This document shows, piece after piece, positions 1 through 64,000 of a DNA stretch of 64,000 nucleotides. This DNA comes from Candidatus Bipolaricaulis anaerobius (GTDB taxonomy: Bacteria > Bipolaricaulota > Bipolaricaulia > Bipolaricaulales > Bipolaricaulaceae), in assembly GCF_900465355.1 (NCBI RefSeq), contig NZ_LS483254.1:62001-126000 (forward strand). The letters run 5' to 3'. Position 1 is the stretch's first letter. Each line of letters begins with the position of its first letter. The notes under the pieces are model-generated. The model was not told where the DNA came from and ran no database searches. It saw nothing but the letters and a program-made list of their open reading frames with translations. A program made the translations under genes and the position numbers.

Positions 1-702
1 GTGGGGCCAGCCCTCGACGTAGAGCCCGTGGTCCGGTTCTCGCTCCGCCAGTTGCCGCAGGATCGCCAGTGCCGCCACGGCAGCCCGGCTGTGCCACCCC
101 TCCGGAACCGGCCGCGCACCGAGCGGCGATTCGGCCAGCGTGTGATCCTGGAGCCAGCGGCTGAGGAACCCCTCCGCCTCCGCCAGCTCCTCGGGGGCGA
201 GGTCGAGGTCGAGGGGGAGGAGCCGCGACTCCACCGTGCCGAGCTCGGACACGGTCACCGCGAGCACCGCCCCTGGCCGCACCCGCCGCACGAAGAGCGA
301 GCTCGTGCGCATGTGCTCCCGCGGCGGGGGGATCACAAACCCCAGCTCCCGCGTCATCGCCGCAAGCAGGGTCGCCGCGCTGCGGAAGAGGTCGGGGAGC
401 ATCCCCAGCTCCACCTCGTGCCGCTCGGCAGGGACGGACGATGGCCCCTCCCCCAGCTTCGCCAGGTCGAGGAGCCACTCCGCGAAGAACTTGAACCCTT
501 GGGCGGTGGGGACCCGCCCCGCCGAGGGGTACGGCTTCACGAGGTAGCCCTCCCCCTCGAGCGCAAGGAGCTCGTTGCGGATCGTGGCTGGACTGAACCG
601 GTGCCGGTACTCCGTCACCAGCTCCCGCGACGAAACGGGCTGGCGGGTCCGGATGTACCGGTCCACGACCTCGATGAGGAGCCGCGCTCGCCGTCCCTGC
701 AC
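1..702 (-). CDS. hrcA: Heat-inducible transcription repressor HrcA (3' part outside window)
   Basis: The reverse strand is open from a GTG at 702 to the window edge, giving 234 residues of a protein that continues beyond the window. The N-terminus has the HrcA winged-helix signature: a PVSSREL segment, then SPATIRNE, LEGEGYL and SAGRVPTAQG. HrcA represses chaperone genes by binding the CIRCE inverted repeat and is helped by GroEL. Here a CIRCE site lies directly against the start codon, so the gene is very probably autoregulated. The ribosome-binding site (AGGTGG on the reverse strand) lies inside the CIRCE spacer. In many bacteria hrcA heads a grpE-dnaK-dnaJ operon, which would lie outside the window. 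Identity is secure; the C-terminus is not seen. Confidence 0.95.
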   Translation of the reverse strand, partial: MQGRRARLLIEVVDRYIRTRQPVSSRELVTEYRHRFSPATIRNELLALEGEGYLVKPYPSAGRVPTAQGFKFFAEWLLDLAKLGEGPSSVPAERHEVELGMLPDLFRSAATLLAAMTRELGFVIPPPREHMRTSSLFVRRVRPGAVLAVTVSELGTVESRLLPLDLDLAPEELAEAEGFLSRWLQDHTLAESPLGARPVPEGWHSRAAVAALAILRQLAEREPDHGLYVEGWPH

Positions 703-729
703 TTAGCACTCACCACCTTTGATTGCTAA
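703..729 (-). promoter_or_regulatory. CIRCE operator for HrcA
   Basis: The sequence reads TTAGCACTC, nine bases, then GATTGCTAA. This is the CIRCE consensus inverted repeat with a single mismatch in the second arm (GATTGCTAA instead of GAGTGCTAA). It begins one base after the hrcA start codon and overlaps the ribosome-binding site, so bound HrcA could block elongation as well as initiation. Confidence 0.93.
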
Positions 730-733
730 CTTG

Positions 734-761
734 ATGATAGACGGTCCACCCCGAAGTTCAA
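734..761 (-). promoter_or_regulatory. hrcA promoter
   Basis: On the reverse strand TTGAAC (756-761) and TATCAT (734-739) are separated by 16 bases. They sit just upstream of the CIRCE element and fit a vegetative sigma factor promoter. The rest of the interval up to the secA stop at 820 holds only a short GC hairpin without a T tract. Confidence 0.7.
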
Positions 762-819
762 GTCAAGGTGGCGGCGTATCCTGGACGGCAGCCACGGTCC
801 GCCGGGGGATGGTTCCCCC

Positions 820-3576
820 CTAGGTGGTCTTCCCGCAGCAGTGCTTGTACTTCTTCCCCGACCCGCAGGGGCAGGGGTCGTTGCGGCCAACCTTGTGCTC
901 CTCGCGCCCGACCGGGGCGGTCGAACTGCGCGCCGCTCGGGCAGTGGTGGAGGTGGTGGCGCTCATCACCGGCGTCCGCACCGGAGCGGGCTCGGTGCGG
1001 ACGGCGAGGCGGGGGTTGAGGAGGAACCGCAGCGCCTCCTCCTCCGTGCGCACGATCATCTCCTGGAAGAGCCGATGGGCCTCGCGCTTGAACTCGATGA
1101 GGGGGTCCGTGCCCCCGTAGGCGCGGAGCCCGATCCCCTCTCGCACCTCGTCGAGCTCCAGGAGGTGCTGGCGCCAGTTCTCGTCCATCGTCCGGAGGAG
1201 GACCATCCGCACGATGAGGGGGTAATGGGGGGAGAGCCTCGTCCACTGGGCATCGAGCTGGGCCTGGACGAGGTCGCGCACCGTCGCCACGAGGTCCTCG
1301 CGGCGGTGGAGGGGGAGCTCCGCCGGGGGCTGGGCGAGCACCTGACCGAGGTCCCGCTTCAGCCCGGCGAGGTCCCATCCCTCGGGGGCCGAACCCGGCG
1401 CGTAGCGGTCCACGAGGATCTCCCCGAACTCGCCGGCCATCTCCGCGAGGTGGGAGCGCAACGCCTCGTCGTCCGGGGTCTCCCCGGCCTCGGGGAGGAG
1501 GAACCTCTCCCGGAGCGCGTACACCGCCTCGCGCTGCTTGGCCATGATCTCGTCGTACTCCAGGAGCCGCTTCCTGATCTCAAAGTTCCGCTCCTCGACC
1601 CGTTTCTGAGCTCTGCGGATCGAGCGGGTGAGGAGGTCGTGGGTGATCGCCTCCCCCTCCTTCACCCCGAGGCGCTCCATGAGGGTAGCGAGGCGCTCCC
1701 CGCCGAAGATGCGCAGCAGGTCGTCCTCCAACGAGAGGAAGAACTGGCTCGAGCCGGGATCCCCCTGGCGGCCGCAGCGACCGGCGAGCTGGTCGTCGAT
1801 CCGCCTCGCCTCGTGACGCTGGAACCCGACCACGGCGAGGCCTCCCCGCTTGATCGCGCCCTCCCACTCCGCGGCCCGGAACGGGCGGCCCACCTCGGCG
1901 CACCATTCCCGGATCCGTTCCAGCGCCGCCTTGTGGTAGGCGGGGTCGTCGTCCGCCGCGGACACGATCGCCTCCCGCTCCGCCGCGGCCTCCGCTCGGT
2001 ACTTCTCCAGAAGCTCGCGGTACCGCTCCGGCTCCACCTCCGGGTCCGCCTCGGCCCGCGCCCGGGCCTCGGGGTTCCCGCCGAGGACGATGTCCGTCCC
2101 CCGCCCGGCCATGTTCGTGGCGATCGTGATCGCCCCCGCTCTCCCCGCCTGGGCGATGATGTGGGCCTCCTTCTCGTGGTACTTGGCGTTCAGCACCTGG
2201 TGGGGAAGCCCCCGCTTCTTGAGGAGCCGCGACAGGTCCTCCGAGTCCTCGATCGAGGTCGTCCCGATCAGCACCGGCCGCCCCCCCTGGTGGAGCCGCT
2301 CCACTTCGTCCGCCACCGCCTCGAACTTCCCCTTCTTCGTGCGGTAGATGATGTCGGGGAGAGCTTCCCGGATCAGGGGGCGGTTGGTGGGGATCTGGAC
2401 GACGTCGAGGCCGTAGATCTCCTTGAACTCGTCCTCTTCCGTCTTCGCCGTGCCCGTCATCCCGGCAAGGCCCTTGTAGAGGCGGAAGTAGTGCTGGAGC
2501 GTGATCTGGGCGAGGGTCTGGTTCTCGCGCTGGATGGGGAGGTTCTCTTTCGCCTCGATCGCCTGGTGGAGGCCGCCCGAGTAGCGACGGTCCGGCATCA
2601 GCCGGCCAGTGAAGTCGTCGACGATGATCACGCGCCCATCCTTCACGATGTACTGCTGGTCGCGGTGGAAGAACATCCGCGCCCGGAGCGCCGTCTCGAG
2701 GTGGTAGCGGGCGGTGGTGGCCCCCGCGTCGGCGATGTTGTCGAACTTCAGGAGCTGCTCGGCCTTCCTCCACCCGGCCTCGGTGAGGGAGAGGCGCTTC
2801 TGCTCCTCGTTCACCTCGAAGTCCTCCCCCGGCTTGAACAGCTTGGCGAGCCGGGCGAAGTCGCGGTACTGGCGGGCCGTGTCCGCGGTGGGCCCGGAGA
2901 TGATGAGCGGCGTCCGTGCCTCGTCGATCAAGATGTTGTCGATCTCGTCCACGATCGCGTAGTCGAGGGGCCCCTGCACCATCTGGGAGCGGCTGACGAC
3001 CATGTGGTCGCGGAGGTAGTCGAACCCGAACTGGGCGTTCGTCCCGTAGAGGATGTCGCAGGCGTAGGCTGCCCGCCGCTCATCGGGGGGCGTCGTCTCC
3101 TGGAGGAGGCCCACCGTGAGGCCCAGGAACTCGTACACCGGCCCCATCCACGCCCGGTCGCGGCGGGCGAGGTAGTCGTTCACCGTCACGATGTGGACCC
3201 GCCCCACGAGGGCGTTGAGGTAGGCGGGCATGGTCGCGACGAGGGTCTTCCCTTCCCCCGTCTTCATCTCCGCGATCCGCCGCTGGTGGAGGACGATCGC
3301 CCCCATCACCTGAACGTCGAACGGGCGGAGCCCGATCGTGCGGGCGGCCGCCTCGCGCACCGAGGCGAACGCCTCGGGGAGGAGATCATCGGGGGTCTCC
3401 CCCGCGGCGAGGCGGGCGCGGAACTCGTCAGTCTTCGCGCGGAGGTGAGCGTCGGACAGGGCCCCGGCCCGGTCCGCCCACGCGTTCACCTCATCCACGC
3501 GCGGGAGGAGTTTGCGCAGGCGCTGTTCGTTCGTTTGTCCGAACAGGAAGTCAATCCCATACCGAAGGGAAGGCAT
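820..3576 (-). CDS. secA: Preprotein translocase ATPase SecA
   Basis: 918 residues, the normal SecA size. SecA is the cytosolic ATPase motor that pushes unfolded preproteins through SecYEG. The Walker A motif MKTGEGKT lies near residues 104-111, and the DEAD-box-like DEIDNIL and the helicase motif MAGRGTDI are present. The last 20 residues form the zinc-binding SEC-C tail (CPCGSGKKYKHCC) that contacts SecB or the ribosome. The ATG at 3576 has no ribosome-binding site. A TATAGT box ends five bases before it, so the mRNA is probably leaderless. It is transcribed towards hrcA but has its own promoter. Confidence 0.98.
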   Translation of the reverse strand: MPSLRYGIDFLFGQTNEQRLRKLLPRVDEVNAWADRAGALSDAHLRAKTDEFRARLAAGETPDDLLPEAFASVREAAARTIGLRPFDVQVMGAIVLHQRRIAEMKTGEGKTLVATMPAYLNALVGRVHIVTVNDYLARRDRAWMGPVYEFLGLTVGLLQETTPPDERRAAYACDILYGTNAQFGFDYLRDHMVVSRSQMVQGPLDYAIVDEIDNILIDEARTPLIISGPTADTARQYRDFARLAKLFKPGEDFEVNEEQKRLSLTEAGWRKAEQLLKFDNIADAGATTARYHLETALRARMFFHRDQQYIVKDGRVIIVDDFTGRLMPDRRYSGGLHQAIEAKENLPIQRENQTLAQITLQHYFRLYKGLAGMTGTAKTEEDEFKEIYGLDVVQIPTNRPLIREALPDIIYRTKKGKFEAVADEVERLHQGGRPVLIGTTSIEDSEDLSRLLKKRGLPHQVLNAKYHEKEAHIIAQAGRAGAITIATNMAGRGTDIVLGGNPEARARAEADPEVEPERYRELLEKYRAEAAAEREAIVSAADDDPAYHKAALERIREWCAEVGRPFRAAEWEGAIKRGGLAVVGFQRHEARRIDDQLAGRCGRQGDPGSSQFFLSLEDDLLRIFGGERLATLMERLGVKEGEAITHDLLTRSIRRAQKRVEERNFEIRKRLLEYDEIMAKQREAVYALRERFLLPEAGETPDDEALRSHLAEMAGEFGEILVDRYAPGSAPEGWDLAGLKRDLGQVLAQPPAELPLHRREDLVATVRDLVQAQLDAQWTRLSPHYPLIVRMVLLRTMDENWRQHLLELDEVREGIGLRAYGGTDPLIEFKREAHRLFQEMIVRTEEEALRFLLNPRLAVRTEPAPVRTPVMSATTSTTARAARSSTAPVGREEHKVGRNDPCPCGSGKKYKHCCGKTT

Positions 3577-3581
3577 AAACG

Positions 3582-3610
3582 ACTATACGACTCCCCCCGC
3601 GGGGCCGCAA
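3582..3610 (-). promoter_or_regulatory. secA promoter, leaderless type
   Basis: On the reverse strand TTGCGG (3605-3610) and TATAGT (3582-3587) are separated by exactly 17 bases. Only five bases separate the -10 box from the secA ATG, so the start codon should fall at or next to the transcription start. Confidence 0.7.
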
Positions 3611-3644
3611 CCGACCGGGAAGGCCCGGTCACGCCGTGGGTTCT

Positions 3645-3698
3645 CCCCCCTCACCTTCGGCTCCCCTCTCCCGCCGGGGGAGAGGCAGGTGAGGGGGG
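3645..3698. repeat. Dispersed palindromic repeat, copy A
   Basis: An outer inverted repeat (CCCCCCTCACC ... GGTGAGGGGGG) encloses an inner one (CCCCTCTCCC ... GGGGGAGAGG). The same nested plan recurs at four other intergenic sites in this window. This copy lies between the secA promoter and the end of the SLH gene. Confidence 0.85.
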
Positions 3699-3717
3699 CG
3701 TGGCCCCCGGTCGCGCG

Positions 3718-4203
3718 CTAGAACCAGAGGGCGAGAGCCACCGCCGCCAGCGCGAGGACGACCCCCGTCACCCCGAGCACGAACGCCGTCTGCGCCTTCT
3801 GCGCTGCCTCGGCCCCCGCTCCCTGGGCGACCTGCGCGATCTGGACCTGCAGCGCCTGGACCTCGCGGTTCAGCGCCGTCTCCAGCGAGGAGACGCGCGT
3901 CGTGAGGGTCGTAATCTGCGGGGTCAGGTCCACCCCAGACCGCGTGCCCTCGAGGTTCTTGATCGCCCGCGACAGCCACTGTGCCGCGTCGTAGCGGAGG
4001 AGGGGCGCATTCCCGGAGAACTCGCCGCCCGCCCCGATGACGATGATCCCCCGTTGAACGAGGTCCTGCACCGCAGAGTAGGCGGGATGGGTCGTGGGCA
4101 CATCCACGAACATCCCGCCGATGCCTGCGTCAGCGAGGCCAGGGGTCATCGCCCACAGCGAGAGGGCCACCATTCCGACTAGCCAACACACCACACGTCG
4201 CAT
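3718..4203 (-). CDS. Short SLH-domain protein with coiled coil and C-terminal anchor
   Basis: 161 residues. An N-terminal signal peptide ends near LADA. One SLH domain follows (FVDVPTTHPAYSAVQDL ... LLRYDAAQWLSRAI, about residues 31-84). Then comes a heptad-rich helical stretch (about 94-128) and a hydrophobic C-terminal helix (about 140-161). SLH domains bind cell-wall polymers, so the protein probably ties the wall to a membrane. The plan recalls a miniature Omp-alpha of Thermotoga (SLH, coiled coil, outer-membrane anchor), but a Gram-positive-type S-layer or inner-membrane role cannot be excluded. The ATG has a strong AAGGAGG ribosome-binding site ten bases upstream. Domain call is firm; the tether role is inferred. 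Confidence 0.8.
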   Translation of the reverse strand: MRRVVCWLVGMVALSLWAMTPGLADAGIGGMFVDVPTTHPAYSAVQDLVQRGIIVIGAGGEFSGNAPLLRYDAAQWLSRAIKNLEGTRSGVDLTPQITTLTTRVSSLETALNREVQALQVQIAQVAQGAGAEAAQKAQTAFVLGVTGVVLALAAVALALWF

Positions 4204-4329
4204 CGCTCGATCGCCTCCTTAGGTTCAACGTGACCCACGCTACGGACCCGACGCCTCCCCCTCAAGGAAACGGGTTCCATCGCGAGGGGACGCGCGCCCG
4301 GAGAACAGGGAACGGGGTAGAATGCCCCC

Positions 4330-5364
4330 ATGGCGGAGCATGGGAGGAAGAGGAGCTGGCAGGAACTGGCCCCCCTCGACCGGGGGGGGATGGCCGAGGC
4401 CTTGGCCGGGTTCCCCGTCCAATGCCGGGAGGGGCTGGCGCTGGGGGAGGGAGTGCCCCTGGACGGGCTCGCCGGGTTCTCGCGCGTGGTGGCCCTCGGG
4501 ATGGGCGGATCGGGCATCGCCGGCGCGCTCCTGACGACCCTCCTCCCGGTGGAGGTCGTGCCGGTGCGGGACTACACGCTCCCCGGTTGGATCGGGGAGG
4601 AATCGCTCGCCATCGCCCTCTCCTACTCCGGGGACACGGAGGAGACCCTGTCCGCGTTCGACGAGGCACGGACGCGGACGAAGCGCGCGGTGGCGGTGAC
4701 CTCGGGCGGGGAGCTCGGCGCGCGATGTAGCGCGAACGGCATCCCGTGGATCCGGATCCCGCCTGGCCACCAGCCCCGGGCAGCCCTGGGGTACCTCCTG
4801 TTCCCCCTCCTCGGCCTGTTCCGCCGCCTCGGGCTCATCCCTGACCTTGGGGAGGCCCTGGCCATCCTCGACGAGCTCGCCCGTGAGCTCGCCCCGGGAG
4901 GGGAAGAGAACGAGGCTCAACGGCTCGCCCAGCGCCTCGCCGGCCGCGTCCCGCTCGCCTACGGGGCAGGGCCCACCGCGCCGGTCGCGGTCCGCTGGAA
5001 GACCCAGGTGAACGAGAATGCCAAGGCCCCTGCGTTCTGGGCCGAGCTCCCCGAGCTCTGCCACAACGAGGTCGTGGGGTATGAGCTCATGGGCCGGCTC
5101 CTCCCCCAAGGGACCGTGGTCTTCCTCCGCTCCCGGCACGACCACCCACGGGTCGCGCGGCGGATCGCGATCCTCGAGGAGATCCTCACCAACCGGGGCC
5201 TCGACTGGATCGAGGTCTCCGGCCGTGGGGAAGGGCTTCCCGCCGAGCTCCTATCCCTCCTCTACCTCGGGGACTGGACGAGCTACTACCTTGCCCTCCT
5301 CGGGGGGGTGGACCCGACCCCGGTCGCGATCATCCGCGACCTGAAGGACCGCCTCTCCCGCTAG
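4330..5364 (+). CDS. Bifunctional phosphoglucose/phosphomannose isomerase
   Basis: 344 residues in the two-SIS-domain PGI/PMI family, which interconverts glucose-6-P or mannose-6-P with fructose-6-P. Hallmarks are GMGGSGIAG (57-65), the sugar-phosphate loop SYSGDTEET (98-106), the VTSGGEL stretch, and the C-terminal WKTQVNENAK and LCHNEVVGYE segments holding the catalytic Glu and His. It probably serves glycolysis or sugar-nucleotide synthesis. It is a monocistronic gene with no ribosome-binding site. TAGAAT ends six bases before the ATG, a leaderless arrangement. Which sugar is preferred cannot be told from sequence. Confidence 0.9.
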   Translation: MAEHGRKRSWQELAPLDRGGMAEALAGFPVQCREGLALGEGVPLDGLAGFSRVVALGMGGSGIAGALLTTLLPVEVVPVRDYTLPGWIGEESLAIALSYSGDTEETLSAFDEARTRTKRAVAVTSGGELGARCSANGIPWIRIPPGHQPRAALGYLLFPLLGLFRRLGLIPDLGEALAILDELARELAPGGEENEAQRLAQRLAGRVPLAYGAGPTAPVAVRWKTQVNENAKAPAFWAELPELCHNEVVGYELMGRLLPQGTVVFLRSRHDHPRVARRIAILEEILTNRGLDWIEVSGRGEGLPAELLSLLYLGDWTSYYLALLGGVDPTPVAIIRDLKDRLSR

Positions 5365-5458
5365 GGTCCAAGCCCTGGCCGTTCCCCTCCGCCCGCCGGA
5401 GCCCTGGAGGCTTCAGGCGTGGACCTCCCCTGCGAGGGTCATCTGGGGCACCCCCTCC

Positions 5459-5488
5459 TTGACAGGGAACCGCCTGGCGGAGTATCAT
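5459..5488 (+). promoter_or_regulatory. Strong promoter for the 5601 gene
   Basis: A perfect TTGACA (5459-5464) and TATCAT (5483-5488) are separated by 18 bases. About 105 bases of leader follow before the gene at 5601. The rest of the 235-base gap after 5364 shows nothing else I can name. Confidence 0.8.
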
Positions 5489-5600
5489 CCTATCAATTCC
5501 GCAAGTGGCAGCGAGGGGGTGAGAACGGGGCACACGGGGCGGGGCAGAATCGACTTCGTACTTTCCCAGTACACGAGTGACGTGAAGGAGGAGGTCGTAG

Positions 5601-5993
5601 ATGAAGAAGAGGCTGGGGTTGCTGCTCGGGCTTGTCCTGGTAGCGGGTTTGGTCGGCGTCGCGGCGTGTCCTTCCGTAGGTCTTCCTGTGGCCAAGGTGG
5701 ATGCCATCGGCGGCGGCAACTACATCGTCTGGGTCCAAAACACCACCACCTGCGATGTGACGACGATCAAGGTGTTCCTCATGGTCCCCACGACGACGTT
5801 CCAAGTGCTCCCCTTCGGGCCGGCGGCAACGGCCACCGGTGCTGGCAGCGTTTGGACGATCCAGATCGCCGCCCCTGGGCTCAAGCCAGGTGGGCTGATG
5901 CTGCTGGGCCTGAAGGGTGTTTCCCCTGTTGTGCCGGGCACGTGTGAGGCGCTCGTGAAGTACCTATTCGTCAGTCCTCCGTGCCTAGAGTAG
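5601..5993 (+). CDS. Small exported, possibly lipoprotein, of unknown function
   Basis: 130 residues. A classic signal peptide (MKKR, then about 16 hydrophobic residues) ends in VAAC, which fits a lipobox with Cys23 as the lipidated residue. The mature part is rich in Thr, Val and Gly, has four cysteines in total, and looks like a small beta-sandwich. A strong AAGGAGGAGG ribosome-binding site precedes the ATG. It lies 56 bases upstream of the binding-protein gene and probably shares its transcript from the TTGACA promoter, so a role beside the importer is possible. I do not recognise the family. Confidence 0.7.
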   Translation: MKKRLGLLLGLVLVAGLVGVAACPSVGLPVAKVDAIGGGNYIVWVQNTTTCDVTTIKVFLMVPTTTFQVLPFGPAATATGAGSVWTIQIAAPGLKPGGLMLLGLKGVSPVVPGTCEALVKYLFVSPPCLE

Positions 5994-6049
5994 GGCGCCG
6001 GGGGACGCGGAGTAGCCTTGTGACTGGAACGCAGTAAGGAGGAACGAGG

Positions 6050-8200
6050 ATGAAGAAGCTACTCGTAGGGGTGTTGATGGCGACCCTGGCGCTGGGGGCC
6101 GTAGCCCGCAATGGCGCGTGGGTTGACGAGATCGTGATGACGGAAGTCGTGCAGCTTGGTGAGGGCGTGGCAAAGCTCGCTGCCGGTGATCTTGATGTTT
6201 ACGCATTCTCGATCACCGACCGCAACCTGTTCAACCAGGTGCGGGCGAACCCCGGGCTGAAGTACTATAGCTCGTTCGGTTCCTACAACGACCTCACGTT
6301 CAACAACGGGGGGGCGGGGGGCGCGTTCTTCAGCGATGGGCGCCTGAACCCGTTCGGGGTGGCCGCGATCCGCGAGGCGATGAACTGGCTCATTGACCGC
6401 GACTACATCGCCAACGAGATCATGGGGGGCCTCGCCATCCCCAAGTACACCTTGATCAACTCCGCGTTCCCGGATGCGGAACGGCACCGCGACCTGATCG
6501 AGGCCGTGGAGGACTACTACGCCTACGACTTCGCCAAGGCGGAGGCCGTCGTCACCGCTGAGATGGAGAAGCTCGGTGCGGTGAAGGTGGACGGGAAGTG
6601 GACGTACAACGGGAAGCCGGTCGAGATCATCGGCCTCATCCGCAGCGAGGATGAGCGCACCGGGATCGGGAACTACTTCTGCGACCAGCTGGAGAAGCTC
6701 GGGTTCACGACGGTGCGCCGGATCGCGCGGAGCGCGGATCTCGCCCCGCTGTGGCAGCGCACCAACCCCGAGGAAGGGAAGTTCAGCTTCTACACCGGCG
6801 GCTGGGTGGGCGGCATCGTGGACCGGGATGTGGGCGACAACTTCGACCAGTTCTACTCGAACCGCGTCATGCCCTACGCGCAGTGGGTCCAGGCCCCGTG
6901 GCCGGAGGACCTCCTCACCTACTCTGACCGGCTGGCCCGGAAGGACTACACCACCATGGACGAGCGGGCTGCTCTCCTTGAGCAGATGGTGTGGGCGGCC
7001 CTGAAGTTCTCGAACATGATCTGGGTCGTTGACCGCACGGGGTTCAACCCGGTCGTGGCGGACCTCTTCCTCGCGGCGGACGTGGCGGGCGGCATCTACT
7101 ACTCCACGGAAGTCGGCCCCACCATCCAGTACCAGAAGGATGGGGTGCCGGTGGAGGGGGGGACGGTCCGGCTCGCCATGCCGACGCTCCTTCAGCAGCC
7201 GTGGAACCCCCTCAACGGGTCGAACTTCGTGTACGACATGTTCCCGATCCGCATCACCTCCGACACGGGCGTCGCCACCGACACGCGGGACGGGCTCTTC
7301 TGGCCGAAGCGGATCGAGAAGGCGGAGATCACCGTCCTCAAGGGGCTCCCGGTTGCGGCAACCCTGCCGTGGGTGACCCTCAACTTTGTGGACAAGATCG
7401 AGGTCCCGGGTGACGCGTGGGTGGACTGGGACGCCGCGAACCAAAGGTTCATCACCGTGGCGGAGAAGTACCCGAACGGGCTCCCGGAGGAGATGGCTCC
7501 GAAGCGGTACTCCCGGGTCTACTACCCGGCGGACATGTTCCAGACCGTCAAGCTGCACGATGGGAGCCCGATCTCGGTCGCGGACTTCGTGATGTTTATG
7601 ATCCTCACCTTCGACCAAGGGAAGCCGGAGAGCGCGATCTACGACGAGGTCATGGTGCCGGAGCTTGAGCAGACCCTGCGGTCGCTCTGCGGCGTGAAGA
7701 TCGTGTCCACGGACCCCCTCATCATTGACTACTACTCGACCATCTGGTACCTCGATGCGGAGTGGGCAGTGGCCGACTGGTGGCCGTACTACTCGCAGGG
7801 GCCGGGGTTCTGGCACGTGCTCGCCGTCTCGATCCTCGCTGAGGCGAACAAGGAACTCGCCATGTCGGAGGCCAAGGCGGATCTGTTGGGGGTCGAGTGG
7901 ACGAACCTCATCGCGGGGCCGTCGCTGTCCATCCTCGCCAAGTACCTCGACGAGGCCATCGCCACCACCTACATCCCCTACGCGCCGACGCTCGGGCAGT
8001 ACATCACGGCGGCGGAGGCTCAGGCCCGGTACGCGAACCTGAAGAAGTGGTACGAGGAGAAGGGCCACTTCTGGGTCGCCGATGGGCCGTTCTACCTTGA
8101 GAAGGCGTACACGACCGAGAAGATCATCGTCCTGAAGAGGTTCGAGGACCACCCCGATCCGGCGGGGCGGTTCGACTTCCTCCTCCAACCGAAGCAGTAG
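6050..8200 (+). CDS. ABC transporter extracellular solute-binding protein, family 5 (peptide/oligosaccharide)
   Basis: 716 residues, long for a family 5 (Opp/Dpp/Ni) binding protein. A signal peptide ends near LGAVA. The usual SBP_bac_5 features follow, such as GRLNPFGVAAIREAMNWLID and the later KLHDGSPISVADFVM stretch. It should capture a peptide or oligosaccharide and hand it to the two permeases encoded next. TAAGGAGG lies ahead of the ATG. A strong hairpin terminator follows the gene at 8232-8260, which would make this gene more abundantly expressed than the membrane genes, as is common for binding proteins. The substrate cannot be told from sequence. Confidence 0.88.
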   Translation: MKKLLVGVLMATLALGAVARNGAWVDEIVMTEVVQLGEGVAKLAAGDLDVYAFSITDRNLFNQVRANPGLKYYSSFGSYNDLTFNNGGAGGAFFSDGRLNPFGVAAIREAMNWLIDRDYIANEIMGGLAIPKYTLINSAFPDAERHRDLIEAVEDYYAYDFAKAEAVVTAEMEKLGAVKVDGKWTYNGKPVEIIGLIRSEDERTGIGNYFCDQLEKLGFTTVRRIARSADLAPLWQRTNPEEGKFSFYTGGWVGGIVDRDVGDNFDQFYSNRVMPYAQWVQAPWPEDLLTYSDRLARKDYTTMDERAALLEQMVWAALKFSNMIWVVDRTGFNPVVADLFLAADVAGGIYYSTEVGPTIQYQKDGVPVEGGTVRLAMPTLLQQPWNPLNGSNFVYDMFPIRITSDTGVATDTRDGLFWPKRIEKAEITVLKGLPVAATLPWVTLNFVDKIEVPGDAWVDWDAANQRFITVAEKYPNGLPEEMAPKRYSRVYYPADMFQTVKLHDGSPISVADFVMFMILTFDQGKPESAIYDEVMVPELEQTLRSLCGVKIVSTDPLIIDYYSTIWYLDAEWAVADWWPYYSQGPGFWHVLAVSILAEANKELAMSEAKADLLGVEWTNLIAGPSLSILAKYLDEAIATTYIPYAPTLGQYITAAEAQARYANLKKWYEEKGHFWVADGPFYLEKAYTTEKIIVLKRFEDHPDPAGRFDFLLQPKQ

Positions 8201-8231
8201 GGAGAACGACCGTACGCTTTTGGGGAACAAC

Positions 8232-8260
8232 GAACGCCGGGGGTTGATCCCCCGGCGTTC
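8232..8260 (+). terminator. Terminator/attenuator after the binding-protein gene
   Basis: A perfect 12-bp stem (GAACGCCGGGGG and its complement) has a five-base loop and is followed by TCTTAG. The T tract is short, so it may act as a partial terminator or an mRNA 3' end stabiliser. Confidence 0.75.
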
Positions 8261-8272
8261 TCTTAGTACACT
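8244..8272 (+). promoter_or_regulatory. Possible internal promoter for the permease-ATPase genes
   Basis: TTGATC (8244-8249) and TACACT (8267-8272) are separated by 17 bases. The -35 hexamer begins in the loop of the terminator hairpin. This would let the permease and ATPase genes be transcribed separately from the binding protein. Confidence 0.45.
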
Positions 8273-8335
8273 GACGCCTCCAAGCCCTGCGCCATTGGAA
8301 TCGGCGTAGGCTCAAGGAGAGGTGAGCGGGTCCCT

Positions 8336-9421
8336 ATGAGAGCGAATCTACTGCAGCTCATGCGCTACTCCATTACCAAGGCCATCATGCTCGGGATCGC
8401 GCTCGTGATCGCGCTCTATCTCACGATCCTCATCGTCAACATGGGCGGGAGGCTCGACGAGGTCCGCAAAGCGGAGATCTCGTTCGCGGTCTCGCAGGCT
8501 GTGCTGGCCGATCCCGGCAACGCGGGGATCCCTCCGTCGGAACTGAAGAAGCAGATCGATGCCCGGACGGAGATCGAGTTCCGCAGACTCGGCCTAGATA
8601 AACCCTTCCTCCTCCGCAGCTTCAGCTACCTCACGACGGCGATGTCCCTCAGCCTCGGCCGCGCCGAGCAACTCGTGAGCGACAGCGGCTCCCGGCTGGT
8701 GAGGCTCATCATCCTCGAGCGCCTCCCCGCAACGCTCGTCCTCTTTGGGACAGCGAACCTCCTCATCTTCTTCACCACCCTGTGGGCCGGGCTTGCCCTG
8801 TCACGCCGCTACGGGAGCTGGGTGGACCGGGTGGTGGTGACCCTTGCCCCGACCTCCGCCGCGCCTGGCTGGTTCTACGGGATCTTCCTCATCCTCATCT
8901 TCGCCGCGGCCCTGGGGGTGCTGCCGTGGGGAGGCATGGTGGATGCCCCTCCCCCCAAGACGACGCTCGGCTATGCGGCCAGCGTCCTCCGCCACATGAT
9001 CCTCCCCACGCTGGCCATGTTCCTGAGCGCGTTCTTCTCCTCGGTCTACGCCCGACGGACCTTCTTCCTCATCTACGCAAGCGAGGACTACGTGGACCTC
9101 GCCAAGGCGAAGGGGCTCCCCTCCCGGGCGATCCAGAACAGGTACATCCTCCGTCCTACGCTTCCCACGATCATCACCAGCTTCCTCCTCATGATCATCG
9201 CGATGTGGATGGGGGCGATCATCCTGGAGACCGTGTTCAACTGGCCCGGTCTGGGCAGACTCTACATGCAAGCCGTCAACATCAACGACACGCCCACCAT
9301 CGTCGGGGTGATGGTCATCTACGGTTACCTCCTCGCCGCTTCCGTGTTCCTGCTCGAGTTCATCTACGCCATCGTCGACCCGCGGGTGCGGATCGGGGCG
9401 GGCGCGAAGAAGGGGGTCTAG
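8336..9421 (+). CDS. ABC importer permease, DppB/OppB type
   Basis: 361 residues of inner-membrane permease. TM1 lies near residues 18-37. An extracytoplasmic region of roughly 80 residues follows, then the transmembrane core with the EAA loop (YVDLAKAKGLPSRAIQNRYI) that docks on the ATPase. The end of the protein (IVDPRVR) is typical of DppB. Together with the next gene it should form the channel for the substrate delivered by the 6050 product. The ribosome-binding site AAGGAGAGG is rather far from the ATG. The stop is two bases before the next start. Confidence 0.9.
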   Translation: MRANLLQLMRYSITKAIMLGIALVIALYLTILIVNMGGRLDEVRKAEISFAVSQAVLADPGNAGIPPSELKKQIDARTEIEFRRLGLDKPFLLRSFSYLTTAMSLSLGRAEQLVSDSGSRLVRLIILERLPATLVLFGTANLLIFFTTLWAGLALSRRYGSWVDRVVVTLAPTSAAPGWFYGIFLILIFAAALGVLPWGGMVDAPPPKTTLGYAASVLRHMILPTLAMFLSAFFSSVYARRTFFLIYASEDYVDLAKAKGLPSRAIQNRYILRPTLPTIITSFLLMIIAMWMGAIILETVFNWPGLGRLYMQAVNINDTPTIVGVMVIYGYLLAASVFLLEFIYAIVDPRVRIGAGAKKGV

Positions 9422-9423
9422 GA

Positions 9424-10776
9424 ATGCTTCAGAGGCTGAAGACACTCCAACGCTATCCTTCGGCCATCATCGGGATCGTCGTCCTCGCGATGCTCTTGAC
9501 CGTTTCCATCTACGCCGTGATCGCCATCCCTTACGGCGAGGCGATCCGCCTGTGGCGCGGCGGGCCCGGGGTATGGGATGACAACCCACGGAACGCAGCC
9601 CCAGTCTGGTTCGACTGGTTCACAGGCGACAAGCTGCCGCGGACGATCATCGTCAGCACCGCGGATGCGGGGGTCAAGCGGGTCGAGCCGATCGCGGGAG
9701 GGAAGAGCCGCGTCGAGATCACGCTCCCGTTCACGTACAACTACGATCGCTTCCCAAGCGAACTCATCCTCAACTCGGAGGCCGTCTCGGAAAGCAGTAC
9801 CCGCACGCGGTTCTCCGTCTTCTGGCGAACGCCGGCTGGGGACATGGTTCCCCTCGCCACCAACCGGGCGATGCGGGCCACCGATAACTACTACATCTCC
9901 CAGGACCTGAACGTCTCGTCCCAGCTTCCGGCGGGGACGGCGCGACCCGAGGTCGGCCTGTTCTCCGATTACGCCGTTTCGGCCCCCGAGAAGGAACGGA
10001 CCCCCGTCAAGGGGAACTACGCCGTCGTGATCCAGGCTGAGATCCCCGAAGGGGCGGACTACAACGCGCGCCTCGTCGTGTACGGTACCGTGCACGGCGT
10101 GGCGGGGACGGACCACCGGCGGCGCGACCTGACGGTGGCCCTCCTGTGGGGAGCGCCGTTGGCCCTCGTGTTCGGCCTTGCCGCCGCAGTCGGAACCAGC
10201 CTGATCACGTTCGTCCTCTCGGGCATCGGCACCTGGTACGGCGGGGCGCTGGACGCCCTGTTTGAGCGGCTCACCGAGATCACGATGATCATCCCGTTCT
10301 ACCCGGTCCTGATCATGATCGGTCAGTTCTACAATCGGAGCCTGTGGATCATGCTGGGGGTCACCATCGCGCTCAGCATCTTCGGGGGGGCGATGAAGAC
10401 CTACCGGGCGATGTTCCTCCAGGCCAAGGAAACCCCGTACATCGAAGCCGCCCGAGCCTATGGAGCGGGGAACATGCGGATCGTGTTCCGCTACCTCTTG
10501 CCGCGGATCGTCCCCGTCCTGCTCCCCACCTTCGTGACCATGGTCCCCAGCTTCGTCTTCCTCGAGGCGTCCATCTCCGTGCTCGGGCTGGGCGATCCAG
10601 TGCTCCCCACGTGGGGGAAGATCATCAACGATGCCCAGACGAACGACGCCCTGTACAAGGGCATGTACTACTGGGTGGTCGAGCCAGCGGTGCTCCTCAT
10701 GGTGACCGGATTCGCGTTCTCGATGCTCGGTTACGCGCTGGATCGGGTCTTCAACCCGAGGCTGAGGACGGTATGA
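9424..10776 (+). CDS. ABC importer permease, DppC/OppC type, with large extracytoplasmic insert
   Basis: 450 residues, compared with roughly 300 for ordinary DppC. TM1 is at about residues 13-34. Roughly 200 residues of soluble, beta-rich sequence follow before the usual transmembrane core begins (LTVALLWGAPLALVFGL). The EAA loop (YIEAARAYGAGNMRIVFRYL) and the end (ALDRVFNPRLR) are standard. The extra domain should face outward and could help dock the binding protein or the substrate. The ATG lies directly after the previous stop, and the gene end overlaps the next ATG (ATGA), indicating translational coupling. Confidence 0.9.
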   Translation: MLQRLKTLQRYPSAIIGIVVLAMLLTVSIYAVIAIPYGEAIRLWRGGPGVWDDNPRNAAPVWFDWFTGDKLPRTIIVSTADAGVKRVEPIAGGKSRVEITLPFTYNYDRFPSELILNSEAVSESSTRTRFSVFWRTPAGDMVPLATNRAMRATDNYYISQDLNVSSQLPAGTARPEVGLFSDYAVSAPEKERTPVKGNYAVVIQAEIPEGADYNARLVVYGTVHGVAGTDHRRRDLTVALLWGAPLALVFGLAAAVGTSLITFVLSGIGTWYGGALDALFERLTEITMIIPFYPVLIMIGQFYNRSLWIMLGVTIALSIFGGAMKTYRAMFLQAKETPYIEAARAYGAGNMRIVFRYLLPRIVPVLLPTFVTMVPSFVFLEASISVLGLGDPVLPTWGKIINDAQTNDALYKGMYYWVVEPAVLLMVTGFAFSMLGYALDRVFNPRLRTV

Positions 10777-11804
10777 ACCAGATCAGAGCCATAAACCAGA
10801 CCAGCACGTCCTCCCCCCGGCAGGGTTCCCCGGACCAAGGCAGCCAGAGCCTCCTCGACGTGCGAAACCTCTGCCTCCATTTCCGGACCTCGCGTGGCGT
10901 TCTCCAAGCCGTCGACGACGTGTCCTTCTCCATGCGGCGTCGACGCTCGATCGCCATCATCGGGGAGTCAGGATGCGGGAAAACGTCCCTCGCCCGGGCC
11001 ATCCTCCGGCTCCTGCCGCGGAACGTCCACACCTACAAGGGGGAGGTCTACCTTGACGGGACGGACGTGATGAAGCTCTCCGATGAGTGGTTCCGGCAGA
11101 AGGTGCGCTGGACGAAGGTCAGCATGGTCTCCCAGGCGGCGATGAACGCCCTCAACCCCGTGCTCAAGGTGGGGGCCCAGGTCGCTGAGCCGCTCATCGT
11201 CCACGAGCGGATGACGAAGCGGGACGCCCTTGCTCGCGCCCGGGAGGTGTTCCGGATCGTCGGCGTGCCGGAGGACTTCCTCCAGCGCTACGCGTTCGAG
11301 CTCTCGGGGGGGATGCGGCAGCGGGCGATCATCGCCATGGCCCTGGTCACCAACCCCACCCTGGTGATCCTCGATGAACCGACCTCCGCCCTCGACATGC
11401 TCACCCAGGCCAACATCTTCAATGCCCTCAAGGACATCAAGAACCAACTCGAGGTGGGGTTCATCCTCATCACCCACGACATCTCGACCTCGAGCGACCT
11501 CGCCGATGAGGTGATCGTGATGTACGCCGGCCAGCTCGTGGAGCACAGCCTGTCCACCACAGCCTACCGTGCTCCGCTCCACCCCTACGCGCGGGGGCTG
11601 ATGTCGAGCGTGCCCACGCTCCGCGGGGACAAGAAGCTCGAGTTCATCCCGGGCCAGCCGCCGAGCCTCATCAACCCGCCGAGTGGGTGCCGGTTCGCAG
11701 TTCGCTGTCCGCAGCGGTTCGAGCGCTGCGACCAGGAGCCCCCCACCTTCACCGTGGGTGAACACGGGGAGCTCGTGAAGTGCTGGCTCCACGCCAAGGA
11801 GTAG
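10773..11804 (+). CDS. ABC importer ATP-binding protein, DppD/OppD type
   Basis: 343 residues. Walker A is GESGCGKTS, followed by a Q-loop region (SMVSQAAMNALNP), the signature LSGGMRQR, Walker B LVILDEPTSALD and the switch ITHD. The C-terminus has the oligopeptide-transport extension with cysteines (CRFAVRCPQRFERC), which in relatives binds an Fe-S cluster or metal. The ATG overlaps the stop of the permease gene. The first 30 or so residues are Ser/Gln rich and poorly conserved, so translation could begin slightly later. Confidence 0.93.
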   Translation: MNQIRAINQTSTSSPRQGSPDQGSQSLLDVRNLCLHFRTSRGVLQAVDDVSFSMRRRRSIAIIGESGCGKTSLARAILRLLPRNVHTYKGEVYLDGTDVMKLSDEWFRQKVRWTKVSMVSQAAMNALNPVLKVGAQVAEPLIVHERMTKRDALARAREVFRIVGVPEDFLQRYAFELSGGMRQRAIIAMALVTNPTLVILDEPTSALDMLTQANIFNALKDIKNQLEVGFILITHDISTSSDLADEVIVMYAGQLVEHSLSTTAYRAPLHPYARGLMSSVPTLRGDKKLEFIPGQPPSLINPPSGCRFAVRCPQRFERCDQEPPTFTVGEHGELVKCWLHAKE

Positions 11805-11812
11805 CCGAAACC

Positions 11813-12793
11813 ATGGCCAACGATGTTCTTCTGTCGGTGAAGGATCTCCACACCTGGTACGAGCTCAAGAAGTGGGGGTTCCTCCACGCTGGCTACGTGA
11901 GGGCCGTGGACGGGGTCAGCTTCAGCCTGCACCGGGGTGAAGCCCTGACCATCGTCGGGGAAAGCGGGTCCGGGAAGACCACGCTCCTCAAGACGATCCT
12001 CGGCCTCGCCCCCAAGACGAAGGGCGAGATCGTGTTCGCCGGCCAGAAGCTCGATGGGAAGAAAGGGAGGATCGAGCAACTCCGGTCCAAGGTCGGTTTC
12101 GTTCAGCAGGATCCCTACGGGGCGCTCCCGCCGTTCATGACCGTGCGCAAGATCCTCGAGGAGCCGATGCTCATCAACAAGTTCGGCACGGGGGCCGAGC
12201 GCGAGCAGCGGATCCGTGAGGTCATGGAGGAGGTGCGGCTCCTGCCGGTGAACGACTTCCTGGCGAAGTACCCCCACATGCTGTCGGGGGGGCAGCAGCA
12301 GCGGCTGGTGATCGCGCGGGCGATGATCCTCCAGCCGTCGCTCATCGTGGCCGATGAGCCGGTGTCCATGCTCGATGCCTCGGTGCGGGTGGAGGTCCTC
12401 GAGCTCATGCGGCGCATCCAAACGGCCCACAACCTCGGGGTGATCTACATCACCCACGACCTCTCCACCGTTCGCTACTTCTCCGAGCGCGTGTTCATCA
12501 TGTACGCGGCGAAGGTGGTGGAGCAGGCCGGGGTGGATGAGATCGTGCACAACAGCCTTCATCCCTATGCGAAAGCCCTCCTCGCCGCGATCCCGGACCC
12601 CGATCCCGACAACGCGCACCGGTACCGGGATGTCCCGTCGGGCGAGCCGCCGAGCCTCGTCAACCCGCCGAGCGGGTGCCGGTTCCATCCCCGCTGCCCG
12701 GTGAAGATCGAGGGCCGATGCGAGGTGGAAGTGCCCCCGGCCTTCGAGCCGGTAAAGGGCCACTTCGTCGAGTGTTGGCTCTACAAGGCATGA
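11813..12793 (+). CDS. ABC importer ATP-binding protein, DppF/OppF type
   Basis: 326 residues. Walker A is GESGSGKTT, the Q-loop FVQQDPYGALPP, the signature LSGGQQQR, Walker B LIVADEPVSMLD and the switch ITHDLST. The C-terminal motif CRFHPRCPVKIEGRC matches OppF-type proteins. It pairs with the preceding ATPase to energise the importer. I chose the ATG at 11813 because AAGGAG lies 11 bases upstream and the upstream in-frame start overlaps the previous gene. The stop overlaps the next ATG. Confidence 0.93.
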   Translation: MANDVLLSVKDLHTWYELKKWGFLHAGYVRAVDGVSFSLHRGEALTIVGESGSGKTTLLKTILGLAPKTKGEIVFAGQKLDGKKGRIEQLRSKVGFVQQDPYGALPPFMTVRKILEEPMLINKFGTGAEREQRIREVMEEVRLLPVNDFLAKYPHMLSGGQQQRLVIARAMILQPSLIVADEPVSMLDASVRVEVLELMRRIQTAHNLGVIYITHDLSTVRYFSERVFIMYAAKVVEQAGVDEIVHNSLHPYAKALLAAIPDPDPDNAHRYRDVPSGEPPSLVNPPSGCRFHPRCPVKIEGRCEVEVPPAFEPVKGHFVECWLYKA

Positions 12794-12996
12794 TGCGCGG
12801 CCCGCGGGGACAGATCGCGAGCGCCGTGGTGATGATGGTGGTGGCGGTGGTCCTCGCGTTCCTGATGGTCCTGCGCCTGATCGAACCCACCCTCGGGTTA
12901 TGTTTCGCCTCGTTCATCCTGTCGGTGGGGGGGATCCTCCTCGGCATGATCGGGCTCTCCCACTACGTGCGGCCCAGGGATGGGGGCAAAGGCTAG
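12790..12996 (+). CDS. Small membrane protein at the end of the importer operon
   Basis: 68 residues starting at an ATG that overlaps the OppF-type stop (ATGA). Two hydrophobic helices (about residues 10-30 and 36-56) are joined by a short loop, with a basic C-terminus. Placement at the tail of the transporter operon and translational coupling support it being real. No family is recognised, and it could be an accessory or stability factor for the importer. The NUDIX gene start overlaps its end. Confidence 0.6.
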   Translation: MMRGPRGQIASAVVMMVVAVVLAFLMVLRLIEPTLGLCFASFILSVGGILLGMIGLSHYVRPRDGGKG

Positions 12997-13492
12997 CCCC
13001 GTGACGTCAGGGTCGCACATCGCCTTCCGGGGCCGGGCGATCTCCGTCGCGGTGCGGGCGACCCCGGCCGGGCGGCGGGAGGTCGTGCTCCACCCCGGGG
13101 CGGCGGCGGCGCTCGTCCGCGATCGCGCGGGTCGGGTCCTCCTCGTGCGACAGCAGCGCGAGGGGGCCGCCGGTCCGCTGTGGGAGATCCCCGCCGGCGT
13201 ACTGGAGCGAGGGGAACGACCGCTCGCCGCTGCGAAGCGGGAGCTCCTCGAGGAGACCGGCCTCACCGCCCGCCGCTGGCGCTACCTGGGGACCGTGTAC
13301 CCCACGCCCGGCTACTCCACCGAGCGAACGTACCTCTTCCTGGCCGGGGATCCGTCCGGGGAGCCGGAGGCCCGGTCGGAGGTGGACGAGGTTTGCTTCC
13401 TCACCGTGGCCGAGGTCGAGCGCCTCGCCCGGTCCGGCGCGGGCGATGCCAAGACCCTCGCCGCGCTAGCGCTGGCCGGGGAATCCCCCTGA
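12980..13492 (+). CDS. NUDIX hydrolase, ADP-ribose pyrophosphatase type
   Basis: 170 residues. The NUDIX box reads GVLERGERPLAAA followed by RELLEETGL and fits G-x5-E-x7-REUxEExGU. The flanking pattern (HPGAAAALV, LVRQQREGAAGPLWEIPAG, YPTPGYSTE) is that of the NudF/YffH ADP-sugar group, which cleaves ADP-ribose to AMP and ribose-5-phosphate. The given start overlaps the small membrane gene by 17 bases; a GTG at 13001 is an alternative that avoids this. It is convergent with hutU across a palindromic repeat. Confidence 0.88.
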   Translation: MGAKASPVTSGSHIAFRGRAISVAVRATPAGRREVVLHPGAAAALVRDRAGRVLLVRQQREGAAGPLWEIPAGVLERGERPLAAAKRELLEETGLTARRWRYLGTVYPTPGYSTERTYLFLAGDPSGEPEARSEVDEVCFLTVAEVERLARSGAGDAKTLAALALAGESP

Positions 13493-13533
13493 GTGGGAAC
13501 CGCCTCACCGGCGTCCACCGGTACGGGAAAGCT

Positions 13534-13585
13534 CCCCCTCACCTCCCCTCGCCCCCTTGGGGGGAGAGGGACTACGGGTGAGGGG
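13534..13585. repeat. Dispersed palindromic repeat, copy B
   Basis: Same nested plan as the other copies: CCCCCTCACC, an inner CCCCC/GGGGG stem, then GGGTGAGGGG. It lies between two convergent genes and runs 14 bases into the hutU 3' end, so the last residues of HutU (APHP) are encoded by the repeat. Confidence 0.85.
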
Positions 13586-15263
13586 CGCGATCCGACATCG
13601 AACGCCGGGGGATCCGCACCCCGCGCTCGCGGGCAACCGCGATCGCCTGCTCGTACCCCGCGTCGGCATGGCGGGCGACCCCGAGGCCGGGATCCACGGT
13701 GAGCACCCGCTCCAGACGGCGGTCGGCGGCCGCGGTGCCATCGGCGACGATCACCATCCCGGCGTGGATGCTCTTCCCGATCCCGACCCCCCCGCCGTGG
13801 TGCACGCTCACCCACGTCGCCCCACACACGGCGTTGAGGAGGGCGTTCAGGATCGGCCAATCGGCGATGGCGTCGGAGCCGTCGAGCATCCCCTCGGTCT
13901 CCCGGTACGGCGAGGCCACCGATCCGGAGTCGAGGTGGTCCCGGCCGATCACGATCGGGGCCTTGATCTCCCCCTTCCGGACGAGGTCGTTGAAGAGAAG
14001 GCCGGCCTCGGCCCGCTCCCCGTACCCGAGCCAGCACAGCCGCGCCGGAAGCCCCTGGAACCGCACCTTCTCCTCCGCCTGTTGGATCCAGCGGCGCAGG
14101 CCATCGTCCCTTGGGAAAAGCTCCACCACTGCCCGATCGGTGCGCTCGATGTCCTTGGGATCGCCGGAGAGCGCCACCCACCGAAACGGCCCCTTCCCCG
14201 CGCAGAACATCGGGCGGATGTAGGCCTGGACGAACCCGGGGAAGGAGAAGGCGGTCTCGTGGGCGAGCCCCCCCTTCTCCGCCTGGGCGCGGAGGGCGTT
14301 CCCGTAGTCGAAGACGATCGCCCCCCTCTCCCTCATCTCCGCCATCGCCCGCACGTGGCGGACCATCGAGGCGTAGGAGAGCTCGATGTACCGTTGAGGA
14401 TCGCGCTGACGCAGGGCAACGGCCTCGGCGTAGGCCATCCCGCCCGGCACGTACCCCGCGAGCTCGTCGTGGGCCGCGGTCTGATCGGTGACCACGTCCG
14501 GGATCGCCCCCTGCCGGAGGAGCTCCGGGTAGATGTCGGCGGCGTTCCCGAGGAGCCCGATGGAGATCGGCTCACCCTTTTCCTGGTGCTCGCGGGCGAT
14601 GCTGAGAGCCTTGTCCAGGGAGTCGGTCCAGGTGTCGAGCTGACCAAGGGAGAGGCGGCGCTTTATCTTGTCGGGGTTGATCTCCACGATCAGGCCGACC
14701 CCATCGTTCATCGTGATCGCCAGCGGTTGAGCTCCCCCCATCTCCCCGAGCCCAGCGGTGAGGACGAGCCTCCCGCGGAGGGTGCCGCCGAAGTGCTGCC
14801 GGGCGCACTCGGCGAGGGTCTCGTAGGTCCCCTGGAGGATCCCCTGGGTTCCGATGTAGATCCAGCTCCCGGCCGTCATCTGCCCGTACATGGTGAGCCC
14901 CTGCCGCTCGAGCTCCCGGAATACCTCCCAAGTTGCCCACTCGGGAACGAGCATCGCATTCACGATGAGGACGCGCGGCGCATCCTCGTGGGTCCGGAAC
15001 ACGGCCACCGCCCGGCCGGACTGGACGACGAGCGTCTCGTCGCCTTCGAGCTCGCGGAGCGACCGGACGATCTGGTCGAAGTCCGCCCACGACCGGGCGG
15101 CCTTCCCCGTGCCCCCGTACACGATGAGGTTCGCCGGGTCGCCGGCCACCTCGGGGTCGAGGTTGTTCATGAGCATCCGCAGGGCGGCCTCCTGGGGCCA
15201 TCCCTTGCAGGAGAGGTTCGTCCCCCGCGGGGCGCGCACCGTCCGCGCGTTCGTCTTTTCCAT
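13572..15263 (-). CDS. hutU: Urocanate hydratase
   Basis: 563 residues, the usual length for HutU. The enzyme converts urocanate to imidazolonepropionate with a tightly bound NAD+ in histidine breakdown. Conserved blocks include [31 protein letters not shown], the NAD-binding [14 protein letters not shown] and [15 protein letters not shown] near the end. The ATG at 15263 matches family N-termini; an upstream in-frame ATG at 15347 would add 28 atypical residues. No other hut genes are adjacent. A TTTACC-17-TACCAT promoter precedes it. The C-terminal tail overlaps palindromic repeat B. Confidence 0.96.
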
Positions 15264-15273
15264 CGCGAGCGTG

Positions 15274-15302
15274 ATGGTAGAACGAACCGCCGCCCCGGTA
15301 AA
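15274..15302 (-). promoter_or_regulatory. hutU promoter
   Basis: On the reverse strand TTTACC (15297-15302) and TACCAT (15274-15279) are separated by 17 bases. The -10 box ends ten bases before the hutU ATG, so the leader would be only a few bases long. Confidence 0.6.
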
Positions 15303-15364
15303 GGCCGTTCGCCCCGCCGGGGCCGTCTCGGGTAGAATGGCCGCCATCCACTAGGAGGTGGCAG

Positions 15365-15865
15365 ATGAAACGGTCGTTCGTGTTTGCCCTGCTTTGCGTG
15401 GTAGGGTTTTCGCTCGCCCCGGTGTGGGGGGCGGAGGGGGGACAGGCGGGGAAGCTCGGGGTCGGGGGGAGCTTCAACCTCGCGCTGGGATCGCCGATCC
15501 TTGACGTGTTCTATGAGATGCCGACCGGGGACAACTCCGCTGCTCGGTTCACGCTGGGCGTGTGGGCGTTCGCCCAGGGGGCGATGGCGTTCTCGGTGGA
15601 CGCCTCGTACCTCATCCTCCCGGCGCTCGACGGGTTCGCACCCTACTTCGGCGGCGGGGTGGGGGGGATCGCGGCGATGGCGGGGGGAATTGGCGGTGTC
15701 GCCCAGATCAACCTCTCCGCGAACGGGATCGCGGGGGTCTACTTCGCCCTGTCGGATACGTTCGGGCTCTACGGCCAGATCCGGCTGATCGGGATCGTGA
15801 GCCTGGCCAACATGCAGATCGCCGCCCTCCTCATGCCGGGGGTCGGCCTGTACGTCATGTTCTAG
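15365..15865 (+). CDS. Exported glycine-rich protein, probably a small beta-barrel or outer-surface protein
   Basis: 166 residues. A signal peptide ends at VWGA. The mature part has alternating small and hydrophobic residues with many glycines (YFGGGVGGIAAMAGGIGGV) and ends in an aromatic residue after a hydrophobic strand (VGLYVMF), as do many outer-membrane barrels. The ribosome-binding site TAGGAGGTGG is strong and TAGAAT at 15333-15338 may be its -10 box. A terminator follows the gene. Function is unknown; the barrel idea is an inference from pattern only. Confidence 0.7.
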   Translation: MKRSFVFALLCVVGFSLAPVWGAEGGQAGKLGVGGSFNLALGSPILDVFYEMPTGDNSAARFTLGVWAFAQGAMAFSVDASYLILPALDGFAPYFGGGVGGIAAMAGGIGGVAQINLSANGIAGVYFALSDTFGLYGQIRLIGIVSLANMQIAALLMPGVGLYVMF

Positions 15866-15889
15866 AACCCACGATCTTCGCGACCATGG

Positions 15890-15924
15890 CCGGGGCAGGC
15901 TCGCGGGCCTGCCCCGGTTCGTTT
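15890..15924 (+). terminator. Rho-independent terminator after the 15365 gene
   Basis: An 11-bp perfect stem (CCGGGGCAGGC and its complement, loop TCGCGG) is followed by TTCGTTT. Confidence 0.85.
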
Positions 15925-16015
15925 CGACCGGAGCGTCCCCTGGCGAGGGGTGCGCCGTCCTTCCCCGCGCTGCGCGACGCCCCTACCCTCATGACCGGTG
16001 GAGGGAAGAGCACAG

Positions 16016-17728
16016 TTGAAAGCCGTGATCGGTTCGCTCGTCCTGGTCGGGCTCCTCCTCGGCCTGGCCGCCCTCCTCGTGGGGACCGATCCCCCCCCGG
16101 CCGCGGTCGCGGACTACCTTCGCCTCCAGGAGGCCCGCGATCGCCTCCCCGGATCGCTCTCCGAGCTCGCATCACTGGCTGACCGTGACGATGGCGTGGG
16201 CTGGCAGGCCCGGGTCGCCCTCGGCCGGTGGCACCTCGCCCACGGGGCCCCTGCCCTGGCGGTGCCCATCCTCCGCTCCGCCCTCGCCCTCTACCCCACC
16301 TCCGACCTCCGGGCGGACCTCGCGCGGGCCCTCGAAGGAGCGGGCCGGGCCGCCGAGGCGCGCGGGGAGTGGGAAGCGCTCCTCCCTCACCCGGACGCGG
16401 TCCAGGCCGTCCTCCGGCTGGAGGGCGATCCCCTCCGGGCGGCCGCCGCTCTGACGAAGGGAGGGGCTCCGGGCGAGGCCCTGACCGTGCTCGCCGCGGT
16501 CGGGGGGACCGAGGCCGCGCTCGAACGGGCGCGGGCCCTCGCCGCCCTCGGCCGGCCGAAGGAGGCGCTCCCGGAGTTCGAGCGGTACCTTGCCTCCATC
16601 CCCGGGGATCGCGGGGTCCACCTCGAGTACGGCCGCGCGCTCGAACGGGCCGGGGAGCTGGACCGGGCCCTCCTCGCCTACCGCGCCGCCGGGGCGGCGG
16701 GAGCCTACGCAGCCGGGCTCGTCCTCGAGGCCCAGGGGCGGGCGGAGGAGGCGATCGCCGCCTACCGCCAGTCCCACGAGCCGGAGGCGAAGTGGCGGGC
16801 GGGGCGGCTCCTCGAGGCCCAGGGGCGCCCCCGCGACGCGATGGACCTCTATTGGGAGCTCGCCCGCGGCACCTCGCGCGTGCGCGACGATGCCGCCCTC
16901 CGCCTCTACCTCCTCCACCGGGAGCGGGGGGAGGCGACCCAGGCGGCGGACGCCGCCCGCCTCCTCTCCCCGGCCCTCGCCTGGCTCGCCGGCGTGCCGG
17001 CCGCTCCGTTCGCCACGGCCGCGGACCCACTCCCGTCGTTCCCCCCAGCCATGGCGCTGGCCGATGCCCTCCTCTCTGCGTCCCCGAGCGGGGACGGGCG
17101 GCAGTGGGCGGAGGTGGAGCTCGCGATCGCGGAGAGCCGCGGCTCCCCAGCCGACCGGCTCGCGATCGGCGAGTGGCACCTCCGGCACGGCGACTGGCGC
17201 GCCGCGTTCCGGGTCGGGAGCGGGGTCCTCCCGAGCGTCCCCTCCCCCCGCGCCTACCGCCTGGCCTATCCCCTGGCGTGGTGGGACACCGTGGTCCACT
17301 GGGCGGGGGAATACGGGGTGGATCCGTACCTCGTCCTCGCCGTGATCCGTGAGGAGAGCGGCTTTTCCCCCACCGCCGTCTCCTCCTCCGACGCCCGGGG
17401 CCTGATGCAGCTCCTCCCCTCCACCGCCCGCTGGATCGCGGAGGAGAAGCTCACGATCCCGTACCGGGAGGGGGACCTCTTCTCCCCCGCGGTCAACATC
17501 CAGCTCGGGACGTGGTACCTCGGCTCCCTCCTCCGCGAGTCGGGGGGGGACCTCGCGTGGGCCGTGGCCGCCTACAACGGGGGCCCGGGGAACCTCCGTC
17601 GGTGGACGGCCGGGGGGATCGCGAGCTCGGCCGACCTCCCGGCCCACCTCCGCGCGACCGAGACCCGCGAGTACCTGGGGAAGGTCCTCACGAGCTGGCT
17701 CACCTACCGTTGGCTGTACGGGAGTTGA
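16016..17728 (+). CDS. Soluble lytic murein transglycosylase (Slt70-like)
   Basis: About 570 residues. An N-terminal signal or anchor helix is followed by a long Ala/Leu-rich superhelical region of TPR-like repeats (about 40-390). The C-terminal SLT catalytic domain contains [11 protein letters not shown] with the catalytic Glu, [15 protein letters not shown], and [11 protein letters not shown]. It should cleave peptidoglycan between MurNAc and GlcNAc with anhydro-ring formation, outside the cytoplasmic membrane. I prefer the TTG at 16016, with GGAGG 11 bases upstream and a clean signal sequence. A GTG at 15998 is the alternative. The 3' end overlaps convergent cysE by 29 bases. Confidence 0.88.
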
Positions 17729-18236
17729 CGGCGATCGTCGGGGAGGGGGCGACCACGGTGGTGTGGGGCGGGATGTCGGTCCGCACCACAACCCCGGCCC
17801 CGATCCGCGCCCCCTCCCCCACCCGGATCGGCCCCAAGAGCACCGCCCCCGCCCCGATCACGACCCCGTCCTCGATCGTCGGGTGGCGCTTCCCGCGCTT
17901 CCGCGACACGCCGCCCAGGACGACCCCGGAGTAGAGGTGGACGTCGTTCCCGACCTCGGCCGTCTCGCCGATCACCACCCCCATCCCGTGGTCGATCGTC
18001 ACCCTCCATCCGAGCCGAGCCCCGGGGTGGATCTCGACCCCGGTCGCGGCCCGCACCCCGTGGGCGAGGACCCGCGCCAGAAGCCGCAGCCTGTGATTCC
18101 ACAGCCAGTGGTGGATCCGGTGCAGCCACACCGCATGGAGCCCGGGGTAGCAGAGGACGACCTCGAGCGAGGACCTCGCCGCCGGATCGCGGGCCCGCAT
18201 CGCGGCGATGTCGTCGCGGATCCGGCTAGCCACCAT
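17700..18236 (-). CDS. cysE: Serine O-acetyltransferase
   Basis: 178 residues, a compact CysE lacking most of the N-terminal helical region of the E. coli enzyme (273 residues). It has HRIHHWLW, then the left-handed beta-helix with the conserved [16 protein letters not shown] block and [12 protein letters not shown]. It makes O-acetylserine from serine and acetyl-CoA for CysK. The ATG at 18236 overlaps the end of cysK by 11 bases, so the two genes form a coupled operon. An upstream-extended frame exists but lies inside cysK and has no homologous look. Confidence 0.93.
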
Positions 18237-19158
18237 CCCCTCCCGGGACCCGGAACAGCGGGGTGGAGAGGTACCTCTCCCCTCGGTCGGGGAGGACCAC
18301 CACGACGGTCTTCCCGGCGCACTCCGCCCGCCCGGCAACGCGGAGCGCCGCGGCGAGGGCGGCCCCGGACGAGATCCCGGCCAGGATCCCCTCCGTGCGG
18401 GCGAGCCGCCGCGCCATCGCCTCCGCCTCGTCCGCGGCCACGGGGAGGACCTCATCGAGCACCGCCCGATCGAGGACCGGGGGCACGAACCCGGCCCCAA
18501 TCCCCTCGATCCGGTGTACGCCCGGGCTCCCCCCGGCGAGGACCGGCGACGCCTCCGGCTCCACCCCCACGATGCGGACCCCGGGCCGGCACCGCTTGAG
18601 GAACCGCCCCACGCCGGTGATCGTCCCGCCGGTCCCGATCCCGGCGACGAACACGTCCACCTCCCCGCCGGTGTCCCGCCAGATCTCCTCGGCCGTGGTG
18701 CGCTCATGGGCGCGGGGGTTGGCCGGGTTTTCGAACTGGTTCGGCAGGAACGCCCCCCGCGCGGCCAGCTCCTGCGCCGCGCGCACCGCCCCGGCCATCC
18801 CCGCCGCGGCGGGGGTGAGGACGAGCTCCGCCCCGAGGGCGGCGAGGATCGCCCGCCGCTCGGGGGACATCGCCTCCGGCATCGTGAGGACGAGCGGGTA
18901 CCCGCGGAGCGCGCACACGAAGGCGAGGCCGATCCCGGTGTTCCCCGACGTCGGCTCGACCACGGTCGTCCCTGGCACGAGCGCGCCCCGCTCCTCGGCG
19001 TCGGCGATCATCGCCCACGCCACCCGGTCCTTGACGCTCCCGAGCGGGTTCCACATCTCGAGCTTGGCGAGGATCCGCGCCCCGGTCCCCTCCCCGAGCC
19101 GGAGACGGACGAGGGGGGTGTTCCCGATGAGCTCGGTCACGGCCAGATGGACGGGCAC
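18226..19158 (-). CDS. cysK: Cysteine synthase (O-acetylserine sulfhydrylase)
   Basis: 310 residues of fold-type II PLP enzyme. [10 protein letters not shown] opens the protein. The PLP lysine is Lys43 in LGSVKDR, the substrate loop is TSGNTG and the phosphate-binding stretch is [10 protein letters not shown]. It makes cysteine from O-acetylserine and sulfide. The start is a GTG with GGGAGG five bases upstream. That ribosome-binding site is one arm of the palindrome CCTCCCGGGAGG, so it may be masked. It is followed directly by overlapping cysE. A TTGACG-17-TACCCT promoter lies about 140 bases upstream. Confidence 0.96.
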
Positions 19159-19293
19159 CCTAACCTCCCGGGAGGCGATGAGAAGATCCTGTTCCGAAGT
19201 GGACTACCGCGACGGGGGGACGCCGCGACAAAGGCGACCACCCCGGCAGAACCCCTGTCCCCTCACGCGCACGCACCCCCGTGACCGAAGTTG
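19159..19293 (-). promoter_or_regulatory. cysK leader with possibly sequestered ribosome-binding site
   Basis: About 135 bases lie between the predicted transcription start and the GTG of cysK. The leader is GC-rich with several potential hairpins, and the ribosome-binding site sits in the palindrome CCTCCCGGGAGG. This could be a translation-control leader, but it does not match a riboswitch class that I recognise. Confidence 0.4.
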
Positions 19294-19299
19294 GGGCGG

Positions 19300-19328
19300 A
19301 GGGTAGCGCGTCCCCGCCCCGCCGTCAA
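19300..19328 (-). promoter_or_regulatory. cysKE promoter
   Basis: On the reverse strand TTGACG (19323-19328) and TACCCT (19300-19305) are separated by 17 bases. From here to 19488 I see no gene, only GC-rich sequence leading into the palindromic repeat. Confidence 0.6.
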
Positions 19329-19488
19329 CCCCGTATCCTCTTGGCCGTTCCCGCCCGGGGAGATCCGCCTGCCGTGGCACCCCCGGTCGGGGGCCCTTCC
19401 CGGAGACCCTGGGTCGGCGCCGCTCGCCCCGCCCTCTCCCCCAAGTTCCTTTTCCCCTTCCTTGAGGGAGGGGCGCGGGGGAGGGTGA

Positions 19489-19536
19489 CCCCCTCACCCT
19501 CCCCTCTCCGGGGGGGAGGGATTGAAGGTGAGGGGG
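19489..19536. repeat. Dispersed palindromic repeat, copy C
   Basis: CCCCCTCACCCTCCCCTCTCC is mirrored by GGGGGGGAGGG, ATTGAA and GGTGAGGGGG. A degraded related stretch (TCCTTGAGGGAGGGGCG) lies just upstream. This copy sits between two divergent promoters. Confidence 0.85.
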
Positions 19537-19608
19537 CGGTCGCTCGCGGAGCCCGGCCTCCGCCCGACGGCCCCACCGCCCACGGTGACAGCCATCACCC
19601 CGGAACTC

Positions 19609-19637
19609 TTGACAGGGGACGGCGGGGTCACTATCAT
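19609..19637 (+). promoter_or_regulatory. Strong promoter for the 19769 gene
   Basis: A perfect TTGACA (19609-19614) and TATCAT (19632-19637) are separated by 17 bases. The leader of about 125 bases contains the 14-base palindrome TTCGGGATCCCGAA and a TGTGG-AA-CCACA hairpin shortly before the ribosome-binding site. Confidence 0.85.
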
Positions 19638-19768
19638 CGGCCATGTATCCTCTGGCAAAGGGAGGTGGTGGGCGGGACGAAGGGACTCATGGGTTGGCGG
19701 GGTTTCGGGATCCCGAATGTGTGGAACCACAAACTGAAATTGACCTAGGTACTAAGGAGGATGGATCT

Positions 19769-20971
19769 ATGAAGCGGGCTCTCGCAATTGCAGTTGCGCT
19801 TTGTACGTTGGGAATCGTGGGGTTCGGTCAGATCACGGGCAAGTGGACGGGCAACGTGTGCCTCCTGCCTACCACCACGCTGACGAGTGGCCTGACCATC
19901 GGGTACACGATCAATGGGATCACGATCACGAGCATCAGCAGCTTCGGCGCCACGGGGCTCACCGGGGAGCAGTTCGCCCTCACGGGCGCGTTCGGCCCGT
20001 TCAACCTCAGCGGCAACATGTACTTCGATGTCACCGATGTTGCCTACATGGGGAGCAAGATCTCGACGAGCTTCGACTTCGCCGGGGTCGGGGTCGGCCT
20101 GAAGGTCCTGCACTGGGACTCAACCTACACCGCCAACATGTTCACCGACAGCAGTGTGTTCCCGTACACCCGGCCGTTCCGGGAGTACCCGATCCTTGTA
20201 GCAAGCCCGTGTCAGACGGAGCCGGGCGTGTGGGGCATGATGTACATCCTGACGGGGAAGGTGGAGCCGCTCAACGTCCGGGCCTCGTTCGTCGACTGCT
20301 GCGAGGGGATCGAGTTCTACGACCTCTATCTGTGGCTGGACGACGTCTCCCTGTGCTGCGGGATCGCCCTCGATGCGGAGGTCTACTTCCTGAAGGAGGG
20401 CGGCTTCCAGTACCTGTCCCTCTCCGGGTTCAGCATCCCGCTCTGCTGTGGCGTGTACTTCGACTTCGGGATCGAGTTCGGGGTGGACTACAAGGAGATC
20501 TCGTTCACGCCAGGGTTTGAGGGGCTCGGGGTCGAGGGGTGCTTCACCGTGTACGGCGACGCCCTGTTCGACGAGGACGCGCCGATCTGGGAAGGGATCG
20601 AGATCTACGGGTTCAGCCTCAAGTGCACGCTCGGCGACTGCAACTACTTCGAGATGATCGAGGCGTTCGACCCGGGGTGGATGAACACCTACGTCCTCTC
20701 GAGCGCGGATGACTTCAACATCGGGTGCGGCGAGTTCGAGCTCATTAAGCTCGGGTTCTGCGGCGCGGCTTGCTGCGGCGGCCAATACACCGTCGACCTC
20801 AAGATCTGGTTCGGCGAGGCGGGTGGCCTGTTCGACATCACCCGGTTCGGGTTCGCGGCGGGGATCCCGCTCATGCAGAACCTGACCCTCAACGTGACGG
20901 GCGCCATGCCGGCCGGCGGCACCTGCCAGGTCACTTCGACCTTCTGCGTCGGCTGGACGTTCACGTTCTAG
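19769..20971 (+). CDS. Large exported cysteine-rich protein of unknown function
   Basis: 400 residues. A signal peptide ends at GFGQ. The mature protein is acidic and aromatic, with recurring short hydrophobic strands. It has unusual paired cysteines: DCCEG, LCCGI, LCCGV and ACCGG, plus several single ones. The alternating pattern suggests a beta-rich surface or outer-membrane protein stabilised by disulfides. AAGGAGG lies nine bases before the chosen ATG. The perfect promoter and good terminator suggest it is abundantly made. I do not recognise the family. Confidence 0.75.
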   Translation: MKRALAIAVALCTLGIVGFGQITGKWTGNVCLLPTTTLTSGLTIGYTINGITITSISSFGATGLTGEQFALTGAFGPFNLSGNMYFDVTDVAYMGSKISTSFDFAGVGVGLKVLHWDSTYTANMFTDSSVFPYTRPFREYPILVASPCQTEPGVWGMMYILTGKVEPLNVRASFVDCCEGIEFYDLYLWLDDVSLCCGIALDAEVYFLKEGGFQYLSLSGFSIPLCCGVYFDFGIEFGVDYKEISFTPGFEGLGVEGCFTVYGDALFDEDAPIWEGIEIYGFSLKCTLGDCNYFEMIEAFDPGWMNTYVLSSADDFNIGCGEFELIKLGFCGAACCGGQYTVDLKIWFGEAGGLFDITRFGFAAGIPLMQNLTLNVTGAMPAGGTCQVTSTFCVGWTFTF

Positions 20972-21010
20972 TTTAGTTTCTGTAGTCGGGGCACGTCCCC
21001 GACGACGATC

Positions 21011-21041
21011 ACGGGCCCCGGACTCCGGGGCCCGTTCTTTT
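21011..21041 (+). terminator. Rho-independent terminator of the 19769 gene
   Basis: A ten-bp stem (ACGGGCCCCG and its complement, loop GACTC) is followed by TCTTTT. Confidence 0.9.
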
Positions 21042-21096
21042 CCCCCTCACCCTGCCCTCTCCCCCCATCGGGGGGAGAGGGATTGAAGGTGAGGGG
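21042..21096. repeat. Dispersed palindromic repeat, copy D
   Basis: CCCCCTCACCCTGCCCTCTCC is mirrored by GGGGGGAGAGGG, ATTGAA and GGTGAGGGGG. It lies exactly between two facing terminators. Confidence 0.88.
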
Positions 21097-21100
21097 GGGG

Positions 21101-21135
21101 AGGGAAAGAGAAGGGCCCCGGCTTGGCCGGGGCCC
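21101..21135 (-). terminator. Rho-independent terminator of the S8 protease operon
   Basis: On the reverse strand a ten-bp stem (GGGCCCCGGC and its complement, loop CAA) is followed by TTCTCTTTCCC. Confidence 0.88.
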
Positions 21136-21152
21136 CCACAGCTCGATCCGAC

Positions 21153-24100
21153 TTAGCGGCAGCCCGCCTCGGATTCGACATACTCGATGTCGTAGTGGAT
21201 GAACGTGCAGTCAGGCCAGGTGGCGCGGCCCGAGCAGAACCCGACGCGGAAGTTAGCCGACGGCAGGAGCGCCGAGGCCCCCGGCCGTGCGCTCAGGATG
21301 AGCGGGTTCGCCCCACCCGGCGGGTTCACCTTGCACGACCGCAGGTAGACGATGCTCTGGGGTCGCGAGGCTGGTTTGGCCACCCCGTCGCCGTCGGTGT
21401 CGAGGTACAGGGTGAGCTGCATCGAGGTCGCCCCGGTGAGGTCGAACGCGAGGTCGGCCCACCCGGAGCCGATCGTCCCCGTCCACACGAGCTTCGTGAT
21501 GCCACCGGAGGCAGTGATCGCCGGGCTCGGCCCGGCGGGAGTGAACACGCGGTTCGCGAACGTCCCCCGGGTTTCGAGGGTCACCGCGAACGGCCGCGGG
21601 GAGGTCCAACTCGCGTCGCCGGCGACGGTGACATGCCACTTGTTCTCCACGTCGCCCCACACGTAGATCCCGGGGCGGTCGATCGTCGGCATCCCGGGGA
21701 GGGTGGGAGGAGGCGGCGGTGGCGTGCCAACCTGGATCGTGCGCGTCGTGGTCCCGGTGGCGCCGAGGTTGTCGGTGACGGTGAGGGTGACGACGTAGAC
21801 CCCGGCCAAGGTGTAGGCCTTGGTGATGGGCATCCCCGTCCCGGTCGTGCCATCGCCGAAGCTCCAGCTGTAGGCGGTGATCGTCCCATCCGGATCGGAC
21901 GAGGCCGCTGCGTTGAACGTGACGTTCTCCCCCGGATCGGGGTTCGGCGGGGAGAAGGTGAACGACGCCGTAGGGGGCTGGTTCGGCGTCCCCACGGTTA
22001 CGGTGCGGGTGGTGGTGGCGGTCGCGCCCCGGTTATCGGTGACGGTGAGGGCCACGGTGTAGGTGCCACCGGAGCTATACCGCTTCTGGATCTGGGATCC
22101 GGTCCCGGTCGCCCCGTCGCCGAAGTTCCAGGCCCAGGATGTGATCGTGCCGTCGGGGTCGCTCGACCCCCGGCCATCGAACGTGATCCACTGGTTCGGA
22201 AGCGGATTCGCTGGCGAGAAGGTGAACGACGTCGTCGGGGGCTGGTTCGTGGGAAGGATGATGGTGAATGGCGCGCTCGCCTCCGCCCACGAGCCACTGG
22301 GCACGTTCGCGGCGAGCCAGGAGCGGACCTGGGATAGGAACAACGCCCCGTTCGTGGCGAGGATCGGGAACCCCGTGCCGTAGCTCGTCGGGAAGTAGGG
22401 GATCACCCGGTCGGAAGCGAACCCGACGATCTGCTCGGGGCCCACTGGCTCCGCCGTGGTGTAGGAGTAGGCCGTGGTCCGCGGGAGCTGGGTCGTCCCC
22501 GCGGGAAGCTGGGGGCTTGGCTCCCACCGGTTGGGGAAGATGAACACCGCCCGCCCCGCCGCGTCGAGCTCGATCAGGTACACGTAGCTCGCCCGGGACA
22601 GGGTCACCGTGACCCGCACCGGCTCGCCCACGGCGTAGGTGGACTTGTTGGTGGCGACGGTGAACCCGAGCGCCGGCACGGCCGCGGTGATCGTCACCGG
22701 ACGGGTGTTGTTCGCCTCGTCCGATTCGCTCACCTGACCGTTGGCGTCCGCTATCGCGGTGAACGTCTCCGGGGAGGTCGAGAGAGGCAGGCTGAACGTC
22801 CGCATCGTGGACGCCCCGGCCGCGAGGGACGAGACCGTCGCGTCCTGGTACGAGGCCGCTCCCTGGAGCCGCAGGACGAACGAGCCCGCGGAAGCGGACC
22901 CCTGGTTCCGCACCGTCACCTGGAACGTGACCGTGGACCCGAGGGTCGGGGTCGGCGGACTGTAGGTGATCGCGTCCACCACGAGGTCCGGACGGGCCAC
23001 CGGCCCGGTCACGGTCACCGGACGGGTGTTGTTCGCCTCGTCCGATTCGCTCACCTGACCGTTGGCATCCGCCGTGGCGGTGAACGTCTCCGGCGAGGTC
23101 GAGAGCGGTAGGCTGAACGTCCGCATCGTGGACGCCCCGGCCGCGAGGGACGAGATCGTCGCGTCCTGGTACGAGGCCGCTCCCTGGAGCCGCAGGACGA
23201 ACGAGCCCGCGCTCGCCGAACCCTGGTTCCGCACCGTCACCTGGAACGTGATCGTGGACCCGAGGGTCGGGTTCGGCGGACTGTAGGTGATCGCGTCCAC
23301 CACCAGGTCCGGACGGGCCACCGGCCCGGTCACGGTCACCGGACGGGTGTTGTTCGCCTCGTCCGATTCACTCACCTGACCGTTGGCATCCGCCGTGGCG
23401 GTGAACGTCTCCGGCGAGGTCGAGAGGGGCAACGTGAACGTCCGCATCGTGGACGCCCCGGCCGCGAGGGACGAGACCGTCGCATCCTGGTACGAGGCCG
23501 CTCCCTGCAGCCGCAGGACGAACGACCCCGCGGAAGCGGACCCCTGGTTCCGCACCGTCACTTGGAACGTGACCGTCTGCCCCAGGGTCGGCGTCGTTGG
23601 ACTGTAGGTGATCGCGTCTACGATGAGGTCGGCCTGGGCCACGGTCTGGGGCCGGGCCTCGAGCCGGCCCGCGCCGAACGCATACGGATCCCCCATCGGA
23701 ACGCAGAACGCAAGGATCCGGCTCGCAAGCGAGCTCCGGTTCAGGCTCGGTGCCTCCGCCTTGAGCAAGGCGGCGACCCCGGCCACGTGTGGCGCCGCGG
23801 CCGACGTCCCGGGGAACGGGCTGTAGTAGCTCACCCCGGTCGTGACGTTGTCCGGGGCGGCGAGGTCGGGCTTGGCGCGCCCGTCCCCGGTCGGCCCGCG
23901 CGAGGAGTAGGGGGCGATTGGCCCACTCGTATAGTTCGTCCAGTTGATCGCCCCCACCGACAGGACCTCAGCTGCGTTCGCCGGGGCGGGCATGCTCGAT
24001 TCGGACACGGCGGGAGTGAGGTCGTGGACGATCGAGAACACCGAGAGGCGTCGCGTGGCCCCGCTCGCCTTCTGGATCCGCACCCGGTACGTCCCGCTCG

Positions 24101-25715
24101 ACCCGGCGGTCGTGGTGATGCGCTCCGTCGGCTGCTCGGTCCCGCCCTGGGTAGCGGTGGAACTCGCGACAAGCGTGCCGGTCGGGCCAAAGAGGTAGAG
24201 GTCGTAGTCGTCCCCCGTCGCCGGCCAGGCGTCCCACGTGAGGTAGAACGCGATCTGCTGCCCGGCGGTGGCGGCGAAGGTGACTTCGGTGTCGTGCCAT
24301 CCATCGGAGTTCCCATCGGTGAACGTGGCCCCGTAGTGCTTCTGGCCACTGTTCCCCGCCGCCTGGATCCACAGGATCCCGGCCGAGGTCGCCCGGCGGG
24401 CGATGTCGGCGATGGTCCCGGTGCCATCGTAGAAGTTCGTGTTGTACCAGCCCAACGAGTGGTTGATGATGGAGATCCCCTCGGAGATGCAGTACGTCAC
24501 CGCGTTATCGAGGTCCACTTCGTTCCCGATCTTCACGAGGTAGAGCTGGGCATCGGGGGCGATGTCGTACACGATCTGGGCCACGGCCGTGCCGTGGGAG
24601 ATCCCGGTTTCGATCCCGGTCCCGGTGAAGTCGCGGGTGACGACGGAATAGGGGAGATCGCCCTGCGCTTGCGAGGTGGCAAGGCCGCTGAACCCGAGGT
24701 CGATCACCGCCACCTTCACCCCCGACCCGCGGATCCCGGCGGAGTGGAACGCGGATGCGCCGACGAGGCTCGCCCCTTGGGACGTGACCGCGAGCTCATG
24801 GGGGATGTACGGCAGCCGCACGTAGACCCCCGGACCGACCTGGGCGAGGAAGCTCTCCAGCTGGGAGAGGGGGACCGACACCTTCGTCAGTCCGAGGGGG
24901 GAGGAGACCGGCTCCACCGCGACCCCGAGCGGGGCCACCCCGCCCTTTGACTCGATGACGAGGGTCACCGCGTCCCCGGCCGGGGAGAGGGGGATCCCGA
25001 GCATGCCCGCCACCTTCGTCAGGGCATCGCGGGCCTGGGCCGGGACCTTGGTGAGGGCGGTGAGGACACCGGTCGACACGACCTGCCGCGTCGCGGCAAC
25101 AAACGTCTCCAGGGCTCCATCCACATGCGGGTTCCTCTTCTCCGTCTTCGTGATCGTGACGGGTCCGATCGAGAGGGGAACGCCCACCCTCGTCGCCTCC
25201 GGCGCCCTGGTGCCCCCCGCCGGGAGGTAAGTAAGGAGCTGGACCGATTCCTTGACCCGCGTCGAGCGGGCCGACACGCCGGCGAACGATTCCGCCCGCC
25301 ACGGGAGGACGACGCCGATCGCCCGCCCCCCGTACCGGTAGATCTCGAGGCCAGCGGCCTGGAGCTGGGAGGCGTAGGGCGTGAGGTCGGCGAACCGCGC
25401 GGCGACGTTCGGCGCCCAGGTCGTGAGCGCCTGGGCGACGTCGAACCTCGCCATGCCGATCCCCACGAGGAGGTACACCTGGTTGTAGAGGGCGGCCTCG
25501 TTGTAGTCCTTCACGGTCGCGGCGAGCCCGGCCCCCGCCGCTTGGGCAACGACCGCGTCCCACGCCGCCCGGTCCGCATCGAGGGCGACGATCTCCACCT
25601 GGCCCAGTCCGGCACACCCGAACGCCAGGATCAAGGCCACGGACAGTAACGTCGGGGCTCGTCCCCGACGAACGTTCTTATTCCAGCGCTCTCTTGTCAT
25701 CCTCATCTTCCTCAC
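21153..25715 (-). CDS. Modular exported S8 (subtilisin-like) protease with CARDB, DUF4384 and PKD domains
   Basis: 1,520 residues. A signal sequence ends in AFGC, a possible lipobox. The catalytic residues are Asp339 (VAVIDLG), His374 (SHGTAVA), Asn455 (AAGNSG) and Ser638 (GTSAAAPHVAG). A PPC-like beta domain is inserted between Asn455 and Ser638. After the protease come three nearly identical CARDB domains of 107 residues (about 694-1015), a DUF4384-like domain (VGEPVRVTVTLSRASYVYLIE), two PKD domains (about 1150-1330) and a C-terminal beta-rich domain. It should degrade proteins at the cell surface or outside, supplying peptides. The GTG start overlaps the stop of the upstream secreted-protein gene; ATGs at 25706 and 25700 are alternatives. 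Confidence 0.92.
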   Translation of the reverse strand: MRKMRMTRERWNKNVRRGRAPTLLSVALILAFGCAGLGQVEIVALDADRAAWDAVVAQAAGAGLAATVKDYNEAALYNQVYLLVGIGMARFDVAQALTTWAPNVAARFADLTPYASQLQAAGLEIYRYGGRAIGVVLPWRAESFAGVSARSTRVKESVQLLTYLPAGGTRAPEATRVGVPLSIGPVTITKTEKRNPHVDGALETFVAATRQVVSTGVLTALTKVPAQARDALTKVAGMLGIPLSPAGDAVTLVIESKGGVAPLGVAVEPVSSPLGLTKVSVPLSQLESFLAQVGPGVYVRLPYIPHELAVTSQGASLVGASAFHSAGIRGSGVKVAVIDLGFSGLATSQAQGDLPYSVVTRDFTGTGIETGISHGTAVAQIVYDIAPDAQLYLVKIGNEVDLDNAVTYCISEGISIINHSLGWYNTNFYDGTGTIADIARRATSAGILWIQAAGNSGQKHYGATFTDGNSDGWHDTEVTFAATAGQQIAFYLTWDAWPATGDDYDLYLFGPTGTLVASSTATQGGTEQPTERITTTAGSSGTYRVRIQKASGATRRLSVFSIVHDLTPAVSESSMPAPANAAEVLSVGAINWTNYTSGPIAPYSSRGPTGDGRAKPDLAAPDNVTTGVSYYSPFPGTSAAAPHVAGVAALLKAEAPSLNRSSLASRILAFCVPMGDPYAFGAGRLEARPQTVAQADLIVDAITYSPTTPTLGQTVTFQVTVRNQGSASAGSFVLRLQGAASYQDATVSSLAAGASTMRTFTLPLSTSPETFTATADANGQVSESDEANNTRPVTVTGPVARPDLVVDAITYSPPNPTLGSTITFQVTVRNQGSASAGSFVLRLQGAASYQDATISSLAAGASTMRTFSLPLSTSPETFTATADANGQVSESDEANNTRPVTVTGPVARPDLVVDAITYSPPTPTLGSTVTFQVTVRNQGSASAGSFVLRLQGAASYQDATVSSLAAGASTMRTFSLPLSTSPETFTAIADANGQVSESDEANNTRPVTITAAVPALGFTVATNKSTYAVGEPVRVTVTLSRASYVYLIELDAAGRAVFIFPNRWEPSPQLPAGTTQLPRTTAYSYTTAEPVGPEQIVGFASDRVIPYFPTSYGTGFPILATNGALFLSQVRSWLAANVPSGSWAEASAPFTIILPTNQPPTTSFTFSPANPLPNQWITFDGRGSSDPDGTITSWAWNFGDGATGTGSQIQKRYSSGGTYTVALTVTDNRGATATTTRTVTVGTPNQPPTASFTFSPPNPDPGENVTFNAAASSDPDGTITAYSWSFGDGTTGTGMPITKAYTLAGVYVVTLTVTDNLGATGTTTRTIQVGTPPPPPPTLPGMPTIDRPGIYVWGDVENKWHVTVAGDASWTSPRPFAVTLETRGTFANRVFTPAGPSPAITASGGITKLVWTGTIGSGWADLAFDLTGATSMQLTLYLDTDGDGVAKPASRPQSIVYLRSCKVNPPGGANPLILSARPGASALLPSANFRVGFCSGRATWPDCTFIHYDIEYVESEAGCR
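22690..23640. repeat. Three tandem 321-bp repeats encoding CARDB domains
   Basis: The DNA repeats with an exact 321-base period; for example the segment GGACGGGTGTTG starts at 22699, 23020 and 23341. The copies differ at only a few positions, in-frame within the S8 protease gene, which points to recent duplication or gene conversion. Confidence 0.95.
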
Positions 25716-26449
25716 CCCTCCGCCGGGTACGGGGTGAACGGCGGTCGCACCGCCCTCACCGCCGGATCGCGGCCCAGTTCAGGGAGGAGGCCGATCGGGA
25801 TGAGGAGGTCCATCAGCTCCCCCGTGGAGCTGAGGACGTACGGCTCAAGGTCCTCGGCGAGCGCCCCGCTCGCCTCGGCCACCACCCGCACCCGGAGCCC
25901 CATCCGCTCCAGGCCATAGTCCCGCGCCGCCCCGAACCAATCCGGATGCTGGACGAGCGCCCACAGGGTCGGATCGAGGTTCACCCCCTCCGGCACGCGC
26001 GGGAGCTTGAGGGGAAACTCCACCACGGTGAGGGTGACCGAACACCCCCTCTCGAGGAGCCCGAGCTCTTGGAGGAGGGAGACGAACGCCTCCCGCGGCG
26101 GGACCATCACGTCGCCCCCCGTCCACACGATGAGCTCAGCGCGGTCGCGATCCCCGCGCAGGATCGCCCTCTCGATCCCCTCCTCCATCCCCACGAGGAA
26201 GTGATCGCCGTCCAGGTACAGGTAGACCCCTCCCGCGAGGAGTTCTTCCTCGTCGTCCGCGCCGCGCACCACGAGCCCGTCCGCGGTGAACACTGCGGTC
26301 GGGGTCCCGAGGTCCTCCGCCCGCGCCGCCAGTTCATCCACCGCTCCGGCGGGCGGGGCGACCTCGCCATAGAGGTAGACGGGCGTCTCTGCAAACGCTG
26401 TCCCCGTCACCAGAACGACCGCCAGCACGACCACCATCCGCTTCACCAT
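25712..26449 (-). CDS. Exported protein of unknown function, operon partner of the S8 protease
   Basis: 245 residues. A signal peptide (MVKRMVVVLAVVLVTGTAFA) leads an acidic mature domain with no cysteine-rich or repeat features and a LIPIGLLPELG segment near the end. The stop codon overlaps the GTG of the S8 protease, so translation is probably coupled. It might be an inhibitor, chaperone or adaptor of that protease; this is inferred only from the operon. The ATG has an AAGGGGGG ribosome-binding site and TATATT lies further upstream as a likely -10 box. Confidence 0.7.
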   Translation of the reverse strand: MVKRMVVVLAVVLVTGTAFAETPVYLYGEVAPPAGAVDELAARAEDLGTPTAVFTADGLVVRGADDEEELLAGGVYLYLDGDHFLVGMEEGIERAILRGDRDRAELIVWTGGDVMVPPREAFVSLLQELGLLERGCSVTLTVVEFPLKLPRVPEGVNLDPTLWALVQHPDWFGAARDYGLERMGLRVRVVAEASGALAEDLEPYVLSSTGELMDLLIPIGLLPELGRDPAVRAVRPPFTPYPAEG

Positions 26450-26532
26450 GGGTATCCCCCCTTGTGCTCGAGGGAATATACAGTGCGGAGGCCGGACCGG
26501 TTCCCCTCGCCCCCCGGCGCCGTGGGGAACGG

Positions 26533-26624
26533 CCCCCCTCACCCTGCCCTCTCCCCCGGAGGGGGAGAGCCCCCCCACCTTGCCTCTCCCCCCGCTGGGG
26601 GGAGAGGAATCAAAGGTGAGGGGG
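26533..26624. repeat. Dispersed palindromic repeat, compound copy E
   Basis: Two tandem versions are merged: CCCCCCTCACCCTGCCCTCTC with its mirror arm, then a second inner stem CCTCTCCCCCC/GGGGGGAGAGG closed by GGTGAGGGGG. It lies between the divergent 26449 and 26690 genes. Confidence 0.88.
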
Positions 26625-26689
26625 AGCCGTCGTAGCGGCGGGGCGCGCCCCCACTTGCCCGCGGCCCGCGGGCGGGAAACAATCGGGGC

Positions 26690-27445
26690 ATGACGGGATC
26701 GCGGTTCGCGCGCCAGATGGCCCTCCCCGCGATCGGCCGGGAGGGCCAGCGCCGGCTTGGGGAGTCCTCCGCCCTCATCGTGGGGTGTGGGGCGCTCGGG
26801 TCCCACACCGCGGAGGCCCTCGCCCGGGCCGGGATCGGCCGGCTCATCCTCGTGGACCGGGACCTCGTCGCGGAGACGAACCTCCACCGCGTCGCCCTGT
26901 TCACCCCCCCCGACCTCGGGCGGCCGAAGGCGGAGGCCGCGGCGGAGGCCCTCCATCGCCTCGCCCCGGACGTCGCCATCGCCTCCCACGTCGCCCATCT
27001 CGGGCCCAAGCTCGCGGAGGAGGTCGTCCCGCAGGTGGACGTCGTCCTGGACGGGCTCGATAACTTGGAGACCCGCTACCTCATCAACGACGCCTGCGTC
27101 AAGCACCGCGTGCCGTGGGTCTACACGGCGGTCCTCGCCACGCACGGAATGACGATGCCGATCGTCCCCGAGCAGGGGCCGTGCTTGCGGTGCCTGTTCC
27201 CTGACCTCCCCCCGCCCGGGACGATCCCGACCTGCGCCGAGGCCGGGATCCTTGGCCCCGTCCCCGCCGCCCTCGCCGCCTGGCAGGCAACGACCGCGAT
27301 CCAGATCCTCGTCGGGAGCGCGGACCTCGCACCAGGGCGGCTCGTCCACCTCGACCTGTGGGCCGGTCGGGCGGAGACGATCTCCGTCGCCCGCGCCGCG
27401 GGGTGCCCATGCTGCGGGGAGCGCCGGTTCGGGTTCCTCCCCTGA
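26690..27445 (+). CDS. ThiF/MoeB/HesA-family E1-like adenylyltransferase
   Basis: 251 residues. It has the RFARQ start motif, a Rossmann nucleotide loop (VGCGALGSHTAEALARAG), the VDRD/ETNLHR stretch, DGLDN, and two zinc-binding CxxC pairs (CLRC and CPCC). PTCAEAGIL carries the cysteine usually involved in thiolation. Such proteins adenylate the C-terminal Gly-Gly of ThiS or MoaD. No carrier is adjacent; MoaD-like proteins are encoded at 39492 and, as a domain, at 62817. No ribosome-binding site is seen; TTGCCC-17-AACAAT ends six bases before the ATG. ThiF versus MoeB cannot be decided. Confidence 0.88.
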   Translation: MTGSRFARQMALPAIGREGQRRLGESSALIVGCGALGSHTAEALARAGIGRLILVDRDLVAETNLHRVALFTPPDLGRPKAEAAAEALHRLAPDVAIASHVAHLGPKLAEEVVPQVDVVLDGLDNLETRYLINDACVKHRVPWVYTAVLATHGMTMPIVPEQGPCLRCLFPDLPPPGTIPTCAEAGILGPVPAALAAWQATTAIQILVGSADLAPGRLVHLDLWAGRAETISVARAAGCPCCGERRFGFLP

Positions 27446-27485
27446 TCCTCCGCCGCGGCCTACGGGCGAGGGTACACTGGGCCCC

Positions 27486-28853
27486 ATGGACCGGACCCAG
27501 GTCGTGATCGTGGGCGGGGGGCCGGCGGGGTACGTCTGCGCCCGCCGGCTGGGGCAACTGGGGGTGGAGGCGGTGCTCGTCGAGAGGGCGCACCTCGGCG
27601 GGACGTGCCTGAACGAGGGCTGCATCCCCACCAAGGCCCTCTACGCAGCCACGTCCCCGTTCGGCCACCGTCGGACGTTCGCCCGGATGGGGATCGCACT
27701 CGACGTCACGGCGGACCTCGCGGCGATGCGGGCGTGGCTGGACGAGGTGATCGTCGGCCTGCGGGGCGGGGTGGAGAAGCTCCTCGCCGGATCGCAGGTG
27801 GACGTGGTCGCCGGCGAGGCCCGGATCGCCGGGGCGGGGGAGGTTCGGGTGGTCACCCCGCGCGGGGAGAGGACGCTCGCCGGCGACGCGATCGTCCTCG
27901 CCACGGGATCGAGCCCGATCGAGCTCCCCGGCCTCCCGTTCGACGGGGAGCGGGTGTGGTCATCGCGGGACGCGCTGGAGCTTCCACGCGTGCCGGAACG
28001 CCTCGTCGTGGTCGGGGGCGGGGTGATCGGGCTTGAGCTCGGGACCGTGTACCGGCGGCTGGGGAGCGAGGTGTGGGTGGTGGAGCTCCTCGACCGCCTC
28101 CTCCCCGGGGTGGGGCTGTCCCGCCGCGGCGAGGCCCTCCTCCGTCGCGCCCTGACCGCTCAGGGGATCGAGGTCCGGCTCGGGGCGCGCGCGGAACGGC
28201 TCACGGGAAGCGGGGTCGTCCTCCGCACCGGGGCAGGCGAGGAGGAGGTCCCGGCGGATGCCGTCCTCGTGGCGGTGGGCCGGAAGCCCCAGCTTGACAA
28301 GCTTGGCGTGGAGAACGTGGGGGCGAGGATCGAGCGAGGGTACGTGGCCACGGACCGCGCGTTCGCAGCTGCCCCGGGCGTGTACGCGATCGGCGACGTG
28401 CGCGGCGGATGGCTCCTCGCCCACAAGGCGTCGCACGAGGGCCTCGCCCTCGCCGAGCTCCTCGCCGGGGATCGGGTGGCAGGGGGGGAGGCAGTGGTCC
28501 CCCAGGCGATCTTCACCCAGCCCGAGGTGGCCCTGGTGGGGATCCCCCTCGATGAGGCCGCCGCCCAGGGCCTGCCCGGGGGGAGGTTCCCCCTGGCCGC
28601 GCTCGGCCGGGCGTGGGCGGAGGGGGAGACCGAGGGGCAGTTCCAGGTCGCGGCCGACCGCGACGGAAGGGTCATCGGCGCGGAGATCGTGGGGCCCCAC
28701 GCCTCGGACCTCATCGCCGAGGCGACGCTCGCGATCCAGGCCGGGCTCACGGTGCGCGAGCTCGCGGAGACGGTGCACGCCCACCCCACGTTCCCGGAGG
28801 GGCTGTGGGAGGCAGCCCTCGCCCTCCTCGGCCGGCCGCTCCACACGTCCTAA
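27486..28853 (+). CDS. lpdA: Dihydrolipoamide dehydrogenase
   Basis: 455 residues. An N-terminal FAD motif VGGGPAGYVCA is followed by the redox disulfide Cys41-Cys46 (GGTCLNEGC), the NAD motif VVGGGVIGLELG, the second FAD motif YAIGDVRGG and the C-terminal HAHPTFPE His-Glu pair. It reoxidises dihydrolipoyl groups of 2-oxoacid dehydrogenases or the glycine cleavage system, but no partner subunits are nearby. TACACT lies seven bases before the ATG and there is no ribosome-binding site, so the mRNA is probably leaderless. Confidence 0.93.
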   Translation: MDRTQVVIVGGGPAGYVCARRLGQLGVEAVLVERAHLGGTCLNEGCIPTKALYAATSPFGHRRTFARMGIALDVTADLAAMRAWLDEVIVGLRGGVEKLLAGSQVDVVAGEARIAGAGEVRVVTPRGERTLAGDAIVLATGSSPIELPGLPFDGERVWSSRDALELPRVPERLVVVGGGVIGLELGTVYRRLGSEVWVVELLDRLLPGVGLSRRGEALLRRALTAQGIEVRLGARAERLTGSGVVLRTGAGEEEVPADAVLVAVGRKPQLDKLGVENVGARIERGYVATDRAFAAAPGVYAIGDVRGGWLLAHKASHEGLALAELLAGDRVAGGEAVVPQAIFTQPEVALVGIPLDEAAAQGLPGGRFPLAALGRAWAEGETEGQFQVAADRDGRVIGAEIVGPHASDLIAEATLAIQAGLTVRELAETVHAHPTFPEGLWEAALALLGRPLHTS

Positions 28854-28861
28854 ACGGGGGT

Positions 28862-29383
28862 TCAGGAGCGACCGGCGAGCCACATCGCGAGGATGAGGAG
28901 GACGAGCAGGACGAGGGGCACCGCGATCGCTGGCCGGGCCCACCGCCGGAGGATCGCCTTCTCGGGGGGGCTGACCTCCCCCGCCCGCGGGTAGCGAACG
29001 TCCAGGTGCTGCGCCTTCTTCAGCATCTTCACGGACTGGGAGATCTTCCCCTGCCGGCGGTACACGACCCCCAGGTTGTGGTGCGCGGAAGCGTGGTGGG
29101 GATCTTCCTCCGTCGCCCGAAGGTAGGCGTGCTCGGCCCGGGTCAGGTCCCCGCTCGCGAAGTAAAGGTTCCCCAGCCGGAACAGGACCTGGGCCTTCGC
29201 CTCCCCGTAGCGGAGGGCGTCCATGAGGAGGGCGATCCCCTCCTCGTAGCGGCCCGCGCAGCGGAGCTCCTCCGCCCGGGCGAGGGCGTCCTGCACGACC
29301 TCCGCCCGCGCCGCCGGGGTCAGGCCCGTGGGGTCGGGCAGAGGAGCGAGATCCGTTCCTTCACCGTCTTGATGTCGAGCCAT
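28862..29383 (-). CDS. TPR-repeat protein with C-terminal membrane anchor
   Basis: About 173 residues. Two to three tetratricopeptide repeats (ARAEELRCAGRYEEGIALLM, then VLFRLGNLYFASGDLTRAEH and NLGVVYRRQGKISQSVKML) occupy residues 30-130. A basic stretch and one hydrophobic helix end the protein, so it would be tail-anchored with the repeats in the cytoplasm as a protein-binding scaffold. The ATG at 29383 overlaps the uracil-DNA glycosylase gene by 64 bases and lacks a clear ribosome-binding site; a GTG at 29296 would avoid the overlap. The partner is unknown. Confidence 0.7.
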   Translation of the reverse strand: MARHQDGEGTDLAPLPDPTGLTPAARAEVVQDALARAEELRCAGRYEEGIALLMDALRYGEAKAQVLFRLGNLYFASGDLTRAEHAYLRATEEDPHHASAHHNLGVVYRRQGKISQSVKMLKKAQHLDVRYPRAGEVSPPEKAILRRWARPAIAVPLVLLVLLILAMWLAGRS

Positions 29384-29928
29384 GTCTGGTATTTGGGGCT
29401 CCCCTTCGCCTTGCTCGCGTTCCGCAGGAGGTAGCTCGGGTGGTACATGGGGAACACCTCGATCCCCCCCTTCCAGCGGTGGAAGGTCCCCCGCACCTGG
29501 GTGATCCCCTCGCTCCCCCCCAGGAACCACTGGGTCGGGGTGTTGCCGAGGGTGACGATGACCCGGGGTCGGATGAGGGCGATCTGGGCAGCGAGCCAGT
29601 CCCAACAGGCCTCCACCTCCTGGCGCGTGGGGACCCGGTTCCCCGGGGGGCGGCACTTGACCATGTTCGCGATGTACACCCCCTCCCGGGACAAGCCCAC
29701 CGAGGCCAGGATTTGGGTGAGGAGCTGCCCCGCCGGGCCGACGAACGGGCGGCCGGTCTCATCCTCCACCTCCCCCGGCCCCTCCCCCACGAACAGGAGC
29801 GGGGAACGAGGGTCCCCCTCCCCGAACACGACCGTGCGCCGACTGTCCGCAAGCGGGCAGCGGCGGCAGTCCGCCGCCTTCTGAGCGAGGAGGTCCAAGG
29901 TGAGCTCAAACCCGCCGGACACGAACAC
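29320..29928 (-). CDS. Type-4 (Fe-S) uracil-DNA glycosylase
   Basis: About 202 residues. Family 4 features are the cysteine motif CRRCPL, GEGPGEVEDETGRPFVGPAG, the second cysteine region VKCRPPGNR, and MYHPSYLLRN near the end. The cysteines hold a 4Fe-4S cluster. The enzyme removes uracil from DNA, important in thermophiles. An in-frame ATG at 29967 lies inside the tRNA-Gly 3' end, so I prefer the GTG at 29928 or 29922. The gene overlaps the TPR gene downstream. The family call is strong; the exact start is not. Confidence 0.9.
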   Translation of the reverse strand: MFVSGGFELTLDLLAQKAADCRRCPLADSRRTVVFGEGDPRSPLLFVGEGPGEVEDETGRPFVGPAGQLLTQILASVGLSREGVYIANMVKCRPPGNRVPTRQEVEACWDWLAAQIALIRPRVIVTLGNTPTQWFLGGSEGITQVRGTFHRWKGGIEVFPMYHPSYLLRNASKAKGSPKYQTWLDIKTVKERISLLCPTPRA

Positions 29929-29955
29929 CCCCGGAAAACTCGGTTCGATGTGAGG

Positions 29956-30031
29956 TGGAGCGGGCAACGGGGATCGAACCCGTGACCTGCAGCTTGGGAA
30001 GCTGCCGCTCTACCAACTGAGCTACGCCCGC
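29956..30031 (-). tRNA. tRNA-Gly (anticodon CCC)
   Basis: A full cloverleaf on the reverse strand: acceptor GCGGGCG/TGCCCGC with one G-U pair, D arm GCTCAGTTGGTAGAGC, anticodon stem GCAGC/GCTGC with loop TTCCCAA, and T arm ACGGG-TTCGATC-CCCGT. The discriminator is U, as usual for tRNA-Gly, and CCA is encoded. Confidence 0.97.
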
Positions 30032-30093
30032 TTCGGCAGCACCATCATACCTCCCCCCGCCGCAGCCAGTCAAGGAAATGCCCAGCGCCGGCC

Positions 30094-31284
30094 TCACGCC
30101 GCCCGGAGGGGCTCCAACGCGGGCATGGATTTCCCACGCAGGAAGTCGAGGGTCGCTCCGCCCCCGGTGGACACGTACCCAAACCGATCGGCAAGCCCGA
30201 GCTTCTCCACCGCCTCCCCCGTCTCCCCGCCCCCGACCACGGTGAACGCCGGGGAGGAAACGAGGGCCCGCGCGACCGCGGCCGTCCCCGCAGCGAACGG
30301 AGGGTGCTCGAACGCCCCGAGCGGGCCCGTCCACACCACCGTCCCCGCCCGCGCCACCACCCCCGCGAACCGCTCCACCGTGGCGGGCCCGATGTCGAGG
30401 CCCATCCACCCATCGGGGATCGCGTTGGCGGGGACGACCACCGTCTCCGCGTTCGCCGCCAGCTCGCGCGCCACGACGAGGTCCTCGGGGAGGACGATCT
30501 CCGTCCCCCTCTCCTTCGCCGCCCGCAGGAGAGCGCGGATCGTGTCCACGAGGCTTTCATCCACCACCGACTTCCCCACCCGGTGCCCCTGGGCAGCGAG
30601 GAAGGTGAACGCCACCCCTCCCCCGATGAGGAACCCATCCACCCGCGGCAAGAGATCGGTGAGCACCCCGAGCTTGTCCCGCGCCTTCTTCCCGCCGACG
30701 AGGATGTGGTACGGGCGGCGGGGGTTGTCGCGGATTCCGGACAGGACTTCCACCTCCCGCTCCATGAGGAACCCCGCGTAGGCGGGGAGGAACCGCGCCA
30801 CCCCGACCGTGGACGCGTGGGCACGGTGGGCCGTGGCGAACGCGTCGTTCACGAAGGCGTCGAACGGAGCGGCCAGCTCCCGCGCGAATGCGGGGTCGTT
30901 CTCCTCCTCTTCGGGGTGGAACCGCACGTTCTCCAGCACCACCACCCCCCCCGGCGGGAGGCCCTCCACCGCCCGGGAGACCTCGTCCCCCACACACTCC
31001 GGCAGGGCGCGAACGTCCGTCCCGAGGAGCTCCCCGAAGCGCTTGGCCACCGGTGCCATCCGCAGCTCCTCGACCACCTTCCCGTCCGGCCGCCCGAGGT
31101 GGGACAGGACGGCGACCCGCGCCCCCCGCTCCTCCAGCCACCGCACCGTGGGGAGCACAGCCCGGATGCGGCCGTCCTCCGCCACCTGGCCGGCGGAGAG
31201 GGGGACGTTGAGGTCGGCCCGGAGGAGGATCTTCAGACCCCGCGGCGAAAGATCACGAACCGTACGCAGTTCCATCGCAACCAC
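30094..31284 (-). CDS. pgk: Phosphoglycerate kinase
   Basis: 396 residues. Conserved signatures include LLRADLNVPL, SHLGRPDGK, VLENVRFHPEEE, DAFATAHRAHAST, VGGKKARDKLGVL and the nucleotide-binding STGGGATLDFL. It makes ATP from 1,3-bisphosphoglycerate in glycolysis. I chose the GTG at 31284 because a -10 box (TAGAAT) ends seven bases before it and no ribosome-binding site precedes either candidate. An ATG at 31275, three codons later, is the alternative. It is divergent from the 31343 gene. Confidence 0.97.
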   Translation of the reverse strand: MVAMELRTVRDLSPRGLKILLRADLNVPLSAGQVAEDGRIRAVLPTVRWLEERGARVAVLSHLGRPDGKVVEELRMAPVAKRFGELLGTDVRALPECVGDEVSRAVEGLPPGGVVVLENVRFHPEEEENDPAFARELAAPFDAFVNDAFATAHRAHASTVGVARFLPAYAGFLMEREVEVLSGIRDNPRRPYHILVGGKKARDKLGVLTDLLPRVDGFLIGGGVAFTFLAAQGHRVGKSVVDESLVDTIRALLRAAKERGTEIVLPEDLVVARELAANAETVVVPANAIPDGWMGLDIGPATVERFAGVVARAGTVVWTGPLGAFEHPPFAAGTAAVARALVSSPAFTVVGGGETGEAVEKLGLADRFGYVSTGGGATLDFLRGKSMPALEPLRAA

Positions 31285-31291
31285 CGCCCCC

Positions 31292-31320
31292 ATTCTAGGT
31301 TCCGGACGCGGGAGGGACAA
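31292..31320 (-). promoter_or_regulatory. pgk promoter, leaderless type
   Basis: On the reverse strand TTGTCC (31315-31320) and TAGAAT (31292-31297) are separated by 17 bases. The divergent gene's -10 box TATGAT (31331-31336) is 10 bases away, so the two promoters overlap and may compete. Confidence 0.7.
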
Positions 31321-31342
31321 GGCAGTGGGGTATGATTGGCCC

Positions 31343-32086
31343 GTGAACGGATGGGTGGTGGCGGCGGTGTTGCTCCTCGGGGGGGTCCTCGCCCTCGCCC
31401 CCACCGTGTGGTCGTGGCTGGATCCCGCGTCCCCCGCCCGCACCGTGGAGAGGCTGTTCGTGGTCCTCAGCTCGTGGAACGGGATCCGCGACCTCGTGGC
31501 GCACGTCGTGCTGCGGGGCGTGGAGGGGGAGACCGCGGCGCGGGTGACCTTCCTCGCCCCCGCCAACCTGCGGCTGGACGTCCTCGCCCCCGAAAGCCTG
31601 GCCGGGACAGTGTTTGCCCTGCGCCCCGTCGGGGAGGAGTGGCTGTTTGTGCACTATCGGCCAGGGATGGACCTTGGGATCGAGGCCCGGATCGCAGCGC
31701 AGGAGCTCACGGAGTCCCTCCACCTGCCGGCGCTCGCCGAGGTGGAGGAAGCCTTGCGTCGCGGCGAGGTTCAGGTGAGCTACGTCCCCGCGGGCGGCCT
31801 CGCCGATCCCACGTTCGATGAGTACGACCTCGGCGGACTCCCTGGGCCCTTCCCGCGGATCGTCCTCCGCGTGGATCCCCCAACGTCCCTCCCGCGGGGG
31901 GTGGCCCTCTACGCTGATTTAGCCCAGACTCCCACCCTCACGATCGAGGTGGCACGGGACTCGGGAGCGGCCGACCCCACCGGGGAGTGGCTCATGGAGG
32001 TGAACACCGGCCTCGAGCTACGGGACGTGTTCCGGCTGGACCCCCTCCCGCACCGCTGGCTCGCCCCACTTCCCCCGGGAGGCTAG
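31343..32086 (+). CDS. Exported protein with a possible LolA-like fold
   Basis: 247 residues from a GTG. An N-terminal hydrophobic helix (about 2-20) suggests export or an anchor. The mature sequence (ARTVERLFVVLSSWNGIRDL ... LRLDVLAPESLAGTVFALR) has the helix-then-beta pattern seen in LolA/LolB and related lipoprotein-handling proteins. This is a weak resemblance by eye. TATGAT ends six bases before the GTG without a ribosome-binding site. The 3' end overlaps the BFN gene by four bases, convergently. Confidence 0.6.
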   Translation: MNGWVVAAVLLLGGVLALAPTVWSWLDPASPARTVERLFVVLSSWNGIRDLVAHVVLRGVEGETAARVTFLAPANLRLDVLAPESLAGTVFALRPVGEEWLFVHYRPGMDLGIEARIAAQELTESLHLPALAEVEEALRRGEVQVSYVPAGGLADPTFDEYDLGGLPGPFPRIVLRVDPPTSLPRGVALYADLAQTPTLTIEVARDSGAADPTGEWLMEVNTGLELRDVFRLDPLPHRWLAPLPPGG

Positions 32087-32571
32087 CTGTCCTTCGCTGC
32101 CAACCGCCGGATCTCGTCCAGCTTGAGGTCCTTCTCCACAAACTCCTCGAACTGCTCCTCTTCCACGAACGGGGACTCGATCGCTGACTTCTCAAACACC
32201 GCTTCCTCGATGAAGATCGGAGCTTGGGTTCGCAACGCCAACGCCACCGCGTCGGACGGGCGGGCGTCGATGTCCCGGGTTGCCCCCGCCGCATCCCGCA
32301 CCACGAGGCTCGCGTAGTAGGTGTCGTCCTTCACGGACGTGATCACGGCCCGCTCGAGGTTCCCCCCCAGCGTGTTCAGAAGCTCCTTCATCAGGTCGTG
32401 GGACAATGGGCGAGGGAACGTGTGCCCTTGGAGCTCGATGGCGATGGACATCGCCTCCTGCTCTCCAATCCAGATGGGCATCGCCTTCGTCGAATGGCGG
32501 TCCTTGAGGAGCAGGACCGGCGTCTTCGTCGTTGGATCGAGAAGCAGCGCTCTCACCTCGGCTTCCCTCAT
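32083..32571 (-). CDS. Bifunctional nuclease (BFN/DUF151) domain protein
   Basis: 162 residues, nearly all a DUF151 domain: LLLKDRHSTKAMPIWIGEQEAMSI, then RPLSHDLMKELL, YYASLVV and IDARPSDAVALALRTQAPIF. BFN-domain proteins from plants and Thermotoga relate to DNase/RNase activity and stress, but their bacterial role is poorly defined. The tail (about 130-162) is acidic. GGAGG lies before the ATG and TATAAT is at 32606-32611 (reverse strand), so this gene has an ordinary leader. Confidence 0.9.
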   Translation of the reverse strand: MREAEVRALLLDPTTKTPVLLLKDRHSTKAMPIWIGEQEAMSIAIELQGHTFPRPLSHDLMKELLNTLGGNLERAVITSVKDDTYYASLVVRDAAGATRDIDARPSDAVALALRTQAPIFIEEAVFEKSAIESPFVEEEQFEEFVEKDLKLDEIRRLAAKDS

Positions 32572-32698
32572 TCCTGGCCTCCTCTTCCTCTCCTAAGTCG
32601 CGAAGATTATAGCAAAGCAGAGGAGGACAGACCATGGCCTGCGTTACACTCGCGGGAGGGTGGCACGCCGCCCCCGGCAGAGGTAGCCTCGCTGGGCC

Positions 32699-33154
32699 AT
32701 GGCCCGTGACCTCATCGCCCGCAACCGCCGCGCCCGCCGCGATTACGCGATCGAGGAGATCTACGAGGCGGGGATCGCGCTGCGCGGCTCGGAGGTGAAG
32801 TCCCTCCGCGCCCACCGGGCGTCCCTCGATGAATCCTACGCGCGGGTGAAGGACGGGGAGGTGTGGCTGTTCGGGGCCCACATCGCGCCCTACGGCCCCA
32901 GCGGGGGCTACGGACACGACCCCGAGCGGCCGCGCCGCCTCCTCCTCCACAAGCGGGAGATCGCCCGGCTCATCGGCAAAGCGGGGCAGGCGGGGTACAC
33001 GCTCATCCCCCTCTCCCTCTACTTCAACGACCGCGGCTACGCCAAGGTGGAACTGGCCCTCGCCCGCGGCCAGACGAAGGTGGACAAGCGGCGGAAGATC
33101 ATCCAGGAAGAGGAAGAACGGCGGGCCCGCGAGGCCTTGAAACGGTTCCGCTAG
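32699..33154 (+). CDS. smpB: SsrA-binding protein SmpB
   Basis: 151 residues, the normal length. [29 protein letters not shown] is the family N-terminus, followed by [15 protein letters not shown] and [25 protein letters not shown], with a basic helical tail. SmpB delivers tmRNA to stalled ribosomes for trans-translation. The ssrA gene is not in the window. No convincing ribosome-binding site precedes the ATG. The gene end overlaps prfA (convergent) by four bases. Confidence 0.97.
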
Positions 33155-34218
33155 TCGGCGAGCGTCTCCGCAACCTCGGCGGCGAGGATGGGTTCAATCA
33201 AGGGATCGAGGTCCCCATCCAGGATCTCGGCCAGGCGGTACACGGTGAGCCCGATGCGGTGGTCGGTGACGCGGGCCTGAGGGAAGTTGTAGGTGCGGAT
33301 CTTCTCCGAGCGGTCACCGGTCCCGATCTGCTTCCGGCGGGTCTCGCGCAGCTCCGCGGCCCGCTCGTGGTCCTGGATCTCCCACAGCTTCGCCCGGAGG
33401 ACCCGCAGGGCGAGCTCGCGGTTCCGGTGCTGACTTCGCTCATCCTGACAGGAAACGACGATCCCCGTGGGGAGGTGGGTGATGCGGACCGCGGTCTCGT
33501 TCTTCTGCATGTGCTGGCCGCCGGGGCCACTGGCGCGGTACGTGTCCATCTTCAGGTCGTCGGGGCGGATCTCGACCTCGACCTCCTCCGCCTCGGGGAG
33601 GACCACCACGGTGGCGGTGGAGGTGTGGATGCGGCCGCTCGCCTCTGTCTCCGGGACGCGCTGCACGCGGTGAACACCGGATTCGTAGCGGAGCCGGCCG
33701 TACGCTCCCTCCCCCTCGACCGCGAACACGACCTGCTTCATCCCCCCCAGGGGGGTGGGGTGGGTATCCATCACGCGCACGGTGAACCCCTTCCGCTCCG
33801 CGTACCGGCTGTACATGCGGAAGAGCTCCGCCGCGAACAGGGCCGCCTCTTCCCCTCCCGCGCCGCCCCGGATCTCCACGATCGCGTTCTTGCGGTCGCT
33901 CGGGCTGTCGGGGAGGAACAAGCGGAGGAGCTCCTGGGATAGGGCTTCCGCCTTCGCCCGATCGCGCTCCAGCTCCCGCCGCAGGTCCTCGCGCAGGGCA
34001 TCGTCCGTCTCCTCGCGGAGGAGCTCCTCCTCCTCAGCGATCGAGCTGAGGAGCCGCCGCAGGTCCCCGCCCCGGGCGACGATCTCGCGCAGACGGGCAT
34101 AGCGGCGGGAGAGGTCAGCGAAATCGGGGCGGGAGACCACCCCCGGCTGGGAGAGCTCCTCTTCCAGCCGCCGCAGCTCAACCTCTGCCTCCTCCACCCG
34201 GGAAACGATCCGGTCCAC
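33151..34218 (-). CDS. prfA: Peptide chain release factor 1
   Basis: 355 residues. The GGQ peptidyl-hydrolysis motif (SGPGGQHMQ) is present, and [18 protein letters not shown] carries the PxT-type stop-codon reading tripeptide of RF1 (here PET), so it should read UAA and UAG. I chose the GTG at 34218 because TACCCT ends six bases before it and the resulting N-terminus matches the family. A GTG at 34260 would add 14 residues. It lies downstream of rpiA on the same strand. Confidence 0.96.
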
Positions 34219-34266
34219 GGGCGAAGGGTAGCCGAAAACCGGGGGACCGACACCCGGCACAGCGAT

Positions 34267-34962
34267 TCAGGTAGCTCTCCGGAGGTGGCGTACCCCATTC
34301 GGGCCGGCCACGAAGAGGTCGGTGGCAAGGCCGAGGAACAGGCCATGGGCGACGATCCCCGCCCGTGCCTCGAGCCCGCGGGCGAGGCCATGGGGGTCGC
34401 GGATGGGCCCGAACCGGCAGTCGAGGATGAAGTTCCCCTGGTCGGTTCGGAACGGCTCCCCAGCGGGAGCACGGCGCAGCGCGACCGCGGCCCCGCGGGA
34501 TTCCAGGTACGGGATGTGCGTCTTCCACCCGAACGGGATGACCTCCACCGGGAGCGGGGATCGCGTCCCGAGGGCAGAGGAGAGCTTCCCCTCGTCCACC
34601 ACGATCGCCTCCCGCTCGCTCGCCTGGGCGACGACCTTCTCCCGGAGGAGCGCCCCTCCACCGCCCTTGATCAGGTTCAGGTTGGGGTCCACCTCATCCG
34701 CCCCGTCGATCGTGAGGTCGAGGGTGGGATGCTCATCGAGCGTGGTGACGGGGATCCCGAGCTTGCGCGCCTCGGCCTCGACCTGGGTCGAGCAGGGGAC
34801 ACCGGCGATGTCCCGCAGCGTGCCCGCGCGGAGAAGCTCAGCGATCCTGACCAGGGCCTGGTGGGCGGTCGTCCCGTGCCCGAGGCCGAGGATCATCCCC
34901 GACCGGACGAGCTCCACCGCCCTCTGTGCCGCTTCCCTCTTCAGTCGGTCGTCATCGCTCAT
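34267..34962 (-). CDS. rpiA: Ribose-5-phosphate isomerase A
   Basis: 231 residues. The family blocks are [46 protein letters not shown] (with catalytic Asp and Glu), [11 protein letters not shown] and FILDCRFG. It interconverts ribose-5-P and ribulose-5-P in the pentose phosphate route. GGGGAG lies before the ATG. It is divergent from the acyl-CoA synthetase gene, whose TATAAT lies 23 bases beyond the rpiA start. Confidence 0.96.
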
Positions 34963-35009
34963 GGCTCCCCGCAGGATCCCATCCTATAATGGGGATGGAG
35001 GTATTGCCA

Positions 35010-37706
35010 GTGAGCATTCGCAATCTCGACAAGATCTTCAACCCCCACCGGGTGGCCGTGATTGGGGCGAGCAGCAACCCGGGCACGGTGGGCTATAGCG
35101 TTCTGCGCAACATGATCAACGCTTCCTTCAACGGCGTCGTGTACCCCGTGAACCCGAAGCGGGAGTCGGTCCAGGGCATCCAGAGCTACCCCGACGTCGC
35201 CTCCCTGCCGCGCACGCCGGACCTCGCCGTGATCTGCACCCCCGCGACCACGGTGCCAGGCCTGGTGCGGGATTGCGGGGCGCAGGGGATCCGCGGGCTC
35301 GTCATCCTCTCCGCCGGGTTCCGCGAGACGGGGGCGGAGGGGAAGGCGCTGGAGGGCGAGGTGAAGGCCGCCGCCGCCGAGTTCGAGGGGATGAGGATCA
35401 TCGGCCCCAATTGCCTCGGGATCATCGTCCCCCGCATCGGGATGAACGCGACGTTCGCGGCGGGGCATCCCGCGGACGGGAACGTGGCGTTCGTCTCGCA
35501 ATCGGGGGCGCTGTGCACTTCGATCCTCGACTGGGCGGTAGAGGAAGGGATCGGGTTCTCCTACTTCGTGTCGGTGGGGAACATGCTCGACGTGGACTTC
35601 GGCGACCTGATTGACTACTTCGGGGAGGACGAGCACACGCGCTCGATCCTCCTCTACATCGAATCCGTGACCGAGGCGCGCAAGTTCATGTCCGCATCGC
35701 GGGCGTTCGCGCGCTCGAAGCCGATCCTCGTGTACAAGGCGGGCCGGTTCGCCGAGTCGGCGAAGGCGGCGAGCTCCCACACCGGGGCGATGGCTGGGGA
35801 AGACGCGGTGTACGACGCCGCGTTCCGGCGGGCGGGGATGGTCCGCGTGTACGAGATCGGGGACCTGTTCGACTCCGCCGAGCTCCTGGCGCGGATCCGC
35901 CCGCCCAGTGGGTCGCGGCTGGCGATCCTCACCAACGCCGGGGGGCCGGGGGTGATGGCCACCGACGCCCTCATCGCCCGCCGGGGGACCCTCGCTCCCC
36001 TCGCCGCGGAGACGCTCGCCAAGCTGAACGAGATCCTCCCCCGGTTCTGGTCCCATGGGAACCCGGTGGACGTACTGGGGGACGCCCCCCCGGAGCGCTA
36101 TGCGGCGGCGCTGGAGATCCTCCTCGCTGATCCGAACGTAGATGCGGTGATCGCAATCCTCGCCCCGCAGGCGGTGACCGATCCCACCACCACCGCCCAC
36201 GAGGTGAGCGCGATCGCCACGAAGTCCCCCAAGCCGGTCCTCGCGGCGTGGATGGGGGGGCGGCTCATGCGCGAGGGAGTGGAGCTCTTCAATCGGGCCG
36301 GCGTCCCCACCTACGCCACCCCCGACCAGGCAGTGGAGGCGTTCATGCACCTCGTGGACTACGCGCGGAACCTGGAGCTCCTCTACGAAACCCCGCGGGA
36401 GATCCCGGTCCGGTTCCCCCTCGACCAGGCGACGATCCGCACGCAGGTGGCCCCCCTCCTCAGGAAGGCGGAGATCCTGTCCGAGGCGGACTCGAAGAAA
36501 GTCCTGGCGGCCTATGGGATCCCGGTGGTGCAGCCCCTCATCGCGGGCACTGCGGACGAAGCGGTGGCCGCGGCGAAAAAGGCGGGCTACCCGGTCGTGC
36601 TGAAGATCCTGTCCCCGGATATCACCCACAAGACCGACGTCGGGGGGGTGGCGTTGGGGCTTCACTCCGACGACGAGGTGCGCACGTCGTTCGCGCGGAT
36701 GTTGGATGAGGTGCGCGCCCGCCGGCCTAAGGCGCGCCTGGAGGGGGTCACCGTGCAGCGGATGATCGATACCTCGCGAGGGTTCGAGCTCCTCGTGGGG
36801 GCGAAGAAGGATCCCACGTTCGGGGCCGTGCTCATGATGGGAATGGGGGGCATCGCCGCTGAGGTATACAAGGACACAACGCTGGCGCTCCCCCCCTTGA
36901 ACGAACGCCTCACCCGGCGCCGGCTGGAGTCGCTCCAGAGCTGGCCCCTCATCGAGGGGTACCGCGGCCGGCCCGGCGCGGACATCGATCTCCTCGTGGA
37001 GACGGTCATGCGCGTCTCGTACCTCGTCGCCGACTACCCGGAGATCAAGGAGCTCGACATCAACCCCCTCGTTGCCTCGCCCGATGAGGTGGTGGCCGTG
37101 GACGCCCGCATCGTCGTAGACCAGGAGGCGCTCAAGAACCCACCCCGGCCCTACTCCCACCTCGCGATCCGCCCCTACCCCGAGGGCTACACCCGCCAGG
37201 CCACCCTCCGCAACGGGACCAAGGTCCTCCTGCGGCCGATCCGCCCCGAGGATGAGCCCCTCTGGCACGAGATGCTCGCCGTCTCGTCGCGGGAATCGAT
37301 CCGGTTCCGGTTCCGGTACCTGTTCAAGGAGTCCACGCACCAGATGGCGATTCCGTTCTGCTTCATCGACTACGATCGGGAGATGGCGATCGTGGCCGAG
37401 ATCGAGGACGGGGGGAGGAAAAGGATCGTCGGGGTGGGACGGCTCGTCGTGGGCCCGGACCCCACCACCGCCGAGTACGCGGTGTTCGTGGCCGACCCGT
37501 GGCAGAACCAGGGCCTGGGGGGGGTGCTGACCGACTACTGCCTGGAGATCGCCCGCAACTGGGGCGTGCAGGTGGTGACAGCGGAGACGACGCCGGACAA
37601 TGTGCGGATGATCGCGATCTTCCAACACCGGGGGTTCAAGATCGAGCACCGCACGCAGGACGGGGTGGTCCTCGCCCAGCTCCTCCAGGGCTCGCCCTCG
37701 CCGTAG
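35010..37706 (+). CDS. ADP-forming acyl-CoA synthetase fused to a GNAT acetyltransferase
   Basis: 898 residues. A CoA-binding Rossmann domain (FNPHRVAVIGASSNPGTVG) and two CoA-ligase domains are followed by an ATP-grasp domain (about 480-700) and a C-terminal GNAT domain (about 735-890, with PWQNQGLGGVLTDYC as the acetyl-CoA loop). The phospho-accepting histidine is His257 (SSHTGAMAGED). It should make ATP from acetyl- or other acyl-CoA, releasing the acid, or act as a Pat-like lysine acetyltransferase if the ligase is inactive. The GTG has GGAGG eight bases upstream; TATAAT is at 34985-34990. Confidence 0.92.
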   Translation: MSIRNLDKIFNPHRVAVIGASSNPGTVGYSVLRNMINASFNGVVYPVNPKRESVQGIQSYPDVASLPRTPDLAVICTPATTVPGLVRDCGAQGIRGLVILSAGFRETGAEGKALEGEVKAAAAEFEGMRIIGPNCLGIIVPRIGMNATFAAGHPADGNVAFVSQSGALCTSILDWAVEEGIGFSYFVSVGNMLDVDFGDLIDYFGEDEHTRSILLYIESVTEARKFMSASRAFARSKPILVYKAGRFAESAKAASSHTGAMAGEDAVYDAAFRRAGMVRVYEIGDLFDSAELLARIRPPSGSRLAILTNAGGPGVMATDALIARRGTLAPLAAETLAKLNEILPRFWSHGNPVDVLGDAPPERYAAALEILLADPNVDAVIAILAPQAVTDPTTTAHEVSAIATKSPKPVLAAWMGGRLMREGVELFNRAGVPTYATPDQAVEAFMHLVDYARNLELLYETPREIPVRFPLDQATIRTQVAPLLRKAEILSEADSKKVLAAYGIPVVQPLIAGTADEAVAAAKKAGYPVVLKILSPDITHKTDVGGVALGLHSDDEVRTSFARMLDEVRARRPKARLEGVTVQRMIDTSRGFELLVGAKKDPTFGAVLMMGMGGIAAEVYKDTTLALPPLNERLTRRRLESLQSWPLIEGYRGRPGADIDLLVETVMRVSYLVADYPEIKELDINPLVASPDEVVAVDARIVVDQEALKNPPRPYSHLAIRPYPEGYTRQATLRNGTKVLLRPIRPEDEPLWHEMLAVSSRESIRFRFRYLFKESTHQMAIPFCFIDYDREMAIVAEIEDGGRKRIVGVGRLVVGPDPTTAEYAVFVADPWQNQGLGGVLTDYCLEIARNWGVQVVTAETTPDNVRMIAIFQHRGFKIEHRTQDGVVLAQLLQGSPSP

Positions 37707-37716
37707 CGGGGCGCGG

Positions 37717-37792
37717 TGGTGTCCCCGGGGGGATTCGAACCCCCGTTTCCGGATTGAAAGCCCGGTATCCTAGACCACTGGACGACGGGGAC
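37717..37792 (-). tRNA. tRNA-Glu (anticodon TTC)
   Basis: On the reverse strand the acceptor is GTCCCCG/CGGGGAC, the anticodon stem CCGGG/TCCGG with loop CTTTCAA, and the T arm GGGGG-TTCGAAT-CCCCC. The discriminator is A and CCA is encoded. Confidence 0.96.
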
Positions 37793-37856
37793 AGGGGCCA
37801 GCTGTAAGTCTACAGGTCTGGCCATCCCCCGCCAAGCCCGGCCCCCGCTGCCGTTG

Positions 37857-37929
37857 TGGGTCGTGCAGGATTCGAACCTGCGACTCCCGGCTTAAAAGGC
37901 CGGTGCTCTACCGACTGAGCTAACGACCC
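37857..37929 (-). tRNA. tRNA-Lys (anticodon TTT)
   Basis: On the reverse strand the acceptor is GGGTCGT/ACGACCC, the D arm GCTCAGTCGGTAGAGC, the anticodon loop CTTTTAA and the T arm GCAGG-TTCGAAT-CCTGC. The discriminator A is followed by CAA, so CCA is not encoded, unlike the other three tRNAs here. Confidence 0.96.
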
Positions 37930-37992
37930 CTACCCCAACCGCACGTCGCGGACTTCCCGGGAGTGGAGGCGACGGCGTGCCGATTCGCTACC

Positions 37993-38068
37993 TGGTGGGT
38001 CGTGGAGGATTCGAACCCCCGGCCCGCGGATTAAGAGTCCGCTGCTCTACCGACTGAGCTAACGACCC
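37993..38068 (-). tRNA. tRNA-Lys (anticodon CTT)
   Basis: The acceptor and D arm are identical to the neighbouring tRNA-Lys(TTT). The anticodon stem is GCGGA/TCCGC with loop CTCTTAA, and the T arm GGGGG-TTCGAAT-CCTCC with one G-U pair. CCA is encoded. Confidence 0.96.
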
Positions 38069-38173
38069 CCTGCCCCAAGTCCACGGAACAACCCCCACGC
38101 TGACCCAGGGTGATTGGCGACGGTATGGTACGGGCGATGGGCCAGCTCCGTCAAGGTGCTACAATGGGCCTGA

Positions 38174-39472
38174 ATGGAAGGCCTGTGGCAGGGTCGGGCG
38201 CCCCTGGCGGAGCGGCTGCGGCCGCGCAACCTGGGGGAGGTGATGGGGCAGCGGCACCTCCTCGGGGAGAGGGGGCCCTTGCGGGCGCTCCTCGAGGGGG
38301 ACGTGGCCGTCCCACTCGTGTTCTGGGGGCCGCCGGGCACAGGGAAGACCACGGTCGGCCGGCTCATCGCCACGCACTGGGGGGCACGGTTCATCCAACG
38401 CTCGGCGGCGTTGGCCACCGTGACCGAGGTCCGCGAGGCCCTCCTCTCCTCCCGCGACACGTGGCGGCGGGCCGGGCAGAGGGACCTCCTGTTCCTGGAC
38501 GAGGTCCATCGCTGGAACCGCGCCCAACAGGATGTGCTCCTCCCGTTCCTCGAGGAAGGGGCAATCCTGTTCATCGGAGCCACGACCGAGAACCCGTCGT
38601 TCGCCCTCCGGTCCGCCCTCCTCTCCCGGGCCCAGCTGTTCCTGTTCGAGCCCCTGTCCGCGGACGAGCTGCGCGCCCTTCTGGCGCGGGCGCTGGCCGA
38701 CGAGCGGGGCTACGGCGGTCGGGTCTCGCTTGAGCCCGAGGCCGGTGAGTTCCTCATCCGCCATGCCGACGGCGACGCACGCAGACTCCTCACCGCGCTC
38801 GAAACGGCGGTGGCGGCGCTCGGGGAAGGGAAGCTCTCGCTCGCCGCGGTGGCGGAGGCGGTGGGGAAGAAGGCCCCCCGCTACGACCGGGCGGGGGAGG
38901 AGCACTACAACCTGATCTCCGCCCTCCACAAGTCGGTGCGGAACTCCGACGTGGACGCGGCCCTCTACTGGCTGGTGCGGATGCTGGAGAGCGGGGAGGA
39001 CCCGCGCTACGTCGCCCGGCGCCTGGTGCGGATGGCGAGCGAGGACGTGGGGCTCGCGGATCCAAGTGCGCTATCCCTCACCGTAGCGGCAGCGCAAGCC
39101 GTGGAGCAGGTGGGGATGCCGGAGTGCGCCCTGGCCCTCGTCCAGGCAGCGGCTTACCTCGCCCTGGCCCCGAAGTCGAATGCCCTCTACCTCGCCCATC
39201 ATGAGGTGAAGCGCGACGTTATGGAGACGATCAACGAGCCGGTGCCCTTCCACCTCCGCAACCCGGTCACGGAGGAGATGAAGGACCAGGGCTACGGGAA
39301 GGATTACCGCTACGCCCATGACGAGCCGCAAGGGGTGGCGGCGATGCCGAGCCTCCCCGAGGGCCTGCGCGACCGGGAGTACTACCGCCCGAAGGACGTG
39401 GGATGGGAGGGCCGGATCTCAAAGCGGCTCCAGGCACTGCGGGCGCTCATCCGCAGTCGGCCCCGCCCGTAG
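38174..39472 (+). CDS. rarA: Replication-associated recombination protein A (AAA+ ATPase)
   Basis: 432 residues. The RarA/MgsA/WRNIP1 signatures are RLRPRNLGEVMGQRHLL, Walker A GPPGTGKTT, Walker B LLFLDEVHRWNRAQQD, sensor GATTENPSFAL and the C-terminal tetramerisation region (YNLISALHKSVRNSDVDAAL, VRMASEDVGLADP). It acts at stalled forks and on ssDNA gaps. TACAAT ends eight bases before the ATG with no ribosome-binding site. It is followed 19 bases later by the MoaD-like gene, which has its own -10 box. Confidence 0.95.
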   Translation: MEGLWQGRAPLAERLRPRNLGEVMGQRHLLGERGPLRALLEGDVAVPLVFWGPPGTGKTTVGRLIATHWGARFIQRSAALATVTEVREALLSSRDTWRRAGQRDLLFLDEVHRWNRAQQDVLLPFLEEGAILFIGATTENPSFALRSALLSRAQLFLFEPLSADELRALLARALADERGYGGRVSLEPEAGEFLIRHADGDARRLLTALETAVAALGEGKLSLAAVAEAVGKKAPRYDRAGEEHYNLISALHKSVRNSDVDAALYWLVRMLESGEDPRYVARRLVRMASEDVGLADPSALSLTVAAAQAVEQVGMPECALALVQAAAYLALAPKSNALYLAHHEVKRDVMETINEPVPFHLRNPVTEEMKDQGYGKDYRYAHDEPQGVAAMPSLPEGLRDREYYRPKDVGWEGRISKRLQALRALIRSRPRP

Positions 39473-39491
39473 GTTCGCTTATACTCGGGGC

Positions 39492-39770
39492 GTGAAGGTC
39501 ACCGTGAAGCTGTTCGGGGAGTTCCGCGCCGCGGCGGGAGCGGACCAGATCGAGCTCGACCTCCCACGAGGGGCGACCTGTGGCGAGGCCCTCCGCACCC
39601 TGGCCGAACGCGAGCCCTCGCTCGGGGAGCTCCTCTTCGCGGGCGACGCTCTCCACGACCACCTCCACGTGTTCGTGAACGGCCGGAATGTGGTCCACGA
39701 CCAGGGGCTCGCGACGCCCCTCTCCCCGGGCGACGTGGTGACCTTCTTCCCCCCCCTGAGCGGGGGATGA
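39492..39770 (+). CDS. MoaD-like small sulfur-carrier/ubiquitin-fold protein
   Basis: 92 residues from a GTG. The sequence VKLFGEFRAAAGADQIELDL, the VNGRNV turn and the end VTFFPPLSGG with terminal Gly-Gly are those of MoaD/SAMP proteins. The diglycine would be adenylated and thiolated by a ThiF/MoeB-type E1, possibly the 26690 product. It could serve molybdopterin synthesis (mobB is at 55792), although MoaE and MoaABC are not in the window. TATACT ends six bases before the GTG without a ribosome-binding site. Confidence 0.9.
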   Translation: MKVTVKLFGEFRAAAGADQIELDLPRGATCGEALRTLAEREPSLGELLFAGDALHDHLHVFVNGRNVVHDQGLATPLSPGDVVTFFPPLSGG

Positions 39771-39774
39771 CACG

Positions 39775-39803
39775 TTGCGCCGCAGGCTAGGGATGGCTAT
39801 GCT
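39775..39803 (+). promoter_or_regulatory. Promoter for the sugar-ABC ATPase gene
   Basis: TTGCGC (39775-39780) and TATGCT (39798-39803) are separated by 17 bases, with a leader of about 37 bases and AAGGAGGG before the ATG at 39847. Confidence 0.65.
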
Positions 39804-39846
39804 GGACGCAGTCCGCGCCAAAAGCGGCGCGTGAAGGAGGGCAGGG

Positions 39847-40950
39847 ATGGCTGAGGTTCGGCTGAACGAGGTCACGAAGAAGTTCGGGAACTTCACGGCG
39901 GTGGATCGGGTGACCCTCGAGGTCCACAACGGCGAGTTCGTCGTCCTCGTCGGGCCCTCCGGCTGCGGGAAGACGACGAGCCTGCGCATGGTGGCGGGCC
40001 TGGAGGACGTCACGGCGGGGGATATCTACATCGGTGAGCGGCGCGTGAACGATGTCCCCCCCAAGGACCGCGACATCGCGATGGTGTTCCAGAACTACGC
40101 TCTCTACCCCCACATGGACGTGTACAACAACATGGCGTTCGGGCTCAAGCTCCGCAAGGTCCCGAAGAAGGAAATCGAGCGGCGGGTCCACGCCGCAGCG
40201 GAACTCCTCGGGATCAAGGAGAAGCTCAAGGCCAAGCCGCGCGAGCTGTCGGGAGGGCAACGGCAACGGGTCGCCCTCGGGCGGGCCATCGTCCGCGACC
40301 CAAAGGTGTTCCTGTTCGACGAACCCCTGTCCAACCTCGATGCCAAACTGCGCGTGCGGATGCGGGCTGAGCTCGCCGAGCTCCACCTCCGCCTCAAGAC
40401 GACCACCGTGTACGTGACCCACGACCAGGTCGAGGCGATGACCTTGGGACAGCGGGTGGCGGTGATGAAGGACGGCGTCGTCATGCAGTACGACAAACCG
40501 CAGACGATCTACGATCGCCCGGCGAACATGTTCGTCGCGGGGTTCATCGGCTCCCCGGCGATGAACTTCCTCGAGGCGCGCCTCATCTCCGAGGATGGGC
40601 GCCTCTACGTCCAGGGCAAGGGGTTCAAGCTCGTCGTCCCGGAGGAGAGGGCATCGGATGGGCTGCGGGCCTACGTGGGCCGGGACGTGGTGTTCGGCAT
40701 CCGTCCGGAGGACATCCGCACCCCGGAGATGGTGCACGAGGAGAAGGCCGGCCGGACGTTCTTGGGCAAGGTGCGGGTCCGGGAGCCCCTCGGTGATGAA
40801 CAGATCATCTACGCCGACGTCGCAGGCGATGAGATCGTGGCCAAGCTCGACCCCCGGCTGGCGATCGAGCCTGGCCAGGACCTCACGTTCGTGGCGATGG
40901 TGGAGCGGCTGCACCTCTTCGACAAGGAAACCGAACGGGCGATCGCCTGA
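39847..40950 (+). CDS. ABC transporter ATP-binding protein, MalK/UgpC/MsmX type
   Basis: 367 residues. Walker A is GPSGCGKTT, the Q-loop FQNYALYPHM, the signature LSGGQRQR, Walker B VFLFDEPLSNLD and the switch THDQ. The C-terminal region (about 240-367) is the OB-type regulatory domain of MalK-class ATPases, with GIRPEDI. It should energise carbohydrate importers. No permease or binding protein is adjacent, so it may serve several distant importers as MsmX does. It is followed after 40 bases by the DUF488 gene. Confidence 0.93.
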   Translation: MAEVRLNEVTKKFGNFTAVDRVTLEVHNGEFVVLVGPSGCGKTTSLRMVAGLEDVTAGDIYIGERRVNDVPPKDRDIAMVFQNYALYPHMDVYNNMAFGLKLRKVPKKEIERRVHAAAELLGIKEKLKAKPRELSGGQRQRVALGRAIVRDPKVFLFDEPLSNLDAKLRVRMRAELAELHLRLKTTTVYVTHDQVEAMTLGQRVAVMKDGVVMQYDKPQTIYDRPANMFVAGFIGSPAMNFLEARLISEDGRLYVQGKGFKLVVPEERASDGLRAYVGRDVVFGIRPEDIRTPEMVHEEKAGRTFLGKVRVREPLGDEQIIYADVAGDEIVAKLDPRLAIEPGQDLTFVAMVERLHLFDKETERAIA

Positions 40951-40990
40951 CGAGGAACCCAGCGGAGCCCGGACCAGCGAGGTTGAGGAT

Positions 40991-41416
40991 ATGGCGCTCA
41001 GGCAGACCTACCTCAGCATGAAGAGCAAACTCCCCCCCGGCGCGGAAACGGTGCTCGTGATGCGTGGCCGCGGGAACGATGACCTGGCCCCAGCGGAGGA
41101 GCTCTTCCACGAGTTCAGTGAGCTCAAGGGGGAGTTCGTCCCCGGCTGCGGCTACCCAAGCGCGATCCACTATGCGTGGGAGAAGAGCGACTACGAACGG
41201 CGCTTCCGCTCCCAGATCCGCGCGAACCCCCGCGCCCTGGCACGCCTCAAGGAACTGGCGGACCGCGCCACGACGCGCGACATCTTCCTCATCTGCTACG
41301 AGGGCGAGGACAAGCCCTGCCACCGCCACCTCTTGCTCGAGATCGCCCAAGAGGAGTTCGGCGCAATCGTGGACCCGCGGCCGTTTCGGCCAGCGGGAGA
41401 TCCGAACTCTCCCTGA
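40991..41416 (+). CDS. DUF488-domain protein
   Basis: 141 residues. The C-terminal half has the DUF488 pattern (RALARLKELADRATTRDIFLICYEGEDKPCHRHLLLEIA), with the conserved Cys-His pair CHRH. Its biochemical role is unknown. It lies 40 bases after the sugar-ABC ATPase and likely shares its transcript. The ATG has only a weak GAGG-like site before it. Confidence 0.85.
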   Translation: MALRQTYLSMKSKLPPGAETVLVMRGRGNDDLAPAEELFHEFSELKGEFVPGCGYPSAIHYAWEKSDYERRFRSQIRANPRALARLKELADRATTRDIFLICYEGEDKPCHRHLLLEIAQEEFGAIVDPRPFRPAGDPNSP

Positions 41417-41444
41417 CGCGGGCTTCGTCCCACAATGCGCGCCT

Positions 41445-42671
41445 CTACGCCCGTTGTGACAAGCGGAGGCTTGCCAGTTCCTCCTCCACCACCTGCCCGA
41501 GGCGGCGAACCCCCTCCTCCAGCTGCTCCGTCGTAGCGCTGGAGAACGAGAGGCGCATCGTGTTGTGGCCCGTGCCGTCCACGAAGAACGGGGCCCCGAT
41601 CACGTACGCCACCTTGTGGTCGAGGGCGCGGGGGAGCATCCGCTCCGTGTCCAACTGGTCCGGGAACCGCGCCCACAGGAACAGGCCCCCCTCGGGCTTC
41701 GTCCATGAGATCCCCTCGCGGCGGGGCATGTAGCGGTCGAGGGCGCGGAGCATCGCATGGCACTTCATCCGGTAGTGGTCGCGGATCGTGCGCATGTGGC
41801 CCTCCACGTCGTAGTCCTGGAAGAACCGGACGGCGAGGCGCTGGGTGAGGGACGAGGTACAGAGGTCGGTGGCCTGCTTCATCGTCACCACCTTCTCCAA
41901 AATCTCCCGCGGCCCGGCCAGCGCCCCCAGGCGCAGGCCAGCGGCGAGGACCTTGGAGAACGTGAACAGCACGACCACCCGCCCCTCAGGGTCCAGCGAG
42001 GCCACGGACGGCACGGGCTCTCCCGTGAAGCGGAGCTTGCGGTACGGCATGTCCTCGACGATCACGAGGTCCTCCCGGCTCGCGATCTCCACCAGCCCGC
42101 GTCGCTTCTCCTCCGACCATGTGACCCCTGACGGGTTCTGGAAGTCGGGGACGACGTAGATGAGCTTCGGGGTCTGCCCAGCCCGCCGGGCGGCAGCGAT
42201 CGCGTCGGAGAGACGGTCGAGGTCCATCCCGTCATCCTCCAGCTCCACCCCGACGAGCCTCGCCTGCATCGCCTCGAACGCCTGGATCGCCCCGATGTAG
42301 GTGGGGAGCTCAACCAACACCACATCCCCTGGATCGAGGAACACCTTGGCGATGAGATCCAGCCCTTGCTGCGACGCGCTCGTGATGAGGATCTGGTCAG
42401 GAGAAAACCGCATCCCGTCTTCCGCAAACCATCGTGACAGGGGTTCCCGGAGGGGGAGCTTGCCCTCCGTGGTCGTGTACTGGAGGGTCTTGCCTGGGTT
42501 GTTCCGGATCTCATCCGCGGCCACCTGGGCGAGGAACTCCCGGGGGAACGTGTCCGGGTCGGGGAGTCCGCCCGCGAACGAGATGATGTTCGGCTGCTCG
42601 GTGAGCTTGAGGAGCTCCCGGATCACCGACCGGCGCGCCGTTTTCATACGCTCCGCGTACAACGGGTTCAT
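41445..42671 (-). CDS. PLP-dependent aminotransferase, class I/II (2-aminoadipate aminotransferase-like)
   Basis: 408 residues. It opens with IISFAGGLPDPDTFP, typical of the LysN/alpha-aminoadipate and MocR-type group. It has LQYTTTEGKLPLRE, SQQGLDLIAKVFLDPGD, the YVVPDFQNPSG cofactor region and the PLP lysine in FTFSKVLAAGLRLG. It probably transaminates large or branched amino acids with 2-oxoglutarate. The ATG at 42671 is preceded by GAAGGAGGG. It is last in a same-strand run behind lysS and the PAP2 gene. Confidence 0.92.
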   Translation of the reverse strand: MNPLYAERMKTARRSVIRELLKLTEQPNIISFAGGLPDPDTFPREFLAQVAADEIRNNPGKTLQYTTTEGKLPLREPLSRWFAEDGMRFSPDQILITSASQQGLDLIAKVFLDPGDVVLVELPTYIGAIQAFEAMQARLVGVELEDDGMDLDRLSDAIAAARRAGQTPKLIYVVPDFQNPSGVTWSEEKRRGLVEIASREDLVIVEDMPYRKLRFTGEPVPSVASLDPEGRVVVLFTFSKVLAAGLRLGALAGPREILEKVVTMKQATDLCTSSLTQRLAVRFFQDYDVEGHMRTIRDHYRMKCHAMLRALDRYMPRREGISWTKPEGGLFLWARFPDQLDTERMLPRALDHKVAYVIGAPFFVDGTGHNTMRLSFSSATTEQLEEGVRRLGQVVEEELASLRLSQRA

Positions 42672-42687
42672 GCCATCCCTCCTTCGG

Positions 42688-43272
42688 TCACTGCACGAGC
42701 CGAGCGAACAGGGGCAGGAGCCCATGGGCCACACACGTCCCGAGCAACGCCCCCCCCACGATATCGAGCGGGAAATGTTCCCGCAGGTACACGCGCGACA
42801 AGCCAATCAGCGCCGCCATGATGTAGAGCACCACTACATTCGGCCACCACGGGTAGAGCCGCAGGATGAGGTACGCCATCGCGAACGCGACGGTGGTGTG
42901 GTTGGAGGGGAACGAGGCGTCGGTGAGGAACTGGTGGTGAAAACCATGGCGCGAGAACTGTGGACGAGGCCGGCCGGAAACGGATTTCGTCATCTGGGAA
43001 AGGAACACAGAGGTGATGACCACCCCCAGACCGATGAGCACGTTCGCCTGGTCCCCCTCCGTCCCGAACGCGATGAGGGCCAGGGCCAGCGCGCCCCACA
43101 GGTAGCCGTAGCCGAGGTAGGTCGCCACGACGAGGAGGGGATCGAGACGGCGCAGGATCCGCGACGCGCTCACGATATCCATCAGCTCCTCGTCCCACTC
43201 CCACACCCGCTCCGCCCACCGGTCGAGGCGGCGGCCGATCCGGCGGAACGGGAAAGCGTGGGCCGCGGTCAT
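42688..43272 (-). CDS. PAP2-family membrane phosphatase
   Basis: 194 residues with four to five hydrophobic helices. The three acid-phosphatase motifs are present: KSVSGRPRP, the PSNH variant of PSGH in ASFPSNHTTVAF, and SRVYLREHFPLDI. Relatives dephosphorylate undecaprenyl diphosphate or phosphatidyl lipids at the outer face of the membrane. The ATG overlaps the lysS stop, so translation is coupled. The substrate is not decided by sequence. Confidence 0.9.
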   Translation of the reverse strand: MTAAHAFPFRRIGRRLDRWAERVWEWDEELMDIVSASRILRRLDPLLVVATYLGYGYLWGALALALIAFGTEGDQANVLIGLGVVITSVFLSQMTKSVSGRPRPQFSRHGFHHQFLTDASFPSNHTTVAFAMAYLILRLYPWWPNVVVLYIMAALIGLSRVYLREHFPLDIVGGALLGTCVAHGLLPLFARLVQ

Positions 43273-44741
43273 CGCAGGGGCGGGAACGCCAGCACCTCCC
43301 GGATCGAAGGGGCATCGGCGAGCACCATCACCAACCGGTCCACCCCGAACCCGATCCCCGCCGCCGGGGGCATCCCCAGCTCCAGGTCGCGCAGGAAGTC
43401 CTCGTCCAGGGGGTGGGCCTCCTCGTCGCCGGATGCGCGGAGCGCTTCCTGCATCGCAAACCGCTCCCGCTGGTCATCCGGGTCATTCAGCTCCGAGAAC
43501 GCGTTGGCGACCTCGCGACCGGTGAAATAGAGCTCGAACCGCTCCACCAGGTCATCCCGGCCCCGCTTCCGCTTGGCAAGCGGCGAGATGTCGAGCGGAA
43601 AGTCGAGGACGAACGTCGGGTCCCACAGGTGGTCCTGCACCTGCGTCTCCAGGAGGTGCTCGATCACCTTCCCTTTCGGCCCCCGGCGCAGGGGAGGCGG
43701 GATCGGGATCCCCCGCCGGTCGATCTCCTCCAGGAGCTCGGGGAGGGGCTTCTCCACGTCGCAGCCGCTCCCCTGGGCCACCAGCTCGAGGAGCGAGGCC
43801 CGCCGCCATGGCCGGGTGAAGTTCACCTCCCGGCCCTGGTACGTGATGCGGGTCGCCCCGGCCACGGCGAGGAGGCAGGCCTCGACCATCCCCTCTGCCA
43901 GCTCCATCGCCCGCTCGTAATCTTCGTACGCCTCGTAGGCCTCGAGCCCGGTGTACTCCGGGTTGTGCATCGAGGAGATCCCCTCGTTGCGGAAGTTGCG
44001 GCCGATCTCGTACACCTTCTCCAGCCCCCCCACGAGGAGCCGTTTCAGGTAGAGCTCCGGCGCCACCCGCAGGTACAGGTCGCGGTCGAGCGCGTTGTGA
44101 TGGGTGATGAACGGCCGCGCCGTGGCCCCGCCGTAGATGGGCTGGAGGATCGGGGTCTCCACCTCGAGGAACCCCTCCCGGTCGAGGTAGGCACGGCAGG
44201 CGCGCAGCGTGGCGGCCCGGACCACGATCGCCCGCCGGGCATCGTCGTTGGCGATGAAATCGAGCGCCCGCTGCCGGTACCGCGTCTCGACGTCCCGGAG
44301 GCCATGCCACTTCTCCGGAAGCGGCCGCAGGGACTTGGCAAGGAGGGCGAACTCCCGCACGTCCACCGTCAGCTCCCCGGTCTTGGTCGTGAACGGCTCT
44401 CCGGAGATCCCCACGATGTCCCCGAGGTCGAGGTCCACGAACCGCCCGTACGCGTCCGCACCCAGGCCGTCCGTCGCGGCGTAGACCTGGATCCGCCCCG
44501 ACCGGTCGAGGACGTTCCCGAACGCCGCTTTCCCCATCCGGCGGAGGGCGACGAGCCGCCCGGCGAGGCTCACCTCGGCCCCGGTGCGCTGGTGGGGGCC
44601 CAGGGACCCGAACGCCGCCCGCACCTCGCCCACGGTGTGGGTACGGGGATAGCGGTAGGGATAGGGGGCGATGCCCTGGGCCCGCAGGCGGTCGAGCTTC
44701 TCCCGGCGCGAAGCGAGGAGGTCAGCCTCGGCCACGGACAT
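43269..44741 (-). CDS. lysS: Lysyl-tRNA synthetase, class II
   Basis: 490 residues. An N-terminal OB-fold anticodon-binding domain (about 55-165) is followed by the class II catalytic core: motif 2 GRNFRNEGISSMHNPEYT and motif 3 GIGFGVDRLVM. It charges tRNA-Lys, two of which are encoded at 37.9-38.1 kb. It is transcribed with greA and rnpA upstream and the PAP2 gene downstream. Confidence 0.97.
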   Translation of the reverse strand: MSVAEADLLASRREKLDRLRAQGIAPYPYRYPRTHTVGEVRAAFGSLGPHQRTGAEVSLAGRLVALRRMGKAAFGNVLDRSGRIQVYAATDGLGADAYGRFVDLDLGDIVGISGEPFTTKTGELTVDVREFALLAKSLRPLPEKWHGLRDVETRYRQRALDFIANDDARRAIVVRAATLRACRAYLDREGFLEVETPILQPIYGGATARPFITHHNALDRDLYLRVAPELYLKRLLVGGLEKVYEIGRNFRNEGISSMHNPEYTGLEAYEAYEDYERAMELAEGMVEACLLAVAGATRITYQGREVNFTRPWRRASLLELVAQGSGCDVEKPLPELLEEIDRRGIPIPPPLRRGPKGKVIEHLLETQVQDHLWDPTFVLDFPLDISPLAKRKRGRDDLVERFELYFTGREVANAFSELNDPDDQRERFAMQEALRASGDEEAHPLDEDFLRDLELGMPPAAGIGFGVDRLVMVLADAPSIREVLAFPPLR

Positions 44742-44798
44742 CCCCGCCGTGGACCGCTCTCCGGCGCATCCCCTTCCCCAAGCTGCGGGTGGCCATCG

Positions 44799-45281
44799 TC
44801 AACGGCGCTCGATCCCCAAGATCTTGTACTTGATCTTCTTCCCCTGGGTTTGGACCGTGATCATCTTCCCCTTGCTGTACGTCTGGAGGGCTTGCCCGAC
44901 AGGGGAATCCACCCCGATCCGGTTCTGGAGGAGGTCCACCTCGGCCGGGGGGACGAGGGTGTAGGTCGCGACCTCGCCGGTCTCCACGTCCTCCAGGATC
45001 GCTCGGGCGCCGATCCCCACCTCGTCCGGGCGAAAGTCGTCCTCGGTGATGATGCGCGCCGTCTCGAGTAGCTCCCGCAGGGCACGCGCCTCGGCCTCGA
45101 TCATGTCCTGTTCCTGCTTCAGGTACAGGTATTCCCTGTTCTCCCGCACATCGCCCCCGCCGTGGTCCTTCGCTTCCTTCAACCGCTGCGGGATCTCCTG
45201 GTACAGGCGGTGCTCGAGCCGTTCGAGCTCAGCCTTCTTCTGTTGGTAGCCCTCTTTCGTGAGGAGGGTTTCTTTGGCCAT
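44799..45281 (-). CDS. greA: Transcription elongation factor GreA
   Basis: 160 residues. An N-terminal coiled coil (about 10-75) has the acidic tip HGGGDVRENREY with the conserved Asp and Glu that stimulate RNA polymerase cleavage. The C-terminal FKBP-like domain follows (VGIGARAILEDVETGE ... IGVDSPVGQALQTYSKGKMI). GGGAGGTG lies before the ATG. The start lies 53 bases inside rnpA in another frame. Confidence 0.96.
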   Translation of the reverse strand: MAKETLLTKEGYQQKKAELERLEHRLYQEIPQRLKEAKDHGGGDVRENREYLYLKQEQDMIEAEARALRELLETARIITEDDFRPDEVGIGARAILEDVETGEVATYTLVPPAEVDLLQNRIGVDSPVGQALQTYSKGKMITVQTQGKKIKYKILGIERR

Positions 45282-45621
45282 CGCTCACCTCCCGGAACTC
45301 TTCGACCAGCCGCTCGCTCAGGTCCCCTGGGCGCAGGCGCGTGGCCTCTTTGCGGGGGATGACCACCGTGTCGAGGTAGGCGAACGCCTCCTTGTGGAGG
45401 CGAAACCCCTCCCGCACCGCCCGCTTCACGCGGTTCCGCGTCACCGCCCCCCCCAGACGCCGCCCCGCGACCACGAGGAGCCGGGGCGTCGGCTCTTCCT
45501 TGCGGAGGATTCGGAACGAGAACAGAGGAGCTTCCAGGCGTTGACCGCGTTGAAACACGGGGGCGATATCCCGCCGTCGGCGGAGGCGGTGGTCACGCCC
45601 AAGGGTTGGGCTCATGTTCAT
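45229..45621 (-). CDS. rnpA: Ribonuclease P protein component
   Basis: 130 residues. The RNR motif region (AVTRNRVKRAVREGFRLHKE), an early LRRRRDIAPVFQRG and VVAGRRLGGAV identify RnpA, which helps the RNase P RNA mature tRNA 5' ends. Three ATGs are clustered at 45624, 45621 and 45615. I choose 45621 because the -10 box TATCGT ends five bases before it. It is not next to rpmH, where rnpA usually sits, and overlaps greA by 53 bases. Confidence 0.9.
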   Translation of the reverse strand: MNMSPTLGRDHRLRRRRDIAPVFQRGQRLEAPLFSFRILRKEEPTPRLLVVAGRRLGGAVTRNRVKRAVREGFRLHKEAFAYLDTVVIPRKEATRLRPGDLSERLVEEFREVSDGQRNPPHERGLPTEEG

Positions 45622-45626
45622 CATGA

Positions 45627-45655
45627 ACGATACCCGTTCTCGGGACCGGCATCAA
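45627..45655 (-). promoter_or_regulatory. rnpA-greA-lysS promoter, leaderless type
   Basis: On the reverse strand TTGATG (45650-45655) and TATCGT (45627-45632) are separated by 17 bases. The divergent pyk promoter (TGGTCC-17-TAAGCT) lies in the next 30 bases. Confidence 0.65.
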
Positions 45656-45695
45656 CTGGTCCCCCCCTGCGACCGGCGCTAAGCTGGAGGCTTGT

Positions 45696-47075
45696 ATGAA
45701 GCGGACGAAGATCGTGGCCACGATCGGCCCCCGCTCCCGCGATGAGGAGACCCTCGCCGCGCTGATCGCGGCTGGGGTGGACGTCGCCCGCGTCAACACC
45801 TCCTACGGCGGCCACGACGACCATGCCTCCCTGGCGCAGCGTGTACGGGCCGCGGCGGCCGCGGCGGGGCGGACGGTGGCCCTCCTCCTCGACACGCGCG
45901 GGCCCAAGGTGCGGGTGGGAACCCTGGCCGATCCGATCCCCCTCTCGCCGGGGGAAGAGGTGGTCCTCGGCGAGGGAGGGATCCCCCTCACCCATCCCCA
46001 GGCCGTGGACGGGCTCGCGAGCGGGGTGAGGATCCTCCTCGCCGACGGGATGCTCGAGCTCGCCGTGGTCGGTCCGGTGCGGGGGGGCGTGCGGTGCCGG
46101 GTGATCCGGGGCGGCCTCCTCCACGGGGGGAAGGGGGTCAACATCCCCGGGGTCGCCCTGTCCCTGCCCGCCCTCACCCCGTTCGATCGGGAGTCCCTGG
46201 CCCGGGCCGGGGAGATGGGGTTCGACTGCGTGGCCCTGTCGTTCGTCCAACGCCCCGAGGAGCTGGCCGAGGCACGACGGATCGTGGGGCAAGGGCTGTG
46301 GGTGCTGGCCAAGGTCGAGCTCGCCGAGGCGGTGCGGCGAATGCAGGAGATCGTGACCTCCTCCGATGGGGCGATGGTCGCCCGCGGCGACCTCGGGGTG
46401 GAGGTGGACCTCTACCAAGTCCCCCTCGTGCAGCGGCGGCTCGTGGACCTGGGCAACACACAGGCCAAGCCAGTGATCGTGGCGACCCAGATGCTGCGGT
46501 CGATGGTGGACTCCCCGGTCCCGACCCGCGCCGAGGTCGCCGACGTGGCAAACGCTGTGTGGGACGGGGCGGACGCGGTGATGCTCTCCGAGGAGACGGC
46601 GGTCGGGAACCACCCTCTGGCGGCGGTGCAGGCGATGGCGGCGGCCGCCCGGGCGGCGGAGTCGGGCGACGTGCCGATCCGCGTCCCTGGGCTGGAGAGC
46701 GGACTCGTGGGGGAGGTATCAGCAGCGATCGCCTGCGCGGCGGGACGGGTGGCGGCCGAGGTCGGAGCACAGGCGATCGTGTGCGCCACCACCTCCGGGT
46801 GGACAGCCCGCCTCGTCGCCGCCCATCGCCCCTCCGTCCCAGTGGTGGCCACGACGCCCCACCGGGACGTGGCGCGGAGGCTAGGGCTCGTGTGGGGCGT
46901 CCTCCCCCGCGAGATCGCCCCGGCGCGGGACGAAGGAGACCTCATCCATAGCTCCCTCACTGCGGCGCGGGAGGCAGGGGCGGTTTCCCCGGGGGACCGC
47001 GTCGTCTTCACCGCCGGGCTCCCGTTCCACGAGCCGGGGACGACGAACCTCGTCCGGGTCCTCACAGTACCGTGA
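45696..47075 (+). CDS. pyk: Pyruvate kinase
   Basis: 459 residues. KIVATIGPRSRDEE opens the barrel, RVNTSYGG stands for the usual RLNFSHG, and the catalytic region includes FDCVALSFVQ, GAMVARGDLGVE and ADAVMLSEETAVG. It makes pyruvate and ATP from phosphoenolpyruvate and ADP. In DTRGPKVRVG the residue aligned with Glu117 of rabbit enzyme is Lys71, and Thr120 is replaced by Val74. Both changes are typical of potassium-independent pyruvate kinases. A ribosome-binding site GGAGG is seven bases before the ATG. Confidence 0.95.
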   Translation: MKRTKIVATIGPRSRDEETLAALIAAGVDVARVNTSYGGHDDHASLAQRVRAAAAAAGRTVALLLDTRGPKVRVGTLADPIPLSPGEEVVLGEGGIPLTHPQAVDGLASGVRILLADGMLELAVVGPVRGGVRCRVIRGGLLHGGKGVNIPGVALSLPALTPFDRESLARAGEMGFDCVALSFVQRPEELAEARRIVGQGLWVLAKVELAEAVRRMQEIVTSSDGAMVARGDLGVEVDLYQVPLVQRRLVDLGNTQAKPVIVATQMLRSMVDSPVPTRAEVADVANAVWDGADAVMLSEETAVGNHPLAAVQAMAAAARAAESGDVPIRVPGLESGLVGEVSAAIACAAGRVAAEVGAQAIVCATTSGWTARLVAAHRPSVPVVATTPHRDVARRLGLVWGVLPREIAPARDEGDLIHSSLTAAREAGAVSPGDRVVFTAGLPFHEPGTTNLVRVLTVP

Positions 47076-47129
47076 TCGGCGGGCCTCGCCGAATCCACGG
47101 GGAGACGGGCCCGGGGCCACGGTTTGCCG

Positions 47130-47381
47130 CTAGAACGGGGGTTCGTCGGACGGAGGTCCTTCCTTCTCCGCCTCCGCCGCCTCGCGCTCCAGGCGCTCCG
47201 TGATCTCCCGCACCTGCATCTCCGCGGCCGTGATCTTCTGCCGGCACAGGGTCACGAGCTCCGCCGCCTCCGCCACGAGCCCGGACAGGGCATCGATATC
47301 CACGTCCCCGTCCTCGATCAGGCGGAGGATCTCATCGAGCCGGGCCACGGCTTCGCTGTAGGAGCGATCCTTTTTGGCCAT
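47130..47381 (-). CDS. xseB: Exodeoxyribonuclease VII small subunit
   Basis: 83 residues. YSEAVARLDEILRLIEDGDVDIDALSGLVAEAAELVTLCR is the XseB core, followed by a charged coiled tail. It associates with XseA to degrade single-stranded DNA. The ATG lies four bases after the xseA stop, with GGAGGTGA (overlapping the xseA end) as ribosome-binding site. Confidence 0.93.
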   Translation of the reverse strand: MAKKDRSYSEAVARLDEILRLIEDGDVDIDALSGLVAEAAELVTLCRQKITAAEMQVREITERLEREAAEAEKEGPPSDEPPF

Positions 47382-47385
47382 CCCG

Positions 47386-49089
47386 TCACTCACCTCCCTC
47401 TTCCCCCTCCGAGCGGGCGCGGAGGGTCCCCCGCTTGAGCTGAAGTCGCAGGAGCGCCTGGGGTGGGGCCTGACGGGGATCGGTGACCACCGCCCCCTCG
47501 GCCAGGCGCACGATCGCGTACCCTCGCTCCACAACCCGCCGCGGGTCGAGAGCGTGGAGACGCTGGGCATGTCCTTCCAACCGTTCCCCGGCCCACACGA
47601 GCCGCATCCGGGCCCGCGCGGGGACGAGGAGGGTGACCTGGGAGACCCGTTGGCGGGCGAGGGACAGGTCGCGGTTCGCCCCGCGCCCGACCCGCCCCGC
47701 CACGTCATCGAGGCGCGCAGCCGTTCGTCCGAGGAGGGCGTCGGTGGACCTCGGGAGGGCGAGGCGGAACCTCATCACGTCCTGCTGTGCCCCCTCCAGG
47801 CGCCCCCGCACCCCGCGGCGGAGGCGCCGTGCGCGGTGGACGAGCTCCCGCCTCTCCTCCCCCACGCGAACGGTGGCCGCCCGCACCAGCCGCTGCACCC
47901 GCTGGCGGTGGGCCCCGTTCTCATCCTCAACCCGCACCCGCGCCCGGCCGAGGGCCTGCGCCGCCGCCTCCTCGATCCGGCTCAGGGCCTGCCGCACCCG
48001 CTCCACGACGAACTGGGCGGCGGCCGTGGGGGTCTTCTGGCGCCACCCCACCTCGTCCAGCACAGAGCGGTCCTCCTCATGGCCGATCCCCACCACCACC
48101 GGGAGGGGAAAGGTGGCTACCGCCCGGCCGAGGGCCTCCGAGTCGAACCACGCGAGGTCGGTGCGGGAGCCCCCGCCCCGGCAGATGAGCACAGCGTCGA
48201 ACTCGTGGGCACGATCCCGGAACCAGTCGAGCGCGTTGAGAACCGATGCCTCCGTGCTCGGGCCCTGGACCCGCGCCCCATGGACGACGATCTGGAACGA
48301 GAACCCCGATTCCTGGAGCGTGCGCAGGACGTCGTGTTCCGCATCCGAGCCGAGGCTTGTCACGAGGCCGATCCGCAACGGGAGCTCCGGAAACGGCAGC
48401 GATCGGTTGCGGTCGATGAGGCCCTCCGCCGTGAGCCGGCGCACGATCTCCTCGCGGCGGCGCGCGACCTCGCCCAAGGTGTAGGCGAGATCGAGGTCGC
48501 GCACCGCAACTTGGTACCGGCCCCACTCCGTGTGGAGGTCCACCGTCACCAGGACGCGTACCTGGACCTCGTCCTCCAACTGAAACGGGGCCCCCCCACG
48601 CTGTAGCTTCGCCTCCAGGCGCTGGCGATCCTCGGGGGACAGGACGGCCTCCACTTGGGCGAGGACTTCGCCGCCCGGCTGGCGCTCCACGAGTTGGAAG
48701 CTGACCCATTTCTTGTGGGCGTTCCGGTTGAACCCACTCACCTCCCCCACCACCCACAGTGGGGAAGGGAACGCCATCAAGACAGCATTGCGGACCTGGA
48801 GGTTGAGTTGGGACACGGTGAGGTGCTGACCCAACTCTCCCCGGCGGGCCTCGTACAGCCGGCGCGTCTCCTCGTCGAACGTGAACCCCTCGGCGCCCAG
48901 GAGCTCGACCGTCGCCGCGACGTGCTCCGTGGGCACCGTCCAGCATTTCTCCCCCTTGTTCCACTGCCGCCCGGGGAGCCCGCGCACGAGCGCGACGAGC
49001 CGAGGGTCGTAGGGGAACTCGATCCGGAGGAGGCCGCGGTCGTCAGCGGTCACCCGGCGGGTCGGGGAGGAGTTCCTGGTGGGGTCCAT
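47386..49089 (-). CDS. xseA: Exodeoxyribonuclease VII large subunit with an extra N-terminal HARP-like segment
   Basis: 567 residues, about 100 longer than typical XseA. From residue 90 it is a normal XseA: an OB-fold (LTVSQLNLQVRNAVL, WVVGEVSGF), the catalytic region with LRIGLVTSLGSDAEHDVL, ICRGGGSRTDL and VVVGIGHEEDRSVLDEV, and a coiled-coil tail. Before it, residues 20-68 (RIEFPYDPRLVALVRGLPGR, then KCWTVP) resemble the HARP/SMARCAL1-type DNA-binding segment found in front of some helicases. This fusion is unusual. TTGCCG-17-TACGGT ends six bases before the ATG at 49089. xseB follows directly. Confidence 0.92.
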   Translation of the reverse strand: MDPTRNSSPTRRVTADDRGLLRIEFPYDPRLVALVRGLPGRQWNKGEKCWTVPTEHVAATVELLGAEGFTFDEETRRLYEARRGELGQHLTVSQLNLQVRNAVLMAFPSPLWVVGEVSGFNRNAHKKWVSFQLVERQPGGEVLAQVEAVLSPEDRQRLEAKLQRGGAPFQLEDEVQVRVLVTVDLHTEWGRYQVAVRDLDLAYTLGEVARRREEIVRRLTAEGLIDRNRSLPFPELPLRIGLVTSLGSDAEHDVLRTLQESGFSFQIVVHGARVQGPSTEASVLNALDWFRDRAHEFDAVLICRGGGSRTDLAWFDSEALGRAVATFPLPVVVGIGHEEDRSVLDEVGWRQKTPTAAAQFVVERVRQALSRIEEAAAQALGRARVRVEDENGAHRQRVQRLVRAATVRVGEERRELVHRARRLRRGVRGRLEGAQQDVMRFRLALPRSTDALLGRTAARLDDVAGRVGRGANRDLSLARQRVSQVTLLVPARARMRLVWAGERLEGHAQRLHALDPRRVVERGYAIVRLAEGAVVTDPRQAPPQALLRLQLKRGTLRARSEGEEGGE

Positions 49090-49095
49090 GCCCCC

Positions 49096-49124
49096 ACCGT
49101 AGCCGCGGAGGGAGAGGACGGCAA
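49096..49124 (-). promoter_or_regulatory. xseAB promoter, leaderless type
   Basis: On the reverse strand TTGCCG (49119-49124) and TACGGT (49096-49101) are separated by 17 bases, and the ATG follows six bases after the -10 box. Confidence 0.65.
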
Positions 49125-49178
49125 GGGGGAAGGACGGCCATTGGGGCCCGCGGGGGGCACGGCGTATCATTCTTGACA

Positions 49179-50120
49179 ATGGACAAACAATGGGACGTGG
49201 TCATCGTTGGAGGCGGGCCAGCCGGGCTTTCCGCCGCGATCTATGCCCCACGCGCCGGCCTCGCCACCCTGCTCGTGGAGGGGGCCGTGCCCGGCGGCCA
49301 ACTGCTCGAAGCCCCCGCGATCGAGAACTACCCCGGGTTCACGGAGCCGATCCCCGGGATCGAGCTTGCGGAGAGGATGCGGGGCCAGGCCGAGCGGCTG
49401 GGGGCGCAGTTCCAGGCCGCCACAGCCAGGGGGCTCAGCGGGCGTGGTGGGGGATGGGTCCTTGCGACCTCGGATGGGGAGCTGCGGGCGCGGGCGGTGA
49501 TCGCGGCCACGGGTGCCCATCCCAAGGAGCTCCCCGCCCCAGGGGCTACGGAACGCGTCGGGCGCGGCGTCTCCTACTGCGCGATCTGCGACGGGTTCTT
49601 CTTCCGGGGCAAGGACGTCCTCGTCGTCGGGGCGGGCGACGGCGGCCTCACCGAAGCGCTCGTCCTCTCCCACCTCTGTTCCAAGGTGTACCTCGCCGTC
49701 CGCCATCCCCAAACCGATCCCCACGCCATCCGCGCCAAGGCGGCCCTCCGCGAGCAGGTCCTGGCTCAGCCGAACGTGGAGGTGCTGTGGAACGTGGCTG
49801 TGGACGAGGTGCGCGGCGAGGGGAAGGTGGAGTCGGTCGTCCTGCGAAACCTCGCCACGGGTGAAAAGCGCGAGCTCCCCGTGGACGGGGTGTTCGTCAA
49901 GATCGGGTGGAAGCCGAACACGGACTGGCTCCGCGGCGTCGTGGAGCTGAGCCAAGCCGGCTACGTGACCACCGACTCCCTCATGGCCACCTCTCGCCCC
50001 GGCCTGTTCGCGGCGGGGGACGTGCGTGATCCCGCCGGGCGGCGGGCCCAAGCCGTGATCGCAGCAGCAGAAGGGGCGTTGGCTGCCCTATCCGCGGAGT
50101 GGTATACTCGCATGCTTTGA
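49179..50120 (+). CDS. trxB: Thioredoxin reductase
   Basis: 313 residues. The FAD motif VVIVGGGPAGLSAAIYA, the redox pair Cys134-Cys137 (YCAICDGFFF), the NADPH motif VVGAGDGGLTEA and the second FAD site GLFAAGDVRD are all present. It should reduce thioredoxin or a glutaredoxin-like partner. TTGGGG-18-TATCAT ends eight bases before this ATG, which has no ribosome-binding site; an in-frame TTG two codons earlier is less likely. Confidence 0.95.
   Translation: MDKQWDVVIVGGGPAGLSAAIYAPRAGLATLLVEGAVPGGQLLEAPAIENYPGFTEPIPGIELAERMRGQAERLGAQFQAATARGLSGRGGGWVLATSDGELRARAVIAATGAHPKELPAPGATERVGRGVSYCAICDGFFFRGKDVLVVGAGDGGLTEALVLSHLCSKVYLAVRHPQTDPHAIRAKAALREQVLAQPNVEVLWNVAVDEVRGEGKVESVVLRNLATGEKRELPVDGVFVKIGWKPNTDWLRGVVELSQAGYVTTDSLMATSRPGLFAAGDVRDPAGRRAQAVIAAAEGALAALSAEWYTRML
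50079..50108 (+). promoter_or_regulatory. Promoter for the acyl-CoA ligase gene, inside trxB
   Basis: TTGGCT (50079-50084) and TATACT (50103-50108) are separated by 18 bases. The leader is about 34 bases and carries GAGGAGGA before the ATG at 50149. Confidence 0.6.
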
Positions 50121-50148
50121 TCCTTCAAGCCGATCGAGGAGGATAGAG

Positions 50149-51792
50149 ATGCCGACGCGGTTCAAGCGTCACATGACCATACCGGAGTTCTTGGCACGTT
50201 CTGTGCAGCAACATGGGCGACGGGTAGCGGTGCGGGTCCCTGTGACCCGGGGCGGCGTCCAACAGTTCCAGGACGCCACGTACCGCGAGCTGTGGGATCT
50301 GTCGGGGAAGCTGGCGGCGTGGCTTGCCGGGCAGGGGATCGGCGCGGGCGACCGCGTAGGGCTGATCTCGAAGCCGTCGGTGGGATGGGCGGTCGCGTTC
50401 TTCGCCGTGCAACGGCTGGGGGCGGTAGTGGTGCCGATGGACGCTGGGCTCCAGCCGGGCGAGGTGGCACGGCTGCTCACCGAGTGCGAAGCGAAACTCC
50501 TCTTCTGTTCTCCTCAGCGCTACCACGAGTTCACCCCCCTCACCCAGTCGGTTCCGACCCTGAACGAGGTGATCTCGGTGGACGTCGCCCTCGGCGCAGT
50601 ATCCCTGTGGGATGTCCTTCCCGACCGCGAAGTTGCGGTTCCCGATGCGCATCCCGACTGCGAAGACCTCGCCGTCCTCATGTACACATCCGGCACCACC
50701 GACGACGCCAAGGGCGTCATGCTCTGCCACCGCAACATCACCTCCGACATCGAGGCGTTCCTCAAGGTGGTCGAGTTCACGTCCGAGGACAGCCTGGTGA
50801 CGATCGTCCCCTGGTACCACATCTACGGTCTCACCACGACCCTCCTCGCCCCGCTGTGGGTGGGAGCGACCGTGACCTACACCGACGATTATCGAAACCT
50901 CATCGCCCTCGCGCGGCGGGTGGGGGTGACCGTGCTCGTCGGCGTGCCCAAGCTTTACCACTCCCTGTACCGCCGGATCCTGGAGAACATCGAGGGGAAC
51001 ACAGCCCGCAGGATTTTGCACCGCTTCGTGCCGCGCCTTGTCGGGAAGCTCCTCAAAGACAAGCTCCTCGGGCCCCAGTTCCGGTTCTTCGTGTCCGGCG
51101 GGGCCCCCCTCGCCGCCGACGTGGGGGCGGGCCTGCGACGCCTGGGGATGGGGATGATCGAGGGCTACGGCCTCACCGAGACCGCGCCCGTGCTCACGAT
51201 GAGCGATCCGTTCACGCCCATCCCTGGCAACGTTGGGCGGCCGCTCCCCGGCGTGAAGGTGAAGGTGGACAAGCCCGACCTCGAGGGGTACGGCGAGGTC
51301 ATCGTCTGGGGCCCCAACGTGATGCTCGGCTACTACAAGAACCCCGAGCGCACGGCCGAGGTGCTCACACCCGACGGCTGGTTCCGCACGGGCGATATCG
51401 GGAAGCTCGACGTGGAGGGGCGGTTGTTCCTCGCTGGCCGGAAGAAGAACCTCATCGTGCTCGAGTCCGGGAAGAAGGTCCACCCTGAGGAGCTGGAGTG
51501 GGAGTTCTTGCGGATCCCGGAGGTGGAGGAGGTCCTCGTGTACGAGGACCGAAGCCGGGGCGAGCCGATGGTGGCAGCGATGGTGTACCCGAACTGGCAG
51601 GTCCTGAAGAAACAGGGGATCGAGACTCCCGACCAAGCGAAGGCGCGGGTGTGGGAAGCGATCCGGGAAACGCAGCGGAACATCGCCCCATTCAAGCGCC
51701 TGCGGGACAAGGATTGCATCAAGATCGTCGACCAGCCGTTCGAGAAGTCAACCAAACAGGACATCAAGCGGCACCTGTACGTGAGGGCGTGA
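50149..51792 (+). CDS. AMP-forming long-chain fatty acid--CoA ligase-like enzyme
   Basis: 547 residues in the ANL superfamily. Core motifs are the P-loop MYTSGTTDDAKGVMLCHRN, the VPKLYHSLYRRI region, YGLTETAPVLTMS, the GWFRTGDIGKLDVEG hinge region and the C-terminal lysine region (EKSTKQDIKR). It activates a carboxylic acid as acyl-AMP and then acyl-CoA; FadD-type long-chain substrates are likely but not certain. A lone gene with its own promoter and ribosome-binding site. The native-like GC composition ends here; the following 1.9 kb is different. Confidence 0.9.
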   Translation: MPTRFKRHMTIPEFLARSVQQHGRRVAVRVPVTRGGVQQFQDATYRELWDLSGKLAAWLAGQGIGAGDRVGLISKPSVGWAVAFFAVQRLGAVVVPMDAGLQPGEVARLLTECEAKLLFCSPQRYHEFTPLTQSVPTLNEVISVDVALGAVSLWDVLPDREVAVPDAHPDCEDLAVLMYTSGTTDDAKGVMLCHRNITSDIEAFLKVVEFTSEDSLVTIVPWYHIYGLTTTLLAPLWVGATVTYTDDYRNLIALARRVGVTVLVGVPKLYHSLYRRILENIEGNTARRILHRFVPRLVGKLLKDKLLGPQFRFFVSGGAPLAADVGAGLRRLGMGMIEGYGLTETAPVLTMSDPFTPIPGNVGRPLPGVKVKVDKPDLEGYGEVIVWGPNVMLGYYKNPERTAEVLTPDGWFRTGDIGKLDVEGRLFLAGRKKNLIVLESGKKVHPEELEWEFLRIPEVEEVLVYEDRSRGEPMVAAMVYPNWQVLKKQGIETPDQAKARVWEAIRETQRNIAPFKRLRDKDCIKIVDQPFEKSTKQDIKRHLYVRA

Positions 51793-51851
51793 CCTGCTTT
51801 CGCCACGCCAGATGGGGTGTAGTCCCCAGAAGTGCACCAGTCCGAGTGAGA

Positions 51852-52126
51852 GGACCCTAGGGGCATGCCCCCATCTGCGGTCTACTCATACGGTCCAAAG
51901 CAACTTTTAAAAGTGCTGAGTAGTTTGGCAAGCTAATGTACGACCGCCTTTCATTGTCCCCCCCCGCCATCTCTCGATCGCCGTCCTCGCTTCCGAACCA
52001 GTGTCGGTTCAGACATTCATTCCACAACCGCCCGTTGAAGGTCGACCCGGCTGTCTCCACCGCTTGCGGTGACAGCGCGGGCAGACTCAGCCTCCCAAGG
52101 CCTGGACCCCCTAGGGTACGCCCCCA
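51852..52126. repeat. Imperfect direct repeats flanking the transposase scrap
   Basis: GGACCCTAGGGGCATGCCCCCA (51852-51873) and the related GGACCCCCTAGGGTACGCCCCCA (52104-52126) stand on either side of the IS3-type remnant. They could be traces of element ends. The similarity is imperfect. Apart from the remnant, this 350-base interval (51793-52142) holds no gene I can support. Confidence 0.35.
51940..52060 (-). mobile_element. Remnant of an IS3-family transposase (C-terminal part)
   Basis: The reverse-strand reading STFNGRLWNECLNRHWF followed by DNERRS matches the end of the IS3-family integrase core (usual form: SFNGRLRDECLN.HWF ... DYNERRPHSSL). Only about 35 recognisable residues remain, with no DDE residues besides the terminal part and no intact frame, so it is a dead fragment. 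It marks past mobile-element activity beside the restriction-modification genes. Confidence 0.65.
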
Positions 52127-52142
52127 GCGGCCGCCTCCCCAT

Positions 52143-52703
52143 TCAGCGTTTCTTCATCTGCCATCTCCGCATCATCCGGTAGGCTTCGCCTAAAGTCCCT
52201 CCTAGAGGCAGCATCCATTCCGGAGGACTTGTCGGACGCACTGTGATCCAGAACGTGTCTGTACCGGATCTACCGCGGTGTTGGGGAGTATGCCCGATTA
52301 CGTGTTGCCGCAGAGTCTCCTTCGAGATGACCCAACAGTGCGCTTTGAACGGCGACACACCCAGACATACAGCGAAATCATAGTTCTGATCACGAATTTG
52401 CTGGAACTTGTAGACACCGGTTTCCCACAGCGTCGAGAACTTGATCTCTACCCGCTGCCCAGCGATAACCCGGTCAGCTTCTCGATCATGGGTGGCTGTA
52501 ACATCGAGGCCTTTTGCTGCACACCAGCCCGCTACAAGCTGTTCCCCGATCTTCCCGATCTGACGAGAGGGTCGCGCTTAAATCCAGGCAAACGGACTTC
52601 CAGCCCAGGGGTCCTCTGTTCCCTCGCGAGTGTAATCAGGTTTGAGCTCACTTGCGATCGAAGCGAGCAACAGAACATCAGCATCCGTAATCTCAGGGCA
52701 CAT
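52143..52703 (-). pseudogene. Type II restriction endonuclease gene interrupted by an in-frame stop
   Basis: The reverse strand from an ATG at 52703 reads 186 residues in one frame to a TGA at 52143, broken only by a TAA at 52578-52580 (codon 42). Before the stop: ITDADVLLLASIASEL, then DPWAGSPFAWI. After it: RQIGKIGEQLVAGWCAAKGL, then EADRVIAGQRVEIKFS, which has the D...ExK spacing of PD-(D/E)xK nucleases, and a FQQIRDQNYDF segment. The ATG overlaps the methyltransferase stop by 11 bases, a normal R-M layout. No start codon follows the TAA early enough to make the catalytic domain. Most likely a nonsense-inactivated restriction enzyme; sequencing error or read-through are alternatives. Confidence 0.75.
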
Positions 52704-53625
52704 CTGGATGTCCCTGTGAAGAAGGTGGAGCTGAGAACAGGGTCGGCTGGCACTTCTGCCCGCGATGTAGTTGAGGATCGAAACCCACCCATTCGATTCT
52801 GTCTACGCCATCGAACCGCTTGGCCATGACCGCAAGAGCTTCGGGGTTGTTATCCACAAGGACAAACCGCCGGCCAAGCTCAAGGGCCGCGACACCCGTG
52901 GTCCCACTCCCAGCAAAGAAGTCGAGGACGAGGTCGCCTGGTCTTGAGGATGCCCGGATGATGCGCCGCATAATCCCAAGAGGCTTCTGGGTGGGATAGC
53001 CTGTCTTCTCTGAACTGTTCGTAGGAACAATCGTGTGCCACCATACGTCTGTTGGAAGCTTGCCTCGGGCTGCCTTTGCTGGACCAACCAGGCCAGGCGC
53101 CAGATACGGGATGCGCTCGATTTCATCGCTATTGAAGACGTAATGAGTTGGGTCTTTCACATAGAACAGTATGTTGTCATGCTTCGGAGGCCATCGGTTC
53201 TTCGGTCTTCCGCCATAGTCGTAGGCCCATATTATCTCGTTAATGAAGGAGTCTCGTCCGAAAATCGAATCAAGAAGGACCTTGCAGTAATGCACTTCTC
53301 GGTAGTCAATGTGGAAATAGAACGCGCCGTGCGGAGCCAGTACACGCCGAGCTTCGAGAAGCCGCGGTTCCAGAAAACCAAGATAGTCATCGAATACATC
53401 GGAGAACCGCTTCGTTCCCAAGGCAATCGTCCGGTAACGGTCGCCCTGGAACCCCACGCGTTCACCGTCTACTGCGCGAACTGTCCTCAGTTGTGTCCTC
53501 TGCTGTACCTTGCCTGTGTTGAACGGAGGGTCAATGTAGATCAGGTCGACAGATGCTGATGGAAGCATCTTGAGTACTTCGAGATTGTCGGAGAAGAAGA
53601 TCTGGCCGACTACCGTGTCCTTCAT
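52693..53625 (-). CDS. Site-specific DNA methyltransferase, beta class
   Basis: 310 residues. Motif IV (YIDPPFNTG, residues about 30-38) precedes the AdoMet motif I (DFFAGSGTTGVAALE, about 240-255), the order of beta-class N6-adenine or N4-cytosine methyltransferases; DPPF favours adenine. The TQKP segment before motif I (GYPTQKPLGIMRRII) is also typical. It would protect the host from the partner endonuclease encoded immediately downstream, whose gene has an internal stop, so this is now probably a solitary methylase. GC content is visibly lower than in neighbouring genes, indicating transfer. GGGAG lies very close before the ATG. Confidence 0.93.
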   Translation of the reverse strand: MKDTVVGQIFFSDNLEVLKMLPSASVDLIYIDPPFNTGKVQQRTQLRTVRAVDGERVGFQGDRYRTIALGTKRFSDVFDDYLGFLEPRLLEARRVLAPHGAFYFHIDYREVHYCKVLLDSIFGRDSFINEIIWAYDYGGRPKNRWPPKHDNILFYVKDPTHYVFNSDEIERIPYLAPGLVGPAKAARGKLPTDVWWHTIVPTNSSEKTGYPTQKPLGIMRRIIRASSRPGDLVLDFFAGSGTTGVAALELGRRFVLVDNNPEALAVMAKRFDGVDRIEWVGFDPQLHRGQKCQPTLFSAPPSSQGHPDVP

Positions 53626-53776
53626 TTGCTCCCCCAGTCCCTATCGGCCGGCATCGACGGATGGAATTTTGCCAACCCATCTCTCACGGTAGAGCCACCC
53701 CGCCTTCCCCAACAGGATCGTCCTCTCATAGTACTCCCCACGATAACCTCCTCGCCCTGCCCCGACAGGCAGTGGC

Positions 53777-54634
53777 TCACGCCTCCAATAGTCTGCTCAG
53801 TGCTTCCCATTCCTCCTTGGGGATGGTGTAGGTGTGCTCGCGGCCGGGGAAGGCGCCGCCCTTCACGTCCTTGATGTAGGCCTGGAACGCCGCAAGCATC
53901 ACCGCCGACACGTCGGCGTACTTCTTCACGAACTTCGGGGTGAACGCCTCGAACAGCCCCAAGATGTCATGGACGATCAGGAGCTGCCCGTGACAGGCCG
54001 GCCCGGAGCCGATGGAGAGGATCGGGACCTTCGCCCGCCCGGTGATGACCTCGGCGACCTTGGCCGGGATCGCCTCCAACAGGATCGAGAACGCACCAGC
54101 CTCCTCCAGGCACTTCGCGTCCTCGATCAACGCCTTGGCGGTGGCGGCGCTCCGGCCCTGGGACTTGAGCCCGCCGATCGCGCTCGCCGCTTGCGGCGTG
54201 AGGCCGATGTGCCCCATCACCGGGATCCCCGCCTTCACGATCGCCTCCACCCGCTCCGCCATCCGCGCCCCACCCTCGAGCTTGACCGCGTCGGCCCCGC
54301 CCTCGGAGATGAACCGGCCGGCGTTCACGATCGCGACCTCGTTCGAGGGCTGGTAGGACATGTACGGCATATCGCCCACCACGAACGCCCGCGCGGCGGC
54401 CCGGCTCACGGCGGCGGTGATCGTGACCATGAACTCCATCGTCGCGGGGAGGGTCGTCCTGTGCCCAAGCAGGCACATCGCCCCGGAGTCGCCGACGAGG
54501 ATCATGTCCATCCCCGCCCGGTCCTCCAGGAGCGCTGTCGGATAGTCGTAGGCGGTGAGGAACGTGATCTTCTCCCCCCGCTCCACCATCGCCCGCAGCT
54601 CGGGGATCGTCACCTTAGTCCGCGTCTCATCCAT
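53777..54634 (-). CDS. panB: 3-methyl-2-oxobutanoate hydroxymethyltransferase
   Basis: 285 residues. KITFLTAYDYPTALLEDRAG, ILVGDSGAMCLLGHRTT (with the metal-binding Asp), VVGDMPYMSYQ, GADAVKLEGG, MGHIGLTPQ and ILLEAIP are the PanB blocks. It makes ketopantoate from 2-oxoisovalerate with methylenetetrahydrofolate, for coenzyme A. AAGGAGGAG lies before the ATG at 54634. No panC or panD is adjacent. Confidence 0.96.
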   Translation of the reverse strand: MDETRTKVTIPELRAMVERGEKITFLTAYDYPTALLEDRAGMDMILVGDSGAMCLLGHRTTLPATMEFMVTITAAVSRAAARAFVVGDMPYMSYQPSNEVAIVNAGRFISEGGADAVKLEGGARMAERVEAIVKAGIPVMGHIGLTPQAASAIGGLKSQGRSAATAKALIEDAKCLEEAGAFSILLEAIPAKVAEVITGRAKVPILSIGSGPACHGQLLIVHDILGLFEAFTPKFVKKYADVSAVMLAAFQAYIKDVKGGAFPGREHTYTIPKEEWEALSRLLEA

Positions 54635-54652
54635 CGCTCCTCCTTGTGGTGG

Positions 54653-54681
54653 ATGGTAGCGTGGCCCCCGACCGGGGCCAA
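54653..54681 (-). promoter_or_regulatory. panB promoter
   Basis: On the reverse strand TTGGCC (54676-54681) and TACCAT (54653-54658) are separated by 17 bases, followed by an 18-base leader with a ribosome-binding site. The spacer contains the hairpin CCCCGGTCGGGG. Confidence 0.6.
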
Positions 54682-54730
54682 GAGCCAGCCCGGGTGGTCG
54701 GGAGGTCGGTCCCAACGTAGGCTTTCCGCC

Positions 54731-55705
54731 ATGGTTGGGCAGCTCAGCGGGGAGGAGGTGAGGGCACCCCTCCTCGCATGGTTCAGACGAAGCGCACGGG
54801 ACCTCCCCTGGCGAAGGACCCGCGATCCCTACGCAATCCTCGTCTCGGAGATCCTCCTCCAGCAGACGAGGGTCGAGCAGGCGCTCCGATACTACCCCCG
54901 GTTCATGGCGGCGTTCCCCAACCTGGGCGCCCTCACCCAAGCGGCAGAGGAAGATGTGCTGCGGGCCTGGGCGGGAGCGGGCTACTACCGGCGGGCGCGG
55001 AGCCTCCACCGGCTGGCCCGGATCGTGACCGAGACCGGCCTCCCCACCCGGGCAACGGAGCTCGCCGAGCTCCCTGGGATCGGGCCCTACACCGCGGCGG
55101 CGGTGGCCTCGATCGCGTTCGGGGAGCCGGTCGCCGCGGTGGATGGGAATGTGCGGCGGGTCCTTGCGCGCCTGTTCGCCGCGGAGGACCCGAGCGCCCG
55201 CTGGCTGCGGGCTACGGCGGAGGGGCTCCTCGATCCGGAGGATCCCCGTTCGTGGAACCAGGCGATGATGGAGCTCGGGGCGACCGTGTGCACGCCGAAG
55301 GATCCCCGTTGCGCCTCCTGCCCCGTGGCGGGGTCCTGCGCGGGGAAGAACGACGCGGGTCGGTACCCCGCTCCCCGGGCACGGAGGCCGAGGTCGGTCC
55401 TAGCGACGGCCCTCGTCCTGCGCGCGCCGCAGGGGTACGTCCTGGAGAAACGTGATGGGCAGGCCCTCGGTGGCCTGTGGGGGGTCCCGCTAGCCGAGGG
55501 AGCGGACGGGCTGAACGCGCTCCTCTCCCGGTACGGGGTTCGGGATCCGCAGGCGTTGGGCACGGTGAGGCATGCCTTCACCCACAAGCGGCTCTCCGTC
55601 GCCGTGTACGAGGCAAGTTGGGAGGGCCCCGGCGAGGACCCGCAGGCGCGCCCGCTCTCCCAGCTCGACCGGAAGATCCTCGCCCTGGCCGAGTGCGGAC
55701 GGTGA
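54731..55705 (+). CDS. mutY: A/G-specific adenine DNA glycosylase
   Basis: 324 residues. RDLPWR, SEILLQQTRVEQ, the helix-hairpin-helix ELPGIGPYTAAAVASIAFG and the catalytic VDGNVRRVLAR are present. The Fe-S cluster cysteines fit C-x6-C-x2-C-x5-C (CTPKDPRC, CASC, CPVAGSC). A C-terminal NUDIX-like domain (about 220-320) reads the 8-oxoG partner. It removes adenine opposite 8-oxoguanine. TAGGCT ends seven bases before the ATG with no ribosome-binding site. Confidence 0.96.
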   Translation: MVGQLSGEEVRAPLLAWFRRSARDLPWRRTRDPYAILVSEILLQQTRVEQALRYYPRFMAAFPNLGALTQAAEEDVLRAWAGAGYYRRARSLHRLARIVTETGLPTRATELAELPGIGPYTAAAVASIAFGEPVAAVDGNVRRVLARLFAAEDPSARWLRATAEGLLDPEDPRSWNQAMMELGATVCTPKDPRCASCPVAGSCAGKNDAGRYPAPRARRPRSVLATALVLRAPQGYVLEKRDGQALGGLWGVPLAEGADGLNALLSRYGVRDPQALGTVRHAFTHKRLSVAVYEASWEGPGEDPQARPLSQLDRKILALAECGR

Positions 55706-55791
55706 CCGTAGCCCCCGCTACCGGCGAAACGGGATCCGCCCGAGTTGCGCGGGAAAAGGGGGCGATCGAAAATCCTCCTCGGGAGGTCGAG

Positions 55792-56271
55792 ATGAAGGTC
55801 GTGGCGGTCATCGGACACAAGGGAGCGGGGAAGACGACGTTCCTCCGAGAGCTCATTCCGGTCCTCATCGAGCGCGGGCACCGCGTGGGGACAGCGAAGC
55901 ACGTCGCCCCGGACGTGGAGCCGGACCATCTCGGAAAGGACACCCAGCTCCACCGCGAAGCGGGGGCGGAGCGCGTGCTCCTCTACTCCGACCGCCACGG
56001 GGCCCTGTTCTGGGACCACGAGGGCACGCCGCTGAAGGACTACCTCGACCGGTACATGGCGGACCTCGACCTCGTCCTCCTCGAGGGGTTCAAGACCTCG
56101 GACTACCCGAAGATCGAGGTCTACCGGTCCGGGGAGCCCCTCGCCGGGCGGATTCCCGTCCTCGCCGTGGTCTCGGATCGCCCGGTGCGCGTCCCGGATG
56201 GGACCGAGGTCCTCCCTCTCGACCCGGAAGCCGTGGCCGATTTCCTCGAGGCGGAGATCCTCAGCCCCTGA
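55792..56271 (+). CDS. mobB: Molybdopterin-guanine dinucleotide biosynthesis protein MobB
   Basis: 159 residues. The P-loop is VIGHKGAGKTTFLREL at the N-terminus, then GTAKHVAPD, GKDTQLHREAGAERVLLYS and DLVLLEGFK. MobB is a GTPase that aids MobA in attaching GMP to molybdopterin. GGGAGG lies six bases before the ATG. It stands with the downstream alkyltransferase-like gene. Confidence 0.93.
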   Translation: MKVVAVIGHKGAGKTTFLRELIPVLIERGHRVGTAKHVAPDVEPDHLGKDTQLHREAGAERVLLYSDRHGALFWDHEGTPLKDYLDRYMADLDLVLLEGFKTSDYPKIEVYRSGEPLAGRIPVLAVVSDRPVRVPDGTEVLPLDPEAVADFLEAEILSP

Positions 56272-56291
56272 CGCGTCGTGAGGGGAAGCGC

Positions 56292-56585
56292 GTGAACGAG
56301 CTCTACGCAAGGATCTATGATCTCATCCGCCACATCCCGCCGGGCAGGGTGGCGACGTACGGGGACATCGGGGCGTGGGCTGGGTGTGGGGCGCGCACGG
56401 TGGGGTACGCCCTCGCCGCACTGCGGGGGAGGATGGAGCCGCCCGTCCCGTGGCAGAGGGTGATCAATGCTGACGGGGCGTGCAGTCTGGGTGAGGAGCA
56501 GCAGCGCTTCCTCGAAGAGGAGGGCGTGGTGTTCGGCCCCGATGGGCGGACCGACCTCGCCTTCTTCAGCTGGGACGGTCCGTGA
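56292..56585 (+). CDS. Alkyltransferase-like protein (ATL)
   Basis: 97 residues from a GTG. It has the DNA-binding half of O6-methylguanine methyltransferases (IPPGRVATYGDIGAWAG, RTVGYALAAL), but the active-site PCHR is replaced by PWQR (Trp54), so it cannot accept alkyl groups. ATL proteins bind O6-alkylguanine and hand the lesion to nucleotide excision repair. It starts 20 bases after mobB, with GAGGGGAAG as ribosome-binding site. Confidence 0.92.
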   Translation: MNELYARIYDLIRHIPPGRVATYGDIGAWAGCGARTVGYALAALRGRMEPPVPWQRVINADGACSLGEEQQRFLEEEGVVFGPDGRTDLAFFSWDGP

Positions 56586-56597
56586 CCCAGGCCCGGG

Positions 56598-57131
56598 CTA
56601 GGGGATGACCCACGGCAAGATCGCGAGCGCGATCCACGCCACCAGGAACGCCATCGGGAGGAGGGCCGTGGTCAGGCCGGCCAGGGCGCGGGAGAACCAG
56701 CCCAGACGGGTGACCCCGGGGTACCACTCGTCGAAGTGTGGGGTGATCCGGGGGCTACGGACCGGCTGCCCGATGAGGAGCCGGAAGCTACTGCGGTGGA
56801 ACTCCGCCCCGGCGAACTCCCCCTCCAGCTGCCTGAGGAGCCCCTGCCAGTGGGCGACCTCATGGGCCATCCGGTGCTGGAGGGCGAGCCAATAGGTGCT
56901 GATCAAGACCCCAAACCCCGCCACTACCGTGGTCAGGCACTGGAGGGCTGTGGTCGCAACGTATCCATTGTAGGCGTCCTCGACAACGGCGATCCCGAGC
57001 ACGACGCCCAGGATGAGGAGGAGAACGCTCACAACAAGACACGTCCCGCCCAAATTCCAGTACGTGCGCTCCTTATTGGCCGCCGTCGCGCTCACGGCCT
57101 GGTACACCGACAACCATTCGTGCAGTTCCAC
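56598..57131 (-). CDS. Membrane protein of unknown function
   Basis: 177 residues from a GTG. Two adjacent hydrophobic helices lie near residues 27-50 and 58-84, a polar helical middle (LQHRMAHEVAHWQGLLRQLEGEF) follows, and a third hydrophobic helix is at about 150-174. The layout loosely recalls small membrane proteins of the SLATT or RipA type, but I see no decisive motif. GAGGGGGTG precedes the start. It is convergent with the alkyltransferase-like gene. Confidence 0.7.
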   Translation of the reverse strand: MELHEWLSVYQAVSATAANKERTYWNLGGTCLVVSVLLLILGVVLGIAVVEDAYNGYVATTALQCLTTVVAGFGVLISTYWLALQHRMAHEVAHWQGLLRQLEGEFAGAEFHRSSFRLLIGQPVRSPRITPHFDEWYPGVTRLGWFSRALAGLTTALLPMAFLVAWIALAILPWVIP

Positions 57132-57285
57132 CGCGGCACCCCCTCGTGGGCTTGCCCTGACCTTAGGCGGGGACGACCCGGACCAAAAGGAATCGGTTCA
57201 ATCTTCGATTGGACACTTGTCCCCCACCGGGCCAAGGGCGTTGTGGGGAACTGGAAAGAAGTCCTCCCCTTGGCCCCGTTGGAAG

Positions 57286-57315
57286 TTGACGCGTTCCTGT
57301 ATCCCGCACTAAACT
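57286..57315 (+). promoter_or_regulatory. Promoter for the GGDEF gene, leaderless type
   Basis: TTGACG (57286-57291) and TAAACT (57310-57315) are separated by 18 bases, and the chosen GTG at 57324 is eight bases beyond the -10 box. The preceding stretch (57132-57285) shows no gene. Confidence 0.6.
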
Positions 57316-57323
57316 GCATCGCT

Positions 57324-58730
57324 GTGGGCGAGGTGCTACCGGGTTCAGGGCGTTGTCAACTGTATTCCGCAGAGGATCGTGCGGAGAAGGCGTGCGGGGC
57401 CATCCTGGAGTCGATCGCCGATCTTGCACTGCGGCAGACCCCGTTTCGCCGGGTCGTGGTCAGCGCCTACGATCCCCCTCTGACCCGAGCGGGGGAGGTC
57501 TCCCGCGTCGTGGCGTACGCCGCGCGCGGGCTCACCCCCGAGGACGAGGCCCTGCTGCGTCGCTTCGTTGAGCAGGGTGGAACCGTTACTGCCTCTCGCT
57601 TCCCCCCCTCCTACCGGGCCAACGCCTCCTACTACATCCCCGCCGGAGCGGCCGCAGCGGAGGTGGCCCCCGCCGTGAAGAGCCGCCGCCGGTTCATCGT
57701 CCCGGGAGGCTGGCACCAGGACGACCTCCTCCTCACCCCGGTTGAATTCGAGGGGCAGATCCTCGGGGCGATCTCGGTGGATGACCCCCGCGACGGATCT
57801 CGCCCCACCCCAGCCACGCTCCGCGCGCTTGCGGAACTGGCACGGATGGCGGCCACCTCCCTCTCCCGCACCGAGGTCCGCTGCGACCCCGACCAATCCC
57901 TGCTCCGCATCCTCGCCGAGCACTGCATGGCTGGATTCCTGGTGACGGATGGGGATAGCCTCTCCTACGTGAACGGACGGATTGTGGAGCTATTCGGCTA
58001 TTCACGGGAAGAGCTCCGCGCCCTGCGGCCGTGGTGGCAGCTCATCCATCCCGACGAGCGGGCGATGGTCCTTCACCCGACGGGGGAGATCCAGCGGACG
58101 GGAGTGAGGGCGCGCGGCGTGCGCAAGGACTCAACCACGGTGTGGCTCCTCGTGCGCTCTTACTCCCTGCAGTGCCTGGACCGCCAGGCGCACCTGCTGG
58201 ACGTCCTCGACATCAGCGACCAGGTTCAAACCGAAGAGCTCCTGCGGGAGAAGGCGATGCACGACCCCCTGACCGGGCTTCTCAACCGGCACTACTTCGA
58301 CGAGACCATTCACACAGAGCTGAAGAGGTCCCAACGCTACAAGAGGTCGTTCACCCTCCTCCTGACCGACCTGCGGGGGTTCAAGCGGGTGAACGACCAA
58401 CTGGGGCATGCGCGGGGGGATGACGTCCTGCAGGCCATCGCCCAGCTCATCCGCCGGACGCTACGCGAGAGCGACTGGGTCGTGCGGTACGGGGGGGACG
58501 AGTTCCTGATCGTCCTCCCCGAGACGGCGGCCCCGGTGGACGCCGTGGCCCAGCGGCTGCGGACCGCGGTCGAGCTGTGGAACCGCGAGCACCTGCCGGA
58601 GCTCCCGATCGCATTGGACATGGGGTGGGCCACCTGGACCCCCGACCGTCCGTGTACGATCCGCGACCTCCTCGAGGCCGCCGACGCCCAGTTGTACGCG
58701 GAAAAACAGCGACAGGGCCTGCGACCCTAG
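57324..58730 (+). CDS. Diguanylate cyclase with GAF and PAS sensor domains
   Basis: About 468 residues. A GAF-like domain (about 25-185), a PAS domain (about 195-310, CMAGFLVTDGDSLSYVNGRIVELFGYS) and a GGDEF domain (about 310-468) are in order. The catalytic loop YGGDEFL is intact and HDPLTGLLNRHYFDE opens the domain, so it should make cyclic di-GMP in response to a cytoplasmic signal. There is no membrane segment and no EAL domain. I chose the GTG at 57324 from the promoter position; an upstream GTG at 57244 would extend the protein by 27 residues. Confidence 0.88.
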   Translation: MGEVLPGSGRCQLYSAEDRAEKACGAILESIADLALRQTPFRRVVVSAYDPPLTRAGEVSRVVAYAARGLTPEDEALLRRFVEQGGTVTASRFPPSYRANASYYIPAGAAAAEVAPAVKSRRRFIVPGGWHQDDLLLTPVEFEGQILGAISVDDPRDGSRPTPATLRALAELARMAATSLSRTEVRCDPDQSLLRILAEHCMAGFLVTDGDSLSYVNGRIVELFGYSREELRALRPWWQLIHPDERAMVLHPTGEIQRTGVRARGVRKDSTTVWLLVRSYSLQCLDRQAHLLDVLDISDQVQTEELLREKAMHDPLTGLLNRHYFDETIHTELKRSQRYKRSFTLLLTDLRGFKRVNDQLGHARGDDVLQAIAQLIRRTLRESDWVVRYGGDEFLIVLPETAAPVDAVAQRLRTAVELWNREHLPELPIALDMGWATWTPDRPCTIRDLLEAADAQLYAEKQRQGLRP

Positions 58731-58763
58731 CGGTGGGCCCGGTCATCCCAGGATGAGCGCGCG

Positions 58764-59627
58764 ATGAGAAGATGGGCGCGCATCGTGGCGTTCATCGCCC
58801 TCGCCGGGCTGGAGACAGCCCTGACCAGTGCGGCTCCCCTCCCGGAACGGATGATCCTCACGGGGACGCCTCCGTTCGGCCCGACGTGGCTTGCCACCGG
58901 AGAAGGAGCTCCCATCCCGGCCGGGTGCGGACCAGAGGCGGCGCGGATCCTCCTCGCTTACTACGACCGCCGCTACGGGTACCGGTTCGTGGGGGACGAT
59001 CCGGGCGGGGCGATCGGTGAGATCCACGGGCGGATGGGGACAGTGACCGTTCTCTGGGGGGGAGTGCGCCAGGGACTCACCTGGCCATGGTCGTTCGTCC
59101 CCGGTCTCGCGGCGTACGTCACCGCCCGCTACCCGGGCGGGGCGACGATAGGGACCTTGGACGGGGATCCGGGTGCGGCCTTTGCGCGATCGGTGGACCT
59201 GGTGCGCCGGGGGGTCCCGCACGTGATCCTGTTCGACTGGCAAGGGACCGGGGGGATCTTCCCCAACCACTACGCGGTCGTGGTGGGCTACGACACGAGC
59301 GAAGGCCGCCAGCTCCTCGTCCTCAACCCCGGTTGGGGGTACGACTTCCAGCTCCTCAACATGAGCGATCCGGCAGTGGCGCCGGTGACCCTGTTCTGGA
59401 TCGAGGAGATCCGCGATCCTCCCGCTGCCGAACCGGGGATCCCAATCGGGCCCCCGTCGGGGGTCGGGATGTGGGAGGTGGACGCGGCGGGGCGCCTCCA
59501 GTTCCGGCCGGTCCTCCGCCTCCACCACGACCCCCGGAGCGCCGTGCGCTGGCCAGCCTCGTCCCAGGTGGAGTTCCTGGTCCCCGGCGCGGATGACCTG
59601 GCGATCGTCACCTGGGACGCCCACTGA
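58764..59627 (+). CDS. Exported C39-like cysteine peptidase-fold protein
   Basis: 287 residues. A signal peptide ends near TSAA. The papain-like triad can be placed at Cys55 (AGCGPEAARILLAYY), His169 (FPNHYAVVVGYD) and Asn188 (LVLNPGWG), as in C39-like peptidases that process or degrade peptides. It lies outside the cytoplasm. The sequence after residue 215 is Pro/Gly-rich and ends in a small beta domain. AGGATGAG precedes the ATG. It follows the diguanylate cyclase by 33 bases and may share its transcript, but a link is only suggested by position. Confidence 0.8.
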   Translation: MRRWARIVAFIALAGLETALTSAAPLPERMILTGTPPFGPTWLATGEGAPIPAGCGPEAARILLAYYDRRYGYRFVGDDPGGAIGEIHGRMGTVTVLWGGVRQGLTWPWSFVPGLAAYVTARYPGGATIGTLDGDPGAAFARSVDLVRRGVPHVILFDWQGTGGIFPNHYAVVVGYDTSEGRQLLVLNPGWGYDFQLLNMSDPAVAPVTLFWIEEIRDPPAAEPGIPIGPPSGVGMWEVDAAGRLQFRPVLRLHHDPRSAVRWPASSQVEFLVPGADDLAIVTWDAH

Positions 59628-59684
59628 CCCCGTCCAGGTTGGCGGGAGGAGGTGAGGCCGCTACAGTGGCGGGGTGAGACCATC

Positions 59685-60665
59685 GTGACCACGCCCACGC
59701 GCAACTTGGCCCTCGAGCTGGTCCGGGTGACGGAGGCCGCCGCCCTGGCCGCGGGGAGGTTCATGGGCCGGGGCGACAAGACCGCCGCGGATCGGGCAGC
59801 CGTCGAGGCGATGCGGTTCATGCTCGCCAGCGTCCCGATGGACGGGGTCGTCGTCATCGGAGAGGGGGAGAAGGACGAGGCCCCCATGCTCTACAACGGG
59901 GAACGGGTCGGCACAGGTGATCCTCCTCCCGTGGACATCGCGGTGGATCCCATCGATGGCACTCGTCCCCTCGCCACCGGCAACCTGAACGCGATCTCCA
60001 CGGTGGCGATCGCCCCCCGGGGGACGATGTTCGACCCCGGGCCGTTCGTGTACATGAACAAGATCGCAGTGGGGCCCGACGCGAAAGGGAAGGTGGACAT
60101 CACCGCCCCGGTGGAGGCGAACCTGCGGGCGATCGCGCGCGCCAAGGGAGGCCGGGTCGAGGACCTCACCGTGATCATCCTCGACCGGCCGCGGCACGAG
60201 GAGCTCATCGCGCAGGTGCGCCGCCTGCGCGCCCGGATCCGGCTCATCCCGGATGGCGACGTGGCGGCGGCGCTCATGACGGCATGGCCGGAAGCGGGGA
60301 TCGACGTCCTCCTCGGGATCGGTGGGACGCCGGAGGGCGTGCTGGCGGCGTGCGCCCTGCGGGCGATGGGGGGGGAGATCCAGGGGCGGCTCGTGGCCCG
60401 CACCGCGGACGAACTCCGCCGAGGTCGGGAGATGGGGTTCGAGTTCGATCGCACGTTGACCATGGATGACCTCGCGGCCTCGGACGACGTGTGCTTCGCC
60501 GCCACCGGGATCACGGACGGGGAGCTCCTGCGGGGCGTGAAGTACTCCGGCGGCGGGGCGACCACGGACAGCCTCGTCGTGCGCGGCCTGTCGGGCACCG
60601 TGCGCCAGGTGCGGGCCATCCACCGTCTGGAGAAACTGAACCGGATCAGCCCGATCCCGTACTGA
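59685..60665 (+). CDS. glpX: Fructose-1,6-bisphosphatase, class II
   Basis: 326 residues. NLALELVRVTEAAALAAGRFMGRGDK is the GlpX N-terminus, followed by IGEGEKDEAPML, VDPIDGTRPLA (metal-binding), GIGGTPEGVLAACALRAMGG and the GVKYSGGGATTDSLV end block. It removes the 1-phosphate of fructose-1,6-bisphosphate in gluconeogenesis. I chose the GTG at 59685 from family alignment, with GGGGTGAG as ribosome-binding site and TACAGT (59662-59667) as a possible -10 box. Confidence 0.95.
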   Translation: MTTPTRNLALELVRVTEAAALAAGRFMGRGDKTAADRAAVEAMRFMLASVPMDGVVVIGEGEKDEAPMLYNGERVGTGDPPPVDIAVDPIDGTRPLATGNLNAISTVAIAPRGTMFDPGPFVYMNKIAVGPDAKGKVDITAPVEANLRAIARAKGGRVEDLTVIILDRPRHEELIAQVRRLRARIRLIPDGDVAAALMTAWPEAGIDVLLGIGGTPEGVLAACALRAMGGEIQGRLVARTADELRRGREMGFEFDRTLTMDDLAASDDVCFAATGITDGELLRGVKYSGGGATTDSLVVRGLSGTVRQVRAIHRLEKLNRISPIPY

Positions 60666-60694
60666 GGGCTAGCCCTCGAAAACGGGCACGAAAG

Positions 60695-60722
60695 TTGAGG
60701 TACGCGGTGGGAGGAGTAGAGT
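60695..60722 (+). promoter_or_regulatory. Promoter for the nitrilase-family gene, leaderless type
   Basis: TTGAGG (60695-60700) and TAGAGT (60717-60722) are separated by 16 bases; the ATG is seven bases beyond. Confidence 0.6.
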
Positions 60723-60729
60723 TCCCATC

Positions 60730-61548
60730 ATGCGCGTAGGCTACGTGCAGTTCGCTCCGGAGTTCGGGGAGGTGAGGCGGAACCTGGACAGGGTTACGGA
60801 GCTCCTCCTCCGCGAGCGGGCCGACCTGTGGATCCTTCCGGAGCTATTCAGCACCGGCTACCAGTTCGCCACCGTCCGTGAGGCGGTGGATCTCGCGGAG
60901 CCGGTGCCGAAGGGCCCCTCCACGACCCGCCTCCTCGCCCTCGCCCGGGAGGGTACCTGCCACCTCGTGGCCGGGCTCGCCGAACAGGCGGGTGGCCGCG
61001 CCTACAACTCCGCGGTGCTCGTCGGCCCCACGGGCCTCATCGCCCGCTACCGCAAGGTCCACCTCTTCTACGAGGAGAAGCGCTTCTTCGCCCCGGGGGA
61101 TCTCCCGTTCAAGGTCGCCGACATCGGCCGGGCGCGGGTCGGACTCCTCGTGTGCTACGACCACTTCTTCCCCGAGGCGGCCCGCGCGCTCGCCCTCCAG
61201 GGAGCCGAGCTGATCGCCCACCCCGCGAACCTCGTCATGCCCGGGCTCGCCCAGCTCACGATGCGGGTGCGGGCGATGGAGAACCGCGTGTTCACCGTGA
61301 CCGCGAACCGGATCGGGGTCGAAGCGCGCACCGGGGAGACGCTCCGCTTCACTGGCCTGTCCCAGATCGTGGCCCCCAACGGGGATGTGCTCGTCCAGGC
61401 TTCTCAGGACAGAGAAGAAGCGCGGGTGATCGAGATCGACCCCGCTCAAGCGCGGGACAAACACCTCACGCGTCTGAACGACGTGTTCGCCGACCGCCGC
61501 CCGGAGTTCTACCGTTGCCTGGTCCAACCAGACAGGGCCGAGGGGTAG
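60730..61548 (+). CDS. Carbon-nitrogen hydrolase (nitrilase superfamily)
   Basis: 272 residues. The Glu-Lys-Cys triad is Glu38 (ILPELF), Lys109 (RYRKVHLF) and Cys142 (LLVCYDHFFPE). Such enzymes hydrolyse amides such as omega-amides, N-carbamoyl compounds or agmatine derivatives; the exact substrate is not clear. It has no ribosome-binding site and a -10 box seven bases before the ATG. xthA follows after nine bases, so they probably share a transcript. Confidence 0.93.
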   Translation: MRVGYVQFAPEFGEVRRNLDRVTELLLRERADLWILPELFSTGYQFATVREAVDLAEPVPKGPSTTRLLALAREGTCHLVAGLAEQAGGRAYNSAVLVGPTGLIARYRKVHLFYEEKRFFAPGDLPFKVADIGRARVGLLVCYDHFFPEAARALALQGAELIAHPANLVMPGLAQLTMRVRAMENRVFTVTANRIGVEARTGETLRFTGLSQIVAPNGDVLVQASQDREEARVIEIDPAQARDKHLTRLNDVFADRRPEFYRCLVQPDRAEG

Positions 61549-61556
61549 AGGGGCCG

Positions 61557-62336
61557 ATGTTCAAGGTCGCCACGTTCAACGCGAACTCCATCCGCTCCCG
61601 GCTCCCCGTCATCGCCGCCTGGCTCGCCCAGGAGAAACCGGACGTCCTCTGCCTCCAGGAGACAAAAGTCCAGGACCACGAGTCCCCAGCTGCGTTCTTT
61701 CGGGAGAGGGGCTACCACGTCGTGTTCCGCGGGCAGAAGGCCCACGCCGGGGTCGCCCTGGCCAGCCGGGCTGAGCCCACGGACGTCCGCTATGGGCTCG
61801 ACGACGGCGGCCCCGCGGACGAGGCGCGCCTGATCCAAGCCACGGTGGAGGGGATCCCGATCGTCAACACGTACGTCCCCCAAGGGCAGTCCGTGGACTC
61901 CCCCCTCTTCGCGTACAAGCTGGAGTGGCTCGCGCGGATGAGGGACTACTTCACCCGCCACTTCTCGCCTCGGAAGCCCCTCCTCTGGTGCGGGGACTTC
62001 AACGTTGCCCCAGAGGAGATCGACGTCCATGACCCGCAGCGCCTCCAGAAGCACGTGGACTTCCATCCCGAGGCCCGGGCGGCCTTGGAGCGCGTCCGGG
62101 AGTGGGGGTTCGTGGACGTGTTTCGCCAGCACCACCCGGGCGAGCACGGGCAGTTCACGTTCTGGGACTACCGCGTGCGGGGTGCGTTCGAGCGAAACGT
62201 GGGGTGGCGGGTAGACCACATCTGGGCCACGCCGCCCTTGGCGAGGAAGTCGGTTCGGTCCTGGATTGATCGCGAGGCGCGGCAGGCGGAGAAGCCCTCC
62301 GATCACACGTTCCTCGCCGCCGAGTTCGCTCTATAA
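61557..62336 (+). CDS. xthA: Exodeoxyribonuclease III
   Basis: 259 residues in the EEP family. FNANSIRSRLPV, LCLQETKVQD, GDFNVAPEEIDVHDP, and the final WRVDHIWAT and SDHTFLAAE blocks match ExoIII. It is an AP endonuclease and 3'-repair enzyme in base excision repair, complementing the uracil and adenine glycosylases here. AGGGG-type ribosome-binding site; it follows the nitrilase gene by nine bases. Confidence 0.95.
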   Translation: MFKVATFNANSIRSRLPVIAAWLAQEKPDVLCLQETKVQDHESPAAFFRERGYHVVFRGQKAHAGVALASRAEPTDVRYGLDDGGPADEARLIQATVEGIPIVNTYVPQGQSVDSPLFAYKLEWLARMRDYFTRHFSPRKPLLWCGDFNVAPEEIDVHDPQRLQKHVDFHPEARAALERVREWGFVDVFRQHHPGEHGQFTFWDYRVRGAFERNVGWRVDHIWATPPLARKSVRSWIDREARQAEKPSDHTFLAAEFAL

Positions 62337-62421
62337 GACCCCCCGCGCCCGGCGGGGATCGCACGCGGCGTTCCCCCCACTCCCCCCGGCCGTGGTAGGA
62401 TTCGGGTGGAGGTGATCCACG

Positions 62422-62796
62422 GTGAAGGAGTTCTCATTCATCCTCGGGAACAACCCAGGGGCCCTCGCCGAGATCTCGGAGGAGTTGGGGGCGGAGCACG
62501 TGAACCTGGAGGCGGTCGCTGGCCTGACCGTCCTCGATGAGGGCGTGATCTCGATCGTGACCGACAACGCCGACAAGACGCGCAAGGTCCTGCGCGCCAA
62601 GGGGGTCGAGTTCGAGGAGAGGGAGGCGCTGGTGATGGCCCTGCCCCATCAACCGGGGCAGCTCGCCTCGATCCTCAGCCGGCTCGCCGATGAGGGGATC
62701 AACGTCCTCTCCTGCTACTGCACCGTGGAGAAGAACCAGATCGTGCTCACCGTAGACCAGGTGGACCGGGCGAAGGCCATCTTCCGCATCCCCTGA
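62422..62796 (+). CDS. Tandem ACT-domain protein
   Basis: 124 residues from a GTG. Two ACT-like units are seen: residues 1-66 (NNPGALAEISEELGAEHVN) and 67-124 (HQPGQLASILSRLADEGINVLSCY). ACT domains bind amino acids and regulate metabolic enzymes, and this stand-alone form is a common uncharacterised regulator. GGAGGTG lies nine bases before the start. It is followed by the Mut7-C gene. Confidence 0.88.
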   Translation: MKEFSFILGNNPGALAEISEELGAEHVNLEAVAGLTVLDEGVISIVTDNADKTRKVLRAKGVEFEEREALVMALPHQPGQLASILSRLADEGINVLSCYCTVEKNQIVLTVDQVDRAKAIFRIP

Positions 62797-62816
62797 CCGG
62801 GATAGATGAGCGAGCC

Positions 62817-63578
62817 GTGCCCAGTGCCTCCGTCCGCATGTACGGGGAGCTGAACGATTTCCTCCCGCCGGGATGGCGCCAGGAGGCGATCGCCTACACC
62901 TTCCAGGGGACCCCGGCGGTCAAGGACGTGATCGAGTCCCTCGGCGTCCCTCACGTCGAGGTGGAGCTCGTGCTCCTCAACGGCGAGTCGGTGGACCTCG
63001 CAGCGCGGCTCGGCCTGGGCGACCGGCTGGCCGTGTACCCGAAGTTCGAGAGCCTCGATGTGACGGGGCTCCTCGCGGTGCGGCGGGAGCCCCTCCGCCG
63101 GATCGCGTTCCTCCTCGATGGCCACCTCGGGAAGCTCGCTCGGTACCTGCGGCTACTCGGGTTCGACGCCGCCCACGCCAATGGGTTCCCGGACGAGGAG
63201 CTCGTCGCGGCGGCATCCCGCGAGGAGCGGATCGTCCTCACCCGCGACCGGGCGCTCCTCAAGCGCAGCGTCGTCACCCATGGGTACTGGGTGCGGTCCA
63301 CGGACCCCATCGAACAAGCGCGGGAGGTCGTGCGACGGTTCGACCTCGCAGGCCACGTGCGCCCGTTCACGCGGTGCCTGGTCTGCGGCGGCCCCCTCGC
63401 TCCGGTGGCCAAGGAGGAAGTCGTGGAGCGGATCCCCCCCCGCGTGGCCGCGTGGCGGGACGACTACCTGCGGTGTACTGGCTGCGGGAAGCTCTACTGG
63501 GAGGGGACCCACCACCCCCGGCTCCGGGCGACGGTGGATCGGATCCTGGAGGGAAGCGCAGTCAGTGGTCCAGGTTGA
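62817..63578 (+). CDS. Mut7-C RNase-domain protein with N-terminal ubiquitin-like domain
   Basis: 253 residues from a GTG. The first 80 residues form a ubiquitin-like domain of the Mut7-C type (MYGELNDFLPPGWRQE ... LLNGESVD). The rest is a PIN-like Mut7-C RNase domain (FLLDGHLGKLARYLRLLGFD, SREERIVLTRDRALLKR), ending in a zinc ribbon with two CxxC pairs (CLVC, CTGC). A role in RNA processing is expected but undefined. The 3' end overlaps the convergent GNAT gene by 17 bases. Confidence 0.93.
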   Translation: MPSASVRMYGELNDFLPPGWRQEAIAYTFQGTPAVKDVIESLGVPHVEVELVLLNGESVDLAARLGLGDRLAVYPKFESLDVTGLLAVRREPLRRIAFLLDGHLGKLARYLRLLGFDAAHANGFPDEELVAAASREERIVLTRDRALLKRSVVTHGYWVRSTDPIEQAREVVRRFDLAGHVRPFTRCLVCGGPLAPVAKEEVVERIPPRVAAWRDDYLRCTGCGKLYWEGTHHPRLRATVDRILEGSAVSGPG

Positions 63579-64000
63579 GGCGGAGGAGGGGGAACTCCGG
63601 ATCGTCCCGGAGGATCTGGAACCCGTGGCGGAGGTAGAACGCAGCGGGACCGGACGGGTTCTCCGCGCTCTCTTTCCGGGCAAACGTCTCCAGCGTGCTC
63701 AACCCTCGGCTACGTAGCTCGCGCAGGATGTCCTGGAGGAGGAGGCTCCCCCAGCCGCGTCCGCGGTGGGCGCGAGACGGGAAGAACAGGCACGCCAGGA
63801 ACACGGCGTCGTCGCTCACCGGCCCCGCTGGGCAGGATCGCGCGTTGGGGAAGAAGCTCGGGGGACCGTACTGGGCGTAGCCCACGGCCTGGCCGTCGGC
63901 ATAGAGGAGGCGGCCGCACTCCCCGAACTCCGCCCGCACCCGGCGGACCCAGGCGAGCTTCCGTTGGAAGGCCTCCGCTCGGTTCCCCGCCTTGGGATCA
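63562..64000 (-). CDS. GNAT-family N-acetyltransferase (5' part outside window)
   Basis: The reverse strand is open to the window end, giving 145 residues of the C-terminal part. FLACLFFPSRAHRGRGWGSLLLQDILRELR is the acetyl-CoA binding A motif, followed by TLETFARKE and FYLRHGFQIL. The acceptor substrate is unknown. The true start lies beyond position 64000. Confidence 0.88.
   Translation of the reverse strand, partial: DPKAGNRAEAFQRKLAWVRRVRAEFGECGRLLYADGQAVGYAQYGPPSFFPNARSCPAGPVSDDAVFLACLFFPSRAHRGRGWGSLLLQDILRELRSRGLSTLETFARKESAENPSGPAAFYLRHGFQILRDDPEFPLLRLNLDH

Follow-up and report, generated by a model that had tools for sequence, protein, structure and literature searches.

A HARP-like domain fused to the large subunit of exonuclease VII in Bipolaricaulaceae, and its probable role in directing the enzyme to forked and flapped DNA

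Results

An exonuclease VII large subunit with an N-terminal extension

The window analysed here is a 64,000-nt stretch of Candidatus Bipolaricaulis anaerobius (contig NZ_LS483254.1, positions 62,001 to 126,000 of the forward strand). It carries an open reading frame assigned in the initial annotation to XseA, the large subunit of exonuclease VII (ExoVII), followed on the same strand by xseB and preceded by a promoter (Table 1). Pfam and TIGR00237 agree on this assignment: the OB-fold family PF13742 and the Exonuc_VII_L family PF02601 both exceed the Pfam cut-off in the protein, and TIGR00237 (xseA) scores 285 bits for a cut-off of 180. The initial annotation had also placed a stretch of residues ahead of the OB-fold. 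Consistently, alignment to E. coli XseA (8TXR) sets residue 90 of the window protein, where its OB-fold starts, against residue 10 of the E. coli protein, so that about 80 residues are extra in the window XseA.

Residues D253, R304, H337 and D340 are invariant in 24 orthologues. They are the equivalents of D155, R205, H238 and D241 of E. coli XseA, the catalytic residues of that enzyme (the 8TXR reference used in this alignment is an H238A mutant). As judged by the OB-fold, the catalytic residues and the adjoining xseB, the frame is a complete XseA, and an exonuclease VII large subunit of a working type is predicted from these conserved parts.

Elsewhere on the minus strand, two open reading frames (45229-45624 and 44799-45281) read as rnpA, encoding the RNase P protein, and greA. 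The end of rnpA overlaps the start of greA by about 53 bases, and the neighbourhood is unusual for rnpA.

Table 1. Features of the headed xseA gene and its protein (positions in the window)
Feature	Position	Strand	Details
xseA, exonuclease VII large subunit with N-terminal extension	47386..49089	-	567 aa plus stop, ATG start
HARP-like domain, residues ~12-72, bbabba core	48874..49056	-	motif FPYDPRLV..LPGRQW....CWTVP
Helix, residues 73-88, from HARP-like domain to OB-fold	48826..48873	-	seen in both predicted models
XseA OB-fold PF13742, residues 90-199, divergent subtype with insertion	48493..48822	-	Pfam, trees
Exonuc_VII_L catalytic and coiled-coil region, residues 224-558	47416..48420	-	Pfam
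xseB, exonuclease VII small subunit, 83 aa	47130..47381	-	4 bp past xseA stop; PF02609 match
Promoter TTGCCG-17-TACGGT	49096..49124	-	TTGCCG 49119-49124, TACGGT 49096-49101

Conservation of the extension and of its promoter

Among 28 non-redundant members of the Bipolaricaulaceae, the extension aligns over 78 residues, 12 columns of which are invariant. W50 does not vary, and basic residues close to it are conserved. Pairwise pN/pS values of the HARP-like segment within the same genus range from 0.37 to 0.64, close to those of the OB and C-terminal parts, the closest within-genus pair having too few changes to be informative. By this measure the extension is under purifying selection.

The promoter that had been noticed ahead of the extension was confirmed. 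A TTGnnn-TAnnnT pattern lies directly upstream of the extension in 29 of 29 relatives sampled, the spacer being 17 bp in 28 of them and 18 bp in the remaining one, and is kept across relatives, which are not independent samples, while the surrounding sequence varies. In the window, the -10 element ends 6 nt before the ATG; the xseA transcript should therefore be leaderless or nearly so and begin at the extension, and the same should apply in 28 relatives. The head domain, as we call the folded part of the extension, is likely transcribed from its own start.

Protein-level conservation, purifying selection and the recurring promoter together argue that the extension is translated, as had been expected from the position of the promoter. 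Its occurrence in most of the sampled family genomes (33 of 40; see below), together with the selection and the promoter in all 29 relatives, argues in addition against a chance extension. An annotation artefact, with the true translation start near the OB-fold, could be suspected since E. coli XseA begins near that point and XseA frames in other families of the phylum are mostly of about 410-490 aa without extension, but cross-genus amino acid conservation, the pN/pS values and the promoter that adjoins the more distant start in all 29 relatives contradict it and we rejected it as having practically no chance of being correct.

Relation of the head domain to HARP

The initial annotation had read the extension as a HARP/SMARCAL1-type segment from the pattern FPYDPRLV-x-LVRGLPGRQW-x-KCWTVP. 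This pattern is present as FPYDPRLVALVRGLPGRQWNKGEKCWTVP at residues 25-53, where NKGE had been written as a single x. At the level of Pfam, HARP (PF07443) is the family matched, below its cut-off of 25 bits, by 27 of the 28 orthologues, with 12.7-16.8 bits for the window sequence and 20.8 bits for the best relative. The XPB damage-recognition domain (DRD) family PF18458 is matched by four of the 28 (best E 0.0058), no such Pfam match being listed for the window sequence itself, and DUF5710 (PF18974) gives 13.5 bits on the window head, short of its cut-off of 26.5. When the profile of the 28 orthologues was searched against 177,635 distinct PDB sequences, the SMARCAL1 HARP structure 4O66 came first with an E-value of 8e-5, the next match having an E-value of 1.3.

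The AlphaFold2 model of the head is compact (pLDDT 85.5), with four strands and three helices, whereas the published HARP fold is a five-stranded sheet packed against two helices (PMC4666394). In a Foldseek comparison of the model with the PDB, the best matches were XPB damage-recognition domains (2fz4, E 0.03, TM 0.47), 4O66 was found at ranks 9-10 (TM 0.45/0.51, E 0.26) and all of the top 15 fell in the XPB DRD or SMARCAL1 HARP groups. All these E-values are above 0.001 with TM about 0.45-0.5, a weak level which is usual for a 78-residue domain. The HARP and XPB damage-recognition domains are reportedly structurally alike.

We further compared the head with phage and plasmid proteins. The matches of lowest E-value in a tblastn search with the head domain were helicases, and eight of these that were examined all carry SNF2-related ATPase domains with the head match in front. 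Comparison of the XseA heads with the helicase heads by hhalign gave 99.5% probability over 70 columns, a value somewhat inflated since the helicase set was picked by similarity to the query, and a score of 107.9, whereas 100 column shuffles never exceeded 19.9. The helicase-head profile alone, searched against the PDB, also returned 4O66 first (E 2e-5).

The search also brought out proteins with duplicated heads. Arthrobacter phage Ottawa gp61 (L094:1734-3635), an SNF2-type helicase, has two tandem HARP-like repeats ahead of its ATPase, a layout like that of vertebrate SMARCAL1, which has two tandem HARP copies (PMC4035279); SMARCAL1 has been reviewed as lacking a known prokaryotic homologue (PMC9368896). 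A 289-aa hypothetical protein on a Rhizobium plasmid (L098:1713-2582) contains two HARP-like repeats with no further Pfam match, and weak matches like this protein occur on many Sinorhizobium, Shinella and Agrobacterium plasmids.

Candidate HARP-like proteins in one sister family were rejected as a short false match, with up to 22 bits over 40 residues, in proteins which we take, as read from their sequence, to be Sua5/YrdC-like threonylcarbamoyl-AMP synthases. A lone short match of that level is thus insufficient, which calibrates the profile. Since chance matches to this profile do occur, the HARP resemblance of the head could reflect convergence on a short W/P-rich motif, with neither shared ancestry nor shared fold. 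However, the match to the helicase heads extends over 70 columns at 99.5% probability, and fold prediction independently gives XPB DRD and 4O66. We regard convergence as very improbable.

Taken together, these results support a HARP-like head related to HARP by homology at the superfamily level, its best structural matches being XPB DRD and not HARP proper. The initial reading stood as far as kinship is concerned, with 4O66 first by profile and among the Foldseek matches, a predicted fold akin to XPB DRD and 4O66, and the hhalign match to the helicase heads. Of the two outcomes that it had named as refuting, a lack of structural resemblance to HARP and a translation start at the OB-fold, neither was observed. 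Membership of HARP itself did not follow, with 16.5 bits against 25 in Pfam and a best Foldseek E-value of only 0.03. Given the Pfam score below cut-off, the weak Foldseek matches and the precedence of XPB DRD, we label the domain HARP-like rather than HARP.

Distribution and history of the headed XseA

In a profile survey of a sample of the phylum, the head domain was found in 33 of 40 Bipolaricaulaceae genomes (E <= 6.4e-31) and in none of 60 other Bipolaricaulota genomes. XseA frames in the other families of the class are ordinary, again mostly of 410-490 aa, and headless. Five of the seven headless genomes of the family were checked: two of one genus (L021, L022) have an ordinary XseA, and three have no XseA OB match. 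The fusion is real and conserved in most of the Bipolaricaulaceae. A literature search, conducted mostly outside subscription journals, returned no paper joining a HARP domain and exonuclease VII.

Tree analysis places the headed XseA proteins in a single clade with full support, separate from the ordinary XseA of the phylum, with which the XseA of the exceptional headless Bipolaricaulaceae genus groups. The simplest reading of these trees would be that the Bipolaricaulaceae exchanged their XseA for a divergent one and that the head was acquired a single time.

The survey of XseA N-termini covered the Bipolaricaulota, a sample of Patescibacteria and plasmid records. In the 88 Patescibacteria genomes that gave an XseA match, no alignment extended ahead of query residue 82 or reached the head. 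The XseA of Patescibacteria group bacterium UBA1441 (L038) is headless and 40% identical to the window protein, compared to 25-36% for other Patescibacteria XseA, and it groups with the Bipolaricaulaceae clade on a long branch; it could come from a transfer or from a mis-binned contig. With a headless, long-branched relative in UBA1441 and the head reached in none of the 88 genomes, the headed XseA may or may not have originated in Patescibacteria.

A second small head on plasmid-borne XseA

A search of plasmids with the whole protein retrieved XseA proteins whose N-terminus is a DUF5710 domain, at 61-67 bits in Polaromonas and Variovorax and 38 bits in Vibrio (cut-off 26.5). These DUF5710-XseA plasmids (L113, L117, L118 and L120) belong to Polaromonas, Variovorax and Vibrio parahaemolyticus. 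Polaromonas P1-6 (L119) carries an apparently broken copy, split into a DUF5710 open reading frame and a second one.

DUF5710 shares the pattern ..ARWD...R.W.VP with the HARP-like heads. Comparison with HARP-like profiles by hhalign gave 75-85% probability and scores of 29-31 (maximum 15.5 in shuffles), with only 75% against the Bipolaricaulaceae head, and DUF5710 may at best be a distant relative of the HARP-like head. In the tree, the DUF5710-XseA proteins form a separate, strongly supported clade, which implies that small heads were joined to XseA at least twice.

Proposed role of the head domain

We consider it reasonably likely that the HARP-like head, fused ahead of the OB-fold in an ExoVII of a working type, grips the duplex side of junctions and directs the enzyme to flaps and forks. 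The head probably steers the nuclease to such structures in the following way. It would grip the double-stranded side of a junction between single and double strands (a flap, a fork or a gapped end), the neighbouring, ssDNA-binding OB-fold would take up the single strand as it emerges, and the strand or flap fed into the active site would be degraded by the catalytic domain. ExoVII would then be directed to flaps and forks rather than hunting free ends. E. coli ExoVII degrades the 3' and 5' single-strand flaps formed at fork fusion (PMC6393302).

The head may instead be a general affinity module that does not discriminate junctions; it could, for instance, strengthen binding to ssDNA or duplex where the genome is small and repair proteins are few. 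This reading draws on the related DUF5710 head of plasmid XseA, which is an uncharacterised domain, and junction binding and general binding are not separable from sequence alone. Against it, the closest relatives that have been characterised, SMARCAL1 HARP and XPB DRD, are domains described as reading structure or damage, and we consider a general affinity module unlikely.

Less probable still is a protein-interaction or autoinhibitory module, which would block ssDNA entry or dock a partner without contacting DNA. The full-length model shows a helix between head and OB-fold, the inter-domain arrangement being unreliable (pTM 0.47), and a head adjoining the OB-fold through this helix would be in a position to gate ssDNA entry. 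The relatives of the head are nevertheless DNA-processing enzymes with the domain in front, which speaks against such a module.

The genomes with the headed XseA also encode RecG. A head substituting for a missing RecG is therefore not supported, and the headed XseA would be an addition to fork processing and no replacement.

Discussion

HARP is known mainly as the fork-recognition part of the human repair protein SMARCAL1, and from motor proteins. Finding a HARP-like domain on a nuclease suggests a portable junction reader. The headed XseA is a naturally occurring test case for whether HARP by itself suffices to bring an enzyme to a DNA structure. It also provides an entry point to the DNA structures on which exonuclease VII acts in cells, which are poorly understood. 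For the uncharacterised DUF5710, its separate fusions to XseA hint at a function. More tentatively, bacteria might have repeatedly attached fork-reading heads to XseA (HARP-like in Bipolaricaulaceae, DUF5710 on plasmids), each time converting an ssDNA exonuclease that seeks ends into a flap or fork nuclease directed by junctions, and so giving rise to a distinct kind of ExoVII guided by DNA structure; we see this generalisation as possible, with the balance somewhat against it.

Compared with known systems, the window protein has in common with E. coli XseA (8TXR) the OB-fold, the catalytic residues, the coiled coil and an xseB partner, whereas the E. coli protein has no head domain. Within its own phylum it stands on a divergent XseA branch, apart from the XseA of the other members. 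With SMARCAL1 HARP (PF07443, 4O66) the head shares the Y/L/LP/R/W pattern and a related predicted fold, but SMARCAL1 HARP borders an SNF2 ATPase while the window head precedes the XseA nuclease instead. The XPB damage-recognition domain (2fz4) is the best structural match to the head in Foldseek, although its sequence match is weak and limited to the few members noted above. The heads of phage and plasmid SNF2/DEAD helicases, such as Arthrobacter phage Waltz gp91 and Ottawa gp61, are predicted to be the same domain but sit on an ATP-driven motor. Finally, DUF5710-XseA of Polaromonas, Variovorax and Vibrio plasmids carries a small W-x-VP head at the same position as the window head, with a different head domain and in a different XseA clade.
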